Shown here: positions 1 to 51,295 of the stretch, piece after piece
How positions within the stretch are numbered: position 1 is the stretch's first letter
How the letters are laid out: the number at the start of each line of letters is the position of its first letter
Source of the DNA: an uncultured Oscillospiraceae bacterium
GTDB taxonomy: Bacteria > Bacillota > Clostridia > Oscillospirales > Oscillospiraceae
Assembly (NCBI GenBank): GCA_944385445.1
Contig: CALWXF010000015.1
Span: 1-51,295, forward strand
Direction: 5' to 3'
DNA: 51,295 bases
Notes under the pieces: generated by a model
What the model saw: only the letters and a program-made list of their open reading frames with translations
Database searches by the model: none
What the model was told of the DNA's origin: nothing
Translations under genes and position numbers: made by a program

Positions 1-656
1 CAGTAGGTCTTGAAGGCGGTGTACTCGTCGGGGAACATCTGCACCCAGGAGTGGGCCATGGTGCCGGTGGCGGGGGTGGCAAACATCTGGTCGGCCATGG
101 CGCAGGCGGTGCCGGAGGCCCCGGCGATATAGCTGGCCCGGGCGCCCAGCAGCGCCCCGTCCGCACCCTGGGCCCGGCGGGAGCCGAACTCCGCCACGGG
201 CTTGCCCTGGGCAGCCCGGACGATGCGGTTGGACTTGGTGGCGATGAGGGACTGGTGGTTCAGGGTCAGCAGCAGATAGGTCTCCACGAACTGGGCCTCA
301 ATGGCAGGGGCCCGCACGGTGAGAATGGGCTCCCGGGGGAAGATGGGGGTGCCCTCCGGCACGGCCCAGATGTCCCCGGTGAAGTGGAAGGTGCGCAGAT
401 ACTCCAAAAACTCCTTCGAGAAGGTATTCTTGGAGCGCAGGTAGGCAATGTCCTCCTCGTCGAAGTGGAGGTCCCGGATGTAGGAGATCACCTGCTCCAG
501 TCCGGCGGCAATGGCGAAGCCGCCGCCGTCGGGGACGCTGCGGAAGAAGATATCGAAATAGCAGATTTGATCGGCCACGCCGGTCTGAAAATAGCCGTTG
601 CCCATGGTCAGCTCGTAGAAGTCGGTGAGCATGGTGTAGTTGACGTGATGTTGCAC
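1..656 (-). CDS. pncB: Nicotinate phosphoribosyltransferase, 3' part cut by window edge
   Basis: Converts nicotinate and PRPP to nicotinate mononucleotide in the NAD salvage (Preiss-Handler) pathway; cytosolic. The reverse-strand reading frame is open from a GTG at 656 to the left edge. The N-terminus contains LTDFYELTMGNGYF, and the family signature EFGSRRAQGADGALLGARA follows about 150 residues in, as in clostridial pncB proteins. The GTG is chosen because AAAGGGGG lies 8 nt upstream; no ATG is as well placed. Only about 218 residues are inside the window, so completeness cannot be judged. It is divergent from dpaA and has its own promoter at 692-720. Family identity is firm; the start codon is a reasoned choice. 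Confidence 0.9.
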   Translation of the reverse strand, partial: MQHHVNYTMLTDFYELTMGNGYFQTGVADQICYFDIFFRSVPDGGGFAIAAGLEQVISYIRDLHFDEEDIAYLRSKNTFSKEFLEYLRTFHFTGDIWAVPEGTPIFPREPILTVRAPAIEAQFVETYLLLTLNHQSLIATKSNRIVRAAQGKPVAEFGSRRAQGADGALLGARASYIAGASGTACAMADQMFATPATGTMAHSWVQMFPDEYTAFKTY

Positions 657-691
657 AGGGATGTCCCCCTTTAACTAAAATCGTAGCCTCT

Positions 692-720
692 ATTATAAGC
701 TGTCTTGACACAAATTGCAA
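692..720 (-). promoter_or_regulatory. Sigma-A type promoter for pncB
   Basis: On the reverse strand TTGCAA (715-720), a 17-nt spacer and a perfect TATAAT (692-697) lie about 35 nt ahead of the pncB ribosome binding site. Confidence 0.7.
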
Positions 721-819
721 TCATTCCTTCCGTACTTCTTCCAGATGTCACCACCCGGAAGGAGGGGAATACACTGGGATGAGGGCGGTGCCGGAAGGCA
801 AACGGCCCCGGAGAGGAGC

Positions 820-1686
820 ATGGGAAGGAACATGGAACGAACGCACATCTGGGTCATTGGAGGAGATCGGCGGCAGAGCATATTAGCCGGGCTGCTGCGA
901 GACGACGGCCACAGGGTACATACCTTGGGGCTGGGGGAGGAGGAGGCGGAGGGGCCGGACCTGGACGGCATCGGGGAGGCCCACTGCGTCATTCTCCCCC
1001 TGCCGGCGCAGCAGCCGGAGGGGTGGGTGTACACCCCACTGAGCACCCTTCGTCTGTCGGTGGAGCAGGTGTTGGAGCACATGCAGCCGGGGCAACTGGT
1101 GTGCGGCGGGCTGCTCACCCCCAGCTTCACCCACCAGGCCCAGGCGTTGAACCTGCGGGTCATAGACTATTATGCCCGGGAAGAGCTGACGTTGCTCAAC
1201 GCCATTCCCACCGCAGAAGGGGCCATTGGTCTGGCCATGGAGCGCATGCCCACCACCATCCACAATGCTCGCATCTGGATTTTGGGCTTTGGACGGGTGG
1301 GGCAGGCCCTGGGGATTCGCCTCCACGCTCTGGGGGCCAAGGTGTGCATTTTGGCCCGAAACCCCGCCCAGCGGGCCCTGGCCAAGAGCTTGGGCCTGGA
1401 GGCCGAGCCCATCCGGGGCATGGGGGAGTGGCTGCACTGTCCCCATCTGGTGGTGAACACCGTGCCCGCCCCCCTGATGGGGGTGGAGGAGCTGTCCGCT
1501 CTGCGGGAAGGGGCCTGGGTGATGGACCTGGCCTCGGAGCCAGGGGGCGTGGACCATCAGGCGGCCCAGGCACTGGGGGTGCCCGTGGTGTGGGCCAGAG
1601 GCCTGCCGGGTAAGGTGGCTCCCCACACGGCGGCGGAGTACCTCAAAGACACCGTCTATCACATTATGGAGGAGTTGGGAGTGTAA
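820..1686 (+). CDS. dpaA: Dipicolinate synthase subunit A
   Basis: With DpaB it makes dipicolinic acid from the lysine-pathway intermediate dihydrodipicolinate in the mother cell during sporulation; the product is loaded into the spore core with calcium. The N-terminus has WVIGGDRRQ, matching the start of B. subtilis SpoVFA. The middle has NAIPTAEGAIGLAMERMP followed by a Rossmann motif, ILGFGRVGQALG, and the C-terminal part has DLASEPGGVD and a GLPGKVAPHTAAEYL-type ending typical of the family. Length is about 288 aa, as expected. ATG 820 has GGAG six nt upstream; ATG 832 is a possible alternative. Two nt separate its stop from dpaB. No clear sigma-K promoter could be picked out, so mother-cell expression is inferred from family knowledge. 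Confidence 0.93.
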   Translation: MGRNMERTHIWVIGGDRRQSILAGLLRDDGHRVHTLGLGEEEAEGPDLDGIGEAHCVILPLPAQQPEGWVYTPLSTLRLSVEQVLEHMQPGQLVCGGLLTPSFTHQAQALNLRVIDYYAREELTLLNAIPTAEGAIGLAMERMPTTIHNARIWILGFGRVGQALGIRLHALGAKVCILARNPAQRALAKSLGLEAEPIRGMGEWLHCPHLVVNTVPAPLMGVEELSALREGAWVMDLASEPGGVDHQAAQALGVPVVWARGLPGKVAPHTAAEYLKDTVYHIMEELGV

Positions 1687-1688
1687 GA

Positions 1689-2270
1689 ATGGAAGCGAAA
1701 AACATTGGGTTTGCCTTTTGTGGCTCCTTTTGTACCATGGCCAGAGCTCTGGATACCCTGGAGCAGCTGGCAGGAAAATACACCCAAATCTGGCCCATTG
1801 TCTCCGAGACCGTGGCCAGCACCGATACCCGCTTTGGCAACAGCCATGATTTTATGCGGGAGATGGAGCGGATATGCGGGCGGAGGGTCATCCATACCGT
1901 GGCGGAGGCTGAGCCCATCGGGCCCCGGAAGCTGCTGGACGCCCTGGTCATCTGTCCCTGTACGGGCAACACCCTGGCCAAGCTGGCCCACGGCGTCACT
2001 GACGGCACGGTGACCATGGCCGCCAAGGCCCATCTGCGCAATGGCCGGCCCCTGGTCCTGGCCCTGGCCACCAACGACGGCCTGGCGGCCTCCGCCCCCA
2101 ATGTGGGCACCATGCTGGGGCGGAAAGGGGTGTTTTTTGTCCCCTTCCGCCAGGATGACTGCTACGAGAAGCCCACGTCTCTGGTGTCGGATTTTTCCCT
2201 CACCGGGGACACCCTGGCCCTGGCCATGCAGGGCAAACAGTATCAGCCTCTCTTGTTGGGGGCAAAGTGA
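1689..2270 (+). CDS. dpaB: Dipicolinate synthase subunit B
   Basis: Flavoprotein-fold partner of DpaA in dipicolinate synthesis for spores. The 193-aa protein begins IGFAFCGSFCTMARAL, has STDTRFGNSHDF, then LVICPCTGNTLAKLAHGVTD and FVPFRQDDCYEKP, which align along the whole length with B. subtilis SpoVFB. It starts 2 nt after dpaA, so the pair is a transcription unit. The dpa genes stand alone here, without the asd-dapG genes that follow them in Bacillus. A hairpin at 2278-2324 follows the stop. Confidence 0.93.
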   Translation: MEAKNIGFAFCGSFCTMARALDTLEQLAGKYTQIWPIVSETVASTDTRFGNSHDFMREMERICGRRVIHTVAEAEPIGPRKLLDALVICPCTGNTLAKLAHGVTDGTVTMAAKAHLRNGRPLVLALATNDGLAASAPNVGTMLGRKGVFFVPFRQDDCYEKPTSLVSDFSLTGDTLALAMQGKQYQPLLLGAK

Positions 2271-2277
2271 CGAAAAA

Positions 2278-2324
2278 CAGCCTCCGGTGGCGGGATTTTT
2301 AGGGTTGCAAACCACCGGGGGCTG
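2278..2324 (+). terminator. Hairpin after dpaB, possible weak terminator
   Basis: CAGCCTCCGGTGG (2278-2290) pairs with CCACCGGGGGCTG (2312-2324), with one G-U pair and a 21-nt loop. No real T tract follows, only mixed AT sequence, so it may stabilise the mRNA end rather than terminate. Confidence 0.4.
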
Positions 2325-2354
2325 TCATATAATGATATTTACCTGGGCAAATCA

Positions 2355-2587
2355 TGGACTGGCCCGGTAGAAACTGCCTAAAATGGAAAGGATGTGACAT
2401 GCGCCGTGGCAGGTGACCCATCTAGTCGAAGTTGGAAAATATGTTTGCGGCGTATGGATTGAGGGGGATGTCCCGACATCCTTTCTGTCTTCGTGCGCCC
2501 GCGGCCTGTGGACAACAGGATAAAATCAGCGGAAGCGGCACGGGGACAAACCACCCCTTTGCCTGCTCGGGAAAGGTGTGAACCAAT
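2355..2587 (+). promoter_or_regulatory. Promoter and structured leader upstream of corA, class unknown
   Basis: The 317 nt between dpaB and corA hold no credible ORF. A plausible promoter is TGGACT (2355-2360), an 18-nt spacer and TAAAAT (2379-2384). The leader after it folds into several helices visible by eye: CATGCGCCG (2398-2406) with CGGCGTATG (about 2449-2457), a perfect GGATGTC/GACATCC hairpin near 2467-2482, CCTGT/ACAGG around 2504-2520 inside an outer CGTGC/GCACG helix, and GGGG/CCCC near 2542-2556 just before the corA ribosome binding site. I looked for the M-box, Mn (yybP-ykoY), ydaO and NiCo consensus segments and did not find them. A metal- or nucleotide-sensing leader is an inference from the corA context. 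Confidence 0.4.
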
Positions 2588-3517
2588 GTGATTAGCATTT
2601 ACAAGACCATTGACGGAAAAATGACCAAGCTGGATACGGTGGAGGACGGCTGCTGGATCAACCTCATCTACCCCAGCGAGGACGAGCTGAAGACCATCTC
2701 GGTGACCTTGGGGGTAGAGCTGCCCTTCTTGAAGGCTGCCCTGGACGAGGAGGAGACCTCCCGTATTGACAGCGAGGACGGCCAGACCCTCATCATTGTG
2801 GACACCCCCGCCATGGAGCGGGATGAGACCGGCGTGGTGTACTCCACCCTGCCTATGGGCATCATCGTCACCGAAAAGCACATCGTCACCGTCTGTTTGA
2901 AGGAGACCTCGGTGGTGCGGGACTTGCAGGACGGCCTGGTCAAGGACGTGCGCACCCAGCAGCGCACCCGGTTTATCCTCAACATCCTGCTGCTGGTGGC
3001 CAAGCGCTACCTGCAATATCTGAAGCAGATCGACAAGACCTACAACTACATGGAGCGGCAGCTGTACAAGTCCCAGCGCAACAAGGAGCTCATTCAGCTG
3101 CTGGATTTGGAGAAGTCCCTGGTCTACTTCAACACCTCTTTGAAGGCCAACGAGGTGACCCTGGAGAAGATCCTCCGGGGCCGCATCGTCACCCTCTACG
3201 AGGAGGACCATGACCTGCTGGAGGACGTGCTCATTGAGGTGCGTCAGGCCATCGAGATGGCCCAGATTTACTCCTCCATCATCTCCGGCATGATGGACGC
3301 CTTCGCCTCGGTGATCTCCAACAACCTGAACGTGATCATGAAGGTGCTCACCTCCATCACCATCCTCATGACAGTGCCCAATATCATTTTCGGCTACTTC
3401 GGTATGAACATCACCGGTGGCCTGCCCCTGGACCAGTTCTGGTGGGTGCCTCTGCTGATGAGCGTGGCCATCATTGTGGTGCTGGCCATCATCCTCAAAA
3501 AGAAGGATTTGTTTTAA
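2588..3517 (+). CDS. corA: CorA-family magnesium/divalent cation transporter
   Basis: Membrane channel for Mg2+ (some family members move Co2+ or Zn2+), pentameric, with a large cytoplasmic N-domain. The 309-aa protein has a mixed alpha/beta N-terminal half, a long helical stretch from about residue 130 to 240, and two C-terminal membrane segments. The first ends in the signature YFGMNI; a short loop and a second segment, then a KKKDLF tail, follow. The start is GTG 2588 with AAAGGTG about 9 nt upstream; the overlapping ATG at 2586 is out of frame and hits TGA at once. A strong terminator follows. The structured leader upstream suggests RNA-level control. Confidence 0.9.
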   Translation: MISIYKTIDGKMTKLDTVEDGCWINLIYPSEDELKTISVTLGVELPFLKAALDEEETSRIDSEDGQTLIIVDTPAMERDETGVVYSTLPMGIIVTEKHIVTVCLKETSVVRDLQDGLVKDVRTQQRTRFILNILLLVAKRYLQYLKQIDKTYNYMERQLYKSQRNKELIQLLDLEKSLVYFNTSLKANEVTLEKILRGRIVTLYEEDHDLLEDVLIEVRQAIEMAQIYSSIISGMMDAFASVISNNLNVIMKVLTSITILMTVPNIIFGYFGMNITGGLPLDQFWWVPLLMSVAIIVVLAIILKKKDLF

Positions 3518-3522
3518 CGACA

Positions 3523-3560
3523 AACGCCCTGGAAAGTGGAACCTTTCCAGGGCGTTTTAT
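3523..3560 (+). terminator. Intrinsic terminator of corA
   Basis: AACGCCCTGGAAAG (3523-3536) pairs perfectly with CTTTCCAGGGCGTT (3543-3556), followed by TTAT. Confidence 0.85.
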
Positions 3561-3592
3561 TGAGCCAGGCTCCAGAAATTTGCCAAGCCATA

Positions 3593-3747
3593 GGCTCCCT
3601 TGTGTAAAGGGAGCTGTCAGCCGTAAGGCTGACTGAGGGATTGTCTGTGCTGGGAGGCCAAAAGGGCAAGCAACAATAGGAGAGCCTGTCCCGTCAATCC
3701 CTCCGTCACGGCTCACGCCGTGCCACCTCCCTTTGTACAAGGGAGGC
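3593..3747. repeat. REP-like intergenic repeat, two inverted ~50-bp half-units
   Basis: The left arm begins GGCTCCCTTGTGTAAAGGGAG and ends GAGGGATTG; the right arm is its imperfect inverted copy, CAATCCCTCCGTCACGGC to GGGAGGC. Each arm contains two small hairpins (CTCCCTT/AAGGGAG and a GTCAGCC/GGCTGAC or CACGGC/GCCGTG stem). Related half-units recur at 34479-34601 but with the arms in the opposite order. No transposase is encoded. It sits between corA and the WYL regulator gene. Confidence 0.75.
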
Positions 3748-3759
3748 TTTTACGAAAGC

Positions 3760-3804
3760 AAATGCAGGTCCGAAACGGCGGAAACGCCCTCAGGACCTGC
3801 ATTT
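3760..3804. terminator. Hairpin downstream of the WYL regulator
   Basis: AAATGCAGGTCC (3760-3771) pairs with GGACCTGCATTT (3793-3804). The T-rich tail is stronger on the plus strand (TTTTTCATTTTTC); on the minus strand a shorter TTTGCTTTC follows. Confidence 0.55.
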
Positions 3805-3822
3805 TTCATTTTTCATTCTTCG

Positions 3823-4728
3823 TTATTCATTGGATGCGTAGGCCTGCCGCAGGAGTTCACTGGCCTGAGCCAGCTGGCGCTGGAGGCTGGCGGGGGAGAG
3901 CACCTCCACGCCGCCGCCGAAGGACAGCAGATAGCTGGCCAGCCAACCTCCGTCGGGGAAGACGGTGGACACCAGCAGGGAGCCGTCGGGCTGGGGGGTG
4001 ACACAGCGGCGGTCAAACTCGTCATACACCCGGTGGGCCAGGCTGGGGGCAAAGCGCAGCTCGGCCTCCACCCGGAACAGAGGGGGGATCTCCCCGGACA
4101 GCTCCGGGGCGGGGGGATTCATCAGCCGGTGGAAGGGCTGGTCGGTGATGGTCAAATCCAGCATCCGGGTCAGTCGGAAGGTGCGGTAGCACTCCTGGAA
4201 GGGGCAATAGGCCTGGAGATACCAGCCGTTGCCCTGGAACACCAGCCGCACCGGCTGCACCAGGTAGGGCATCTGCTCCCCCTGGGAGCTGGCATAGGTA
4301 AACTGCACCGCACGGCGCTGTAAAATGGCCTCTCGCAGCAGCTTGAAGTCCTCGGTGTCCCCGGCAGAGGCACCCCAGTGGGTGAGGTATACCTGCAGCC
4401 AGTCCTCCTCGGGTCGGCGGAACAGGGCGGAGAGCTTGGCCAGGGTGGCCTCCCGCTGGGCATCCTGGTCGTCGTCCAGGGCGGCCAGCAGCTGCTGCTG
4501 TTCCCCGGGGGTGAACAGGTTGGGGTCGGGGGCGCAGCCCGCCATGAGGGTGACGCCGCCGTTTTTGCCCGGAGCGGTGCACACCGGCACCCCGGCGGCC
4601 GACAGAGCGTCAATTTCCCGGTAGATGGTACTCACCGATACCTGGAGCATTTGAGCCAGCTGAGGGGCGGTGATGCGGTCGTGCTCCAGCAGCAGGGAGA
4701 GAATTTGAATGAGTCGATTGGCGGACAT
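3823..4728 (-). CDS. YafY/DeoR-type transcriptional regulator with WYL domain
   Basis: Predicted DNA-binding regulator of about 301 aa. Residues 1-60 form a winged helix-turn-helix (RLIQILSLLLEHDRITAPQL, then SVSTIYREIDALSAAGVPV). The WYL ligand-binding domain follows, with the tell-tale stretches AILQRRAVQFTYAS, PYLVQPVRLVFQGNGWYLQA and YRTFRLTRML, and a C-terminal WCX-like extension. WYL domains sense nucleotides or other small ligands in several families; the ligand here is unknown. The start at 4728 is fixed by AGGAGGTG 6 nt upstream. It is a single gene with its own near-consensus promoter and flanked by terminators, so its target is not evident from context. Confidence 0.85.
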   Translation of the reverse strand: MSANRLIQILSLLLEHDRITAPQLAQMLQVSVSTIYREIDALSAAGVPVCTAPGKNGGVTLMAGCAPDPNLFTPGEQQQLLAALDDDQDAQREATLAKLSALFRRPEEDWLQVYLTHWGASAGDTEDFKLLREAILQRRAVQFTYASSQGEQMPYLVQPVRLVFQGNGWYLQAYCPFQECYRTFRLTRMLDLTITDQPFHRLMNPPAPELSGEIPPLFRVEAELRFAPSLAHRVYDEFDRRCVTPQPDGSLLVSTVFPDGGWLASYLLSFGGGVEVLSPASLQRQLAQASELLRQAYASNE

Positions 4729-4753
4729 AGTTTCACCTCCTAGGGGTGTCCCC

Positions 4754-4782
4754 AGTATATCAGAATGGGGGATTTCTGTAAA
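4754..4782 (-). promoter_or_regulatory. Sigma-A promoter of the WYL regulator
   Basis: On the reverse strand TTTACA (4777-4782), 17-nt spacer, TATACT (4754-4759), about 25 nt ahead of the start codon. Confidence 0.75.
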
Positions 4783-4864
4783 GGAAAACGCCGAATTGAG
4801 GCGGAAATGTGGACATAGCCCGGTAGAGGCCTTGCCGGAACGGGGTCCCCGTTCCAGGGACAAC

Positions 4865-4896
4865 AAACGCCCGATTCCTGGGGAATCGGGCGTTTT
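4865..4896 (-). terminator. Terminator of the infC-rpmI-rplT operon
   Basis: Perfect stem AAACGCCCGATTCC / GGAATCGGGCGTTT just past the rplT stop. Confidence 0.8.
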
Positions 4897-4905
4897 CAAA
4901 CTAAA

Positions 4906-5262
4906 TTAGGCCAGCTTGCTCTTGGCCAGCTCGGTGAGCTGGGTGAAAGCGGCCTTGTCGTTGACGGCCAGCTCGGAGAGCATCTTGCGGTTGATCTCCA
5001 CGCCAGCCAGCTTCAGGCCGTGCATAAAGGTGGAGTAGTTCATGCCGTTGGTCTTGCAAGCGGCGTTGATGCGGGCGATCCACAGCTGACGGAAGTCACG
5101 CTTCTTCAGCTTGCGGCCGGTGTAGGCGTACTGCAGGGACTTCATCACCTGCTCGTTGGCCATCTTGAAGTGCTTGCTCTTGGCACCCCAGTAGCCCTTG
5201 GCCAGCTTCAGGATCTTATTTCTTCTCTTACGGGTCATCATTGCGCCCTTAACTCTTGCCAT
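4906..5262 (-). CDS. rplT: 50S ribosomal protein L20
   Basis: 118-aa ribosomal protein needed early in 50S assembly, binding 23S rRNA; in B. subtilis and E. coli it also represses its own operon. The sequence [19 protein letters not shown], then [20 protein letters not shown] and [20 protein letters not shown] is unmistakable. Start at 5262 has AGGAGG about 10 nt upstream. It is the last gene of infC-rpmI-rplT, 39 nt after rpmI, and is followed by a terminator. Confidence 0.98.
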
Positions 5263-5301
5263 TGTCGTTCAGCCTCCTATATGTGAGTGTATCAGGTTAT
5301 C

Positions 5302-5505
5302 TTATTTGTAGGGGATCAAGCGCTTGACGGTGGCCTGGTTGGTCACGTCAGCGTAGGCACCCTTGCGGAGGCCTCTCTTGAGCTTGGTGGTCTTGCCGTG
5401 GCCGTTGAGCAGGTGACGGCGCTTGGTGCAGGCACGCTTCACACGGCCGCTCTTGGTCAGCGAAAAGCGCTTCTTGGCGCCGCTGTGGGTCTTGATCTTA
5501 GGCAT
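5302..5505 (-). CDS. rpmI: 50S ribosomal protein L35
   Basis: 67-aa basic ribosomal protein of the large subunit. Sequence MPKIKTHSGAKKRFSLTKSG followed by ACTKRRHLLNGHGKTTKLKR fits L35 throughout, at normal length. AAAGGAG lies 10 nt before the ATG. Second gene in infC-rpmI-rplT. Confidence 0.97.
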   Translation of the reverse strand: MPKIKTHSGAKKRFSLTKSGRVKRACTKRRHLLNGHGKTTKLKRGLRKGAYADVTNQATVKRLIPYK

Positions 5506-5558
5506 GGTGGTTATCTCCTTTACTCTTTGAATGGTGGGCAGCGTGTGCCCGGAGGATA

Positions 5559-6086
5559 TTACTTGTTGGTCTTGCTGCTTTTAGCGGAGAGGAAAATGCT
5601 CATGTGCCGGCCCTCCAGCTTGGGCTCCTTGTCCAGGTTGGCCAGCTCGGCGCACTGCTGGGCAAAGTCCATGAGCAGATTGCGGCCGATTTCGGTGTGA
5701 GCCATCTCACGGCCACGGAATCGCACGGTTACCTTCACCCGGTTGCCGTCAGCCAGGAACTTCTGGGCGTTGCGCAGCTTGGTGTTGAAGTCACCGATGT
5801 CGATGCCGGGGGACATGCGCACTTCCTTGATCTCAACGACGTGCTGGTTCTTCTTGGCCTCTTTCTCCCGCTTGGCCTGCTCGAACTTGAACTTGCCATA
5901 GTCCATGAGCTTGCACACAGGGGGGACGGCGTTGGGAGAGATTTTTACCAGGTCCAAACCGGCCTCGTCGGCGTGACGCTGGGCCTGAGCCGCAGACATG
6001 ACGCCCAGCTGGCTGCCGTCGGCGCCAATCAGGCGAACCTCACGGTCACGAATCTCCTCGTTGATCTGATGGGTTGGGTTAGCTAT
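5559..6086 (-). CDS. infC: Translation initiation factor IF-3, apparent AUA start
   Basis: Binds the 30S subunit, keeps subunits apart and proofreads the start codon and initiator tRNA. The 175-aa frame begins (I)ANPTHQINEEIRDREVRLIG, has the N-domain/linker KLMDYGKFKFEQAKREKEAK and the C-domain RFRGREMAHTEIG, full length for IF-3. No ATG, GTG or TTG fits: the nearest internal ATG would remove much of the N-domain. AGGAGG (rc of 6096-6101) lies 9 nt before an ATA at 6086-6084, so ATA is the likely start. IF-3 genes elsewhere use AUU or similar rare starts, letting IF-3 repress its own synthesis. The ATA overlaps the UAG of a short upstream ORF. The N-terminal assignment rests on this reasoning alone. 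Confidence 0.93.
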   Translation of the reverse strand: MANPTHQINEEIRDREVRLIGADGSQLGVMSAAQAQRHADEAGLDLVKISPNAVPPVCKLMDYGKFKFEQAKREKEAKKNQHVVEIKEVRMSPGIDIGDFNTKLRNAQKFLADGNRVKVTVRFRGREMAHTEIGRNLLMDFAQQCAELANLDKEPKLEGRHMSIFLSAKSSKTNK

Positions 6087-6187
6087 GGCAAAGCACCTCC
6101 TGAGAAACAAAAAATGTGAGTGCAGAACAAGCACCCACATCCACAACAAAAAACGACAACCGAATTCGATTGCGTGTTTTTTACCAT
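6083..6187 (-). CDS. Cys-rich 34-codon leader ORF overlapping infC
   Basis: Starts at ATG 6187 preceded by AAAGAGGT, and encodes MVKNTQSNSVVVF followed by CCGCGCLFCTHIFCF and a short tail. Six Cys codons fall within 14 codons. Its TAG stop (6085-6083) overlaps the ATA start of infC as ATAG, an arrangement that would allow translational coupling. The ORF runs through the leader terminator hairpin (6109-6139), so a translating ribosome would disrupt it. I know no named family for this peptide. It could be a regulatory leader peptide (for example sensing cysteine or ribosome availability), or the Cys codons could be a by-product of the GT-rich hairpin. Confidence 0.45.
   Translation of the reverse strand: MVKNTQSNSVVVFCCGCGCLFCTHIFCFSGGALP
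6109..6139 (-). terminator. Attenuator-type terminator in the infC leader
   Basis: On the reverse strand TGTGGGTGC, loop TTGTTCT, GCACTCACA, one G-U pair, directly followed by TTTTTT. It lies after the operon promoter and before the infC ribosome binding site, so it would stop transcription before infC. In B. subtilis the same operon is controlled by L20-dependent leader termination; whether L20 acts here is unknown. Confidence 0.7.
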
Positions 6188-6254
6188 GTAAACCTCTTTG
6201 CCTTGCGCTGGAGGTGAGGACGGCGGTGCCATACCTGCTTTGTTTTGCTCTGGT

Positions 6255-6283
6255 ATTATATCAAGTGGATATGGGATTGTCAA
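6255..6283 (-). promoter_or_regulatory. Consensus promoter of infC-rpmI-rplT
   Basis: Perfect TTGACA (6278-6283), 17-nt spacer, perfect TATAAT (6255-6260) on the reverse strand. The -35 and spacer lie inside the last codons of the upstream MATE gene, leaving a leader of roughly 160 nt before infC. Confidence 0.9.
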
Positions 6284-7640
6284 GCGATTTTTTCAATGAT
6301 GTTGCATCCCGGCGCCGGAGCACCAAAAAGTACCCCAGGCACAGGGTGAGGTTGACCAGGGCCGAGGCGGGGACGGCCAGGCCGATGAGGAACATAGAGG
6401 TATCCGGCAGGCGGCTGAGGAAGTAAGACAGGGGGATGCGCACCAAAAAGGCGGCGGCCAGGCCCTGGGCCATGACAAAGCTGGTGCGCTCCCGGCCATT
6501 GAAGTAGCCCAAAAAGCAGAACACCACCGACACCATCAGGTATTCCAGAGAGCTGCCCCGCAGGTATCCGGCGGCGGCGTCCAGCACCGCCGGGTCGTTG
6601 TCAAAGGCGGAGGCCAGAATGCGGCCGCAGAAGAAGGTGAGCAGGAACATCACCACCCCCACGCACAGGGAGATGCGGGCGGCCAGAAACAGGGCTCGGT
6701 TGGCCCGCTTGGGGTTGCCCGCCCCCATGTTCTGGGCCACAAAGGTGGACAGGGCGGACATAAAGGACATGGGAACCAGGGCCAGGAAGATAAACAGCTT
6801 TTCCGCAATGCCCACCCCGGCGGAGGCGATGACACCCAGGGCGTTGACAATGCTGGTGATGATGAGGAAGGACAGGTTGGTGAGAAAGTCCTGGAGGGCG
6901 ATGGGGGAGCCCACCTTTAGGATGTCCCCGGCGGCCCGGCCTCCCTTGCGCCAGGGGGCGGGGATGGTGAAGGGGAGGGGATTGCGGCGGATGTAGGCCA
7001 GGGAGAAGGCCACGCTGGTGGCCTGGGCGATGATGGTGGCCAGGGCGGCCCCGGCGGCGTTGAGGCGGAACACCCCCACAAAGAGCACATCCAGCACCAC
7101 ATTCACCAGGCAGGCGATGAACACAAAGAGGAAGGGAGAGCGGGAGTTGCCCACCCCCCGGAAGATGCCGCTGATGCCGTTGTAGGCGGTGATGAACACG
7201 ATGCCCGCCGAGCAGATGCGAATGTAGGCCACCGCCTCGCTCATGGCGGCCTCAGGCACATTCATCAGCCGGGCGGCCTGGGGGGCCAGAACCAGCATGA
7301 TTCCGGTGAGCACCGCCGCCACCAGGGTAAACAGGCGAACCTGGCTGCATACCACCTGGCCCGCCCGCTGGGGCTCTCTGGAGCCCATGGCCTTGCCCAC
7401 CAGCACGGTGACGCCCATGGTCAGACCCGTGAGGATGGAGGTGATGGACTGCATCACCTGGCTGCCCGTGGCCACGGCGGACACCGAGGCGGTGGGGGAG
7501 AACTTGCCTACCACGGCCAGGTCCACGCCCCCGTAAAAGGCCTGGAGCAGCAGGGAGAGCATCAGGGGCAGGGCGAAGCGGATGAGGGGGGACAGGATGG
7601 GCCCCGACAGAAAGGACGATTGAGAAGATGGGGTTTCCAT
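6261..7640 (-). CDS. MATE-family multidrug/Na+ antiporter
   Basis: Twelve-helix inner-membrane exporter using a Na+ or H+ gradient; substrates cannot be told from sequence. The 459-aa protein begins METPSSQSSFLSGPILSPL, then FALPLMLSLLLQAFYGGVDL and AVVGKFSPTASVSAVATGSQ, typical of the N-terminal MATE repeat. The second repeat has SPIALQDFLTNLSFLI and VAQNMGAGNPKRANRAL. The start at 7640 has GGAGG 9 nt upstream. Its leader contains a promoter followed by a terminator hairpin. The end of the gene carries the infC promoter. It is unrelated in detail to the second MATE gene at 12892. Confidence 0.88.
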   Translation of the reverse strand: METPSSQSSFLSGPILSPLIRFALPLMLSLLLQAFYGGVDLAVVGKFSPTASVSAVATGSQVMQSITSILTGLTMGVTVLVGKAMGSREPQRAGQVVCSQVRLFTLVAAVLTGIMLVLAPQAARLMNVPEAAMSEAVAYIRICSAGIVFITAYNGISGIFRGVGNSRSPFLFVFIACLVNVVLDVLFVGVFRLNAAGAALATIIAQATSVAFSLAYIRRNPLPFTIPAPWRKGGRAAGDILKVGSPIALQDFLTNLSFLIITSIVNALGVIASAGVGIAEKLFIFLALVPMSFMSALSTFVAQNMGAGNPKRANRALFLAARISLCVGVVMFLLTFFCGRILASAFDNDPAVLDAAAGYLRGSSLEYLMVSVVFCFLGYFNGRERTSFVMAQGLAAAFLVRIPLSYFLSRLPDTSMFLIGLAVPASALVNLTLCLGYFLVLRRRDATSLKKSLDNPIST

Positions 7641-7674
7641 AGATATGACCTCCGGCACAGAATTTGGGAGCAAG

Positions 7675-7706
7675 AAAAAACGCCAACAAGCATACACTTG
7701 TTGGCG
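7675..7706 (-). terminator. Terminator hairpin between ypsA-like gene and MATE gene (possible attenuator)
   Basis: Perfect stem CGCCAACAAG / CTTGTTGGCG with a 6-nt loop and a TTTTTT tail on the reverse strand. It lies downstream of a good promoter (7745-7773) and only about 35 nt before the MATE start, so it can end the SLOG gene transcript and also attenuate the MATE transcript. Confidence 0.75.
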
Positions 7707-7744
7707 ATAATGTATCAAACGAAGTACGGCTCCCGTACCAGCAC

Positions 7745-7773
7745 ACTGTACCATACAACCGGGAGAAAGTCAA
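7745..7773 (-). promoter_or_regulatory. Promoter of the MATE gene leader
   Basis: TTGACT (7768-7773), 17-nt spacer, TACAGT (7745-7750) on the reverse strand. The predicted leader before the terminator is about 60 nt and contains a GTACGG/CCGTAC hairpin. Confidence 0.6.
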
Positions 7774-7789
7774 CGGGAAACCGGAACAA

Positions 7790-8323
7790 TCAGGGCACCA
7801 GATGGGTGGGAGGCAGGTGGGGGTGGTTGAGGTCAAAGAGGTAGATGGCCAATCGGTGCTCCATGGCATAGTTTAAGGTGTACTGGGTACCCCCACGGGT
7901 GCCGTTGAACACGGCCAGAATGGCGGAGGACTGGTCCACCATGTATCGGTCTCGACGCAGCATACAGTAGCGGTCGTAGTGCTCCTGGAGCAGAGTGTAA
8001 GAGTCGCACTGGCGCACCAGCTGGGTCCAGCGGCTGCGGTCGTCGGGGCTCCACTTCTTGGCCTGGCCGGCGCAGGGCAGCGCCGCCTCCAGGGTCACAT
8101 CCGGGTGAGCCTGCCGCAGGGCCAGCACTGCCTCGGCAAAGTAGAAATCCGCCCCCCGGGCCATGCCGCAGATAAAATGGCGATATCCCAGGGCGTACAT
8201 CTCTTCCAGCTGGGCGGCCATGCGCTCTTTCAGGGCCACACAGTGGGGGTGGGTCTCCTGGTCCCCCCAGGGCAGCTTTTCCGGGCGGTGCCCGGTGAAA
8301 CAGCAGGTGTGCCGTGCATCCAT
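7790..8323 (-). CDS. YpsA-like SLOG-superfamily protein (DUF1273)
   Basis: Protein of 177 aa. It opens with CCFTGHRPEKLPWG, has GYRHFICGMARGADFYFAE and ends with ILAVFNGTRGGTQYTLNYA, the pattern of the YpsA/DUF1273 branch of the SLOG fold (Rossmann-like, predicted to bind nucleotides or sugars). B. subtilis YpsA affects cell division; its biochemistry is unsettled. ATG 8323 was chosen because GGAGG lies 9-10 nt upstream; an upstream in-frame TTG would put this ribosome binding site inside the gene. It has its own promoter and is divergent from the ribU unit. Confidence 0.8.
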   Translation of the reverse strand: MDARHTCCFTGHRPEKLPWGDQETHPHCVALKERMAAQLEEMYALGYRHFICGMARGADFYFAEAVLALRQAHPDVTLEAALPCAGQAKKWSPDDRSRWTQLVRQCDSYTLLQEHYDRYCMLRRDRYMVDQSSAILAVFNGTRGGTQYTLNYAMEHRLAIYLFDLNHPHLPPTHLVP

Positions 8324-8353
8324 GGTAACTCCCTCCAATGGTACGTTTGTTCT

Positions 8354-8382
8354 ATTTTACCGGAGGCGGCGGGCTGCGTCAA
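8354..8382 (-). promoter_or_regulatory. Promoter of the YpsA-like gene
   Basis: TTGACG (8377-8382), 17-nt spacer, TAAAAT (8354-8359) on the reverse strand. Confidence 0.7.
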
Positions 8383-8403
8383 TGGATTCTGGCAAAAAAT
8401 ATC

Positions 8404-8431
8404 TTGCAATTTTTTCTTCGGGTGCTATAAT
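8404..8431 (+). promoter_or_regulatory. Promoter of the FMN riboswitch-ribU unit
   Basis: TTGCAA (8404-8409), 16-nt spacer, perfect TATAAT (8426-8431), about 26 nt before the aptamer. Confidence 0.75.
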
Positions 8432-8456
8432 AGCGGGCAGAGACAAGTGAATACCA

Positions 8457-8657
8457 TGTCTTCAGGGCGGGGTGAAATTCCCCACTGGCGGTACAGTCCG
8501 CGACCCGCAGAGCAGTTGCTCTGTGGCTGACCCGGTGAAACTCCGGGACCAACGGTTATAGTCCGGATGGAAGAGGATGTGCAAGGGCTCCAAATGGGGT
8601 TGTTGCGCCTGAACGGCATTGGCGTTTGGGCGTCTCAATATCATTTGGAGGTTTTTT
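8457..8657 (+). promoter_or_regulatory. FMN riboswitch (RFN element) with expression platform
   Basis: The aptamer (8457-8578) shows the invariant RFN blocks in order: CTTCAGGGCGGGGTGAAATT, CCCCACTGGCGGTA, AGTCCGCGACCC, TGACCCGGTGAAACTCCGGG, ACCAACGGTTATAGTCCGGA and TGGAAGAG. Downstream, CTCCAAATG (8588-8596) can pair with CATTTGGAG (8642-8650), whose end holds the ribU ribosome binding site and which is followed by TTTTTT. The platform could therefore stop transcription, hide the ribosome binding site, or both when FMN is bound. This predicts riboflavin uptake is shut off when FMN is plentiful. Confidence 0.97.
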
Positions 8658-8660
8658 ATT

Positions 8661-9383
8661 ATGTGGAACAATCTGACGAACCTGTGGGCCAGCGCACAGG
8701 ACAATGTGGTGTATCTTCTGGTATGCCTGGGGGTCTTTGTGGCCCTGTTTGTGGTGGCCATGCTGGTGGAACGGGTGTGGCTGAAGGTACCCCGGCAGCA
8801 GGGCGCCCGGCGGGCGGCGTACATCGGTATCTTTGCCGCCATGGCCGCCATCCTCATGTACCTGGAGTTTCCCCTGCCCTTCGCCCCCAGCTTCTATGAA
8901 ATTGACCTCAGCGAGGTGCCCGTGCTCATCTGCTCCTTCTCCCTGGGCCCTGTGGCGGGTGTGGTGTGCGAGCTGGTGAAGATCATCCTCAAGCTGCTGC
9001 TCAAGGGCACCACCACCGCCTTTGTGGGCGACTTCGCCAACTTCGTGGTGGGCTGCTCCTTCATTCTCCCCGCCACCATCGTCTACCACCGCTTCAAGAC
9101 CAAGAAGGGGGCCATCGCAGGCATGGCCACCGGTACCGTGGTGATGGCCGCTTTTGGCAGCTTCTTCAACGCCGTGTATTTGCTCCCCGCCTTCTCCGCC
9201 CTCTACGGGGTGCCCCTGGACCAGCTGGTGGCCATGGGCACGGCGGTCAACGGCATGATCAACAGCGTGTCCACCCTGGTGCTCTTTGCCGTGGTGCCCT
9301 TTAACCTGCTCAAGGGCGCGGTGGTGTCGGTGCTCACCACCCTGCTCTACAAGCGCATTGAGCGGCTGCTGCGGATGCGGTGA
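8661..9383 (+). CDS. ribU: Riboflavin ECF transporter substrate-binding subunit RibU
   Basis: Membrane S-component that binds riboflavin and works with the shared ECF energising module (not in this window). The 240-aa protein has six or so hydrophobic helices. Family features are the AAMAAILMYLEFPLPFAPSF stretch, then YEIDLSEVPVLICSFSLGP and GVVCELVKIILKLLLKGTTT, all typical of clostridial RibU. It has an unusual extra N-terminal hydrophobic segment. The ATG at 8661 has GGAGG 9 nt upstream within the riboswitch platform. The FMN riboswitch upstream confirms the substrate. A terminator follows. Confidence 0.93.
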   Translation: MWNNLTNLWASAQDNVVYLLVCLGVFVALFVVAMLVERVWLKVPRQQGARRAAYIGIFAAMAAILMYLEFPLPFAPSFYEIDLSEVPVLICSFSLGPVAGVVCELVKIILKLLLKGTTTAFVGDFANFVVGCSFILPATIVYHRFKTKKGAIAGMATGTVVMAAFGSFFNAVYLLPAFSALYGVPLDQLVAMGTAVNGMINSVSTLVLFAVVPFNLLKGAVVSVLTTLLYKRIERLLRMR

Positions 9384-9413
9384 GATTGGGAATACCTGAG
9401 TGATGAAGTTCAG

Positions 9414-9451
9414 AAAAGGCAGAGAACGAATTTCCTCGTTCTCTGCCTTTT
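9414..9451 (+). terminator. Terminator of ribU
   Basis: AAAAGGCAGAGAACGA (9414-9429) pairs with TCGTTCTCTGCCTTTT (9436-9451). Confidence 0.85.
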
Positions 9452-9460
9452 GTCATAGGG

Positions 9461-9739
9461 TTATTGTCCGATGAGCTGTTTGGCTCTGGCGTAGTCCCGG
9501 CGGCGGACGTAGATGACGTACACATAGTGGACGGCATCTGCCATGGAGGAGTGGGGCATACCGCCGTGGACGCTGTTCATGGCCATGGAGGACTGCACGT
9601 TGCGGCGCAGAGAGCCCATGCTGTTCACCGTCTTCATCTGATAGGGGATGCCATGCTGTTTCAGCGTGCCCCACACCTGGGCTGCTGCCTCAGCGGAGCT
9701 GTCGGTAAAGAGCATTTTCCGGTTCAGTAGGTGAATCAT
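9461..9739 (-). CDS. Small DUF2007-like hypothetical protein
   Basis: A 92-aa protein of unknown function. The start RKMLFTDSSAEAAAQVWGTL, a short strand-rich middle (GIPYQMKTV) and the ending YVIYVRRRDYARAKQLI resemble the DUF2007 fold, a ferredoxin-like domain proposed to sense or bind something small. The middle is rich in Met, Ser and His. GAGGAGGGG lies just upstream of the ATG, and a promoter lies at 9768-9796. It is downstream of larC on the same strand but has its own promoter, so a link with nickel is not implied. Confidence 0.55.
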   Translation of the reverse strand: MIHLLNRKMLFTDSSAEAAAQVWGTLKQHGIPYQMKTVNSMGSLRRNVQSSMAMNSVHGGMPHSSMADAVHYVYVIYVRRRDYARAKQLIGQ

Positions 9740-9767
9740 AGGGACCCCTCCTCACAGAATTTTCTAG

Positions 9768-9796
9768 ATGATACCACCGGGAAAGTGAGGGGTCAA
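9768..9796 (-). promoter_or_regulatory. Promoter of the DUF2007-like gene
   Basis: TTGACC (9791-9796), 17-nt spacer, TATCAT (9768-9773) on the reverse strand; the -35 overlaps the end of larC. Confidence 0.6.
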
Positions 9797-11040
9797 GACT
9801 CCTTGTGGAAAATCTGTTTCAGGGTGATCTTGTGCTCCCGGGCGATGCGGGCCATGTCCTCATACTCCGGCTTTGAGCGGGAGACCCCATAGCCCTGGGC
9901 CCTCTTCACCCGCACCGGGCCGTAGGGGGTGTCCCGGGTGGTCATGGTGTAGTTCAGAACGTGCTTTTCACAGGTGCGCACCCGCAGCCCGGTGGTGGAG
10001 GTGAGGGCGAATACCTGACGGATCAGGTGCTCTTTGTGGGACCCATCGCACAGGGCCACCAGCTGCCAGCCGGGGCGGCCCTTCTTCATGCAGCCGGGCA
10101 GGGTGTACACGTCCAGGGCCCCCTCCTCTAAAAGCCGCTGGCAGGCAAAGGACAGGGCCTCGGGGGTCATGTCGTCCAGGTTGCACACCAGCTCCAAAAT
10201 CTCGCCCCCAGAGGCCTGGGTGTGGCCCAGCATGGCCCGGACACAGTTGGCGGCGGAAAATTCCTTTTTACCCATGCCGTACCCGGTTTTCTCCAGCACC
10301 ATGGGGGGCATGGGGCCGAAGCGGGTGGCAAAGGTGGTCAGCAGCGCCGCCCCCGTGGGGGTACACAGCTCTCCCTGGATGTCTCCGCCGTAGCAGGGCA
10401 CCCCCTCCAGCAGATGGGCGGTGGCAGGGGCGGGGACGGGTACCAGCCCATGGGCGCAGCGGACCATGCCGCTGCCCACATGGACGGGGGAGACCACCAC
10501 CTCGTCCGGGTGGAGCAGGTACAGGGCGTAGCAGGCTGCTGCCACGTCCGCCACTGCGTCCAGGGCCCCCACCTCGTGGAAGTGCACCAGGCCCACCTCC
10601 ACCCCGTGGGCCTTGGACTCCGCCTGGGCCAGGCGGTGATACACCGCCCGGGCCTGTTCCAGCACCGGGGCGGGGAGGTTTAAGTGGGAGATGAGGTGCT
10701 CCACATTGTGGAGGGTGGTGTGGTGGTGATGATGATGCTCATGGTCGTGCTCATGCTCATGGTCGTGCTCATGTTCATGGTGGTGATGATGCTCGTGGTC
10801 ATGTCCATGCTCGTGGTGATGGTCCACGCTCTCCTCCCGCTCACCGTGCACCACCACGTCCATATGGGTGCCGGAGATGCCACAGGACTGGGCGGGGACG
10901 GCGTGGAACTCCACCCCAGGCAGCCCCATGTGGTTGAGGGTGTGCAAGAATTCCTCCCGGTTGGGGAGCAGCTCATAGAGCGCGGCGGTGAGCATGTCCC
11001 CGGCGGCGCCCATGTTACATTGTAAATATAAGGTGTTCAT
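9793..11040 (-). CDS. larC: Nickel-pincer cofactor biosynthesis nickel chelatase LarC
   Basis: Inserts nickel into the pyridinium bis-thiocarboxylate mononucleotide, the last step of the nickel-pincer cofactor used by lactate racemase and related LarA enzymes; cytosolic, CTP-dependent. The 415-aa protein begins NTLYLQCNMGAAGDMLTAAL, then GVEVGLVHFHEVGALDAVAD, ELCTPTGAALL and VCNLDDMTPE, all LarC hallmarks. Residues 74-107 are a His-rich linker with 23 His in 34 positions, interleaved with Glu and Asp. The LarC1 and LarC2 parts are in one frame, so no frameshift is needed here. The ATG at 11040 overlaps the larB stop as ATGA. Confidence 0.93.
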   Translation of the reverse strand: MNTLYLQCNMGAAGDMLTAALYELLPNREEFLHTLNHMGLPGVEFHAVPAQSCGISGTHMDVVVHGEREESVDHHHEHGHDHEHHHHHEHEHDHEHEHDHEHHHHHHTTLHNVEHLISHLNLPAPVLEQARAVYHRLAQAESKAHGVEVGLVHFHEVGALDAVADVAAACYALYLLHPDEVVVSPVHVGSGMVRCAHGLVPVPAPATAHLLEGVPCYGGDIQGELCTPTGAALLTTFATRFGPMPPMVLEKTGYGMGKKEFSAANCVRAMLGHTQASGGEILELVCNLDDMTPEALSFACQRLLEEGALDVYTLPGCMKKGRPGWQLVALCDGSHKEHLIRQVFALTSTTGLRVRTCEKHVLNYTMTTRDTPYGPVRVKRAQGYGVSRSKPEYEDMARIAREHKITLKQIFHKES

Positions 11041-11798
11041 TGGGGCAGACCCTCCATTTGATTGATGCGGCTGGCCAGAAATCCGGCTCCGAAGCCGTTG
11101 TCGATGTTTACCACGCTGCACCCGGAGGCGCAGGAGTTGAGCATGGCCAGCAGGGCGGACAGGCCCCCGAAGCTGGCCCCATAGCCCACGCTGGTGGGCA
11201 CGGCGATGACGGGACAGTCCACCAGACCGCCCACCACCGAGGCCAGCGCCCCCTCCATGCCTGCCACGGCGATGACCACCCGGGCCTGCATCAGCTCGTC
11301 CAGGGAGGCCAGCAGGCGGTGCAGGCCCGCCACCCCCACGTCGTAGAGGCGGGTGACCCGGTTGCCCAGCACCTCGGCAGTGAGGGCGGCCTCCTCCGCC
11401 ACGGGCATGTCGCTGGTGCCCCCGGTGGCCACCACGATGGAGCCCACCTGGGGGTGAGGCTGGGGGCTCACCACCCCGATGCGGGGGAGCGGGTGGTAGT
11501 CCATGGGCAGCTCCTGGGCCACCAAGTCCGCCTTGTCCTGGTCCAGGCGGGTGACCAGGATGTTGTGGCTGCCGTTTTTCATCATGGCGGCGGCAATGCC
11601 CGCAATTTGCCGGGGGGTCTTGCCCGCCCCGTAGATGACCTCCGAGGTACCCTGGCGCACGGTGCGGTGGGTGTCCACCCGGGCATAGCCCAGGTTGTCA
11701 AAGGGGGAGCGTTTCAGCTCCAGCACGGCCTGCTCCGGTGTGACGGACCCGTCCGCCACGCCCCGCAGCAGGGCCAGCACATCTTGTTTATTGTCCAT
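11037..11798 (-). CDS. larB: Nickel-pincer cofactor carboxylase/hydrolase LarB
   Basis: Carboxylates nicotinic acid adenine dinucleotide at C5 and hydrolyses it, the first step of nickel-pincer cofactor synthesis. The 253-aa protein has a PurE-like C-terminal half: VVATGGTSDMPVAEEAALTA, TRLYDVGVAGLHRLLA, VVIAVAGMEGALASVVGGLV and VIAVPTSVGYGASFGGLSAL, which are diagnostic. It starts 11 nt inside the end of larE and ends in an ATGA overlap with larC, so the three genes form a tight operon. Confidence 0.95.
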   Translation of the reverse strand: MDNKQDVLALLRGVADGSVTPEQAVLELKRSPFDNLGYARVDTHRTVRQGTSEVIYGAGKTPRQIAGIAAAMMKNGSHNILVTRLDQDKADLVAQELPMDYHPLPRIGVVSPQPHPQVGSIVVATGGTSDMPVAEEAALTAEVLGNRVTRLYDVGVAGLHRLLASLDELMQARVVIAVAGMEGALASVVGGLVDCPVIAVPTSVGYGASFGGLSALLAMLNSCASGCSVVNIDNGFGAGFLASRINQMEGLPQ

Positions 11799-12555
11799 GG
11801 AATTCCTCCTTTTTCCGGGGGTTCAAGTCCAGAAAGACCTGGGAAAAGTGGGGGGAGAGGGCGTCCAAAATGGCCCCGTGCTGGGCCACTGCTCGGTCCA
11901 TCTGGTCCTGGGGCAGCTGAATGAGGGCGGCGTCCCCCCGCAGCCGAATGCGAAAATCGGTGAAGCCCAGGGCGAAGAGGGCGTCCTCGCCCCTCTCCAC
12001 CCGGGCCAGGTCGGAGGCGGTGATGGGGGTGCCGGTGGGAATGCGGGTGGCCAGACAGGCATAGGCGGGTTTGTCCCAGGTAAACAGTCCCGCTTCCCGG
12101 CTCAAGGCCCGCAGCTGGGCCTTGGTGATCCCGCACTCCCGGAGGGGGGAGCGCACCTCCAGCTCCGAGAGGGCCCTCATACCCGGGCGGTCCTGGGCGT
12201 CATCCGAGGCGTTGGTGCCGTCCAGCAGCAGGGAAAAGCCGTCGGCCCGGACCCGCTGCCACAGGGCGGAAAAGAGGGCCTTTTTGCAGAAATAGCAGCG
12301 ATTGGACGGGTTGGCGGCCACCTCTGGGCAGGCCAGCACGTCCAGTTCCACCACCGTCAGGGGCACTCCCAGCTCACGGGCCAGGCGCTGGGCGTCCTCC
12401 CGCTCCCAGGCGGGCTGGAAGGGGGTGGAGACGTAGTAGGGCCGCACGTCCTGGCCAAAGGTGCGCCCCGCCCAGAGAAGGTAGGCGGAGTCGGAGCCCC
12501 CGGAGAAGGCCAGGGCGGCCTTGGGGTGCTGGGTAAAAAATTGCTGTAATGTCAT
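11788..12555 (-). CDS. larE: Nickel-pincer cofactor sulfurtransferase LarE
   Basis: ATP-dependent enzyme that converts the two carboxylates of the LarB product to thiocarboxylates. The 255-aa protein has the PP-loop SGGSDS at residues 18-23, then NPSNRCYFCKKALF with C87 and C90, and DKPAYACLATRIPTG with C167, the equivalent of the sulfur-donating Cys of Lactobacillus LarE. A C-x-x-C plus the conserved Cys resembles the LarE type that uses an iron-sulfur cluster rather than sacrificing its own Cys; this is inference. First gene of larE-larB-larC. No larA is in the window. AGGAG precedes the ATG, and a terminator-like hairpin lies in its leader. Confidence 0.92.
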   Translation of the reverse strand: MTLQQFFTQHPKAALAFSGGSDSAYLLWAGRTFGQDVRPYYVSTPFQPAWEREDAQRLARELGVPLTVVELDVLACPEVAANPSNRCYFCKKALFSALWQRVRADGFSLLLDGTNASDDAQDRPGMRALSELEVRSPLRECGITKAQLRALSREAGLFTWDKPAYACLATRIPTGTPITASDLARVERGEDALFALGFTDFRIRLRGDAALIQLPQDQMDRAVAQHGAILDALSPHFSQVFLDLNPRKKEEFHGQ

Positions 12556-12566
12556 GGGATTCTCCT

Positions 12567-12602
12567 AAAAGAAAAAGACATGCTCCAACAGCATGCCTTT
12601 TT
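12567..12602 (-). terminator. Terminator-like hairpin in the larE leader (possible attenuator)
   Basis: On the reverse strand AAAAAGGCATGCT, loop GTTGG, AGCATGTCTTTTT, 13 bp with one G-U, then CTTTT running into the larE AGGAG. It lies between the presumed larE promoter and the gene. Confidence 0.6.
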
Positions 12603-12659
12603 GAACAAAATAACGGCTCCAGGTGGAGACAGGTGGCTGATATACCATCCATAGTATGC

Positions 12660-12688
12660 ATGGTACAGGAAAGGGGGGGAGAAGTCAA
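12660..12688 (-). promoter_or_regulatory. Putative promoter of larEBC
   Basis: TTGACT (12683-12688), 17-nt spacer, TACCAT (12660-12665) on the reverse strand. The 336-nt stretch between larE and the second MATE gene otherwise holds the larE leader hairpin and the MATE promoter; I see no gene in it. Confidence 0.45.
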
Positions 12689-12823
12689 GCCCTCCCTTAC
12701 CCCAAAATCCGCCTGTTGGTGGCGATGGCCTGTTGGTGTGGTGATTTTGATGGCAGGGCACCACAGCGGGCCGGGAATGTCTGTTGTAGTTCCAACAAAA
12801 CCGCAGGTTTTCTTTATGATGGC

Positions 12824-12852
12824 TTGCCAAGGGAAACTGGGAGGTATATACT
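12824..12852 (+). promoter_or_regulatory. Promoter of the second MATE gene
   Basis: TTGCCA (12824-12829), 17-nt spacer, TATACT (12847-12852). Confidence 0.6.
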
Positions 12853-12891
12853 AATCAGACACAAAATGAGAGATAGAGAAAGGAAATGGAC

Positions 12892-14232
12892 ATGGCACAT
12901 ACCACAGAACCCATGACACAAGGGCCCATTTGGAAGCGAATTACCTACTTTGCCCTCCCCATTTTGCTGGGCAACCTGTTCCAGCAGATGTACAACACCG
13001 CTGACTCCCTGATCGTAGGAAACTTCCTGGGAAAGAATGCCCTGGCTGCGGTGAGCTCCACCGGCAGCCTCATTTTTATGCTCATCGGCTTTTTGAGCGG
13101 CATCGCCATCGGCGCCGGCGTGGTCATCTCCCGCTATTTCGGCGGCAACAAGCTGGAGGAGATGAGCCAGGCAGTGCACACCACCGTGGCCTTCGGCCTG
13201 GTGGCCGGTGTGGTGATGACAGCGGTGGGCGTAGGGCTCTCCCCCCAGATTCTCCGGTGGATGGACACCCCGGAAAACGTCATGTACAACTCCCAGCTGT
13301 ACCTGAGCATCTACTTCATGGGCTCTCTGGGCTCGGTGATGTACAACGTGTGCGTGGGTATCATGCAGGCGGTGGGAGACAGCCGCCACCCCCTGTACTA
13401 CCTCATTGTCTCATCGGTGGTCAACGTGGTGCTGGACCTGTTCTTCATCGCCGTGCTGGGCATGGGGGTGGACGGAGCGGCCTGGGCCACCATTATCGCC
13501 CAGTATGTCAGCGCCATCATGTGTCTGTGGCGGCTGCTGCGGGTCAAGGACAGCTACCGGGTGGAGCTGCGGCGCATCCGCTTCCACTGGGACATGCTCA
13601 AGCGGGTGGTGCGCTTCGGCCTGCCCTCCGGCGTCCAGAACTCCATCATCGCCATTGCCAACGTGGTGGTCCAGTCCAACATCAACCACTTCGGCGACGC
13701 CGCCATGGCCGGCGTGGGCGCCTACTCCAAAATTGAGGGCTTCGGCTTCCTCCCCATCACCAGCTTTACCATGGCCATGACAACCTTTGTGGGCCAGAAC
13801 CTGGGGGCCGCCCAGATCGAGCGCACCAAACGGGGCGCCCGGTTCGGCACCATCACCTCGGTGCTGCTGGCTGAGCTCATCGGTGTGGCGGTCTTCATCT
13901 TCGCCCCCCAGCTCATCGCCACCTTCGACACCTCCCCCGACGTCATCGCCTACGGCGTGGACAAGGCCCGCACCTCGGTGCTCTTCTACTGTCTTCTGGC
14001 CTTCTCCCACGCCATGGCCTCCATCCTCAGAGGTGCAGGCAAGGCCGTGGTGCCCATGTTTGTCATGATGATCTGCTGGTGCATCATCCGGGTATCCTTC
14101 CTGGCCATCGCCGTGCCCCTCACCGGCAGCATTCAGATGGTCTACTGGGTCTACCCCCTCACCTGGTTTTTGAGCTCGGTGACCTTCCTGTGGTACTATC
14201 GGCGCATAGATTGGAACCGAAATATGGCATAA
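12892..14232 (+). CDS. MATE-family efflux transporter
   Basis: Twelve-helix cation-coupled exporter of about 446 aa; substrate unknown. N-terminal MTQGPIWKRITYFALPILLG, FQQMYNTADSLIVGNFLGKN and ALAAVSSTGSLIFMLIGFLS are typical of the clostridial MATE group, and TTFVGQNLGAAQIERTKRGA marks the second half. ATG 12892 was chosen because AAAGGA is about 8 nt upstream; ATG 12886 lies too close to it. It is monocistronic, with its own promoter and a strong terminator, and is divergent from larEBC. Confidence 0.88.
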   Translation: MAHTTEPMTQGPIWKRITYFALPILLGNLFQQMYNTADSLIVGNFLGKNALAAVSSTGSLIFMLIGFLSGIAIGAGVVISRYFGGNKLEEMSQAVHTTVAFGLVAGVVMTAVGVGLSPQILRWMDTPENVMYNSQLYLSIYFMGSLGSVMYNVCVGIMQAVGDSRHPLYYLIVSSVVNVVLDLFFIAVLGMGVDGAAWATIIAQYVSAIMCLWRLLRVKDSYRVELRRIRFHWDMLKRVVRFGLPSGVQNSIIAIANVVVQSNINHFGDAAMAGVGAYSKIEGFGFLPITSFTMAMTTFVGQNLGAAQIERTKRGARFGTITSVLLAELIGVAVFIFAPQLIATFDTSPDVIAYGVDKARTSVLFYCLLAFSHAMASILRGAGKAVVPMFVMMICWCIIRVSFLAIAVPLTGSIQMVYWVYPLTWFLSSVTFLWYYRRIDWNRNMA

Positions 14233-14246
14233 ATACTGCAATTTTC

Positions 14247-14273
14247 AAAGGACGGGAAATTTTCCCGTCCTTT
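14247..14273 (+). terminator. Terminator of the second MATE gene
   Basis: AAAGGACGGGAAA pairs with TTTCCCGTCCTTT, followed by CGACTTTTTTC. Confidence 0.85.
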
Positions 14274-14367
14274 CGACTTTTTTCGACCTGATTCGACTGT
14301 TTTTTATGTTATCATACAAAAGTCCCATAGAAAGGACAATTTTAGGGAAATTGTGGGAGCCAGATAC

Positions 14368-14396
14368 TTGAAATGGTACATATGTTCGATTATAAT
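14368..14396 (+). promoter_or_regulatory. Promoter of the 35-aa ORF
   Basis: TTGAAA (14368-14373), 17-nt spacer, TATAAT (14391-14396). Confidence 0.65.
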
Positions 14397-14459
14397 GGGG
14401 ACAGGACATCGTGGAGCGATGGGATGGCACCCACGTCCCCAGCGCAGGGAGGAAGAGAA

Positions 14460-14567
14460 ATGGAGCGTAACTGGATCAAAGCGGCAATCATAGAGTTGTT
14501 GAATGGAGCGGACGAGGCCCAGCTACGAGCCATTTTCCAGTTCATTTCCCATTATTTGAATCGATAA
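14460..14567 (+). CDS. Small helical protein, 35 aa
   Basis: Starts MERNWIKAAIIELLNG with GGAGGAAGAG upstream of ATG 14460 and ends in QFISHYLNR. It reads as two amphipathic helices, a layout shared by many small uncharacterised clostridial proteins found beside phage or mobile-element regulators. It has its own consensus promoter about 65 nt upstream and a strong terminator directly after it. Function unknown. Confidence 0.5.
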   Translation: MERNWIKAAIIELLNGADEAQLRAIFQFISHYLNR

Positions 14568-14572
14568 ACGGG

Positions 14573-14622
14573 AAAAATCCCCGGGCATTTCACCGAAATG
14601 GTGGAATGCCCGGGGATTTTTT
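14573..14622. terminator. Bidirectional terminator between the 35-aa ORF and the repressor
   Basis: AAAAATCCCCGGGCATT pairs with AATGCCCGGGGATTTTT around a CACC/GGTG extension; T tracts flank it on both strands. Confidence 0.85.
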
Positions 14623-14989
14623 ATGTCTCGGGGTCGGTAAGCTCTCGGGCCAGCCGCTCCAGCACCGCCCAGTCCTCGTCGTTGAGCCGGGACAGAGCGG
14701 TGAGTAGCCGGGTGCGGAAGCTGTTTTCCGCCATCACCTGCCCCAGAAAGGAAGCCAGATGTTCGTCCGGGGCGTTGGGTGGAAACATCTCTCCCTCTCC
14801 GGTGCGCAGCCACCCCTCGTCCACATGAAAGGTTTCACAGATGGACAGCAGGGTGCGGTTGCTGGGGACCGTTTTATCGATTTCGTAGGTGGCAATGGTA
14901 TTTTGCTTTAACTTTAGCTGGTCGGCAAAGGCCTGCTGCGTCAGGCCGCAAGCTTTGCGGACCTGTTTGATGCGCGCTCCAACACTCAT
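14621..14989 (-). CDS. XRE-family repressor of the phage cassette
   Basis: A 122-aa protein with an N-terminal Cro/C1-type helix-turn-helix (RIKQVRKACGLTQQAFADQL, then KQNTIATYEIDKTVPSNRTL) and a short C-terminal dimer region typical of clostridial phage repressors (WLRTGEGEMF). It lacks a RecA-cleavable peptidase domain, so induction would not be by the usual LexA-like self-cleavage. GGAGG lies 7-8 nt before its ATG at 14989. It is divergent from the early phage genes; the palindrome at 15071-15087 and repeats around the early promoter are its likely operators. Confidence 0.85.
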   Translation of the reverse strand: MSVGARIKQVRKACGLTQQAFADQLKLKQNTIATYEIDKTVPSNRTLLSICETFHVDEGWLRTGEGEMFPPNAPDEHLASFLGQVMAENSFRTRLLTALSRLNDEDWAVLERLARELTDPET

Positions 14990-15034
14990 ACATGATCCTC
15001 CATTCCGTCAAAAGACACGGGGGTACACCTCCGT

Positions 15035-15063
15035 ATTTTACCACGCCCCACCGCTGAGCACAA
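15035..15063 (-). promoter_or_regulatory. Putative repressor promoter
   Basis: TTGTGC (15058-15063), 17-nt spacer, TAAAAT (15035-15040) on the reverse strand. Confidence 0.5.
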
Positions 15064-15070
15064 GAAGAAG

Positions 15071-15146
15071 TATTGACCAAATCAATAAAAGGGCCTTGAC
15101 AAGTATCGATGAATGATATATTATTATCGAGAAATCAATAAAAGGG
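15071..15146. promoter_or_regulatory. Early phage promoter with operator-like repeats
   Basis: The rightward promoter is TTGACA (15096-15101), 17-nt spacer, TATTAT (15119-15124). A perfect dyad TATTGA-CCAAA-TCAATA lies at 15071-15087, and a 15-nt direct repeat AAATCAATAAAAGGG occurs at 15079-15093 and 15132-15146, on both sides of the promoter. Another half-site, TATCGA, precedes the second repeat. This is a credible binding array for the divergent XRE repressor. Confidence 0.65.
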
Positions 15147-15154
15147 GGGAGACT

Positions 15155-15550
15155 ATGGCATGGAGCGTATGGTCCCTATGCGTCAGCCTGCCCCAGCTGG
15201 GGCGGCGTGAGAGGGCCTTTTGGCTGGGCGTGGCCCAGGGGCTGGCGTGGAGACACCAAGAGGAGAAAAAGGAGGAGCGAGCAGGGATGCAGCGGGAAGA
15301 GATGGTCTACCACGGGGGGAAGCGCACCCAGGGAGAGCGGGTGAAGCTGGAGGTGCGCAAAGAGGAGGGCAGCGACGGATTCTGTCAGGTCATTGAGGCC
15401 TCCAGCACCGCCGCCGCCATGGATGCTCTGGAGGCCCTCATCCGGGGGTATGAGCAGTTTTTGGGGGTGCCCGCCCACCATGTGCTGGCGGTGCTGGCCA
15501 CGGTGATGACGGTACCCGGCGGAGGGCACATGGAGGGAGCAGGGAGGTGA
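15155..15550 (+). CDS. Early phage protein of unknown function, 131 aa
   Basis: First gene after the early promoter. It opens MAWSVWSLCVSLPQLGRRER, has a Lys/Glu-rich stretch (residues about 30-75), and ends with a small helical domain (AAAMDALEALIRGYEQFLGV). I do not recognise a family. Start ATG 15155 is preceded by a GGGGGGAG stretch. The position right behind an early promoter suggests a regulatory or host-takeover role, but nothing in the sequence proves it. Confidence 0.6.
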   Translation: MAWSVWSLCVSLPQLGRRERAFWLGVAQGLAWRHQEEKKEERAGMQREEMVYHGGKRTQGERVKLEVRKEEGSDGFCQVIEASSTAAAMDALEALIRGYEQFLGVPAHHVLAVLATVMTVPGGGHMEGAGR

Positions 15551-15557
15551 CGGGGGC

Positions 15558-15788
15558 GTGACAGGGTTTACACCCCAGGAGCTGGAGGAGATGGCCCGGG
15601 CGGACGCCGAGATCGACCGGGAGTTTGAGGCGGATTGGGACATGGAGCCGCCGCCTCCCATCTCCCAGCTGGTGTGGGTGTCCCGGCTGGCCCGGCAGCA
15701 CCACACCACCTATGGAAGATTTGTCTCCACCCACACCGAGGAGGAAATCCGGGAGCTGGTGGAGGAGTTGAAAGGAGAAACGGTATGA
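15558..15788 (+). CDS. Small acidic phage protein, 76 aa
   Basis: Starts at GTG 15558, 7 nt after the preceding gene, with a ribosome binding site (GGGAGG) inside that gene's end. The protein is acidic and helical (TPQELEEMARADAEIDREFE at the start, EEEIRELVEELKGE at the end) with a PPPP segment in the middle. No family recognised. Its TGA overlaps the next ATG as ATGA. Confidence 0.6.
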   Translation: MTGFTPQELEEMARADAEIDREFEADWDMEPPPPISQLVWVSRLARQHHTTYGRFVSTHTEEEIRELVEELKGETV

Positions 15789-16063
15789 AATTTCGCTATA
15801 AACGGGGGATTCCTGTCCCCTATGACCGACAGGGGTACATCTACTTTAAGTCTCTGCGCTTTTCCGGCCTGCCTGTGGGGGAGCAGGAGCGGATTCGCCG
15901 CCTGTGCGACTGCGTGGGGGGCTACAACGGCCAGGCGCTGCTGGAGCACGTCACCACCGGGGAGGCGGTGAAGTCCGTGTGTCAGAGACACTACATTGCC
16001 TCCCCCACCACCCTGTATCGGGCGCTGAAACGCTATTATGTACGCTTTCCCCAGGATTTATAA
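15785..16063 (+). CDS. Small phage protein with probable HTH, 92 aa
   Basis: ATG 15785 overlaps the previous stop (ATGA) and has AAAGGAG about 9 nt upstream. The N-terminus is basic (KFRYKRGIPVPYDRQGYIYF). Residues from about 45 on, GYNGQALLEHVTTGEAVKSV and SPTTLYRALKRYYVRFP, look like a helix-turn-helix with a recognition helix. Sitting directly before the terminase genes, it could be a late-gene activator of the small sigma-like or ArpU type; that is inference. No firm family match. Confidence 0.6.
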   Translation: MKFRYKRGIPVPYDRQGYIYFKSLRFSGLPVGEQERIRRLCDCVGGYNGQALLEHVTTGEAVKSVCQRHYIASPTTLYRALKRYYVRFPQDL

Positions 16064-16155
16064 GGAGAAATGTGGAGATTGGACACGGAATGTGTAATCA
16101 CGAGGGGAGTCTGGTTGCTACAATGGAACAAGAAGAACACAAGGGAGGGAAATCT

Positions 16156-16698
16156 GTGGCTGCCAGACAGCGACAAACCAGCACATCCAAGGCCCTGATG
16201 CGTCAGGTGCGCCAATACCTGGACTCCATCAGCCGCACCGTGGATGTCACCGAGCTGCAACCCACCGGAGAGGTGGACAAGAAGGGGAATCCCATCTGTG
16301 AGAAAAAGCCGGTGTACAACGACCGGGGGGAGATCATCCGCACCCGGGAATATGTGATTCCGCCCACCCTCACCGGCATCTGCCTCCACCTGGGCATCAC
16401 CCCGGGGAAGTGGAAGCAGTGGTGCGACCACCAGGCCTACCCGGAGCTGGAGGAGGCCACCGAGTGGGTCACTGGCATCTTGCAGGCGTGGAGCGAGGAG
16501 CAGCTGCTCACCCGCAAGGACGTGAAGGGGGTGGTGTTCCACCTGCAAAACAACTATGGCTATGCCCAGAAGGTGGAGGTGGAGGCGGGGCCCCAGACCC
16601 GGGCGGCCCAGTCCCTCACCACCCAGGAGAAGCTGGCCCTGCTCCAGGAGCTGTGGGAGGAGGGGCAGGGGGAGCTGCCGGAGCACCATGAACCATGA
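16156..16698 (+). CDS. terS: Terminase small subunit (DNA-packaging protein, gp3-like)
   Basis: Recognises phage DNA and works with TerL in head filling. The 180-aa protein has a basic start, PPTLTGICLHLGITPGKWKQ (an HTH-like segment of the kind that picks a start site) and WVTGILQAWSEEQLLTRKDV ending in LQNNYGYAQK, which matches the P22 gp3-like small terminase pattern. GTG 16156 was chosen because GGGAGG lies 7 nt upstream; an ATG at 16123 has no ribosome binding site at a useful distance. Its end overlaps TerL by 11 nt. Confidence 0.75.
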   Translation: MAARQRQTSTSKALMRQVRQYLDSISRTVDVTELQPTGEVDKKGNPICEKKPVYNDRGEIIRTREYVIPPTLTGICLHLGITPGKWKQWCDHQAYPELEEATEWVTGILQAWSEEQLLTRKDVKGVVFHLQNNYGYAQKVEVEAGPQTRAAQSLTTQEKLALLQELWEEGQGELPEHHEP

Positions 16699-18205
16699 CC
16701 GACAGGAGGAGGCTCTGCTGTGGTACAAGGGCCTGAAGGAGACCAACAACGACACCTTTCTCCCCCTCTTCTTTGACAAGCACCGGTTTCTGGTGCTGAA
16801 AGGGGGCGGCGGCAGCGGCAAGAGCATTTTCGCCGGGCGCAAGGTGTTGGAGCGGGTGACCAGCGAGCCGGGGCACCGGTGGCTGGTGTGCCGCAAGGTG
16901 GCCCGCACCCTGCGGGAGAGCTGCTGGGCCCAGCTGGTGGGCCAGATTTCCGACTTCTACCCCGACGCCGGGGCCAAGACCAACAAGTCCGCCATGACCA
17001 TCACCTTTTCCAATGGAAGCGTCATCCTCTTTGCCGGGCTGGACGATGTGGAGAAGCTGAAATCCATCTTCAACATCACCGGCATCTGGATTGAGGAGGC
17101 CTCCGAGCTGGAGGAGGGGGACTTCAACCAGCTGGACATCCGTCTGAGAACGGATTTCAACCAGTATCTCCAGATGATTCTCACCTTCAACCCCATCAGC
17201 ATCACCCACTGGCTGAAAAAGCGGTTTTTCGACCGGAAGGACCCCCGGGCCACGGTACACGAGAGCACCTACAAGGACAACCGCTTTCTCACCCCTGAGG
17301 CGGTGGCCACCCTGGAGAGCTTCAAAGAGACCGATGAGTACTACTACATGGTCTACTGTCTGGGGCAGTGGGGGGTGACGGGCAAGACCGTGTTCAACGG
17401 CAAGGCGGTGGGGGAGCGGCTGCAACACCTGGAGCCCCCGGCGAAGGAGGGCCTCTTCGAGTACGACCTGGCCGACGACGGCATCCATCTCACCAACATC
17501 CACTGGGTGGAGGAGAAGGGGGGGCCCATTCGCATCTACACCCCGCCCCAGGAGGGGCGGCCCTACGTCATCGGCGGGGACACCGCCGGGGACGGCTCAG
17601 ACTGGTTTGTGGCCCAGGTGCTGGACAACGTCAGCGGGGTGCAGGTGTGCACCCTGCGCCACCAGTACGACGAGGACACTTACACCCGGCAGCTGTACTG
17701 TCTGGGGCTGCACTATAACAAGGCCCTGTTGGCCCCCGAGTGCAACTTCTCCACCTATCCGGTGAAGCTGCTGGGGCTCATGGGCTACCCGAAACTCTAC
17801 GTCCGGGAGGTGGAGGACTCCTTCGACGGACAAATCCACCACGCCTACGGCTTCCGCACCGACCGCCTCACCCGCCCGGTGATTTTGGCGGAGCTGGTGC
17901 GGGTGATGCGGGACCACCTGGACACCATCCACGACCGGGCCACCCTGGAGGAGATGCTCACCTTTGTGCGCAACGAGCAGATGCGCCCGGAGGCGGAGCC
18001 GGGGGCCCACGACGACTGTGTGATGGCCCTGGCCATCGCCCACTATGTGCGCCCCCAGCAGTCTATGCGCCTGACCACCCCTCAGCCCCAGGGCGGGGCG
18101 GCGTGGACTTCAGACATGTGGGAGGACTGGAACCGGGCCAGCCCCGGGGACCGGGAGATGCTGCTGCGGCTGTGGGGCAGGCCCGGTGACAACAAAGGAG
18201 GATGA
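16688..18205 (+). CDS. terL: Terminase large subunit, PBSX family
   Basis: ATP-driven packaging motor and headful nuclease. The 505-aa protein has Walker A LKGGGGSGKS near residues 37-46, Walker B with catalytic acid GIWIEEASEL near 132-141, a coupling segment LTFNPISITHWLKKRFF, and a C-terminal RNase H-like nuclease with D298 in GGDTAGDGSDWF and D442/D443 in AHDDCVMALA. All motor and nuclease residues are present, so the enzyme looks functional. Starts 11 nt inside terS; its TGA overlaps the portal ribosome binding site region. Confidence 0.93.
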   Translation: MNHDRQEEALLWYKGLKETNNDTFLPLFFDKHRFLVLKGGGGSGKSIFAGRKVLERVTSEPGHRWLVCRKVARTLRESCWAQLVGQISDFYPDAGAKTNKSAMTITFSNGSVILFAGLDDVEKLKSIFNITGIWIEEASELEEGDFNQLDIRLRTDFNQYLQMILTFNPISITHWLKKRFFDRKDPRATVHESTYKDNRFLTPEAVATLESFKETDEYYYMVYCLGQWGVTGKTVFNGKAVGERLQHLEPPAKEGLFEYDLADDGIHLTNIHWVEEKGGPIRIYTPPQEGRPYVIGGDTAGDGSDWFVAQVLDNVSGVQVCTLRHQYDEDTYTRQLYCLGLHYNKALLAPECNFSTYPVKLLGLMGYPKLYVREVEDSFDGQIHHAYGFRTDRLTRPVILAELVRVMRDHLDTIHDRATLEEMLTFVRNEQMRPEAEPGAHDDCVMALAIAHYVRPQQSMRLTTPQPQGGAAWTSDMWEDWNRASPGDREMLLRLWGRPGDNKGG

Positions 18206-18207
18206 AG

Positions 18208-20265
18208 ATGAAGGCCAAACACCAGAAACAAGCGGGGGAGAAGCTGAAGCTGTGGCAACAGCGGCTGGCCCTGAGCAATGCCGCCTACTCCGCCGAGTAC
18301 GCCCGCATGGACCAGCGGGAGCGCATCTACAACGGAGACCATCAGCTGCGGCCCCTGGTGCCCGGGGACACCCGGAGAGACGGGGGCGTGCGCAGCACCA
18401 GCCATGTGCGCAACATCGTCTTTGAAAACGTGGAGACCCAGGTGTCCAGCGCCATTCCCCAGCCCAAGGTCACCCCCCGCCGCAGAGAGGACGAGGGGCT
18501 GGCCCAGCTGCTGGAGCACTTCTTGCGCAATGAATTGGAGCGGCTTCCCTTTGCCCAGCTCAACGACTTGGCCGAACGTACCGTCCCCATCCAGGGGGGC
18601 GTGGCCTACCTGGTGGAGTGGGACAACCGGGAGCGCACCCACGACACGGTGGGCACCCAGGTGGTGCGCATGCTCCACCCCAAGCAGCTGGCCCCCCAGC
18701 CCGGGGTGTTCACCTCCATTCAGGACATGGACTGGGTCATCGTGAAGATCCCCACCACCCGGGACGCCATCTTCCGGGAGTACGGCATCTGGGTGGAGGA
18801 GGACGGGGAGTCCGAGCCGGAGGTGCGGGGGGTGGACGGCGTGAGCGCCGTGGAGGACGCCCTCACCCGGTATGTGGGCTATGAGAAGAACCCGGCGGGG
18901 GGCGTGAATCGGTACTGCTGGGTCAACGACACCCCGTTGGAGGACCTGGAGGACTACCAGGCCCGGCGTCAGCCCGTGTGCCGCCAGTGCGGCCGGGTGC
19001 GGCCCCTGCCGGGACAGCTCATCCAGCAGCCCGCCCAGGCGCCCCACCAAGAGGAGGGGGAGCTGCTGCGCCAGGAGGCGGGGCAGATGCTGGCCCAGAA
19101 CCTGGCTCAGGAGACCATGGCCGGGGGCGGCGGCCTGGACAGCTTGCCCGTGGAGCCGGACCCCAGCCAGGCCCCCCGGGAGTACCAGGGGGGAGCGTGC
19201 CCCTGGTGCGGCTGTGAGGAGTTTGAAGATCAGGTGCAGGAGTATGAGCAGGTGCTGCTGCCCATCACCACCGGGAAGGGGCTGTCCATCCCCGGGGCCA
19301 CCCCCGATCTGGACCAGGAGGGCAACCCGGTGATGCGCCCCACCCTCATCCCCTTCTACAAGCCGGGGGTGTTTCCCATCGTCTTGCAGCGCAGCGTGTC
19401 TGTCTACGGCCAGCTGCTGGGCAACTCGGATGTGGACATGATCGCCGACCAGCAAAACACCATCAACCGCCTGGAGCAGAAGATCATTGACCGCCTGGTA
19501 AAGGCGGGCACCCGTATCACCCTGCCCGACAACGCCTCGCTGCGGGTGGACAGCCAGGACGGAGAGCGGTGGTACATCGGCTCGGCGGCGGACAAGGCCA
19601 TGATCGGGGTGTACGACTTCAAGGGGGACCTGGAGTACGAGCTGTTGTACCTCTCCAACGTCTACGAGGAGGCCCGGCAGATTCTGGGCATCACCGACTC
19701 CTACCAGGGCCGGGCAGACTCCACCGCCACCAGCGGCAAGGCCAAGGAGTTTTCAGCGGCCCAGGCCGCCGGACGGCTGGAGAGCAAGCGGGTGATGAAA
19801 AACAAGGCCTATGCCGACCTCTTCCGCATGATGTTCGAGTTCTGGCTGGCCTACGGGGATGAGCCCCGGCCCGTCACCTACCAGGACGCCCAGGGCCACA
19901 CCCAGTATGAGCAGTTCAACCGCTACGACTTCTTAGAGCAGGACTCCGACGGCCAGTACTACTGGAACGACCAGTTCCTCTTCTCGGTGGACACCACCGA
20001 CACCCTGGCCAGCAACCGGGAGGCCATGTGGCAGGAGACGAGGCAGAACCTGCAAAACGGGGCCTTCGGCGACCCGGCGGCCACCGAGACCCTCATCCTG
20101 TTCTGGACCAAGATGGAGCAGCTGCACTACCCCGGCGCCGGGGACACCAAGCAGGCCCTGGAACAGCGGGCACAGCGGGAGGCCCAGACGGCACAACAAC
20201 AAGCACTGACGCAAGGCGACAGCGGGAACATGCCAGACCAGATGAGAAGGGAGGGAACGGCATGA
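18208..20265 (+). CDS. Portal protein with zinc-ribbon-like insertion
   Basis: Dodecameric ring through which DNA enters and leaves the head. At about 685 aa it is close to P22 gp1 in size and far larger than typical siphovirus portals. Portal-like segments are FENVETQVSSAIPQPKVTPR, VDMIADQQNTINRLEQKIID and ITDSYQGRADSTATSGKAKE. A Gln/Ala-rich insertion carries C258-x-x-C261 (CRQCG) and C331-x-x-C334 (CPWCG), which could bind zinc. ATG 18208 has GGAGG 6 nt upstream; ATG 18202 is too near. The C-terminus is a Gln-rich helix. ATGA overlap with the next ORF. Confidence 0.88.
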   Translation: MKAKHQKQAGEKLKLWQQRLALSNAAYSAEYARMDQRERIYNGDHQLRPLVPGDTRRDGGVRSTSHVRNIVFENVETQVSSAIPQPKVTPRRREDEGLAQLLEHFLRNELERLPFAQLNDLAERTVPIQGGVAYLVEWDNRERTHDTVGTQVVRMLHPKQLAPQPGVFTSIQDMDWVIVKIPTTRDAIFREYGIWVEEDGESEPEVRGVDGVSAVEDALTRYVGYEKNPAGGVNRYCWVNDTPLEDLEDYQARRQPVCRQCGRVRPLPGQLIQQPAQAPHQEEGELLRQEAGQMLAQNLAQETMAGGGGLDSLPVEPDPSQAPREYQGGACPWCGCEEFEDQVQEYEQVLLPITTGKGLSIPGATPDLDQEGNPVMRPTLIPFYKPGVFPIVLQRSVSVYGQLLGNSDVDMIADQQNTINRLEQKIIDRLVKAGTRITLPDNASLRVDSQDGERWYIGSAADKAMIGVYDFKGDLEYELLYLSNVYEEARQILGITDSYQGRADSTATSGKAKEFSAAQAAGRLESKRVMKNKAYADLFRMMFEFWLAYGDEPRPVTYQDAQGHTQYEQFNRYDFLEQDSDGQYYWNDQFLFSVDTTDTLASNREAMWQETRQNLQNGAFGDPAATETLILFWTKMEQLHYPGAGDTKQALEQRAQREAQTAQQQALTQGDSGNMPDQMRREGTA

Positions 20266-20396
20266 AGGAGCAGAAGGGCTACATTGGCCGGATTCAGAAC
20301 ACCGGCACCCAGGTGGTGAAGGCGCCCTGTCAGACCACCGCCACCAAGACCGGCACCGTGCACACCGGCAAGGACCTGAGACAGGGCAAGGAGTAA
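20262..20396 (+). CDS. Small phage protein, 44 aa
   Basis: ATG 20262 overlaps the portal stop (ATGA) with GGGAGGGAA upstream. Sequence MKEQKGYIGRIQNTGTQVVK then Thr-rich TTATKTGTVHTGKD: basic and strand-rich. Similar tiny ORFs between portal and scaffold are common in phages of Clostridia; function unknown. Confidence 0.6.
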   Translation: MKEQKGYIGRIQNTGTQVVKAPCQTTATKTGTVHTGKDLRQGKE

Positions 20397-20466
20397 CGCC
20401 ACCAAACCAATACGCAGGGATAGCGGGAACATCCAACGGCCCCACGGGGTCAGGAAGGAACGAGAT

Positions 20467-21204
20467 ATGGAAGTCAACGAGCAGCAAGTGTATGAGGCCC
20501 TGGGGGTGGAGCAGCCCGCCCAGGAGCAGCCCGCCCAGGAGCAGGCACCTCAGGAGATGGAGCAGCCCCAGGCCCAGCCCCCTCAGGGGGAGATGAGCCT
20601 GGAGCAGCGGCGGGAGAACGCCGCCCGGCGGCGTCGGGCGGAGACCCGGGCTGCCATCCAGGAGGCGGTGGAGGCAGAGCGCACCCACGCCCGAAGGGAT
20701 GTGGAGCAGGTGCTCCGAGATGCGGCCCTGAGAAGCCCCGCCGACGGCACCCCCATCACCAATCTGGAGCAGTACCGGGCCTTCAAGGAGGCCCAGCAGG
20801 CCCAGCCCGCCCCCCGGCCCCAGGCCGACCCGGCCATGGAGGCCCAGGTGGCTTCGGAGCTGGCCCAGATTCGCCAGCTCAACCCCAACATCCGCTCGGT
20901 GGGCGATTTGCTCACCATGCCCCGGGCGAAGGAGTTTTACCAGCTGGTGAAGCGGGGCAACTCCTTTGTGGACGCCTACAAGCTGGCCCACTACGACCAG
21001 CTCACCCAGCAGGCAGCAGCCGCCGCCCGCCAGCAGGCCCAGAACCTGGCACGCAGCAAGGGCCACCTCATCGCCGCCGCCCAGCGGGGCAAAGGGGCCG
21101 CCACCGTGCCCGCCCCGGAGATGGACCTGTTCCGGGCCTTCAACCCCCAGGCCAGTGAAGCGGCCATTCAGGCCTATTACAACAAATATCAGGGAGGAAA
21201 ATAA
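20467..21204 (+). CDS. Phage scaffolding-like protein
   Basis: Placed between portal and capsid genes, where head assembly scaffolds sit. The 245-aa protein starts with a Gln/Pro/Glu-rich disordered tail (repeats of QPAQEQ), then a charged coiled-coil region (QRRENAARRRRAETRAAIQE) and a folded C-terminal part with DLLTMPRAKEFYQLVKRGNS and a short helical end. Composition and order fit scaffold proteins, which vary too much for motif proof. Ends directly at the next gene's ATG. Confidence 0.65.
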   Translation: MEVNEQQVYEALGVEQPAQEQPAQEQAPQEMEQPQAQPPQGEMSLEQRRENAARRRRAETRAAIQEAVEAERTHARRDVEQVLRDAALRSPADGTPITNLEQYRAFKEAQQAQPAPRPQADPAMEAQVASELAQIRQLNPNIRSVGDLLTMPRAKEFYQLVKRGNSFVDAYKLAHYDQLTQQAAAAARQQAQNLARSKGHLIAAAQRGKGAATVPAPEMDLFRAFNPQASEAAIQAYYNKYQGGK

Positions 21205-21591
21205 ATGTTTGTACCCGTGAAAAGCAACACCGGGGCCATGCTGCCCTGGGAATACCTGGGCGCTGCCGCCGACACCTACCAGGCGGGCCAGATGCTCACC
21301 GTTACCGGGGGCAAGCTGGCCAAGCTCAGCGGCGCCTCCACTACCACGCCCCCCTACCTGTGCATGGCGGACGTCACCGCCGCCGAGGGCCAGGTCATCC
21401 CCGTCACCCGGGTGGAGGGGACCTTCCTCTACGAGACCACCCTGTCCGCCCTCTACGCCGACGCCAAGCCCGGCGTGAAGGTGCAGGTGGGCGAGGACGG
21501 CCTCACCGTGGCCCAGGGCTCCGGCACCTTTGAGCTGGTGGACGTGGAGGGCACCCAGGCCGGTGACACCGTCCGGGGCAGATTTGTGTAA
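21205..21591 (+). CDS. Capsid decoration-like protein
   Basis: A 128-aa beta-rich protein (FVPVKSNTGAMLPWEYLGAA, then YQAGQMLTVTGGKLAKLSGA and VEGTFLYETTLSALYADA). Size, Gly/Thr/Val richness and the place directly before the major capsid gene fit a head decoration or cement protein. Starts immediately after the scaffold stop with GGGAGG upstream. No named family assigned with certainty. Confidence 0.6.
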   Translation: MFVPVKSNTGAMLPWEYLGAAADTYQAGQMLTVTGGKLAKLSGASTTTPPYLCMADVTAAEGQVIPVTRVEGTFLYETTLSALYADAKPGVKVQVGEDGLTVAQGSGTFELVDVEGTQAGDTVRGRFV

Positions 21592-21609
21592 AGGAGGACA
21601 ACCAACCCC

Positions 21610-22620
21610 ATGAAAATCATTTTCTCTGAAGGCTCCGGCCTCAATGACAGCATTTACGGCAAGTGTCAGGCCCCCATCCGCATGTTCCTGGAGCAGCGGG
21701 GGGAACAGTTTGAGCGCCAGTCCGTGTTGAAGGACCTGTTCCTCATGGGCAAGAGCGAGAACTACGGCGATCTGATGACCACCATGACCGCCATGAGCGG
21801 CTTTGAGCCCGTGGGCGAAAACGGCGCCTATCCTCTGGACGGCATGCAGGAGGGCTATCAGAAGCTGCTGGTGTACGACACCTGGAAGGACTCCTTCTCC
21901 ATCTCCGCCGAGATGATGGAGGACTCCAAGGTGATGGACATGAAGAAGCAGCCCGCCGCCTTCATCACCAGCTACAACCGCACCCGGGAGCTGTTCGGAG
22001 CCGCCCTGTACGGCGGCGCCATCTCCGGCAAGGACAAGATCACCTACAAGGGCCGGGAGTTTGACATCAAGAGCGCCGACGGCGTGTCCATGTTCCACAC
22101 CGCCCACCCCGCCAAGGTCTCCGGCGACACTCAGGCCAACAAGTTCAGCGATGCCTTCTCCGCCGACGCCCTGGGCAAGATGGAGACCGCCATGCACCTG
22201 TTCCGGGGTGACAACGACGAGATTCTGGACGTGGCCCCCGACACCATCCTCATCCCCGAGGTGGGTGGGCTGAAAAAGGAGGTCTTTGCCGCCATCGGCG
22301 CAGACAAGGAGCCCACCACCTCCAACAACGCCTTCAACTACCAGTATGGCCGTTGGAACGTCATCGTCTGGAGCTACCTCAACCAGTTTGTGGACCTGTC
22401 TGGCGGCAAGGCCCCCTGGATTTTGCTGGACAGCAAGTACAACCAGACCTATGGCGGCGCTGTGTGGAATGACCGGGTGCAGCTGGCGGTACGCTCCACC
22501 GTGGACGAGAACACCGACGCCAACGTCTGGCGTGGCCGCAGCCGCTTCAACGCCACCTTCAACGACTGGCGCTTTGCCGCTGTGGGCGGCATTGACAGCG
22601 GCACTACCCTGCCCGAATAA
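21610..22620 (+). CDS. Major capsid protein
   Basis: The 336-aa protein carries capsid-like features: an acidic helical N-terminal arm (KDLFLMGKSENYGDLMTTMT), KLLVYDTWKDSFSISAEMME, a central GREFDIKSADGVSMFHTAHP segment and ILIPEVGGLKKEVFAAIGAD and VQLAVRSTVDENT strands, in line with HK97-fold coats of the Mu gpT-like type. Order after scaffold and decoration genes supports it. Ribosome binding site AAAGGAGG upstream. A very stable GC hairpin follows. Confidence 0.82.
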   Translation: MKIIFSEGSGLNDSIYGKCQAPIRMFLEQRGEQFERQSVLKDLFLMGKSENYGDLMTTMTAMSGFEPVGENGAYPLDGMQEGYQKLLVYDTWKDSFSISAEMMEDSKVMDMKKQPAAFITSYNRTRELFGAALYGGAISGKDKITYKGREFDIKSADGVSMFHTAHPAKVSGDTQANKFSDAFSADALGKMETAMHLFRGDNDEILDVAPDTILIPEVGGLKKEVFAAIGADKEPTTSNNAFNYQYGRWNVIVWSYLNQFVDLSGGKAPWILLDSKYNQTYGGAVWNDRVQLAVRSTVDENTDANVWRGRSRFNATFNDWRFAAVGGIDSGTTLPE

Positions 22621-22627
22621 AAGGGAA

Positions 22628-22661
22628 CCCCCCGCCCCGGCCTTTGTGCCGGGGCGGGGGG
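22628..22661 (+). other. Perfect 14-bp GC hairpin after the capsid gene
   Basis: CCCCCCGCCCCGGC pairs perfectly with GCCGGGGCGGGGGG, 6-nt loop, no T tract. More likely an mRNA stabiliser or partial terminator that keeps capsid message high. Confidence 0.6.
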
Positions 22662-22681
22662 AGAAGAGAGGAGGTTTGACC

Positions 22682-23071
22682 ATGGCAGACGCCCATCGGT
22701 TTCCTACCGCCCAGGAGGTGGTGGACCAGGCGGACCTGCTCAGCCCCAACCAGTACAGCCAGGAGCAGAAGCTCCAGTGGCTGGGCGAGCTGGAGGGGCG
22801 CATCCATCTGGACGTGAAGCTGGCCTCGGAGCAGGAGCTGGAACAGGTGTGGCAGAGCTGGCCGGGGACCCTCACGGTGGGCTGGCCCCACAGCGACATA
22901 TACCTGCACTGGCTGCTGGCCAAGCTCCACCAGGCCAACGGAGAGCTGGAGCTGTACCAAAACCGCATGGAGAGCTTCAACGCCAGCTATCAAAATTACG
23001 TCAACTGGTACATCCGCACCTACGACCCCGCCCACACCCCTGGCACCCAGGGGGATGCAGCGGGTGTATGA
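22682..23071 (+). CDS. Phage head-completion/connector-like protein, 129 aa
   Basis: Follows the capsid gene, the usual place of head-tail connectors. It opens FPTAQEVVDQADLLSPNQYS, has LGELEGRIHLDVKLASEQEL and a helical tail with YNAS-type Tyr/Asn content (ELYQNRMESFNASYQNYVNW). Helical content fits a gp6/gp15-like connector adaptor, but the family is not certain. GAGGAGG precedes ATG 22682. A 17-codon ORF (23055-23108) bridges it to the next gene and may just be noise. Confidence 0.55.
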   Translation: MADAHRFPTAQEVVDQADLLSPNQYSQEQKLQWLGELEGRIHLDVKLASEQELEQVWQSWPGTLTVGWPHSDIYLHWLLAKLHQANGELELYQNRMESFNASYQNYVNWYIRTYDPAHTPGTQGDAAGV

Positions 23072-23104
23072 GCGGCTGGGCCAGATGTACAGGAGTGACT
23101 GGGT

Positions 23105-23443
23105 ATGAGCGGGGAGGAAGTGCTGGGGGTGGTGTTGGCTGCCCTGGCGGGGGGCAGCGGCATCACGGGATTGGCGGTGGGCTACCTCAAGCGGTATCTG
23201 GACCGACGGCTGGAACAGGGGGAGCAGGAGGCCCAGCAGCGCCAGGAGCACCGCCAGCGGCGGCAGGAGGTGGAGGACCAGCTGCACCATGCCTATGGCC
23301 GGTGCATATTCTGGCTTAACCACGCTGTGACCAAACCGCCCCCCAACGGAGAGTTGGCCCAGGCCATGGAGGAGCTGACCCAGGCGGAAGAGGCCAAGAA
23401 AAAGCTGGATCGGGAGATCCTGGCTGCATACGAGAAGGAGTGA
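23105..23443 (+). CDS. Membrane-anchored coiled-coil phage protein, 112 aa
   Basis: One N-terminal hydrophobic segment rich in Gly/Ala (LGVVLAALAGGSGITGLAVG) is followed by a long charged helix full of Gln, Glu and Arg. It directly precedes the holin, so a lysis-accessory or second holin/spanin-like role is possible. ATGA overlap with a tiny upstream ORF. Confidence 0.55.
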   Translation: MSGEEVLGVVLAALAGGSGITGLAVGYLKRYLDRRLEQGEQEAQQRQEHRQRRQEVEDQLHHAYGRCIFWLNHAVTKPPPNGELAQAMEELTQAEEAKKKLDREILAAYEKE

Positions 23444-23447
23444 AGCA

Positions 23448-23699
23448 GTGAAAACGGTATTGCAAAAGCTGTCCAGCCGCAAGCTGTGGACTGCTCTGGC
23501 GGGCATTGCCGCCGGACTGGCCCTGGCCTTCGGACTGGACCAGGAGGCGGTGGCCAGCACAGCGGGGGCTGTGGTGTCGGTGGTGTCGGTGGTGACGTAC
23601 ATCGTCACCGAGGGCCGCATTGACGCCGCAGCGGTGAAAACAGCCATTGAAGATGTGCAAGAAGCTGTGGAGGAGGTAACCACCATTGAGACTGATTAA
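23448..23699 (+). CDS. Phage holin
   Basis: 83 aa with two hydrophobic stretches (LWTALAGIAAGLALAFGL and STAGAVVSVVSVVTYIV) between a basic N-terminus and an acidic C-terminal helix, the usual small-holin layout. It overlaps the downstream amidase gene. GTG 23448 has AAGGAG upstream. It would make the membrane holes that release or activate the endolysin. Confidence 0.75.
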   Translation: MKTVLQKLSSRKLWTALAGIAAGLALAFGLDQEAVASTAGAVVSVVSVVTYIVTEGRIDAAAVKTAIEDVQEAVEEVTTIETD

Positions 23700-24777
23700 G
23701 TGTATCCTGACCGCCAACGACTGCTACAAGGCCGGGCGGACCATCACCCCAAAGGGCGTGATGGTCCACTCCACCGGGGCCAACAACCCCCTGGTGGCCC
23801 GGTATGTGCAGCCGTTGGAGGGACAGAAGGATGAGACCCAGCTGAAGGCGGAGATCGGCACCAACCGCAACGCCAACGACTGGAACAACCCGGGCCTGGA
23901 TGTGTGCACCCACGCCTTTGTGGGCAAGCTGGCCGACGGCGGCGTGGGCACTGTCCAGACCCTGCCCTGGAACCACCGGGGCTGGCACGCCGGCACCGGC
24001 ACCTCCGGGGGCAGCGCCAACAACACCCACATCGCCTTTGAGATCTGTGAGGACGACCTCACCGACCAGGGCTATTTCCGCAAGGTCTACCAGGAGGCGG
24101 TGGAGCTCACCGCCATGCTGTGCAAGACCTACGACCTCAACCCCCTGGCCGACGGGGTGGTGATCTGCCACTCCGAGGGCTACCAGCGTGGGGTGGCCAG
24201 CAATCACGCCGATGTGATGCACTGGTTCCCCAAGTTCGGCAAGTCCATGGACACCTTCCGAACCGATGTGTCCAAGGCCATGGGGTCCGGCTCCACCGAC
24301 ACCCAGGAGAAAGACCTGACCGCCATTGCCCAAGAGGTGATCGCCGGGAAGTGGGGCAACGGCACCGACCGGGCCCAGCGGCTCACCGCCGCCGGGTATG
24401 ACGCCCAGGCGGTGCAGAACCGGGTCAACCAGCTGTTGGGCAGCGGCTCTGCACCTTCCCAGCCTGCAAAGCCCGCCCAGAAGACGGTGGAGCAGATTGC
24501 CCAAGAGGTCATTCAGGGCAAGTGGGGCAACGGCGCAGACCGGGCCCAGCGGCTCACCGCCGCCGGGTATGATGCCCAGGCGGTGCAGAACCGGGTCAAC
24601 CAGCTGTTGAGCGGCGGCTCTGCGCCCGCAAAGCCCCCCCGGAAGACGGTGGAGCAGATTGCCCAAGAGGTCATTCAGGGCAAGTGGGGCAATGGCACCG
24701 ACCGGGCCCAGCGGCTCGCCGCTGCCGGGTATGATGCCCAGGCGGTGCAGAACAAGGTCAATCAGCTGTTGGGGTGA
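23686..24777 (+). CDS. Endolysin: N-acetylmuramoyl-L-alanine amidase with three CW_7 repeats
   Basis: Cuts the amide bond between muramic acid and the stem peptide at phage release. The 363-aa protein has an Amidase_2 domain (about residues 20-190) with GVMVHSTGANNP (H28 as first zinc ligand), NTHIAFEICEDDL and HSEGYQRGVASNH with further His ligands. Then come three Cpl-7-type wall-binding repeats of about 42 aa (IAQEVI-x-GKWGNG, AQRLTAAGYDAQAVQNRVNQ), joined by Pro/Ala linkers. The repeats are nearly identical in DNA. Start is TTG 23686 with AGGAGG 9 nt upstream, inside the holin gene. Confidence 0.93.
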   Translation: MRLIKCILTANDCYKAGRTITPKGVMVHSTGANNPLVARYVQPLEGQKDETQLKAEIGTNRNANDWNNPGLDVCTHAFVGKLADGGVGTVQTLPWNHRGWHAGTGTSGGSANNTHIAFEICEDDLTDQGYFRKVYQEAVELTAMLCKTYDLNPLADGVVICHSEGYQRGVASNHADVMHWFPKFGKSMDTFRTDVSKAMGSGSTDTQEKDLTAIAQEVIAGKWGNGTDRAQRLTAAGYDAQAVQNRVNQLLGSGSAPSQPAKPAQKTVEQIAQEVIQGKWGNGADRAQRLTAAGYDAQAVQNRVNQLLSGGSAPAKPPRKTVEQIAQEVIQGKWGNGTDRAQRLAAAGYDAQAVQNKVNQLLG

Positions 24778-24814
24778 TGTGCCCGGCTGGGACACATGGA
24801 ACTATGCACAACGA

Positions 24815-24847
24815 CAGGGCATCACTGCTCCATGCGGTGGTGCCCTG
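24815..24847 (+). other. Hairpin between endolysin and tail genes
   Basis: CAGGGCATCACTGC pairs with GCGGTGGTGCCCTG (two G-U pairs) around TCCAT, followed by TTTG. May be a partial terminator or processing site between lysis and tail genes. Confidence 0.5.
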
Positions 24848-24870
24848 TTTGAGAAAGGAGGCGTGAAAAC

Positions 24871-25572
24871 ATGCCAGCCAACTGGCTGTACATGGACGCC
24901 AAATTCCCCGACTTTGGCGGGGACATATCCACAGAGGACAAGCTGGCCCAGGTGCAAAACTACCTCTATCTGCTGGTGGAACAGATGCGCTACACCATGC
25001 AGAATCTGGACACCACCAACCTCAACCAGACCGCCCTCAACGTCTGGGAGGAGGCCCTCACCACTCCCCTCTATCTGCTGCTGGAGGGGGAGGGGGAGCG
25101 GCTGACCCAGCTGTCCGTCACCGCCGACGGCCTCACCGCCCTGGTGCAGTCCCAGCAGCAGCAGGTCCAGGAGGTGAAGGACGCCCAATCGGACACCCAG
25201 GAGGCGGTGGATGGCCTGGAGGAGTCCCTGGCCCAGGTCTCCAGCCGGGTGGAGCTGGCCCTGACCTCGGACCAGGTGGAGATCGCCATTGAGAAAAAGC
25301 TGGCCCAAGGGGTGGACAGCGTGACCACCAAAACCGGGTTCACCTTTGACGACGAGGGGCTGACGGTGAGCAAGACGGGCAGTGAGATGACCACTCAGGT
25401 CACCGAGGACGGCATGACGGTCAGCCGCAGCGGCACCCAGGTGCTGGTGGTGGACAACCAGGGGGTGGAGGCCACCAACCTCCACGCCAAGACCTTCCTC
25501 ATCCTGGCGGGGAAGGCCCGATTGGAACCCTACGGAGTGGACCGCATGGGCTGCTTCTGGATTGGAGGATAG
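24871..25572 (+). CDS. Phage tail/receptor-associated protein, 233 aa
   Basis: N-terminal ANWLYMDAKFPDFGGDISTE with a helical stretch, then a long coiled coil (residues about 85-150, rich in Gln, Glu and Val), then short beta repeats (DDEGLTVSKTGSEMTTQVTE, EDGMTVSRSGTQVLVVDNQG), and an end reading MGCFWIGG. This trimer-like pattern is usual in tail fibres and minor structural proteins of Gram-positive phages. AAAGGAGG precedes ATG 24871. It lies after the lysis genes, an unusual gene order. Confidence 0.65.
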   Translation: MPANWLYMDAKFPDFGGDISTEDKLAQVQNYLYLLVEQMRYTMQNLDTTNLNQTALNVWEEALTTPLYLLLEGEGERLTQLSVTADGLTALVQSQQQQVQEVKDAQSDTQEAVDGLEESLAQVSSRVELALTSDQVEIAIEKKLAQGVDSVTTKTGFTFDDEGLTVSKTGSEMTTQVTEDGMTVSRSGTQVLVVDNQGVEATNLHAKTFLILAGKARLEPYGVDRMGCFWIGG

Positions 25573-25577
25573 CGCAC

Positions 25578-27809
25578 ATGGCACTACAGACGAAAACCTA
25601 TACCCAGAGCTCCAACACCTTCACCCTGGAGCTCACCCTGGTGGAGCAGTCCACCAGCACCGGGGCGAACGCCTCCACCCTCTCCTACACCCTCAAGCTC
25701 AAGTCCACCACCAAAAACTTCGCCCAGTACGGGGTGGGGGCGGCGGTGAAGCTGGACAACCAGACGGTGGCGGTGCGGGACCGGGGGTCTGCTCCCAAAA
25801 TCACCCTGGGGACCTACTCGGAGGTGACGCTGCTGTCCGGAACTCGCACCGTGGCCCACCAGAGCGACGGCTCCAAGTCCATGGCCCTGGCCTACTCCCT
25901 GGACATGGCCTCGGCCAGCTACACCCCCGGGCCCATGAGCGGGTCGGGCACCATGACCCTCACCCAAATCCCCCGGGGGGCCACCATCACCAGCGCCCCC
26001 AACTTCACCGATGAGGATAACCCGGTGGTGAAGTTCAGCAACCCGGCGGGGATGTCCATGGAGCTGTGCATCAAGTCGGGGGATGAGTCCAAAATCCTGG
26101 TGCCCTACCGGAAGGTGTCCGGCAGTAGCCACACCCTTTCCCTGACCCAGGGGGAGCGGGAGACTTTGCGGGCCTATGCCACCAAAAACACCGCCACGGT
26201 GGTCTTTGTGCTCCGGTCCAACGGCTCCTTTTTCTCCACCTCGGCCAAGACCCTCACCATCAAAAATCCCGCCCCCACCCTGGACCCCACGGTGGAGGAC
26301 GTGAACCCCGCAACCCTGGCCCTCACGGGAGGGAGCGGGAATCTGGTGAAATACCACTCCCAGGTGGCGGTGAAAACCGGGGCAAAGGCGGTGAAGGGAG
26401 CCACCCTGGTTCGGCAGTCCGTCACCTGCGGCAGCCGCACCCTCACTGGGGACGGCACCCTGGAGGGGGTGGAGTCGGGGACCATCGTGGTCTCTGCCAC
26501 CGACAGCCGGGGCAACACCACCACAAAGACGATGGAGCGCAAGCTTGTTGGGTATGTGCGTCTGTCCTGCACCCTGGGCCAGGGGACCCCGGACGCCTCG
26601 GGCCGCTATGACCTGACTCTCACCGGGGCCTGCTACTACGGCTCCTTTGGCGGGCAGGACAATACCCTGACGGTGGAGTACCGCTACCGGGCCCAGGGAG
26701 CGGAGGAGTGGGGGGCATGGACGGCGGTGGACCGGACCACGCCCATGGGCTTTACCTATGTGGCCCATGCCACGGTGGAGGGGCTGGACTATCAGACCGC
26801 CTACGAGTTCCAGGCCCGGGCTGCCGACGCCCTGGAACAGGTGGAGAGCCAGGTGCAGGTGGTAAAGGCCAGCCCCGGCTTCGACTGGGGCAGGGACGAC
26901 TTCGCCTTTCACATCCCGGTGTACATCCAGGGGGTGAAGGTCACCCCGGACGTGGGCCAGAACCTGCTCATTAACCCATATTTCACCGTAAACCAGAGGG
27001 GGAAAACCTCCTACGCCATCACTAAGCCGGAATACGCCCTGGACTGCTGGAAGACCAGCGGCGACACCACCGCCGGGGAGGTGGTGGTGGGCCAGAACTA
27101 CGCCAAGCTCACCAATTCTGCGGGTACTTTCGGCCTGGGCCAGTTTGTGGAGGACTACGGAGCCCTGGCCGGGGAGACGGTGACCCTGTCCATGGCGGTG
27201 GACATCCTCTCGGGCAGCTATCACCTGGAAATGGACCACGGCCAGGCGGTGGAGGGGGAGGCGGTGGCCGCTGCGGGCTTGCATGTGCTCACCCTCACCG
27301 CCACGCTGCCCAAAAATCCTGACCGGCTGTGGTGCCAGCTCATCAGCCAGGAGGCCGCCTCCTGCCGCATCTTCGGAGCCAAGCTGGAGGTGGGGGATCA
27401 CCAGACCCTGGCCATTCTGGGGGAGGATGGCGCCTGGCAGCTGACCCAGCAGCCCGACCCCATGGAGTACCTGAAATGCTGCCGCTATCAATTTGTGCCG
27501 TGGATTGGCGACAACGCCTTTCCCATGGGTGTTGGGTTTGCGTTTGGTTCCACTTCAGCCCGGATCATGGTGCCATGCCCGGTGCGGATGCGTCTGGAAG
27601 CGCCCAGTCTGAAGTTCTTAGACGGATCGAGTTGGTCCGGGTTATCCGTTTTCAATAACGGCGCAGCCAAGATCCCCACAGGAGTCTCCAGCATCAAATC
27701 TACCCCCACGGGGATTGGCGTCAACTTTACCACCACTGGCCTGGTGGGCAACCACTCCTGTGTCCTGCGCAGAACCGATGGAAAAATCATATTTGATGCA
27801 AATTTGTGA
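25578..27809 (+). CDS. Large tail-tip/fibre protein, DUF859-like
   Basis: A 743-aa beta-rich protein. The N-terminal region (TYTQSSNTFTLELTLVEQST, STLSYTLKLKSTTKNFAQYG) and repeated immunoglobulin-like strands resemble the siphovirus DUF859 tail proteins of streptococcal and lactobacillus phages. A fibronectin-like part (TVEYRYRAQGAEEWGAWTAV) and a C-terminal carbohydrate-binding-like part (NLLINPYFTVNQRGKTSYAI) follow. Such proteins contact the host surface. It starts 5 nt after the preceding gene. The family link is by resemblance, not an alignment. Confidence 0.7.
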   Translation: MALQTKTYTQSSNTFTLELTLVEQSTSTGANASTLSYTLKLKSTTKNFAQYGVGAAVKLDNQTVAVRDRGSAPKITLGTYSEVTLLSGTRTVAHQSDGSKSMALAYSLDMASASYTPGPMSGSGTMTLTQIPRGATITSAPNFTDEDNPVVKFSNPAGMSMELCIKSGDESKILVPYRKVSGSSHTLSLTQGERETLRAYATKNTATVVFVLRSNGSFFSTSAKTLTIKNPAPTLDPTVEDVNPATLALTGGSGNLVKYHSQVAVKTGAKAVKGATLVRQSVTCGSRTLTGDGTLEGVESGTIVVSATDSRGNTTTKTMERKLVGYVRLSCTLGQGTPDASGRYDLTLTGACYYGSFGGQDNTLTVEYRYRAQGAEEWGAWTAVDRTTPMGFTYVAHATVEGLDYQTAYEFQARAADALEQVESQVQVVKASPGFDWGRDDFAFHIPVYIQGVKVTPDVGQNLLINPYFTVNQRGKTSYAITKPEYALDCWKTSGDTTAGEVVVGQNYAKLTNSAGTFGLGQFVEDYGALAGETVTLSMAVDILSGSYHLEMDHGQAVEGEAVAAAGLHVLTLTATLPKNPDRLWCQLISQEAASCRIFGAKLEVGDHQTLAILGEDGAWQLTQQPDPMEYLKCCRYQFVPWIGDNAFPMGVGFAFGSTSARIMVPCPVRMRLEAPSLKFLDGSSWSGLSVFNNGAAKIPTGVSSIKSTPTGIGVNFTTTGLVGNHSCVLRRTDGKIIFDANL

Positions 27810-27817
27810 GGTGAACC

Positions 27818-28153
27818 ATGGAAGAACAATATACCGTATATGTACAAGTCAACGAGGGAGACTGTGTGGTGGCGGTAACTTCATCCGCCTTTCTCACCCA
27901 GACGGAGGGGTGGGTGGAGGTGGAACGGGGGACCGGAGACCCATACCACCACGCCCAGGGCAACTATCTGCCCGGGGCCCTGTGCACCGAGGAGGGAGTG
28001 CCCCGCTATAAGCTGGCGGATGGGGCCATTGTGGAGCGCAGTCAGGAGGAGCTGGAGGCAGACCTGGCGGGCCTGGTGGAGCCCGTGACCCCGCTGGAGC
28101 AGCTGCGGGCAGACGTGGACTTTCTGGCCGCCCTGCAGGGGGTGGTGCTATGA
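27818..28153 (+). CDS. Tail-associated small protein, 111 aa
   Basis: Begins EEQYTVYVQVNEGDCVVAV and ends in a helix with PVTPLEQLRADVDFLAA, a pattern shared with tail-fibre assembly or XkdW-like proteins placed after fibre genes. ATGA overlap with the XkdX-like ORF. GAGGTG precedes the start. Function inferred from place only. Confidence 0.55.
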   Translation: MEEQYTVYVQVNEGDCVVAVTSSAFLTQTEGWVEVERGTGDPYHHAQGNYLPGALCTEEGVPRYKLADGAIVERSQEELEADLAGLVEPVTPLEQLRADVDFLAALQGVVL

Positions 28154-28299
28154 CCATCCTGGATCTGGCCCGCCGCTACTACCCCAGGCTGTGGGATGAC
28201 CGCCGCCTGGAGATGCTGGTGATGGCGGGACAGCTGACCCGGCAAGAGGTGGAGGAAGTGAAGGAGGGAGCCCATGAGACTGCCGGCAATGGCCTATGA
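28150..28299 (+). CDS. XkdX-like small phage protein, 49 aa
   Basis: Sequence MTILDLARRYYPRLWDDRRL then GQLTRQEVEEVKEG resembles the XkdX family (about 45-50 aa, Tyr/Trp-rich start, helix end) found after fibre genes in many Firmicutes phages. ATG 28150 overlaps the previous stop as ATGA, and the 3' end overlaps the next gene by 26 nt. Confidence 0.6.
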   Translation: MTILDLARRYYPRLWDDRRLEMLVMAGQLTRQEVEEVKEGAHETAGNGL

Positions 28300-29902
28300 C
28301 ATCGGCATGACCGCCACCAGCCAGACCGCCTTTGGGGGCCTGGACCACACCCCGGGAGCGGGGGACGGGGCGGTGTATCACATGAAAAATCTCACCGGGG
28401 CGGCTTTTCCCCTCCTCTCCAGCCGCCCGCCCCGGTGGAAGGTGGCCACTTTGGAGCAGCCCGGGGGCCTCTTTGCCCGGGGGGCGCTGTGCTGGGTGGC
28501 CCAGGGTGGGTTTTGGTACCGGGGGGAGCGAAAAGGGGATGTGAGCGAAGGAGAGAAGACCTTTGCCGCCCTGGGGGCCTATCTGCTCATCTTCCCCGAC
28601 AAGGCCTATTACAACACCCAGACCGGGGTGTTCGGCTCCCTGGAGTCCACCTGGACGGGGGAAGGGCTCAGCTTCCAAAATGGCACCCTCTATGGGCAGG
28701 AGGCCCAGGCCAACACCATCCAGGCCCAGGGGGTCAACTGGACCGACTACTTCCAAAAGGGGGACGCCGTGACCATCTCCGGCTGTGCCACCCACGCCGA
28801 AAACAACAAAAGCCTCATCATCCGGGACATACAGGACGACAAGCTGGTGTTTTACGAGTACTCCTTCGCTCTGGACGGGGAGAAGGGGGACCAGGCCTAC
28901 ACGGAAGCGGGGGAGGTGACCCTCACCCGCACCGTCCCCGACCTGGACTATGTGTGTGAAAACGAGAACCGGGTGTGGGGGTGCAAGGGGAACACCATCT
29001 ACTGCTCCAAGCTGGGAGACCCCTTCAACTGGAATGTGTTTGACGGCCTGGCCACCGACGCCTACGCCGTGGACACGGGCTCGGCGGGGAACTTCACCGG
29101 GTGCATCTCCTACTTGGGATATCCCGTCTTTTTCAAGGAGGACCACATCTACAAGGTCTACGGCACCATGCCCTCCAACTTCCAGGTCATGGGTACCGAG
29201 ACCCTGGGGGTGATGGAGGGGTGTGGCAAGAGCCTGGCTGCGGCGGGGGAGGTGCTGTTCTACCTGTCCCGGGGCGGGGTGATGGCCTACTCCGGCAGTG
29301 TGCCCCAGTACATCAGCCGCACTCTGGGGGACCTGGCGGTGGGCAGCGCCGTGGCAGGGACCGACGGGCTGCGCTACTACCTCTCCGCCCAGGGAGTGGG
29401 GGAGGGGTGGAGCCTGCTGGTGTACGACACCCAGACCAAGCTGTGGCACCGGGAGGATGATACCCACGCCACCCACTTTGCCGCCGGCGGCGGGACTCTG
29501 TATCTGCTCAACGAGGCCGGAGAGATCTGGACGGTGGGAGAGACCGCCCAGCCCTCGGAGGAGGCCCAGCAGGAGGGGGCGGTGCAGTGGGAGGCGGAGT
29601 TTGCCGACTTTACCGACGGAAGCCCGGACAAAAAGGGCCTCTTCCGGCTGAACCTCCGCCTGGAGGTGGAGGAAGGGGGCCAGGTCCAGGCCTGGGTGCA
29701 GGTGGACAGCGACGGGATCTGGCTGCCCATGGGCCAGCCCATTGGCCCCACCCCCAAGCGCAGCTTCCAGCTGCCCATGGTGCCACGCCGTGGGGACCAC
29801 TACCGGCTCCGCCTCACCGGCACCGGGAGGTGCCGCATTTACAGCATCACCAGAGAGCGGTACGGCGGCGGAGGTTACAACGCCACCCCCGGCCGTACCT
29901 GA
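28274..29902 (+). CDS. Head-closure/DNA-stabilisation-like protein (gp10-type)
   Basis: A 542-aa strand-rich protein without transmembrane segments. Repeating segments such as YVCENENRVWGCKGNTIYCS, GDPFNWNVFDGLATDAYAVD and ISYLGYPVFFKEDHIYKVYG, followed by LFYLSRGGVMAYSG, look like beta-propeller blades and match the style of P22 gp10 packaged-DNA stabilisation proteins of podoviruses. That would plug or extend the portal. GAGGGAG precedes ATG 28274, inside the upstream gene. Resemblance only. Confidence 0.6.
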   Translation: MRLPAMAYDIGMTATSQTAFGGLDHTPGAGDGAVYHMKNLTGAAFPLLSSRPPRWKVATLEQPGGLFARGALCWVAQGGFWYRGERKGDVSEGEKTFAALGAYLLIFPDKAYYNTQTGVFGSLESTWTGEGLSFQNGTLYGQEAQANTIQAQGVNWTDYFQKGDAVTISGCATHAENNKSLIIRDIQDDKLVFYEYSFALDGEKGDQAYTEAGEVTLTRTVPDLDYVCENENRVWGCKGNTIYCSKLGDPFNWNVFDGLATDAYAVDTGSAGNFTGCISYLGYPVFFKEDHIYKVYGTMPSNFQVMGTETLGVMEGCGKSLAAAGEVLFYLSRGGVMAYSGSVPQYISRTLGDLAVGSAVAGTDGLRYYLSAQGVGEGWSLLVYDTQTKLWHREDDTHATHFAAGGGTLYLLNEAGEIWTVGETAQPSEEAQQEGAVQWEAEFADFTDGSPDKKGLFRLNLRLEVEEGGQVQAWVQVDSDGIWLPMGQPIGPTPKRSFQLPMVPRRGDHYRLRLTGTGRCRIYSITRERYGGGGYNATPGRT

Positions 29903-29916
29903 TGGAGGGAGAGAAC

Positions 29917-31383
29917 ATGGCATACAGCTATACCGACTTTTTGAAAAAGGCCCGGGCCACCAATACCCTGAAGGACTTTGACCCCGACGAGCTGCGGCTG
30001 GCCGAGCCCTACCCGGAGTACGGCATTGCGGCGGCCAGCCTGAAGGCGGAGGCCAACTCCGCTGCCACCAGTGCCCAGCGGGCCATTGCCAACCAGGCGG
30101 CGGCCCAGCTCAAGGCCAGTTATAACGGCTTTACCGGGAGCAAACAGGACGAGATCGACGATATTCTGGACCAGCTGGACAAGTACCCGGACTTTTCCTG
30201 GGACCAGGAGGCCCCGGAGTACGACAACAAGTACGAGGAGGAGCAGGACGCCATTCTGGACCAGATCGGGAAGTACCCCGATTTCTCCTGGGACCAGGAG
30301 GCCCCCACCTACACCAACCCCTATGAGCAGCTGCAAAAGGAGCTGCTGGACAAGCTGCTCAACCGGCCCGACTTCTCCTGGGACAAGGACTCGGATCCGG
30401 TGTTCGGGGAGTATCAGAAGCAGTACCTGCGGGAGGGGGAGCGGGCCACCGCCAACGCCCTGGCCCAGGCGGCGGCTGCCTCGGGGGGCCAGGCCTCCAG
30501 CTACGCCGCCACCGCAGCGTCCCAGGCTGGGAACTACTACGCCTCCCAGCTCAGCGACAAAATCCCCGAGCTGTACAACCAGGCTTACCAGCGGTATTTG
30601 AGCGAGTATGAGCAGCTGGCCAACGACCTGGGGGTGGTGAACACCCAGCAGCAGCTGGACTACAAGGAGTATCTGGACCGGCTGGGCCAGTACAACACAG
30701 ACAAAAACTTTGCCTATCAGCAGTATCTGGACGACTATAACATGCTCTTGAGCTACCTGGACGCCGTCAATGGCCAGGAGCAGATGGACTACCAGGAGTA
30801 CAAGGACAAGCTGGGCCAGTTCAATGTGGACAAGGAGTTTGCCTACCAGCAGTATTTGGACAACTACAACAAGCTGCAAAGCTACCTGGAGGGGCTGCAA
30901 AAGGCCAACGACTCCGAGTACCAGCAGTATGTGGACCAGAAGGATTGGGAGCGGGAGCAGCAGCAGCAGGCCCAGAAGGCGGCCCAGACCCAGGTGGACG
31001 GCATTTTGCAGGCGGGGGTGATGCCCTCGGCCGACCTCATCGCCAAGTCCGGGTATACCCAGGAGTATGTCAACGCCATGCTCCAGTACTACCGCCAGAA
31101 GGCCGCTGCGGCCTACCGCAGCAGCGGCCGAGGCAGCAGCGGTAGCGGCAGCAGTGGCAGCTCCAGTTCCACCGCCTCCCAGGGCGGCGGCACCAAGCCG
31201 GGCCCCAACTCCAGGACCAACAACTTGGTGACGGTGCCCCAGTACGGCGAGATGTCGGTGGCAGACGCCGAGCGGCTGGTGAAGGAGGGACTGCTCCGCC
31301 GCACCGGATTCGACAAAAACGGAAAACCCACCTATATTGCAACAGCCAAAAAGCCCGATCGGTACATCCCCATGACCCGATGA
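29917..31383 (+). CDS. Repeat-rich coiled-coil virion protein, possible ejection protein
   Basis: 488 aa, last gene of the cassette. Residues about 85-165 hold three repeats of the form ILDQxxKYPDFSWDQEAP. Then an Ala/Ser-rich helix (ANALAQAAAASGGQASSYAA), then three about 37-aa repeats with YKEYLDRLGQYNTDKNFAYQ and close variants, giving a long Tyr/Gln/Asp-rich helix. A Ser/Gly linker and a small C-terminal domain (EMSVADAERLVKEGLLRRTG) end it. In short-tailed phages such proteins are often injected with DNA. That role is inferred. GGAGGG lies 7 nt before ATG 29917; an ATG at 29902 is too close. Confidence 0.6.
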   Translation: MAYSYTDFLKKARATNTLKDFDPDELRLAEPYPEYGIAAASLKAEANSAATSAQRAIANQAAAQLKASYNGFTGSKQDEIDDILDQLDKYPDFSWDQEAPEYDNKYEEEQDAILDQIGKYPDFSWDQEAPTYTNPYEQLQKELLDKLLNRPDFSWDKDSDPVFGEYQKQYLREGERATANALAQAAAASGGQASSYAATAASQAGNYYASQLSDKIPELYNQAYQRYLSEYEQLANDLGVVNTQQQLDYKEYLDRLGQYNTDKNFAYQQYLDDYNMLLSYLDAVNGQEQMDYQEYKDKLGQFNVDKEFAYQQYLDNYNKLQSYLEGLQKANDSEYQQYVDQKDWEREQQQQAQKAAQTQVDGILQAGVMPSADLIAKSGYTQEYVNAMLQYYRQKAAAAYRSSGRGSSGSGSSGSSSSTASQGGGTKPGPNSRTNNLVTVPQYGEMSVADAERLVKEGLLRRTGFDKNGKPTYIATAKKPDRYIPMTR

Positions 31384-31393
31384 GAGCCACGAG

Positions 31394-31436
31394 AAAAGCC
31401 CTCTTCCAGGCAAATTTGCCTGGAAGAGGGCTTTTT
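31394..31436. terminator. Perfect bidirectional terminator at the cassette end
   Basis: AAAAGCCCTCTTCCAGGCAA pairs with TTGCCTGGAAGAGGGCTTTT around a 3-nt loop; T/A tracts on both sides serve both the phage operon and the surface-protein remnant. Confidence 0.9.
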
Positions 31437-31445
31437 GTTATGCAC

Positions 31446-32462
31446 TTAGGCTCGGCGCTTATCCTTGGTGGACAGGGCAAGAAGGGCCACAGCGGCGGCA
31501 GAGAACAGGAGCACTGCCACCGTCAGCGGGGCGGAGTCCCCGGTCTGGGGCACGTTGTTCTCCGGCTTCTGGGTGGCCTCGGGCTTCTGAGAAGTCTCGG
31601 GCTTGTCGCTGGGCTGGGTCTCGCTGCCAGCGGTGAGGCCGTCCATGGCACCGGCCAGCTTCTCCACAGCGGCGTCCACGGTGTTCTGGTCGTCCTCGGT
31701 GAGGCTATCATCAGCCATCACGGCCTGAGCCTCGGCCAGAGCGGAGCGGAACACGGCCATGCTCTCGGCGGTGCAGCCCTCCAGGTCGAGGTTTTCGGCC
31801 CGGTTGACCAGGTCTTCCAGGATGGACTTGTCTGCCTTGAACCGCTGGGCCAGAATAGCGCTCAGCAGAGCGTCGGCGGCGGACTGCACATCTTCTTCCA
31901 TGGCGTTGCCGTCGTCCATGACCTCCTTGGCCTTGGCCAGAGCGTCCTCAAAGGCGGCCTTGGCGGCGTCGGTGACGCCCTCGGTGGACAGGGTGACGGC
32001 GTAGTCGTAGGTCTTTTGCAGCAGGGTCTTGTTGGCCTCCGGCTGGGGCTCCCCGTCGTCCACATAGAACAGCTGGAACTCGTAGATGGAGGGCCGGGAG
32101 GCGTCGGTGAGGTTGAGGCGGATTTTGGAGGCGGTGATGGTGTCAAAGCCCACGGACTGGAAGGGCAGGGAGAGGTAGGAATCCCCCTGGAAGGCCACGG
32201 CGTTGCCGTCCTTGCCGGCCTGAATATTGGCATCGGTGAGGGTGGCAGAGTAGCCGTTTTCGCTGCGGTCGGGGACCTGGTTGCTCTGGACATTTTCAAA
32301 GTCGTAGCGGACCACGGTGTCCTCCACGCTGGCCACTTCCCGGGCGGGGTTGCTGGCGGGGGTGGCCTGGAGCAGCTGCTGGCTGCGGGCGTCAAAGTCC
32401 TCATAGGTCTGACCGTCCGTCTTTTCTCCGTACCAGGTGCGCTCGGCGATGATGGGGGACGC
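31446..32462 (-). pseudogene. 5'-truncated sortase-anchored surface protein (FIVAR, LPXTG-like)
   Basis: The reverse frame is open from about 32462 without a proper start, entering as ASPIIAERTWYGEKTDGQTY, then a jelly-roll-like part (VVRYDFENVQSNQVPDRSEN, SIYEFQLFYVDDGEPQP), two FIVAR-type helical repeats (AAFEDALAKAKEVMDDGNAM and VFRSALAEAQAVMADDSLTE), a Pro/Thr/Lys wall-spanning part and a sorting signal NVPQTG plus a hydrophobic helix and KDKRRA. Such C-ends belong to large wall-bound glycosidases whose catalytic part would lie upstream. Here that part is missing, because a MerR gene fragment on the other strand begins at the same point. Confidence 0.7.
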
Positions 32463-33018
32463 TGGAACAGCAGGAGCGACAGATTCGGGCCAGGCGGATG
32501 GCGTTGGAGCAGTCGGTGGACACCTGCGTGGAGGGAGCTAAGTGCCAGTACGGCGTGCTGGAGATTCGCCAGATGCCGGAGCAATACCTGATTGCCACCC
32601 CCACCCGGTACACCAAAATGCCGGATGAAGAGACCTTTTTGTATACTTTTCGCAGCCATTTGAAGTACTGTGAGCAGAAAAATTGAACATCCGGCTGCAG
32701 GCCGGGGAGATCATTCCGATGGAGCGGGCCAAGCGCCGTTGTTTTGTGGAGAACTACTACTTCAATCCGGTGCAGGAACTGCAGGAGGATGAGCGGATGC
32801 TCATCAAACCTGCTGGGGAATATGCGGTATGCTATTACCAGGGGGAGCTGGAGGATCTGGAACTGGCCTTCCGCCATTTTTTGGATGAAGTGGAGCGACA
32901 GGGATATGAACTGTGTGGAGATGTGTACGAAGATGATATGGTGGAGGATTTGCTGTTGTCCCAAACGGCCCTCAGTGTGGCCCGTTTGACCGCCCGAGTG
33001 GAGAAGGCGGAGCGGTGA
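32462..33018 (+). pseudogene. MerR-family regulator, 5'-truncated and frameshifted
   Basis: The plus frame starts abruptly as LEQQERQIRARRMALEQSVD, the coiled-coil region after a MerR DNA-binding domain, and runs to a TGA at 32684-32686 after HLKYCEQKN. The rest (RLQAGEIIPMERAKRRCFVE to LTARVEKAER) continues in another frame from 32683 and looks like a GyrI-like effector domain. Adding one A to the AAAAA at 32678-32682 would join the frames as KKLNIR. So two lesions are seen: loss of the whole HTH and a one-base deletion. Regulation by this gene is not expected. Confidence 0.65.
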
Positions 33019-33037
33019 TAGGAGTGGGCGGTTTTAT

Positions 33038-33066
33038 TTGACCTGTGCCCGGCAGGCGGGTATAAT
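33038..33066 (+). promoter_or_regulatory. Promoter of the GH13 gene
   Basis: TTGACC (33038-33043), 17-nt spacer, TATAAT (33061-33066). Confidence 0.75.
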
Positions 33067-33117
33067 AACAGGGTAAGAATACCTGCTGCCAAGGCAGAGA
33101 ACAGGGAGGACGACCAT

Positions 33118-34431
33118 ATGTGGTTTGACCAATCAGTCATCTATCAGATCTACCCGCTGGGGCTGTGTGGCGCGCCGGAGGACAACGACGGCGTGGGGGA
33201 GAGCCGAATTTTGCGCCTGCTGGACTGGGTGGAGCACATCAAAAAGCTGGGGGCGGACACCGTACTCTTCAACCCGGTGTTTGGCAGCGACCGCCACGGC
33301 TACGACACCCGGGATTATTTCCAGCTGGACTGCCGTCTGGGCACCAACGAGGACTTCGCCCAGGTGTGCCAGGCCTTCCACCAGGCGGGCATCCGGGTGA
33401 TGCTGGACGGAGTGTTCAACCATGTGGGCCGTGGGTTCTGGGCCTTCCGGGACGTGCAGGAAAAGCGGTGGGACAGCCCCTATAAGGACTGGTTCCGCAT
33501 CGACTTCAACGGCAACTCCCACTACAACGACGGCTTCTGGTACGCCGACTGGGAGGGCCACGGGGAGCTGGTGAAGCTGAACCTGGACAACCCGGCGGTG
33601 GTGGAGCACCAGTTTGAGGCCATCCGCAGCTGGGTGGACCAGTTTGACATTGACGGACTGCGCCTGGACGTGGCCTACTGCTTGCCCCAGCACTACCTGC
33701 GCCGCCTGCGGGAGTTTACCTCCTCCCTGAAGCCGGACTTTGCCCTCATGGGTGAGACCCTCCACGGGGACTACAAGCAGTGGATGGCCCCGGACATGTG
33801 CCACTCGGTGACCAACTACGAGTGTTACAAGGGGCTATGGTCCAGCTTCAACTCCATGAATCTCTTTGAAATTGGCCACTCTCTGGCCCGCCAGTTCGGC
33901 CCCGAGCCCTGGACCATGTACAAGGGTGCCCATCTGCTCTCCTTCCTGGACAACCACGACGTCACCCGCATTGCCAGCCAGCTCACCAACAAGGAGCACC
34001 TGGCCCCCGCCTATGCCCTGATGTTCGGCATGCCCGGGGTACCTGCGGTGTACTACGGCAGTGAGTGGGGCCTGGAGGGCAAGAAGGAGTCCTGGGGCGA
34101 CGCCCCTCTGCGTCCCGCCCTGGAGAAGCCGGAGTGGAACGACCTCACCGATTGGATTTCCAAGCTGGCGAAGGCCAAGCGGGAGAGTCAGGCCCTGTGC
34201 TACGGCGGCTACCGCAACGTGGTGCTCACCAACCGCCAGCTCATCTTTGAGCGGGCCGTGGAGGGGGAGCGGGTGCTGGTGGCACTCAACGCCGACGACC
34301 AGCCCTACACCGCCCACTTTGACGCCGGATGCGGCCAGGCCGTGGACCTCATCACAGGCCAGCTCCACGACTTCGGCGGCGGCAGCCAGCTGCCTCCCTA
34401 CTCCGCCTACTTCTGGAAGATGGAGCGATAA
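33118..34431 (+). CDS. Intracellular alpha-amylase family glycosidase (GH13)
   Basis: Cytosolic alpha-glucan-active enzyme of 437 aa, no signal peptide. It has a (beta/alpha)8 barrel with GLRLDVAY (nucleophile D184), LMGETLHG (acid/base E213) and SFLDNHDVTRIA (D281). MLDGVFNHVGRGF supplies region I. The pattern SDRHGYDTRDYFQLDCRLGT near residue 60 is that of cyclomaltodextrinase/maltogenic amylase-like (GH13_20-type) proteins, but the N-terminal starch-binding domain is absent. Substrate may be maltodextrin or cyclodextrin; not proven. Single gene with its own promoter; CAGGGAGGACGACC precedes the ATG. Confidence 0.88.
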   Translation: MWFDQSVIYQIYPLGLCGAPEDNDGVGESRILRLLDWVEHIKKLGADTVLFNPVFGSDRHGYDTRDYFQLDCRLGTNEDFAQVCQAFHQAGIRVMLDGVFNHVGRGFWAFRDVQEKRWDSPYKDWFRIDFNGNSHYNDGFWYADWEGHGELVKLNLDNPAVVEHQFEAIRSWVDQFDIDGLRLDVAYCLPQHYLRRLREFTSSLKPDFALMGETLHGDYKQWMAPDMCHSVTNYECYKGLWSSFNSMNLFEIGHSLARQFGPEPWTMYKGAHLLSFLDNHDVTRIASQLTNKEHLAPAYALMFGMPGVPAVYYGSEWGLEGKKESWGDAPLRPALEKPEWNDLTDWISKLAKAKRESQALCYGGYRNVVLTNRQLIFERAVEGERVLVALNADDQPYTAHFDAGCGQAVDLITGQLHDFGGGSQLPPYSAYFWKMER

Positions 34432-34478
34432 CAAACGGATTGCTAGGAATGCGCTGATTGCCCAACCGCATAGGCGAA

Positions 34479-34601
34479 CAATCCCCCAGTCACCTGCGGT
34501 GACAGCCCCCTTTACACAAGGGGGCCTAAGGGCTGCACCCATCCCAACGCCTCCCTTGTGTAAAGGGAGGTGGCACGGCGTCAGCCGTGACGGAGGGATT
34601 G
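34479..34601. repeat. REP-like intergenic repeat, second copy with inverted arm order
   Basis: The left arm CAATCCCCCAGTCACC to AAGGGGGCC and the right arm GCCTCCCTTGTGTAAAGGGA to GACGGAGGGATTG are inverted copies related to those at 3593-3747. Here the CAAT/ATTG ends are outside and the GGGAGG hairpins inside, the reverse of the first copy, so the real unit is the about 50-bp half. Confidence 0.75.
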
Positions 34602-34614
34602 ACAAAAGCTGAAA

Positions 34615-34650
34615 GGGCCTGTTGCAAAATGGCGATTTTGCAACAGGCCC
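34615..34650 (+). terminator. Hairpin upstream of the deacetylase gene
   Basis: GGGCCTGTTGCAAAAT, loop GGCG, ATTTTGCAACAGGCCC, then GGTTCTTTTT. Nearly identical to the hairpin at 35525-35560. Confidence 0.7.
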
Positions 34651-34714
34651 GGTTCTTTTTGATTGCGCAGGACCATACACTGGGGTGAAACAGCCGTGGA
34701 AAGGGGAGCGCCTT

Positions 34715-35485
34715 ATGAGAATCTTGGTGTTGCGCCGCCGCATTCTGGCGGGGGTGGGTCTGGTGCTGGCGGCGGTGGCCATCCTGCGCCTGGTCAGCCA
34801 CCCCAAGGTGGTGGGAGCCTCGGCCACCACCCGACAGCTGCCCGTGTACTGTGTCCAGGCGGACTATCCGGTGGTGTCCCTGTCCTTTGATGCGGCCTGG
34901 GGCAACGAGGACACCCAGACCCTCATTGACATCCTGGACAAATACCAGGTGAAAGCCACCTTCTTCGTGGTGGGGGAGTGGGTGGACAAATACCCGGAGT
35001 CGGTAAAGGCCCTCCACGAGGCGGGGCATGAGATCATGAGCCATTCCGACGACCACGCCCACTTCAACAGCCTCACTCCAGAGCAGATCAAGGAGAATCT
35101 CACCACCTGTGGGGAGAAAATTGAGGCCATCACCGGGGAATTTCCCACCCTGTTCCGCTGTCCCTACGGGGAGTACGACGACCATGTGATCACCACCGTG
35201 CGCAGCATGGGTATCCAGCCCATACAGTGGGATGTGGACAGCCTGGACTGGAAGGATATCTCCGCCGCGGAGATCACCCAGCGGGTCACCAGCCGGGTGG
35301 GGCCGGGGAGCATCGTCCTCTTCCACAATGCCGCCCTCCATACTCCCGAGGCTCTGCCCACCATCATTGAGACCCTGCTCCAGGAGGGGTATACCTTCCT
35401 GCCCATCTCCCAGCTGGTCCTCCCTGGGGAGTACGGGGAGGACTACACCATCGACCACGCCGGGCGGCAGTGTCCCGTCTCCTGA
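34715..35485 (+). CDS. PdaB-like polysaccharide deacetylase
   Basis: Removes N-acetyl groups from cell wall polymers outside the membrane; PdaB-type proteins are made during sporulation. 256 aa: a single N-terminal membrane segment (ILAGVGLVLAAVAILRLV) then a NodB domain. Motif 1 is SLSFDAAWGN (D59; the second Asp of the usual TFDDG is absent, as in PdaB-type enzymes), motif 2 is HSDDH at residues 110-114, and motif 3 is FRCPYGEYD. Metal ligands D59, H110 and H114 are kept. AGGGGAG lies before ATG 34715. It is flanked by two copies of one hairpin. Confidence 0.85.
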   Translation: MRILVLRRRILAGVGLVLAAVAILRLVSHPKVVGASATTRQLPVYCVQADYPVVSLSFDAAWGNEDTQTLIDILDKYQVKATFFVVGEWVDKYPESVKALHEAGHEIMSHSDDHAHFNSLTPEQIKENLTTCGEKIEAITGEFPTLFRCPYGEYDDHVITTVRSMGIQPIQWDVDSLDWKDISAAEITQRVTSRVGPGSIVLFHNAALHTPEALPTIIETLLQEGYTFLPISQLVLPGEYGEDYTIDHAGRQCPVS

Positions 35486-35524
35486 CTGCGGTTGTACCAT
35501 TCCAACCCTTTGTGGTAGAAGGAA

Positions 35525-35560
35525 GGGCCCGTTGCAAAATCACCATTTTGCAACAGGCCC
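35525..35560 (+). terminator. Terminator of the deacetylase gene
   Basis: GGGCCCGTTGCAAAAT, loop CACC, ATTTTGCAACAGGCCC, then TTTTC. Close copy of the hairpin at 34615-34650. Confidence 0.8.
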
Positions 35561-35582
35561 TTTTCGCTGTATATGGGATGGG

Positions 35583-35906
35583 TCAGGGGCGGCGGGTCAT
35601 GTAGTCCACCAGTTGATCTACCAGTTCCAGCTCTTGCTGGCTCAGGGAAACCATCTTCTCTGTCACGGCATCCAGTTGGGTGTTGTGGTTGGAGCCAGTG
35701 AGTACAAAATCTGCACTCAAATCTAGGACTGCACAGACATGGGCCAGATTTTCCGGGCGGATGGCCTTTTTCCCCAACTCAAGATTGGAAATCATTTGCG
35801 GAGAGACATCCAGTTTTTCTGCCAGCGCCTCCTGTGTCATGCCCAGAGCTTTTCTGCGGGCACCGATTCGCTGTCCCATGGCCTTTAAAAATTCCTGCTC
35901 ACCCAT
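35583..35906 (-). CDS. XRE-family transcriptional regulator, 107 aa
   Basis: Helix-turn-helix in residues about 10-65 (RIGARRKALGMTQEALAEKL, SPQMISNLELGKKAIRPENL) and a short C-terminal helix (QQELELVDQLVDYMTRRP). Start at 35906 has AGGGG 9 nt upstream. It is divergent from the YspA-type gene across an AT-rich 133-nt region holding two TATAG-type sites, so it likely controls itself and that gene. Lower GC than most of the window, hinting at transfer. Confidence 0.82.
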   Translation of the reverse strand: MGEQEFLKAMGQRIGARRKALGMTQEALAEKLDVSPQMISNLELGKKAIRPENLAHVCAVLDLSADFVLTGSNHNTQLDAVTEKMVSLSQQELELVDQLVDYMTRRP

Positions 35907-35988
35907 GTGATATCCCCTTATCTGGTTTACTTTAACGTCATTATAATATCCATGGATGATATATAAATAATCTATAGAATTGATAATA

Positions 35989-36018
35989 TTGACTATCATC
36001 GCCTATAGATGTTACAAT
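35989..36018 (+). promoter_or_regulatory. Promoter of the YspA-type gene with CTATAG repeats
   Basis: TTGACT (35989-35994), 18-nt spacer, TACAAT (36013-36018). CTATAG occurs inside the spacer (36003-36008) and, within TCTATAGA, at 35971-35978, good candidate sites for the divergent XRE protein. Confidence 0.55.
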
Positions 36019-36039
36019 GGCGAAAAAGGAGGCGGTGAA

Positions 36040-36411
36040 ATGGAAAAGAGAGTTGTCGTTGGAGGCAGTCGAACATTTCAGGATTATTCCTTTCTAAGTC
36101 ATGCATTGGACCGTTGCCTGTCACGGATTATGAAAGAATATCAAATTATTATTCTGTCCGGCCATTGCAGAGGTACGGATGCCTTGGCGGAGCGGTATGC
36201 CAAGGAGCGGGGGTTATCTCTGGAAATTTACCCCGCAGATTGGAGTCTGGGGCGAAAGGCGGGTCCGCTCCGCAATCAGAAGATGATCGATCTTGCAGAT
36301 TATGTAGTGGCGTTTCCTGGGGGCGGGCCGGGGACGAAATCACTGATTCGTCTGGCAGAGAAAAAGGGCCTTCCCATGCGGATTTATCCTGTAGAAGAAA
36401 GAAATTCCTAA
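36040..36411 (+). CDS. YspA-type SLOG protein (DUF2493)
   Basis: 123-aa protein of the SLOG superfamily, predicted to bind a nucleotide-like ligand. It has VVVGGSRTFQDYSFLSHALD, IILSGHCRGTDALAERYAKE, then LGRKAGPLRNQKMIDLADYV and AFPGGGPGTKSLIRLAEKKG, matching the DUF2493 pattern closely. Such proteins are common in phages and mobile regions, and SLOG proteins are proposed sensors or effectors in conflict systems. GGAGG lies 8 nt before ATG 36040. Divergent from the XRE gene. It is the second SLOG gene in the window. Confidence 0.85.
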   Translation: MEKRVVVGGSRTFQDYSFLSHALDRCLSRIMKEYQIIILSGHCRGTDALAERYAKERGLSLEIYPADWSLGRKAGPLRNQKMIDLADYVVAFPGGGPGTKSLIRLAEKKGLPMRIYPVEERNS

Positions 36412-36440
36412 AAAATATTCTAAAAACGGGTGAGTTACAT

Positions 36441-36474
36441 AAAAAAGGTGGAAGCAGCTGCTTCCACCTTTTTT
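36441..36474. terminator. Perfect bidirectional terminator
   Basis: AAAAAAGGTGGAAGCAG and CTGCTTCCACCTTTTTT form a perfect palindrome between convergent genes. Confidence 0.88.
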
Positions 36475-36487
36475 GATGTAAGAGGTT

Positions 36488-37324
36488 TCACTTGTTGAGA
36501 ATGTACCGCTCAATGGCAATGGCGGCCCCGTCCTGGTCATAGGGCAGGGTGACAGCGTCCGCCGCTGCCTGGATGTGCGGGGCGGCGTTGCCCATGGCCA
36601 CGGAGAACCCGGCAGCCTGGAGCATGGACAGGTCGTTGCCGCTGTCCCCGATGGCCATGACGTGGGCGGGGTCGATGCCCAGCAGCCCGCACACGTCCTG
36701 TAAGGCGTTGCCCTTGGTGCTCTGGGTGTGGGCGATCTCAATGGTGTGGGGCCCGGACCAGAAGTGATTGAGGGGCAGGGTGCCCAGCCGGGCGCAGACC
36801 TGGTCCCGGAGGGGATCGGGGATGTGGGGGAGGTTGATCTTGTCGATGTTCAGACCCGGCGTGTGGGCGGTGCGGACGAGGTCGTCCACCACCACGCCCC
36901 GCTTGCCCAGCACCACATCCAGGTGGTAGCCGATGAATTCCCGGAAGGGCTGCTCCATGTCCCAGCTCTCCTGGGTCAGGTACATGTGGCCCTGGGCGGA
37001 CAGCTCCACGGGGAAGCGGAATTCTCCCGCCAGCTCTACCACCGCCTGGGCCACTTCGGGGGGAATGTAGTGGCCCCGCAGCAGTTCTCCGGTGGGAATG
37101 CGGCGAATCTCGCCGCCGTTACACAAAATGCACAGGTTTTCCCATGCCGCCCCAGTCTGTACCGGGGGCGGGAGGAGAAAGTGCTGCCGTCCGGTGGTGG
37201 GTACGATGGCCACCCCTTTGGCGTGGGCCTCCGCCAGAGCCTGGTGGAGGCGGGGGGTGAAGCTCTGGTGATCGGCTTGCAGGGATGTGCCGTCCAAATC
37301 CATGGCGAGAAGTTGAATGTCCAT
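36488..37324 (-). CDS. HAD-superfamily phosphatase, Cof type
   Basis: Cytosolic sugar-phosphate or FMN-type phosphatase of the HAD-IIB (Cof) group, 278 aa. Motif I is MDLDGTS with nucleophile D9 and D11; motif II is VPTTGR; motif III Lys lies in STKGNAL; motif IV is IGDSGNDLSML. The cap domain lies between motifs II and III. Substrate unknown. AAGGAGG precedes the ATG at 37324. A MupG remnant lies directly upstream on the same strand; together they hint at a lost sugar-phosphate or wall-recycling operon. Confidence 0.88.
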   Translation of the reverse strand: MDIQLLAMDLDGTSLQADHQSFTPRLHQALAEAHAKGVAIVPTTGRQHFLLPPPVQTGAAWENLCILCNGGEIRRIPTGELLRGHYIPPEVAQAVVELAGEFRFPVELSAQGHMYLTQESWDMEQPFREFIGYHLDVVLGKRGVVVDDLVRTAHTPGLNIDKINLPHIPDPLRDQVCARLGTLPLNHFWSGPHTIEIAHTQSTKGNALQDVCGLLGIDPAHVMAIGDSGNDLSMLQAAGFSVAMGNAAPHIQAAADAVTLPYDQDGAAIAIERYILNK

Positions 37325-37327
37325 TGG

Positions 37328-37660
37328 TCAAACCTCCTTACAACGGGGAAAGGGCCATAGACCCCCAGCGGGGGCCCATGACCAAGGTGTCAGGGTAAAG
37401 GCGCTGCCGTTTTTCACGCAATGAGCCAGGGGCAGATAGCCGGGGGCAATCTGGCCGATGACATTGACTTTGGAGTCCGCCGAAAAGGGGCGGCGCAGCA
37501 GCTGTACTTCACCAGAATAACGTCCGTATTCCTGGTTGTCAACGGTGATACAGCCAGCTCTTCGTTCCACACAGTTCCAGGGTGCGATGCGGGGGCCGAA
37601 GCAGGAATATTCCCGGGACTCGGCAAAGCGGATGAGCCAGGCCGGGGAACTTGGTCCGCT
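37328..37660 (-). pseudogene. C-terminal remnant of a MupG (DUF871) protein
   Basis: The reverse frame ending at 37328 contains SREYSCFGPRIAPWNCVE, AGCITVDNQEYGRYSGEVQL and VNVIGQIAPGYLPLAHCVKN, which match the C-terminal domain of MupG-type 6-phospho-N-acetylmuramidases (DUF871). The TIM-barrel part, some 250 residues, is missing, and the upstream 110 bp already belong to the promoter of the next gene. It is therefore a fragment. The exact 5' break is not visible; an in-frame ATG at 37699 is probably chance. Confidence 0.55.
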
Positions 37661-37719
37661 TGAAGGATGGAGCCTGTTTGCAGCACGGAAAAGATGCAAT
37701 AAAATTGGTTAGGAGCAGA

Positions 37720-37748
37720 TTGCATACAGCGGGAAAAAGTGATACTAT
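37720..37748 (+). promoter_or_regulatory. Promoter of the 602-aa protein gene
   Basis: TTGCAT (37720-37725), 17-nt spacer, TACTAT (37743-37748). Confidence 0.6.
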
Positions 37749-37778
37749 TTTGAGAGAAAATCATGAGGCGGTGAAACT

Positions 37779-39587
37779 ATGAGTGAGTATCGAGTGGTAC
37801 GTTTGTTGAGAAATCAGCTCTATCCCACGTTTCAGCTCTATGCCAGAATGCTGTCGGAGAAAACCAAGCCCATGGAAGGGCTTCGCCTAGCCGCATTGAT
37901 TACCATGGATTGGCTGCGGCAGCGTATGGGAGAGAATGTCCCGCCTCAGCTACAGGAAGCGCCTAGGCCAGAGGCGTGGAAGAATGTTGGAAATGATTGC
38001 CTGTTCTCACTGCGCATCAATGCCGGCTATGTGGTGGATATCGTCCATTTGCCGGAGAAAGGGGTATGGAGCCTCCAAATTACAGAGCCGGATTTGGGCT
38101 CAGACCCGGGAAATGAACAACAGGGGCGCACAGCTGTGCCTGGACGGGTGATCGAGACCAACATCGGATTTCATGTAAAGGGAAAAATGCTGGAATGTGG
38201 CTTTCAAACCATAATTTCCGATTTGGAGGGGACAGAGGGAAAGGCAGAGGTGTACCGTCTGTCTCCGGTGCGCCGACTATTGGAGCACCCCGATTTTGGA
38301 CTGTGGCAGGGGCTGCCCCTGGAGATTCGTGAGATTCCACTGGAGTCAGGGTCTCGGCTGCGTGAGGTGTGGAAGCAGTGGAAAGACCAGGGGAACCAGC
38401 TGCCTGTGGTTATTTTCACCCAGCTGCTTCCACAGAAACAACCCATGATGGAACTGGACTTCACAGGAAGTGGATGCCAGCTCATGCTCCCCGGACTTAA
38501 TTTTACACAGAAGGACGGGAAAGAGGACTGCGAATTACCCTATGCTGTGAGTGATTTTGCCAGAAAAACGGCGGGAATTTGTCGAACTTACCGAATGTCA
38601 GCGGAATTGCTGGGGACCTTGAATGAGCTGGCAGGTCAGGTGGTCAATCCGGGAGATATTGTTGTGGTGGAGCCTTCTCGCTTCGGCGGAACACTGACGG
38701 TGTTGCCCTGGAAAAAGAACAAACACAGACAGGAAGAGTATTTTCAGAAGTTGAGTATGTGGATGCACCAATACCCTCGGGAGAAAAGCTATGATTTTGG
38801 ACAGGTGGTCTTTCCCTCTGAAGCTCGAAAAGGGCAGGAGGATACCTGGGAGCAGTTATTGCAAGAGGCGCATGAGCAGAGCGGATATTGGAGCGAGCGG
38901 CTTGACCAGGTCAATGAGGAGTGGAAGTCGCATCTGCACCAGGAAAAGGAACGGGTGGAGCAGCTGAGGGAGCAATTAGAGCGGCAGCGAGAGTACACCA
39001 CCTCTCTGGAACGGGACAAAAAAGAACTGCTTGGTGAGGTAGAGCGGCTGAAGAGAGATTTGGACATCGCCAGGGAGGAGTGCCGGGAGGAGATGGACTT
39101 TCTTCGAAGACGGCAGGATCGCCCCAGCAATCACGAGGATATTCCTGCCTGGGTCTCACGACATTTTGGCGGGAGGCTTCTGCTTCACAGCAAGGCGGTG
39201 GGCCTGCTTCAGGATCGAAGCGCCAAAGGCGTGGATATGAATCTGATTTGTGACGCCATTGATTATTTAGCCACGGACTATCGTGACTGCCGTTATCGAA
39301 AGATTACTCAGGAGGAGGCAGATTTGCGCTGTTCCCAGAAATATGGGCGTCGCTTTGACATTAGACCGGTGGGGGTCACTACCATTGAATACACGCCGGT
39401 ACAGTATAAAATCAAATATTTTCCTGGGGCAAAGGGAAAGTTGGTGGAGAGTCCTCTGGACTGGCACCTGTGTGTGGGCAGTGACCCAGAGACCCTGCTG
39501 CGCATCTATTTTCTCCACGATGATGATAAGAAGCTGATCGTTGTCGGTTCGCTGCCACGTCACTTAAAATCGGTGACCATTCAGTAA
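37779..39587 (+). CDS. Unknown 602-aa multi-domain protein with coiled coil
   Basis: No family recognised. By eye: a helical N-terminus (QLYPTFQLYARMLSEKTKPM), a mixed region to about 365, a strong coiled coil at about 367-446 (EKERVEQLREQLERQREYTT and on), a helical linker with IPAWVSRHFGGRLLLHSKAV, and a beta-rich C-terminal domain from about 540 (YKIKYFPGAKGKLVESPLDW, LLRIYFLHDDDKKLIVVGSL). The last part is reminiscent of RelE-type folds, but no catalytic set was identified. GAGGCGGTG precedes ATG 37779. Base composition is more AT-rich than neighbours, it stands alone with its own promoter and terminator, and it adjoins a pseudogene: signs of horizontal gain. A defence or toxin role is speculation. 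Confidence 0.6.
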   Translation: MSEYRVVRLLRNQLYPTFQLYARMLSEKTKPMEGLRLAALITMDWLRQRMGENVPPQLQEAPRPEAWKNVGNDCLFSLRINAGYVVDIVHLPEKGVWSLQITEPDLGSDPGNEQQGRTAVPGRVIETNIGFHVKGKMLECGFQTIISDLEGTEGKAEVYRLSPVRRLLEHPDFGLWQGLPLEIREIPLESGSRLREVWKQWKDQGNQLPVVIFTQLLPQKQPMMELDFTGSGCQLMLPGLNFTQKDGKEDCELPYAVSDFARKTAGICRTYRMSAELLGTLNELAGQVVNPGDIVVVEPSRFGGTLTVLPWKKNKHRQEEYFQKLSMWMHQYPREKSYDFGQVVFPSEARKGQEDTWEQLLQEAHEQSGYWSERLDQVNEEWKSHLHQEKERVEQLREQLERQREYTTSLERDKKELLGEVERLKRDLDIAREECREEMDFLRRRQDRPSNHEDIPAWVSRHFGGRLLLHSKAVGLLQDRSAKGVDMNLICDAIDYLATDYRDCRYRKITQEEADLRCSQKYGRRFDIRPVGVTTIEYTPVQYKIKYFPGAKGKLVESPLDWHLCVGSDPETLLRIYFLHDDDKKLIVVGSLPRHLKSVTIQ

Positions 39588-39614
39588 AAAGATAGATAAA
39601 GGTCGGGAAATATA

Positions 39615-39652
39615 ACGGACCTGATGCAAAAACTGCATCAGGTCCGTTTTTT
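39615..39652. terminator. Terminator between the 602-aa gene and rfbA
   Basis: ACGGACCTGATGCA pairs with TGCATCAGGTCCGT, 5-nt loop, TTTTT tail. Confidence 0.88.
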
Positions 39653-39664
39653 GATTATCCGGGA

Positions 39665-40519
39665 TTACAGAGACAGCAGGTGCTGACCGTACTCGGTCAT
39701 GGACAGCTCCTGGCCCAGCTGTTGCAGCTGGTCGTGGGAGATCCAGCCCTCCCGGTAGGCGATTTCCTCAATGACGCCCACATAGTGCTCCTGGCCCTGC
39801 AGGTCGTGGATGGTCTGGGCGGCCTGGAGCATGCTGCCGGCGTTGCCGGCGTCCAGCCAGACGTAGTTGTCCTCCATGGGCACCACCTGGAGCTGGCCCC
39901 GGTGGAGGTACTCCAGGTTCACGTCGGTGATCTCCAGCTCGCCCCGGGCGGAGGGGGTGAGGTTGGCGGCGATGTCCATGGCCTGTCCGTCGTAGAAGTA
40001 CAGGCCGGGCACGATGTAGTTGGACTTGGGGTTCTGGGGCTTCTCCTCGATGGAGATGGCTTTGCCGTCCTGGTCAAACTCCACCACGCCGAAGGGGCGG
40101 GGGTCGTCCACATAGCAGCCAAAGACGGTGGCGCCCTGATTGTTGTCAGCGGCCTGCTTCAAAAGCTGCTGGAAGTTGGGGGACCAGAAGATGTTGTCGC
40201 CCAGCACCAGGCACACGTCGTCCCCGTCCACGAAGTCCCGGCCAATGAGCAGGGCGTCGGCAATGCCCCGGGCCACGGGCTGCACGGTGTACTGGATGTT
40301 CATGCCCAGCTGGGAGCCGTCGCCCAGCAGAGCGGCGAAGGTGTCCACCTCTCCGGGGGGCACGATCACCAGCACCTCACGGATGCCGGCCTGCATCAGC
40401 ACGGCCAGGGGATAGTAGATCAGCGGCTTGTCGTAGACAGGCAGCAGGGGTTTGCAGACGGGTCGGGTCATCGGATAGAGACGGGTGCCCCGTCCGGCAG
40501 CCAAGATAATACCCTTCAT
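39665..40519 (-). CDS. rfbA: Glucose-1-phosphate thymidylyltransferase
   Basis: Makes dTDP-glucose from glucose-1-phosphate and dTTP, the first step to dTDP-rhamnose for surface polysaccharides. 284 aa: nucleotide-binding GIILAAGRGTRLYPMT, KPLLPVYDKPLIYYPL, LVLGDNIFW, VFGCYVDDPRPFGVVEF and EEKPQNPKSNYIVPGLYFYD are all RmlA signatures. Start at 40519 is set by GGAGG 8 nt upstream; an ATG at 40534 is part of that ribosome binding site. It is alone, without rfbB, C or D, so the rest of the pathway lies elsewhere. Confidence 0.96.
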   Translation of the reverse strand: MKGIILAAGRGTRLYPMTRPVCKPLLPVYDKPLIYYPLAVLMQAGIREVLVIVPPGEVDTFAALLGDGSQLGMNIQYTVQPVARGIADALLIGRDFVDGDDVCLVLGDNIFWSPNFQQLLKQAADNNQGATVFGCYVDDPRPFGVVEFDQDGKAISIEEKPQNPKSNYIVPGLYFYDGQAMDIAANLTPSARGELEITDVNLEYLHRGQLQVVPMEDNYVWLDAGNAGSMLQAAQTIHDLQGQEHYVGVIEEIAYREGWISHDQLQQLGQELSMTEYGQHLLSL

Positions 40520-40581
40520 AATAAATACCTCCATGCCCTGTGGGCGTAATCAGTGAAATTCTAGTCGCAAGAGTCGGGTAT

Positions 40582-40610
40582 AGTATACCCAATACCGGGC
40601 AAAAAGTCAA
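40582..40610 (-). promoter_or_regulatory. Promoter of rfbA
   Basis: TTGACT (40605-40610), 17-nt spacer, TATACT (40582-40587) on the reverse strand. Confidence 0.75.
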
Positions 40611-40681
40611 TGAAGGGGGCGGAATGTCGAAGAACGAAGATTTCCCAGTATGTGTTAAATATATCTTAATACTTTGAGTGG

Positions 40682-40710
40682 TTGCAACTTAAGGGGAAGA
40701 TTGGTAGTAT
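40682..40710 (+). promoter_or_regulatory. Promoter of the two-component system
   Basis: TTGCAA (40682-40687), 17-nt spacer, TAGTAT (40705-40710). Confidence 0.5.
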
Positions 40711-40745
40711 AGAGGCAGACTAGAAACAGCGGGAGGCCATGGAGG

Positions 40746-41444
40746 ATGTACAAGATTCTGATCTGTGATGATGACCGTGATATTGTATCTGCGTTGAAAA
40801 TTTACCTCACCAGTGAGGGGTATCAGACGGTGGAGGCGTACAACGGACAGGAGGCCCTGGATGCGGTGGAAGCCGGCGGCATTGACCTGGTGCTCATGGA
40901 CGTGATGATGCCCCAAATGGACGGCATTCGCGCCACCGCCCGGATGCGGGAGGAGGGGAATATCCCCATCATCCTCCTCACCGCCAAGGGGGAGGACAGC
41001 GACAAGGTGCTGGGGCTGAACATCGGGGCGGACGACTATATCACCAAGCCCTTCAACCCCATTGAGGTGCTGGCCCGGGTCAAGAGCCAGCTGCGCCGCT
41101 ACACCACTCTGGGCGGCAAGCAGAACGGTGAGGAGCAGGGGGTGCTGCGCAACGGGGCCCTGGTGCTGGACGATGCGGCCAAGATGGTGCGGGTGGACGG
41201 CGAGGTCATCAACCTCACCCCCATTGAGTACAACATTCTCCACCTGCTGATGAAGAATCCCGGGCGGGTGTACTCCACCGCCCAGATCTACCAGCTGGTG
41301 TGGAACGACCCGGTTTTGGGGTCGGAGAACACCGTAGCGGTGCACATTCGTCACCTGCGGGAGAAAATCGAAATCGACCCGGCCAACCCCCACTATCTGA
41401 AAGTGGTGTGGGGCCTGGGTTATAAAATGGAGAAGATGGTATGA
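40746..41444 (+). CDS. OmpR/PhoB-family response regulator
   Basis: 232-aa DNA-binding regulator. The receiver domain (1-120) has the acidic D8-D10 cluster, phosphate-acceptor D52 in LMDVMMPQMDG, T in LLTAKG and K in TKPFNP. The C-terminal winged helix (about 135-230) has LTPIEYNILHLLMKNPGRVY and VAVHIRHLREKIEIDP, ending GLGYKMEK. It looks VanR-like. Its stop overlaps the kinase start (ATGA), so the pair is translated together. Signal unknown. Confidence 0.93.
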   Translation: MYKILICDDDRDIVSALKIYLTSEGYQTVEAYNGQEALDAVEAGGIDLVLMDVMMPQMDGIRATARMREEGNIPIILLTAKGEDSDKVLGLNIGADDYITKPFNPIEVLARVKSQLRRYTTLGGKQNGEEQGVLRNGALVLDDAAKMVRVDGEVINLTPIEYNILHLLMKNPGRVYSTAQIYQLVWNDPVLGSENTVAVHIRHLREKIEIDPANPHYLKVVWGLGYKMEKMV

Positions 41445-43699
41445 GGGCACGGGAAAACCCGGTGCTGAAGCTGGGAGCGTTCCTGCTGGCGGTGGTGACT
41501 TTCTCCATTGCAGCCATGATGGCCTGCTATCAGATGGTGAATATGAATGTGATCTGGGGCCAGACCTCGGCAGCGGGGGGCTACACCACCCGATACCTGG
41601 AAAGCCAGGACCTGCAGCAGATCAGCTACCTGTTGGACCTGACCTACACCGAGCAGGAGCTGGGATCTCTGAGCAGCTATGAGCAGCAGATGAAGTCCGA
41701 CCTGGAGGAGCAGTACAAGTGGTACAAGACCAACCTGCGCTGGCAGCTGCTGGACCCGGAGGGGGGTGTCCTCCAGGGAAATTCAACCCAAGCCCGCCCC
41801 ACCCAGCCCGAGGGCATCTACTGGGGGGAATACTACGTCTCCAACCTGGAGATGGATGTGCGCAACGATGTGGGTACCCGGTGGGCGGATGTGGTGGATA
41901 CCATCCGTAACCCGCCTGCCAGCACTCAGCGTGTGGAGAGCGATACCTGGACTCAAGAGCTGAGTGCGGCGGTGCAGCAGTACCGGGAGGACCCCAACAG
42001 CGTGGACCGAAATGCGGTGTACTTGGACGGGGAAGGTAAGGGCGATCTACTGCGCATTGCCACCCAATTCGGGGTGTTTGTCTATGCTCCGTCGGTGGAA
42101 AATGTCATCAGCCCCAACGCCTTCGGCTATCAGTACGACCTGGATGCCGGGGGCTGGACTACCAATGCAGAGGATGGCTGGACTGAGGGGGCCGTGGCCC
42201 TGGACCTGGTGCTGTGGCTGCACGAGTCCCTGGGGGTGGAAGGCGATGCATACTCCAAGGCCTATCTGGGTCTGAACTGGTGGAAAAACCACAACGTGGC
42301 CATGCTGGTGGTAAACCTGGCGTGCGTGGCAGTGGGCATTGTCATGCTGGCGTTCCTCTGTGTGGGCGCCGGGTGCCGCAAAGGCACCGAAGGGGTTTAT
42401 TTGAATTGGTTCCATCGGCTGCCCGGTGAGCTGATCCTGGTGGCCCTGTTTTTTCTGGCCGGTTACCCGGTGAGCTGGCTGGTGGAGGGGTCGCTGGCGG
42501 ATATGGTCTATGTTCAGATGCCCATGCAGATGCAGATGTTGATGGTGGGCGGAGGAATGGCAGCTATGACCGCCTTGATTGCCGTGCTGCTGATCACCGT
42601 CAGCGCCCGGCTCAAAAGCCATACCCTGGTCTGCAGCACCCTGCTGTGGTGGGCCTGGGGATGGGTGAAGAAGATTCTGGGGATGGCCCGACGTACCATT
42701 CCTCTGGTTTGGCGTGTGGGAATGGGAGGTGGACTCTATATGCTCTTGTCGCTGGTGCTGCTGATGAGCAACGCCGTGTTTCTCTGGGTGGTGGTCAGCG
42801 TGGTGCTGGTGGTGTACCTGTGCAGCTGGGCCCACTGCTGGAAGCAGATCCGCCGCTGTACCGGGGAGCTGCTCCGGGGCAACCTGAACGTGCAGATCTC
42901 CTGCCACCACATGCCCCACGACCTGCGGGAGCACGCCCAGCAGCTGAACAACCTGGGCAAGTCCATTTCCGATGCGGTGGCCGAGCAGATGCGCAGCGAG
43001 CACTTCAAAGCCGAGCTCATCACCAACGTCTCCCACGACCTGAAAACCCCCCTCACCTCCATCATCAACTATGTGGACCTGCTGAAAAAGGAGCCCATGC
43101 CCAACGAGCGGGTGGAGGAGTATATCAACGTGCTGGAGCGCAAGAGCAACCGCCTGAAAAAGCTCACCGAGGACTTGGTGGAGGCATCCAAGGCATCCAC
43201 CGGTGTGCTGTCGGTGGAGCTGAGGCGGCTGGACCTGGGAGAGATCGCAGACCAGGCCCTGGGCGAGTACGAGGAACGGCTCCAGGCCGCAGGGCTGGCG
43301 GTGGTGCGCACCCTGCCCGATCACCCAGTGTGGGTGATGGCGGACGGACGGAGACTGTGGCGGGTGCTGGACAACCTGCTGGGCAACTGCGCCAAGTACG
43401 CCCTGGAGGGCTCCCGGGTGTATGTGGAGCTGCACTACGACGACAAGAGCGCCACCCTGTCCATGAAGAACATCTCCCGGGAGGCCCTGAACGTGCCGGT
43501 GGAGCGGCTCATGGAGCGGTTTGTCCGGGGCGACGAGTCCCGGTCCACCGATGGCAGCGGCCTAGGCCTGTCCATTGCCCAGTCCATGACCGAGCTGCAA
43601 AAGGGTACCTTCCAGATTGAGATTGACGGAGACCTGTTCAAGGCTATGGTCACGCTGCCTCTGGCCCCCAGCGAAGAGCTGGCGGAAATGAAAGGCTAA
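41441..43699 (+). CDS. Membrane sensor histidine kinase
   Basis: 752-aa partner of the response regulator. An N-terminal membrane helix (LGAFLLAVVTFSIAAMMACY) and about 250 extracytoplasmic residues are followed by several further membrane helices between about 285 and 470, more than usual for this kinase class. Then comes a HAMP-like linker, the dimer/phosphorylation helix NVSHDLKTPLTS with H532, an N-box with NLLGNCAKYAL, and a G-box DGSGLGLSIAQ near 704. All catalytic motifs are present. The large extracellular domain suggests a surface stimulus such as wall damage or a peptide, but no known sensor domain was recognised. Confidence 0.92.
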   Translation: MRARENPVLKLGAFLLAVVTFSIAAMMACYQMVNMNVIWGQTSAAGGYTTRYLESQDLQQISYLLDLTYTEQELGSLSSYEQQMKSDLEEQYKWYKTNLRWQLLDPEGGVLQGNSTQARPTQPEGIYWGEYYVSNLEMDVRNDVGTRWADVVDTIRNPPASTQRVESDTWTQELSAAVQQYREDPNSVDRNAVYLDGEGKGDLLRIATQFGVFVYAPSVENVISPNAFGYQYDLDAGGWTTNAEDGWTEGAVALDLVLWLHESLGVEGDAYSKAYLGLNWWKNHNVAMLVVNLACVAVGIVMLAFLCVGAGCRKGTEGVYLNWFHRLPGELILVALFFLAGYPVSWLVEGSLADMVYVQMPMQMQMLMVGGGMAAMTALIAVLLITVSARLKSHTLVCSTLLWWAWGWVKKILGMARRTIPLVWRVGMGGGLYMLLSLVLLMSNAVFLWVVVSVVLVVYLCSWAHCWKQIRRCTGELLRGNLNVQISCHHMPHDLREHAQQLNNLGKSISDAVAEQMRSEHFKAELITNVSHDLKTPLTSIINYVDLLKKEPMPNERVEEYINVLERKSNRLKKLTEDLVEASKASTGVLSVELRRLDLGEIADQALGEYEERLQAAGLAVVRTLPDHPVWVMADGRRLWRVLDNLLGNCAKYALEGSRVYVELHYDDKSATLSMKNISREALNVPVERLMERFVRGDESRSTDGSGLGLSIAQSMTELQKGTFQIEIDGDLFKAMVTLPLAPSEELAEMKG

Positions 43700-43770
43700 A
43701 AAAATGAAGAATGATAAATGAATAATGGAAAATGCAGGCCCTAGACATTGCCGTATTTCTTGGGTTGCTG

Positions 43771-43864
43771 GGCGTAGGGGAGGGGCTTGCTCCTCCCGAA
43801 TCTCCCAGGACAAGGCCAGGGCACCAATGGGCCGGGTAAGCCACGGCCCCTACCGGGGAACGCC
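43771..43864. repeat. Possible degenerate intergenic palindrome
   Basis: GGCGTAGGGGAGGGG at the left and CCCCTACCGGGGAACGCC at the right can pair, with smaller GGAGGGGC/GCTCCTCC stems inside. The 228 nt between the kinase and the lipoprotein gene hold only this and a terminator; no gene is seen. Confidence 0.3.
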
Positions 43865-43885
43865 AAAGAAGTACATATAAAGCAG

Positions 43886-43921
43886 AAAAAACGGAGAAAG
43901 CCACGGCTTTCTCCGTTTTTT
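43886..43921. terminator. Bidirectional terminator between kinase and lipoprotein genes
   Basis: AAAAAACGGAGAAAGC pairs with GCTTTCTCCGTTTTTT around CACG. Confidence 0.88.
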
Positions 43922-43927
43922 GCTAGA

Positions 43928-44977
43928 TTATTCAGCTACCACGTCGCGGGAGGTGGGTGCAATGCACACAAAGCTCTTGCCCACCCCCAGGGTCAGGGGC
44001 TTGCCGTCCTGGGTATAGTAGCGCAGCTGGTTGTAGTGGACTCCCTTCTCCCAGGTGATGGGAATCATCTTGCCGCCGCAGGCAAAGTAGCCTGTGCCGG
44101 AGGTGAGGGAGACATCGCTGTAATAGCCGTCATCCATGGTGGAGTAGTCGGTCTGGAGCACCAGCACGTTGGTGGTGGAGAGCTGGGAGCCGTCGTTGCC
44201 GTCGATGAAGGGGCTGTCGTACTGCTCCACCAGGTAGACCTGTTTGTCCTCGTTGTACTGGAAGACGGTGTTTTTGTAGTTGGAGTAGGTGACGGTGATG
44301 GTGTTGGCCGCCTGTCCATCCTGAGGAGTGCCGTCTTCGGTGAAGCTCATCTCGTACTCATACCCCTCCGAGTGGGGGCCCAGCAGGCCGTTGGCGGTGA
44401 GCTTTTCCACCATGGCCTCGCCGTCCGCCATCAGGGTGTGCTCCCAGGCGTAGGACACCCCCGGCGTGCGGTCCGGGTCCCGGAAGAAGATGCCCGAGGC
44501 GTTGGTGCCCTTCACCCCGTCCACATCATTGACCCCCAGCTGGGCGATGGTGTCGTAGACGTAGTGGCTGCCTCCGGCGTGGACGAACACCCCGTCATGG
44601 CCCAGGGCCAGGTCCAAGAAGCAGTCCCGGGCCGAGCGCACCGAGCCGATGGTGCCCAGATCGGCAGGGTCCTGGTAGACGGCCAGCATCCGGGTGATGC
44701 CGCCCTCGGCAATGGCCTCATAGATGATGTCGGCGGTGGAGTTGCCCTGTTGGGGCATGGCCGCCCGGATGTTGTTGAGCACCACGGTGACGGGCTTTTG
44801 CCCGCTGAGGTCGGTTTCAGTGGCCTCTCCGGTGAGGGGGTTGGTATACAGGGGAGGCGTGGGAGTGGGCTCCACCGTGGGCGTGGCTGGGGCGGGGGAA
44901 GAGGCCGGGGAGCCAGAGCATGCGCACAGGGTGAGGAGCATGGCGCCGGCTGTGAGAAGACAAGCGAGCTGTTTCAT
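43928..44977 (-). CDS. DUF3048 lipoprotein (YerB-like)
   Basis: 349-aa exported lipoprotein. The signal peptide KQLACLLTAGAMLLTLCACS ends in a lipobox (LCAC), followed by a Pro/Thr/Ser linker. The mature part has NPLTGEATETDLSGQKPVTV, VLNNIRAAMPQQGNSTADII and IGSVRSARDCFLDLALGHDG, which are marks of DUF3048; the C-terminal domain has VHYNQLRYYTQDGKPLTLGV. Function is unknown, though the family is common in spore-forming Firmicutes. Start at 44977 has AAGGAGGG upstream. A promoter back-to-back with that of pdxK drives it. Confidence 0.88.
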   Translation of the reverse strand: MKQLACLLTAGAMLLTLCACSGSPASSPAPATPTVEPTPTPPLYTNPLTGEATETDLSGQKPVTVVLNNIRAAMPQQGNSTADIIYEAIAEGGITRMLAVYQDPADLGTIGSVRSARDCFLDLALGHDGVFVHAGGSHYVYDTIAQLGVNDVDGVKGTNASGIFFRDPDRTPGVSYAWEHTLMADGEAMVEKLTANGLLGPHSEGYEYEMSFTEDGTPQDGQAANTITVTYSNYKNTVFQYNEDKQVYLVEQYDSPFIDGNDGSQLSTTNVLVLQTDYSTMDDGYYSDVSLTSGTGYFACGGKMIPITWEKGVHYNQLRYYTQDGKPLTLGVGKSFVCIAPTSRDVVAE

Positions 44978-45016
44978 GGAAACCCTCCTTAGAATCTGTG
45001 GTTTTTGCTTTTTTCC

Positions 45017-45045
45017 AGTATAGCAAGGGTGGGCGAGTTTGTAAA
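45017..45045 (-). promoter_or_regulatory. Promoter of the DUF3048 gene
   Basis: TTTACA (45040-45045), 17-nt spacer, TATACT (45017-45022) on the reverse strand. Confidence 0.75.
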
Positions 45046-45054
45046 GAAAGCCCG

Positions 45055-45083
45055 TTGCCACTCCCCAGTGGGGAGGGTATAAT
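45055..45083 (+). promoter_or_regulatory. Promoter of pdxK with a palindromic spacer
   Basis: TTGCCA (45055-45060), 17-nt spacer, TATAAT (45078-45083). The spacer contains the dyad CTCCCC-AGT-GGGGAG, a possible repressor site. Confidence 0.7.
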
Positions 45084-45114
45084 GGTGTGTAAAACGAAAA
45101 TGAGGTAGATGCGA

Positions 45115-45963
45115 ATGCGAAAGGTAGCGGCCATACACGATCTGTCCTGCTATGGGCGGTGTTCCCTGGCGGTGATTCTCCCGGTGCTGTCGGTGATAGG
45201 TGTGCAGTGCTGCCCCCTGCCGGGGACGGTGCTCTCCACTCATACGGGCGGGTTTGGCCCCGTCCAGCGCACCGACCTCACTGGGCAAGTGGACGGCACT
45301 CTGCGCCACTGGCAGGAGCTGGGCCTGTGCTTTGACGGCATTTACACCGGATACATGGCCAGCGCCGCCCAGATCCACCAGGCCATAGAGGCGGTGGAGC
45401 GGCTGTCCGGGGCCAACACCCAGGTGGTGGTGGACCCGGTGCTGGGAGACCACGGCAGGCTGTACACCTCCATCACCCCCCAGATGGCCAGGGCCATGGG
45501 GCAGCTGTGCCAGAAGGCCCAGGTCATCACCCCCAACCTCACCGAGGCGGCCATTCTCCTGGGGCTGGACCCGGAGACGCTGCTGGACCAGCGGCGGGAG
45601 GACCTGGCCATGGAGCTGTCCGGCCAGGGGCAGCGGTCGGTGGTGGTCACGGGAGTGACGCCCGAGCCGGGGTATACCGGGGCGGTGTGGTATGACCACA
45701 CCACCGGAACCAGCGGCACCACCGTGGCGGTGCGGGCTCCCGGGGAGTACCCGGGCACCGGGGACCTGTTTGCCGCCGTGCTCACCGGCAGCCTGATGAT
45801 GGGGGAGAGCCTGGAGCGGGGGGTGAGCCGAGCGGCCCACTTCATCACCCGCTGTGCCTCCTACACTGCCGCTCTGGGCACCGACGTGCGGGAGGGTGTC
45901 TTGTTCGAGCCTCTGCTCCCCCTTTTGTTGGGGGACGCCCTTGCCATGGACGACAGAATTTGA
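45115..45963 (+). CDS. pdxK: Pyridoxamine/pyridoxal kinase
   Basis: Phosphorylates pyridoxal, pyridoxamine or pyridoxine to the vitamin B6 cofactor forms in the salvage route. About 282 aa of the PfkB/ribokinase fold: KVAAIHDLSCYGRCSLAVIL at the start, STHTGGFGPVQRTDLT, VVVDPVLGDHGRLYTSIT, ITPNLTEAAILLG, and the anion-hole motif YPGTGDLFAAVLTG with the catalytic Asp. ATG 45115 has GAGGT 8 nt upstream; ATG 45109 is too near it. The promoter of the following gene lies across its 3' end. Confidence 0.9.
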   Translation: MRKVAAIHDLSCYGRCSLAVILPVLSVIGVQCCPLPGTVLSTHTGGFGPVQRTDLTGQVDGTLRHWQELGLCFDGIYTGYMASAAQIHQAIEAVERLSGANTQVVVDPVLGDHGRLYTSITPQMARAMGQLCQKAQVITPNLTEAAILLGLDPETLLDQRREDLAMELSGQGQRSVVVTGVTPEPGYTGAVWYDHTTGTSGTTVAVRAPGEYPGTGDLFAAVLTGSLMMGESLERGVSRAAHFITRCASYTAALGTDVREGVLFEPLLPLLLGDALAMDDRI

Positions 45964-45969
45964 TATACT
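45941..45969 (+). promoter_or_regulatory. Promoter of the methyltransferase-like gene
   Basis: TTGCCA (45941-45946), 17-nt spacer, TATACT (45964-45969), overlapping the pdxK stop. Confidence 0.65.
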
Positions 45970-46029
45970 ACCCCCTTAGAAAGACTGTGCAAACAACATT
46001 GAGACCCAACAAGTATGAAGGAGTACAAC

Positions 46030-46830
46030 ATGGAACACATGGATGCAGCGGTTCCCATATTTCAGCGGCGTGTCGGCCCTCTGGGGCTGGACGTGCCTCC
46101 CGCCGGAGAGGCGGAATTTGACCACCTGGTAGAGGAGTACCGCACCCAGCTGGGGGCGGGACAGGGCCCTGTACACATCAACTGCATGGTCGGCATGGCC
46201 GAGTGCCGGGCCGCCATTCTGGCCGCCCGGGAGCTGGGCTACGGCCCCCTGTGGGTGTCCTGGTCCTGCAACGAGGAGGGCGAGTCCGCCACCCGGGTGC
46301 ACATGCTGGCCGCCCTGTTTGTGGCCGAGGGCATGGGCGCCGCCGCCTTTGGCCTCAACTGTCCCAAGGAGCTGGCCCTGGAGCAGCTGGAAGAGCTGTC
46401 CCGCTATGCCAGCGTGCCGCTGTTTTATGTGGTGGACGGGGACGTGGTGACCTACCCCTATGTGGTGCAGGAAAAGGACCCCGACGTCATCCCCTGTGCT
46501 ACCGGTACCTCTCCCTGCTTTGTCACCCGCACGGTGGACGTGGGAGAGGAGCTGGAGTGCACCCCCAAGCTGCTGGAGGACATCATCGAGGCGGAGGATG
46601 ACCCGGTGGGCGCTGTGAAGATCTCCATTCTGGAGCAGGACGACGTGGACATCTTCGCCGAGCACCAGTACGCCGTCAACAAGGCCCTGTGCCTGTGGTC
46701 AGACGTGCCTCAGCTGTTGGAGCAGGCCCTGCGCTACTACCAGGGCCGGGCCTTTTATGACGGCACCGGCGACTTGGACGCCGAGGAGCTGCGGGAACTG
46801 AGCAACCGCTATGGCCTGATCGTTCTGTGA
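46030..46830 (+). CDS. Homocysteine S-methyltransferase-like protein, short barrel
   Basis: 266 aa. The middle resembles part of the homocysteine methyltransferase TIM barrel: VHINCMVGMAECRAAILAAR, LWVSWSCNEEGESATRVHML, AAAFGLNCPKELALEQLEEL with C111 in the place of the first zinc Cys. The usual GGCC-type zinc motif near the end is not found; instead VIPCATGTSPCFVTR has two Cys. The N-terminal third of the barrel is also shortened. It may be an enzyme-related protein with another role, or a distinct subfamily. AAGGAG lies 7 nt before ATG 46030. The 201 nt after it hold hairpins (around 46894-46930 with a TTTTTT tail) but no gene that I can support. Confidence 0.45.
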   Translation: MEHMDAAVPIFQRRVGPLGLDVPPAGEAEFDHLVEEYRTQLGAGQGPVHINCMVGMAECRAAILAARELGYGPLWVSWSCNEEGESATRVHMLAALFVAEGMGAAAFGLNCPKELALEQLEELSRYASVPLFYVVDGDVVTYPYVVQEKDPDVIPCATGTSPCFVTRTVDVGEELECTPKLLEDIIEAEDDPVGAVKISILEQDDVDIFAEHQYAVNKALCLWSDVPQLLEQALRYYQGRAFYDGTGDLDAEELRELSNRYGLIVL

Positions 46831-47031
46831 CCTGAGGGCGATCTGAAAAGCCGGAATCCTTGACTTTTCCAACCATCAACGCCAGCTACTGCGTTAAAAA
46901 TCCTGGGAATCCATCCAGGATTCCTGCGTTTTTTGCCTTGTATCTGTCTGTTGCTAGTGGAAAATTCGTCGATTCCTTTGTTTTCAGATACGCCCTAGAC
47001 AAGCCTATGCACCAGGAAGGAGAATATGACT

Positions 47032-47274
47032 ATGAAAACCATTCACTATATCCCCCGGGGCGTCTGCTCCCGTGAGATGGAAATTGACGTGGACAACGAC
47101 GTCATCAAGGCCGTGCGCGTGGTGGGCGGCTGCAACGGAAACCTCCAGGGGATTTCCTCCCTGCTGGTGGGCATGACCTGTGAGGAGGCCATCTCCCGCA
47201 TGGAGGGTATCCGCTGCGGCTCCAAGCCCACCTCCTGCCCCGACCAGCTGGCCCAGGCCCTGAAGCAGGGCTAA
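47032..47274 (+). CDS. TSCPD-domain protein (TIGR03905 type)
   Basis: 80-aa protein named for its TSCPD motif, seen here near the C-terminus (CGSKPTSCPDQLAQALKQG). The start KTIHYIPRGVCSREMEIDVD and VIKAVRVVGGCNGNLQGISS are characteristic. In other proteins this domain forms the tail of class II ribonucleotide reductases; the free form has unknown function and may bind a metal through its Cys. ATG 47032 has AGGAG 9 nt upstream; ATG 47026 is nearer. A terminator follows. Confidence 0.88.
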   Translation: MKTIHYIPRGVCSREMEIDVDNDVIKAVRVVGGCNGNLQGISSLLVGMTCEEAISRMEGIRCGSKPTSCPDQLAQALKQG

Positions 47275-47309
47275 AGCACGAAAATTTGGTCCAAACGCCC
47301 AGAAAATAC

Positions 47310-47342
47310 CGCCCGTCAGAGGAGCTCTGACGGGCGATTTTT
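47310..47342 (+). terminator. Terminator of the TSCPD gene
   Basis: CGCCCGTCAGAG pairs with CTCTGACGGGCG, 3-nt loop, then ATTTTTAT. Confidence 0.85.
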
Positions 47343-47343
47343 A

Positions 47344-47372
47344 TAGACAAACCAACTGGGCTATGGTATGCT
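47344..47372 (+). promoter_or_regulatory. Putative promoter of the DUF4234-DUF2752 pair
   Basis: TAGACA (47344-47349), 17-nt spacer, TATGCT (47367-47372). Confidence 0.45.
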
Positions 47373-47398
47373 GAGGGCAAGAGAAAGGAGAGATCCAC

Positions 47399-47746
47399 AT
47401 GAGTCAAAACAGAAGCATCGCCAAGTGCATTGTCCTGTCCATCATCACCTGCGGCATCTACGGGATGTACTGGTGGGTGGTGGCCACCGACGACGTCAAC
47501 CGAGTCACCAACCGTCCCGGTACCTCCGGCGGGTTGTCCCTGGTGTTCAGCCTCATCACCTGCGGCATCTACGGCCTGTACTGGGCCTGGAGCATGGGAG
47601 ATAAGCTGGATAGCGCCAGAAGGGACCACGGCGTGGCTCCCGGTTCCTTCCCCATCATCTTCCTGGTACTCAACATCCTTGGATTGAGCCTGGTCACCCT
47701 GGCCCTCATCCAAAATGAGCTGAACAAGTACACCCCCAACTTCTAA
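47399..47746 (+). CDS. DUF4234 membrane protein
   Basis: 115 aa with three hydrophobic helices. The repeated motif ITCGIYGMYW / ITCGIYGLYW, once in each of the first two helices, is the DUF4234 hallmark. Function unknown; likely a small inner-membrane protein. GAAAGGAGA precedes the ATG. The next gene starts 2 nt after its stop, so the two are an operon. Confidence 0.85.
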   Translation: MSQNRSIAKCIVLSIITCGIYGMYWWVVATDDVNRVTNRPGTSGGLSLVFSLITCGIYGLYWAWSMGDKLDSARRDHGVAPGSFPIIFLVLNILGLSLVTLALIQNELNKYTPNF

Positions 47747-47748
47747 CG

Positions 47749-48126
47749 ATGGCACCTAGGCAGCGTTTGCGCCGTCTGCTCACCGGGCTGTTGGGGATGG
47801 CGGCGGTAGGGGCGGGCTATACCCTGTGGGTCAACCTGACTCACCTGTCCATTCCCTGTCCCTTCCACGCCGTCACGGGGCTTTGGTGTCCCGGTTGTGG
47901 CGTGACCCGCATGTGCCTGGCTCTGCTGCGGCTGGATATTGCCGGAGCCTGGCAGGCCAATCCGGTCCTGCTCCTCCTGCTGCCCCTCCTGGGGGGGCTG
48001 CTGGGCTATCGTGCCGTGGTGTATGTCCGCCGGGGCAGCGTCCCCACCGCCCGGTGGGAGACCCTGGTGTGGAGCGGCATGGCCGTGGTGCTGGTGATTT
48101 GGGGCATTTGGCGAAATATCGTGTAA
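47749..48126 (+). CDS. DUF2752 membrane protein
   Basis: 125 aa with three membrane helices. It carries the DUF2752 signature CPFHAVTGLWCPGCGVTRMC, a pair of Cys motifs at the membrane face that could bind metal, then HLDIAGAWQANP-like RLDIAGAWQANPVLLLL. Function unknown. It is co-transcribed with the DUF4234 gene and followed by a strong terminator. Confidence 0.85.
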   Translation: MAPRQRLRRLLTGLLGMAAVGAGYTLWVNLTHLSIPCPFHAVTGLWCPGCGVTRMCLALLRLDIAGAWQANPVLLLLLPLLGGLLGYRAVVYVRRGSVPTARWETLVWSGMAVVLVIWGIWRNIV

Positions 48127-48170
48127 AAGGCTGCAACAGACACCCGGAAGGTGCCTGTTGCAGCCTTTTT
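48125..48170 (+). terminator. Terminator of the DUF4234-DUF2752 operon
   Basis: AAAAGGCTGCAACAG pairs with CTGTTGCAGCCTTTT around an extended CACC/GGTG stem. Confidence 0.88.
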
Positions 48171-48184
48171 GCGAGGAACGTCCA

Positions 48185-48214
48185 TTGACAGAGAGATACC
48201 CCAAGGGGTATACT
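48185..48214 (+). promoter_or_regulatory. Promoter of the AAA ATPase gene with a perfect palindrome over the -10
   Basis: TTGACA (48185-48190), 18-nt spacer, TATACT (48209-48214). ATACCCC-AA-GGGGTAT (48197-48212) is a perfect dyad overlapping spacer and -10, similar in look to CsoR/FrmR-family operators. Confidence 0.65.
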
Positions 48215-48304
48215 ATACTCAGGAAGAACAAGGAAACACAGGGCGAAAAAAACCGTATATTTTGCAATAGATTCGTATAGCTACTGTGGCGAAGGAGGTT
48301 TACC

Positions 48305-49483
48305 ATGACGCATTCTAATCCCTATACGCCAGGGGCCGGATTCATGCCCTCGTATTTGGCGGGGCGTGAGGGGCTAATCTCCCATGCGGAGCAGAGCTTG
48401 CTGGCGCTTCAAAAAAGATATCCCCAGCAGTCCATGATTTATTATGGATTACGTGGAGTGGGAAAAACCGTTCTCCTCAACACCATCGAGAACAGTGCGG
48501 AGGGCTATGGGATTTTATTTGACCACATCGAGGCGGATTCGGATGGGAAATTCACCCAGAACCTGCTGGTCTCTCTACAACGCATTGCCCATGAGGTGAG
48601 CTTTCAGACCACGGCAAAGGATTTTGCACGCAGGTTTCTTGCCCTCCTGAAGGCGTTTCGCATCCAGTATAAGCTGGAGGAGGGGGAAGTCTCCTTTGGG
48701 GTGGACCCCGAGGCGGGGTTTGTCAGTGGGGTGTATTCCAACGACCTGACCGATCTGATGACCCAGCTGGGCAAGGCCGCTCAGAGTTCCGGAGACACCA
48801 TCTGTCTGTTTATTGACGAGATGCAATATCTGAGACGAGAGGAGATTGCGGGTCTCATCGTAGCCCTACACCGCTGCAATCAGCTGCGACTGCCCATTAT
48901 GGCCTTTTGTGCGGGCCTTCCTAAGATTTTACAGGAGGTGGGGGAGGCGTGCTCCTATGCCGAGCGGCTGTTTCAGTATGAAGTAGTGGGACCGCTGAAG
49001 CCGGAGGAGGCTGCCGCAGCGATCACAGTGCCTGCGGAGGACTTTGAGGTGGCGTATGACAGCGCCGCTGTGGAGCATATCATAGCCCAGACAGGGGGCT
49101 ATCCGTATTTCATCCAGCAGATGTGCAGTTCTGTGTGGCAAATCACCCCGGACAAGCCCACCATTACCTTGGAGGATGTCCAAGAGGCTGAGCCGAAGTT
49201 CTGGGAGCTGCTGGACAAGGGATTTTTCGCTGTGCGCTATCAGCGGTGTACCCCACGGGAAAAGGCGTTTATCGCTGCTATGGTCAAGTGCGGCAAACTC
49301 CCCTGTACCATTGCCAATGTGGCGAAACTAATGAACAAGTCGGTGTCCTCCATCTCCCCCATCCGGGCACAGCTCATCAGCAAGGGCATGATTTATCCCA
49401 CGTCCCATGGAGAAATTGATTTTACTGTCCCCAAATTTCATGAATATATCAAGCGAATCAATCCTGACCTGCAATTGGGGTAA
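48305..49483 (+). CDS. AAA-type ATPase with C-terminal winged helix (archaeal ATPase/Cdc6-like)
   Basis: 392-aa cytosolic ATPase. Walker A is GLRGVGKT at residues 48-55, Walker B is CLFIDEMQ with D171 and E172, a sensor-like stretch GLPKILQEVGEACSYAERLF follows, and TGGYPYFIQQMCSSVWQI marks the lid. The C-terminal part (TPREKAFIAAMVKCGKLPCT, SSISPIRAQLISKGMIYPTS) is a winged helix. The layout is that of the STAND/archaeal-ATPase group found as orphan genes in many Firmicutes; a role in DNA binding or stress is possible. AAGGAGG precedes the ATG. Single gene, lower GC than neighbours, long leader of about 85 nt. Confidence 0.85.
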   Translation: MTHSNPYTPGAGFMPSYLAGREGLISHAEQSLLALQKRYPQQSMIYYGLRGVGKTVLLNTIENSAEGYGILFDHIEADSDGKFTQNLLVSLQRIAHEVSFQTTAKDFARRFLALLKAFRIQYKLEEGEVSFGVDPEAGFVSGVYSNDLTDLMTQLGKAAQSSGDTICLFIDEMQYLRREEIAGLIVALHRCNQLRLPIMAFCAGLPKILQEVGEACSYAERLFQYEVVGPLKPEEAAAAITVPAEDFEVAYDSAAVEHIIAQTGGYPYFIQQMCSSVWQITPDKPTITLEDVQEAEPKFWELLDKGFFAVRYQRCTPREKAFIAAMVKCGKLPCTIANVAKLMNKSVSSISPIRAQLISKGMIYPTSHGEIDFTVPKFHEYIKRINPDLQLG

Positions 49484-49516
49484 AAAGGAGCTTAAAACGG
49501 CAAGTTATCATGGAAC

Positions 49517-49554
49517 ACGAGAGGCCAACCGTGGAAGGGTTGGCCTCTCGTTTT
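49517..49554. terminator. Terminator between the ATPase and acetyltransferase genes
   Basis: ACGAGAGGCCAACC pairs with GGTTGGCCTCTCGT, then TTTTG. Confidence 0.85.
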
Positions 49555-49556
49555 GA

Positions 49557-50189
49557 TTAGAATATCTCTTGGATGAGCTGCTCCAACTCCTCCACAAAGC
49601 GGCAGACGTGGAACCCGTCGCACACCCCGTGGTGGACCTGGATGGACAGGGGCAGCAGCGTCCGCCCGTCTTGGGAAAAGGTGCGGCCCATGGTGAAAAT
49701 GGGCACAAAATAGTGGTTGCTTTTGGGAAGGTAGAGCTCAAACCCCTGGAAGGTGCGCCAGGGCAGCATGGACACCGGGAAATGATTCTCCGGCACGTCG
49801 GGCTTGCCCATCAGCCCCTGACAGTTGCCATAGGTGGCCAAATCGGCCTCATAGGCGGCTAAAAAGTCGGGGAAAGAGGGGTGATACTCCGTCCAGATGG
49901 AGGAGAAGGTCTCCGTGTCCTTGTGAAACACCGTGTAGCAGGGGAGCATGGAGGCGTATACCCCCAGCTGCCCGTCCTCCCGCTGGGCGGTGCGGAACTC
50001 CTCGTGGCGGTTGACGATAGTGGTCAGGGCATAGAGCATGGCCGGGTAGAGCCGCACGCCGTGGGCGGCAATGGGAGTCACGTCCACCTGTACCGTGATG
50101 GCATAGGTGCAGGGGACGTGGGCGGTGTAGTGCTCAAAATACTCCTTCCGGGGCCAGTGCTCCAAATCAATGGGGGTAAACGGCACCAT
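49557..50189 (-). CDS. Type A chloramphenicol acetyltransferase-like protein
   Basis: 210-aa trimeric-type acyltransferase using acetyl-CoA. Length and pattern fit CatA: ARKEYFEHYT-like PRKEYFEHYTAHVPCTYAIT, YPAMLYALTTIVNRHEEFRT, FVPIFTMGRTFSQDGRTLLP and the active-site motif QVHHGVCDGFHV with H187 and D191. Usual CATs have HHAVCDG, so one Ala is Gly. The substrate may be chloramphenicol or another hydroxyl compound; resistance cannot be claimed from sequence. It starts 6 nt after the ilvD stop, with GGAG 9 nt upstream, so it appears to be in one operon with ilvD. Confidence 0.82.
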   Translation of the reverse strand: MVPFTPIDLEHWPRKEYFEHYTAHVPCTYAITVQVDVTPIAAHGVRLYPAMLYALTTIVNRHEEFRTAQREDGQLGVYASMLPCYTVFHKDTETFSSIWTEYHPSFPDFLAAYEADLATYGNCQGLMGKPDVPENHFPVSMLPWRTFQGFELYLPKSNHYFVPIFTMGRTFSQDGRTLLPLSIQVHHGVCDGFHVCRFVEELEQLIQEIF

Positions 50190-50195
50190 GTGCGC

Positions 50196-51295
50196 TTACT
50201 CCAGCACAGCACCCCGGCTGGCGGAGGTAACCAGTTTGGCGTACCGGGCCAGGTAGCCGTGAGTCACCTTGGGAGGCGGGCACACCCAGGCGGCACGGCG
50301 GGCACACAGGGTTTCCTCATCCACATGGAGGGTGATGGCGCAATTGGTGATGTCCACGGTGATGAGGTCGCCGTCCTCCACCAAGGCGATGGGGCCGCCC
50401 TGAGCGGCCTCGGGACACACATGGCCGATGGCAGCGCCACGGGTGGCGCCGGAGAAGCGGCCGTCGGTGATCAGGGCCACCGAGGAGCCCAGGCCCATGC
50501 CCACAATGGCGGAGGTGGGGTTGAGCATCTCCCGCATACCGGGGCCGCCCTTGGGGCCCTCGTAGCGGATGACCACCACGTCTCCGGGGACGATCTTCCC
50601 GGCGTAGATGGCCTCGATGGCGTCGTCCTCGCAGTCGAAGACCCGGGCGGGGCCCTGGTGGGTCATCATCTCAGGGGCCACGGCGGAGCGCTTCACCACG
50701 CAGCCCTCGGGGGCCAGGTTGCCCTTCAGAACGGCGATGCCGCCGTCGGCGGAGTAGGGGTGGTCGATGGGGCGGATGGTCTCCGGGTCCCGATTCACCA
50801 CGCCCTCCAGGTTCTCGCCCATGGTCTTTCCAGTGACGGTCATCACGTCGGTGTTGAGAAGGCCCTTCTTGGTCAGCTCGGCCATGACGGCGTACACGCC
50901 GCCCGCCTGCTCCAGGTCCTCCATGTAGCTCTCCCCGGCGGGGGCCAGGTGGCACAGGTTGGGGGTGTTGGCGGAAATCTGGTTGGACATGTCCAGGTCC
51001 AGCTCAATGCCGCACTCGTGGGCGATGGCGGGCAGGTGGAGCATGGTGTTGGTGGAGCAGCCCAGGGCCATGTCCACGGTCTCGGCGTTGTGGAAGGCCT
51101 CGGGGGTCATGATGTCCCGGGGCTTGATGTCTCGCTTCACCAGTTCCATCACTTGCATACCGGCGTGCTTGGCCAGGCGCAGACGGGCAGACCACACGGC
51201 GGGGATGGTGCCGTTGCCTCTGAGACCCATGCCGATGGCCTCGGTGAGGCAGTTCATGGAGTTGGCGGTGTACATGCCGGAGCAGGAGCCGCAGG
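50196..51295 (-). CDS. ilvD: Dihydroxy-acid dehydratase, 5' part cut by window edge
   Basis: Dehydrates 2,3-dihydroxy-isovalerate and its methyl analogue to the keto acids of valine and isoleucine synthesis; iron-sulfur enzyme. The frame is open to the right edge, entering as [20 protein letters not shown], whose Cys binds the cluster. Other marks are [60 protein letters not shown] and [20 protein letters not shown]. About 366 of roughly 560 residues are inside the window. The cat-like gene follows after a 6-nt gap. Confidence 0.96.

Follow-up and report, generated by a model that had tools for sequence, protein, structure and literature searches.

In Escherichia coli, infC has an AUU start codon and is autoregulated by its product, IF-3, and Choonee et al. 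are said to have described, in 2007, an L20 leader of the infC-rpmI-rplT operon of Bacillus subtilis. Amino-acid attenuators that depend on leader peptides are those of the trp, his and ilv type, in which a brief coding frame enriched in codons for one amino acid extends over the terminator hairpin. According to two reports, the binding of L20 at the junction of helices H1 and H2 of the B. subtilis leader stabilises the terminator (PMC6097659; PMC10931766). The start of B. subtilis infC is given as ATT (PMC6097659), and a study of Staphylococcus aureus places an AUA start on infC by Ribo-Ret (PMC13009471).

The window analysed here, a stretch of 51,295 nucleotides from an uncultured Oscillospiraceae bacterium (GCA_944385445.1, contig CALWXF010000015.1), carries an infC operon that lies on the minus strand together with its promoter and leader. 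The leader belongs to a known family of attenuators, from which its sequence has diverged, and the start codon that follows it is of a known kind. The reading in which an L20-type attenuator of infC-rpmI-rplT is combined with a weak AUA start and an incidental Cys-rich open frame is very probably right as a whole. The leaders of the window and of B. subtilis have in common the operon, the H1/H2 core, an optional helix H3, a terminator just before infC and two mutually exclusive folds. However, the stem sequences in the window differ from those of B. subtilis, the score falls below the Rfam gathering score, and dependence on L20 would follow here by analogy.

The sigma-70-type promoter (6255..6283) reads TTGACA-17-TATAAT and matches the consensus at 12 of 12 positions; shuffles of the 1901-base region yielded a mean of 0.6 sites scoring at least 9/12. 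The upstream MATE transporter gene, whose frame ends at 6261, includes the -35 hexamer in its 3′ end, so that promoter and coding end have bases in common. From the inferred transcription start at about 6249, the leader extends for approximately 160 nt to the ATA at 6086-6084, and an AGGAGG Shine-Dalgarno sequence (6096..6101) precedes this ATA by nine bases. Three genes follow in the order infC (5559..6086; TIGR00168, 3.3e-69), rpmI for L35 (5302..5505; TIGR00001) and rplT for L20, the expected regulator (4906..5262; TIGR01032), which places the element in the 5′ leader of infC-rpmI-rplT, as is the case for RF00558 (L20_leader). The consensus promoter, the leader of about 160 nt and the AGGAGG of infC had all been described in an earlier note on this DNA, and all are present.

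Of 60 near genomes, the own one among them, 55 yielded IF-3, and the loci used from titled records were the best 80 of at least 562 confirmed IF-3 loci; among these best 80, Pseudoflavonifractor sp. An44 stands closest, with an IF-3 identity of 99%. This relative has been cultured, and there is little difference in its leader. The addition of 25 further stretches gave 125 distinct leaders for the start-codon count, that of the window included. Upstream frames were compared in 124 distinct leaders, likewise including that of the window (L135 was too short and was dropped), and terminator and antiterminator were scored in 121 of these 124, the three leaders without the anchor motif being left out.

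The leader is predicted to fold more stably than expected by chance, with z values of -3.4 and -3.9 against dinucleotide shuffles. Helix H1 (6217..6236), with AGG...CCU at its base, forms the first half of a predicted core resembling an L20 site, and helix H2 (6193..6214; CCUC.GC...GC.GAGG) is supported by both the predicted fold and the alignment. These are followed by a variable helix, H3 (6142..6188), also from the predicted fold, and by an intrinsic terminator hairpin with its T run (6109..6142), on which hairpin scan, fold and alignment agree. The hairpin and TTTTTT had been noted before as a 9-bp structure; both exist, but the hairpin is longer, with 11 bp when folded and 12 pairs when scanned (6142-6112), and TTTTTT comes after it. 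Every one of the 121 leaders examined has a hairpin with a T tail. Across 35 leaders, 92.9% of the cells of H1, H2 and terminator are paired, 10 of 17 pairs have changed on both sides, and covariation reaches 0.321 compared with 0.056-0.129 for slid versions. The three basal pairs of H1 are paired in 99.0% of cells in these 35 relatives (one of the three has changed on both sides), and compensatory change affects five of the nine pairs of the H1/H2 core.

In a focused Rfam scan of the leader, RF00558 aligns over its full length at 6246-6102 with 28.6 bits, below its gathering score of 58.7 bits, and none of the 60 near genomes (own included) exceeds that score. Searched at genome scale, RF00558 has six matches in the own genome, of which four, among the matches listed, lie away from the infC leader; the remaining two could include it or not. 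Below-threshold matches (E 5e-4 to 0.28) at the infC leader were seen in seven of ten relatives' loci scanned, the placement in one of them (L028) coming from the same place in the genome-scale search; RF00558 was not found in the remaining three (L009, L010 and L086). Rfam alone was rejected as proof, since the genome-scale search gave many chance-like places. RF00558 being too weak at that scale, a lineage covariance model, R1, was built from 35 leaders with IF-3 identity of at most 83%, picked for diversity from the 121 anchored leaders. The training excluded every locus that was known to share the genus of the window, by a filter that did not use the genus of titled records. The training leaders were selected by the anchor CTC[AG]CC, which makes the invariance of that block partly a product of selection.

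R1 matches the window over the whole attenuator region at 6084..6249 (109.6 bits, E 2.8e-24), and in the genome search the leader is the sole match reported at E<=1 (109.6 bits, E 1.2e-22), a score that is in part not structural, as R1 spans the columns of the Shine-Dalgarno sequence and start codon. Across 99 genomes of the class, own included, R1 (E<=0.01) has matches in 67 and RF00558 (E<=1e-4) in 75. Most of these places lie directly upstream of infC, on the same strand and within 250 bases (67 of 69 for R1 and 73 of 79 for RF00558), and 52 of the 79 RF00558 places overlap R1 places. One or the other model matches upstream of infC in 88 of the 97 class genomes that have the gene. RF00558 exceeds its gathering score in 21 of the 99 genomes, and since 19 of these 21 places coincide with R1 places, the gathering score is taken here to mark the sensitivity of the search and not a property of the biology. 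A search of the assembly for 23S rRNA, for comparison with the L20 site, returned no match. By homology and location, the leader belongs, as a divergent member, to the L20 leaders (RF00558) of infC-rpmI-rplT, and it scores below the Rfam cut-off.

Like RF00558, the leader has a rho-independent terminator before infC that is excluded by an alternative pairing. The predicted antiterminator (6130..6230) joins GGCACC..CGUCC on the 3′ side of H1 to GGAUG..GGUGCU in the 5′ arm of the terminator, as indicated by pairing energies, alignment and fold, and its formation excludes both H1 and the terminator. Scored over 121 of the 124 leaders, the two sides pair better on average with their own partners (mean -16.0 kcal/mol) than with swapped ones (-13.5 kcal/mol), and 0 of 5000 permutations were as low, although the arms of 24 other leaders pair better with the H1 side of the window than its own arm does. 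When either side is reversed, the effect disappears over the full set, own minus swapped being +0.07 and -0.04; in the 72-83% subset, a reversed control still gives -0.85 (0 of 2000 permutations) compared with -2.52 for the real pairing. Complementing both sides gives -2.42 (0 of 2000), which is not counted as a null because complementing retains Watson-Crick pairs. The effect is small within the genus, where 136 of 2000 permutations were as low. Scored on the fixed alignment, the antiterminator has 80.9% of its cells paired, and the percentage paired, the covariation and the number of cells changed on both sides all exceed every shuffle; the number of pairs that have changed and the number of pair types stay within the range of the shuffles (268 and 161 of 500). 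Antiterminator covariation is 0.213, with a slide of -2 nearly equal at 0.196. In the longer fold, CACCUCC of the leader is also predicted to pair with the GGAGGUG of infC, and four pairs of this region appear in the consensus; this pairing was set aside as evidence, as it hardly varies and is uninformative either way.

These comparisons bear on one alternative, a bare terminator followed by a non-AUG start without any ligand-dependent switch. The Rfam score below the cut-off would agree with it, as would the fact that L20 binding is predicted here by analogy. Such an arrangement leaves unexplained the strongly conserved 5′ element (the leaders having been chosen by one of its blocks), the compensatory changes in H1 and H2, the alternative pairing and the coincidence of R1 and RF00558 places across the class, and it is the least probable of the readings weighed here. 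Termination in the leader under control of the L20 type, which the earlier note had named as background, instead emerges as the main function, by homology, structure and class-wide coincidence.

The folding of the L20-type attenuator can be followed along the transcript. As long as synthesis has gone no further than the 5′ arm of the terminator, the transcript of the window is predicted to fold into the antiterminator, in which that arm would pair with the 3′ side of H1 and polymerase would read on. A transcript that reaches the T run folds into H1, H2, H3 and terminator at -48.5 kcal/mol, compared with -44.3 kcal/mol when the antiterminator is forced. This advantage of 4.2 kcal/mol would favour the terminator at equilibrium even without ligand, and read-through would therefore depend on folding order. 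Free L20 in excess would bind the H1/H2 core and hold H1 closed, both the binding and its sign being predicted from B. subtilis; with H1 closed, the terminator arm would be freed and transcription would stop before infC.

In messages that are read through, translation would begin at a weak AUA preceded by a strong Shine-Dalgarno sequence. With the frame taken from protein alignment and the Shine-Dalgarno sequence from the best match, an in-frame ATA, ATC or ATT occurs 3-13 bases after the Shine-Dalgarno sequence in 124 of 125 leaders; the start codons among 124 leaders are ATA in 44, ATC in 43, ATT in 36 and ATG in one. A GTG or TTG is also present, close to the Shine-Dalgarno sequence (3-4 bases after it), in 26 of the 125. 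One leader of the 125 (L117, from genome G050) has an in-frame ATG at normal spacing, with an in-frame ATA shortly after. On this comparison the AT[A/C/T] common to the leaders is taken to be where infC starts. The conserved AUU, AUA or AUC is what is expected of an infC autoregulated by IF-3, and it bears out the AUA start claimed for the window. As an AT[A/C/T] start is kept in 124 of 125 leaders, discrimination of the start codon by IF-3, also claimed previously, is plausible. The AT[A/C/T] start and strong Shine-Dalgarno sequence are shared with other non-AUG infC systems, and by analogy with E. coli and S. aureus the weak AUA would let IF-3 limit its own synthesis. This feedback is probably a second, translational layer of control.

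The same leader contains a Cys-rich open frame of 34 codons (6083..6187 on the minus strand; from the ORF list and the comparison of leaders), which is probably not a gene. It runs from an ATG at 6187 to a TAG at 6083 and encodes MVKNTQSNSVVVFCCGCGCLFCTHIFCFSGGALP, with six Cys in 14 residues; the codons for Cys, TGT and TGC, lie within the terminator hairpin and close to it. An AGAGG lies five bases ahead of its ATG, and its stop overlaps the infC start as ATAG at 6086-6083, an overlap that arises because ATA is followed by a GCN codon. The earlier note had drawn attention to this frame, its ribosome binding site, its six Cys codons in 14 and the ATAG, and each can be found in the sequence. 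Together they would suit attenuation by a leader peptide, in which ribosomes on the Cys frame, slowed by a shortage of cysteine or not, would decide the fate of the terminator, and the overlap of stop and start would couple translation of the frame to infC. The frame also persists in six distinct leaders (L001, L003 and L005-L008), all with IF-3 97-100% identical (rounded), whose peptides contain 6-9 Cys.

Comparison with the remaining leaders speaks against such a peptide. The ATAG overlap is kept in these six of 124 leaders only. A motif search finds a corresponding ATG in 39 leaders and none in 85, and the 39 are distributed over frames 0, 1 and 2 relative to infC as 12, 13 and 14. Frames of at least 30 codons follow 25 of the 39 and are spread over all three frames (10 of the 25 are still open where the examined 60-base slice of infC ends), and a long frame is therefore unremarkable and the open frame not above chance. 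In 19 of 30 distinct leaders of the same genus, the overlapping frame consists of one codon only, preceded by a stop and followed by the overlap. Five ungapped copies of the frame have 16 variable sites, falling as 3/7/6 by codon position, and five of 19 changes are synonymous where a fraction of about 0.25 is expected; in these small numbers there is neither a codon-position bias nor any sign of coding selection. In the predicted fold, the ribosome binding site of the frame is paired within H2, and its ATG lies in the 5′ arm of H3. Unlike attenuators of the trp, his and ilv type, the frame is not conserved, the genes downstream (infC, rpmI and rplT) are unrelated to cysteine, and the switch is already explained by an L20-type structure. 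A cysteine leader peptide was rejected on conservation and substitution pattern and is extremely unlikely, and the layer of ribosome transit and cysteine supply proposed earlier is unsupported. The three-layer scheme is thus reduced to L20 attenuation and a probable IF-3 feedback. Of the two observations that the earlier note had said would count against its proposal, the absence of a conserved upstream frame was found, whereas an ATG start of infC in relatives was seen in only one of 125 leaders.

A more restricted role would belong to a young, lineage-specific frame. The apparent ribosome binding site of the frame is the 3′ arm of H2, whereby initiation and binding of L20 would be exclusive, and ribosomes entering at H2 in a few sister species could compete with L20 and modulate attenuation. 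Five of the six peptides begin with MVKNTQS, which fits a recent common origin of this kind. The lack of any sign of coding selection, in small numbers, points the other way, as does sister leader L004, in which IF-3 is 98% identical and a net difference of one base shifts the ATG into another frame; this proposal is very unlikely. There is an equally slim chance that the attenuator of the sister species recently gained a translated Cys frame on which ribosomes and L20 compete at H2, with transit opening the terminator and reaching the AUA. In the literature, mostly open-access, no upstream frame in an infC leader of this group appeared among the matches listed. The frame looks incidental, an open stretch that happens to cross H3, the terminator and the ribosome binding site of infC.

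Some other features of the window were recorded. An FMN riboswitch lies on the plus strand at 8454-8582 (RF00050, 111.9 bits), followed at 8619-9383 by a frame for a 254-residue membrane-protein-like product, possibly a riboflavin transporter by context. On the minus strand, a frame of 442 residues at 9793-11121 includes a long His-rich stretch, which we take to be of the kind found in nickel-handling proteins. Weak matches to R1 (10.8 bits, E 0.33, plus strand) and RF00558 (E 0.15, minus strand) overlap at 36390-36496, probably on a chance hairpin with a T run.

For the biology of the group, a plausible-looking but unsupported leader peptide can be removed from consideration. In these gut bacteria infC keeps a non-AUG start, and the L20 leader reaches through the group in a form with a co-varying antiterminator, one that escapes the public family model when its cut-off is applied.
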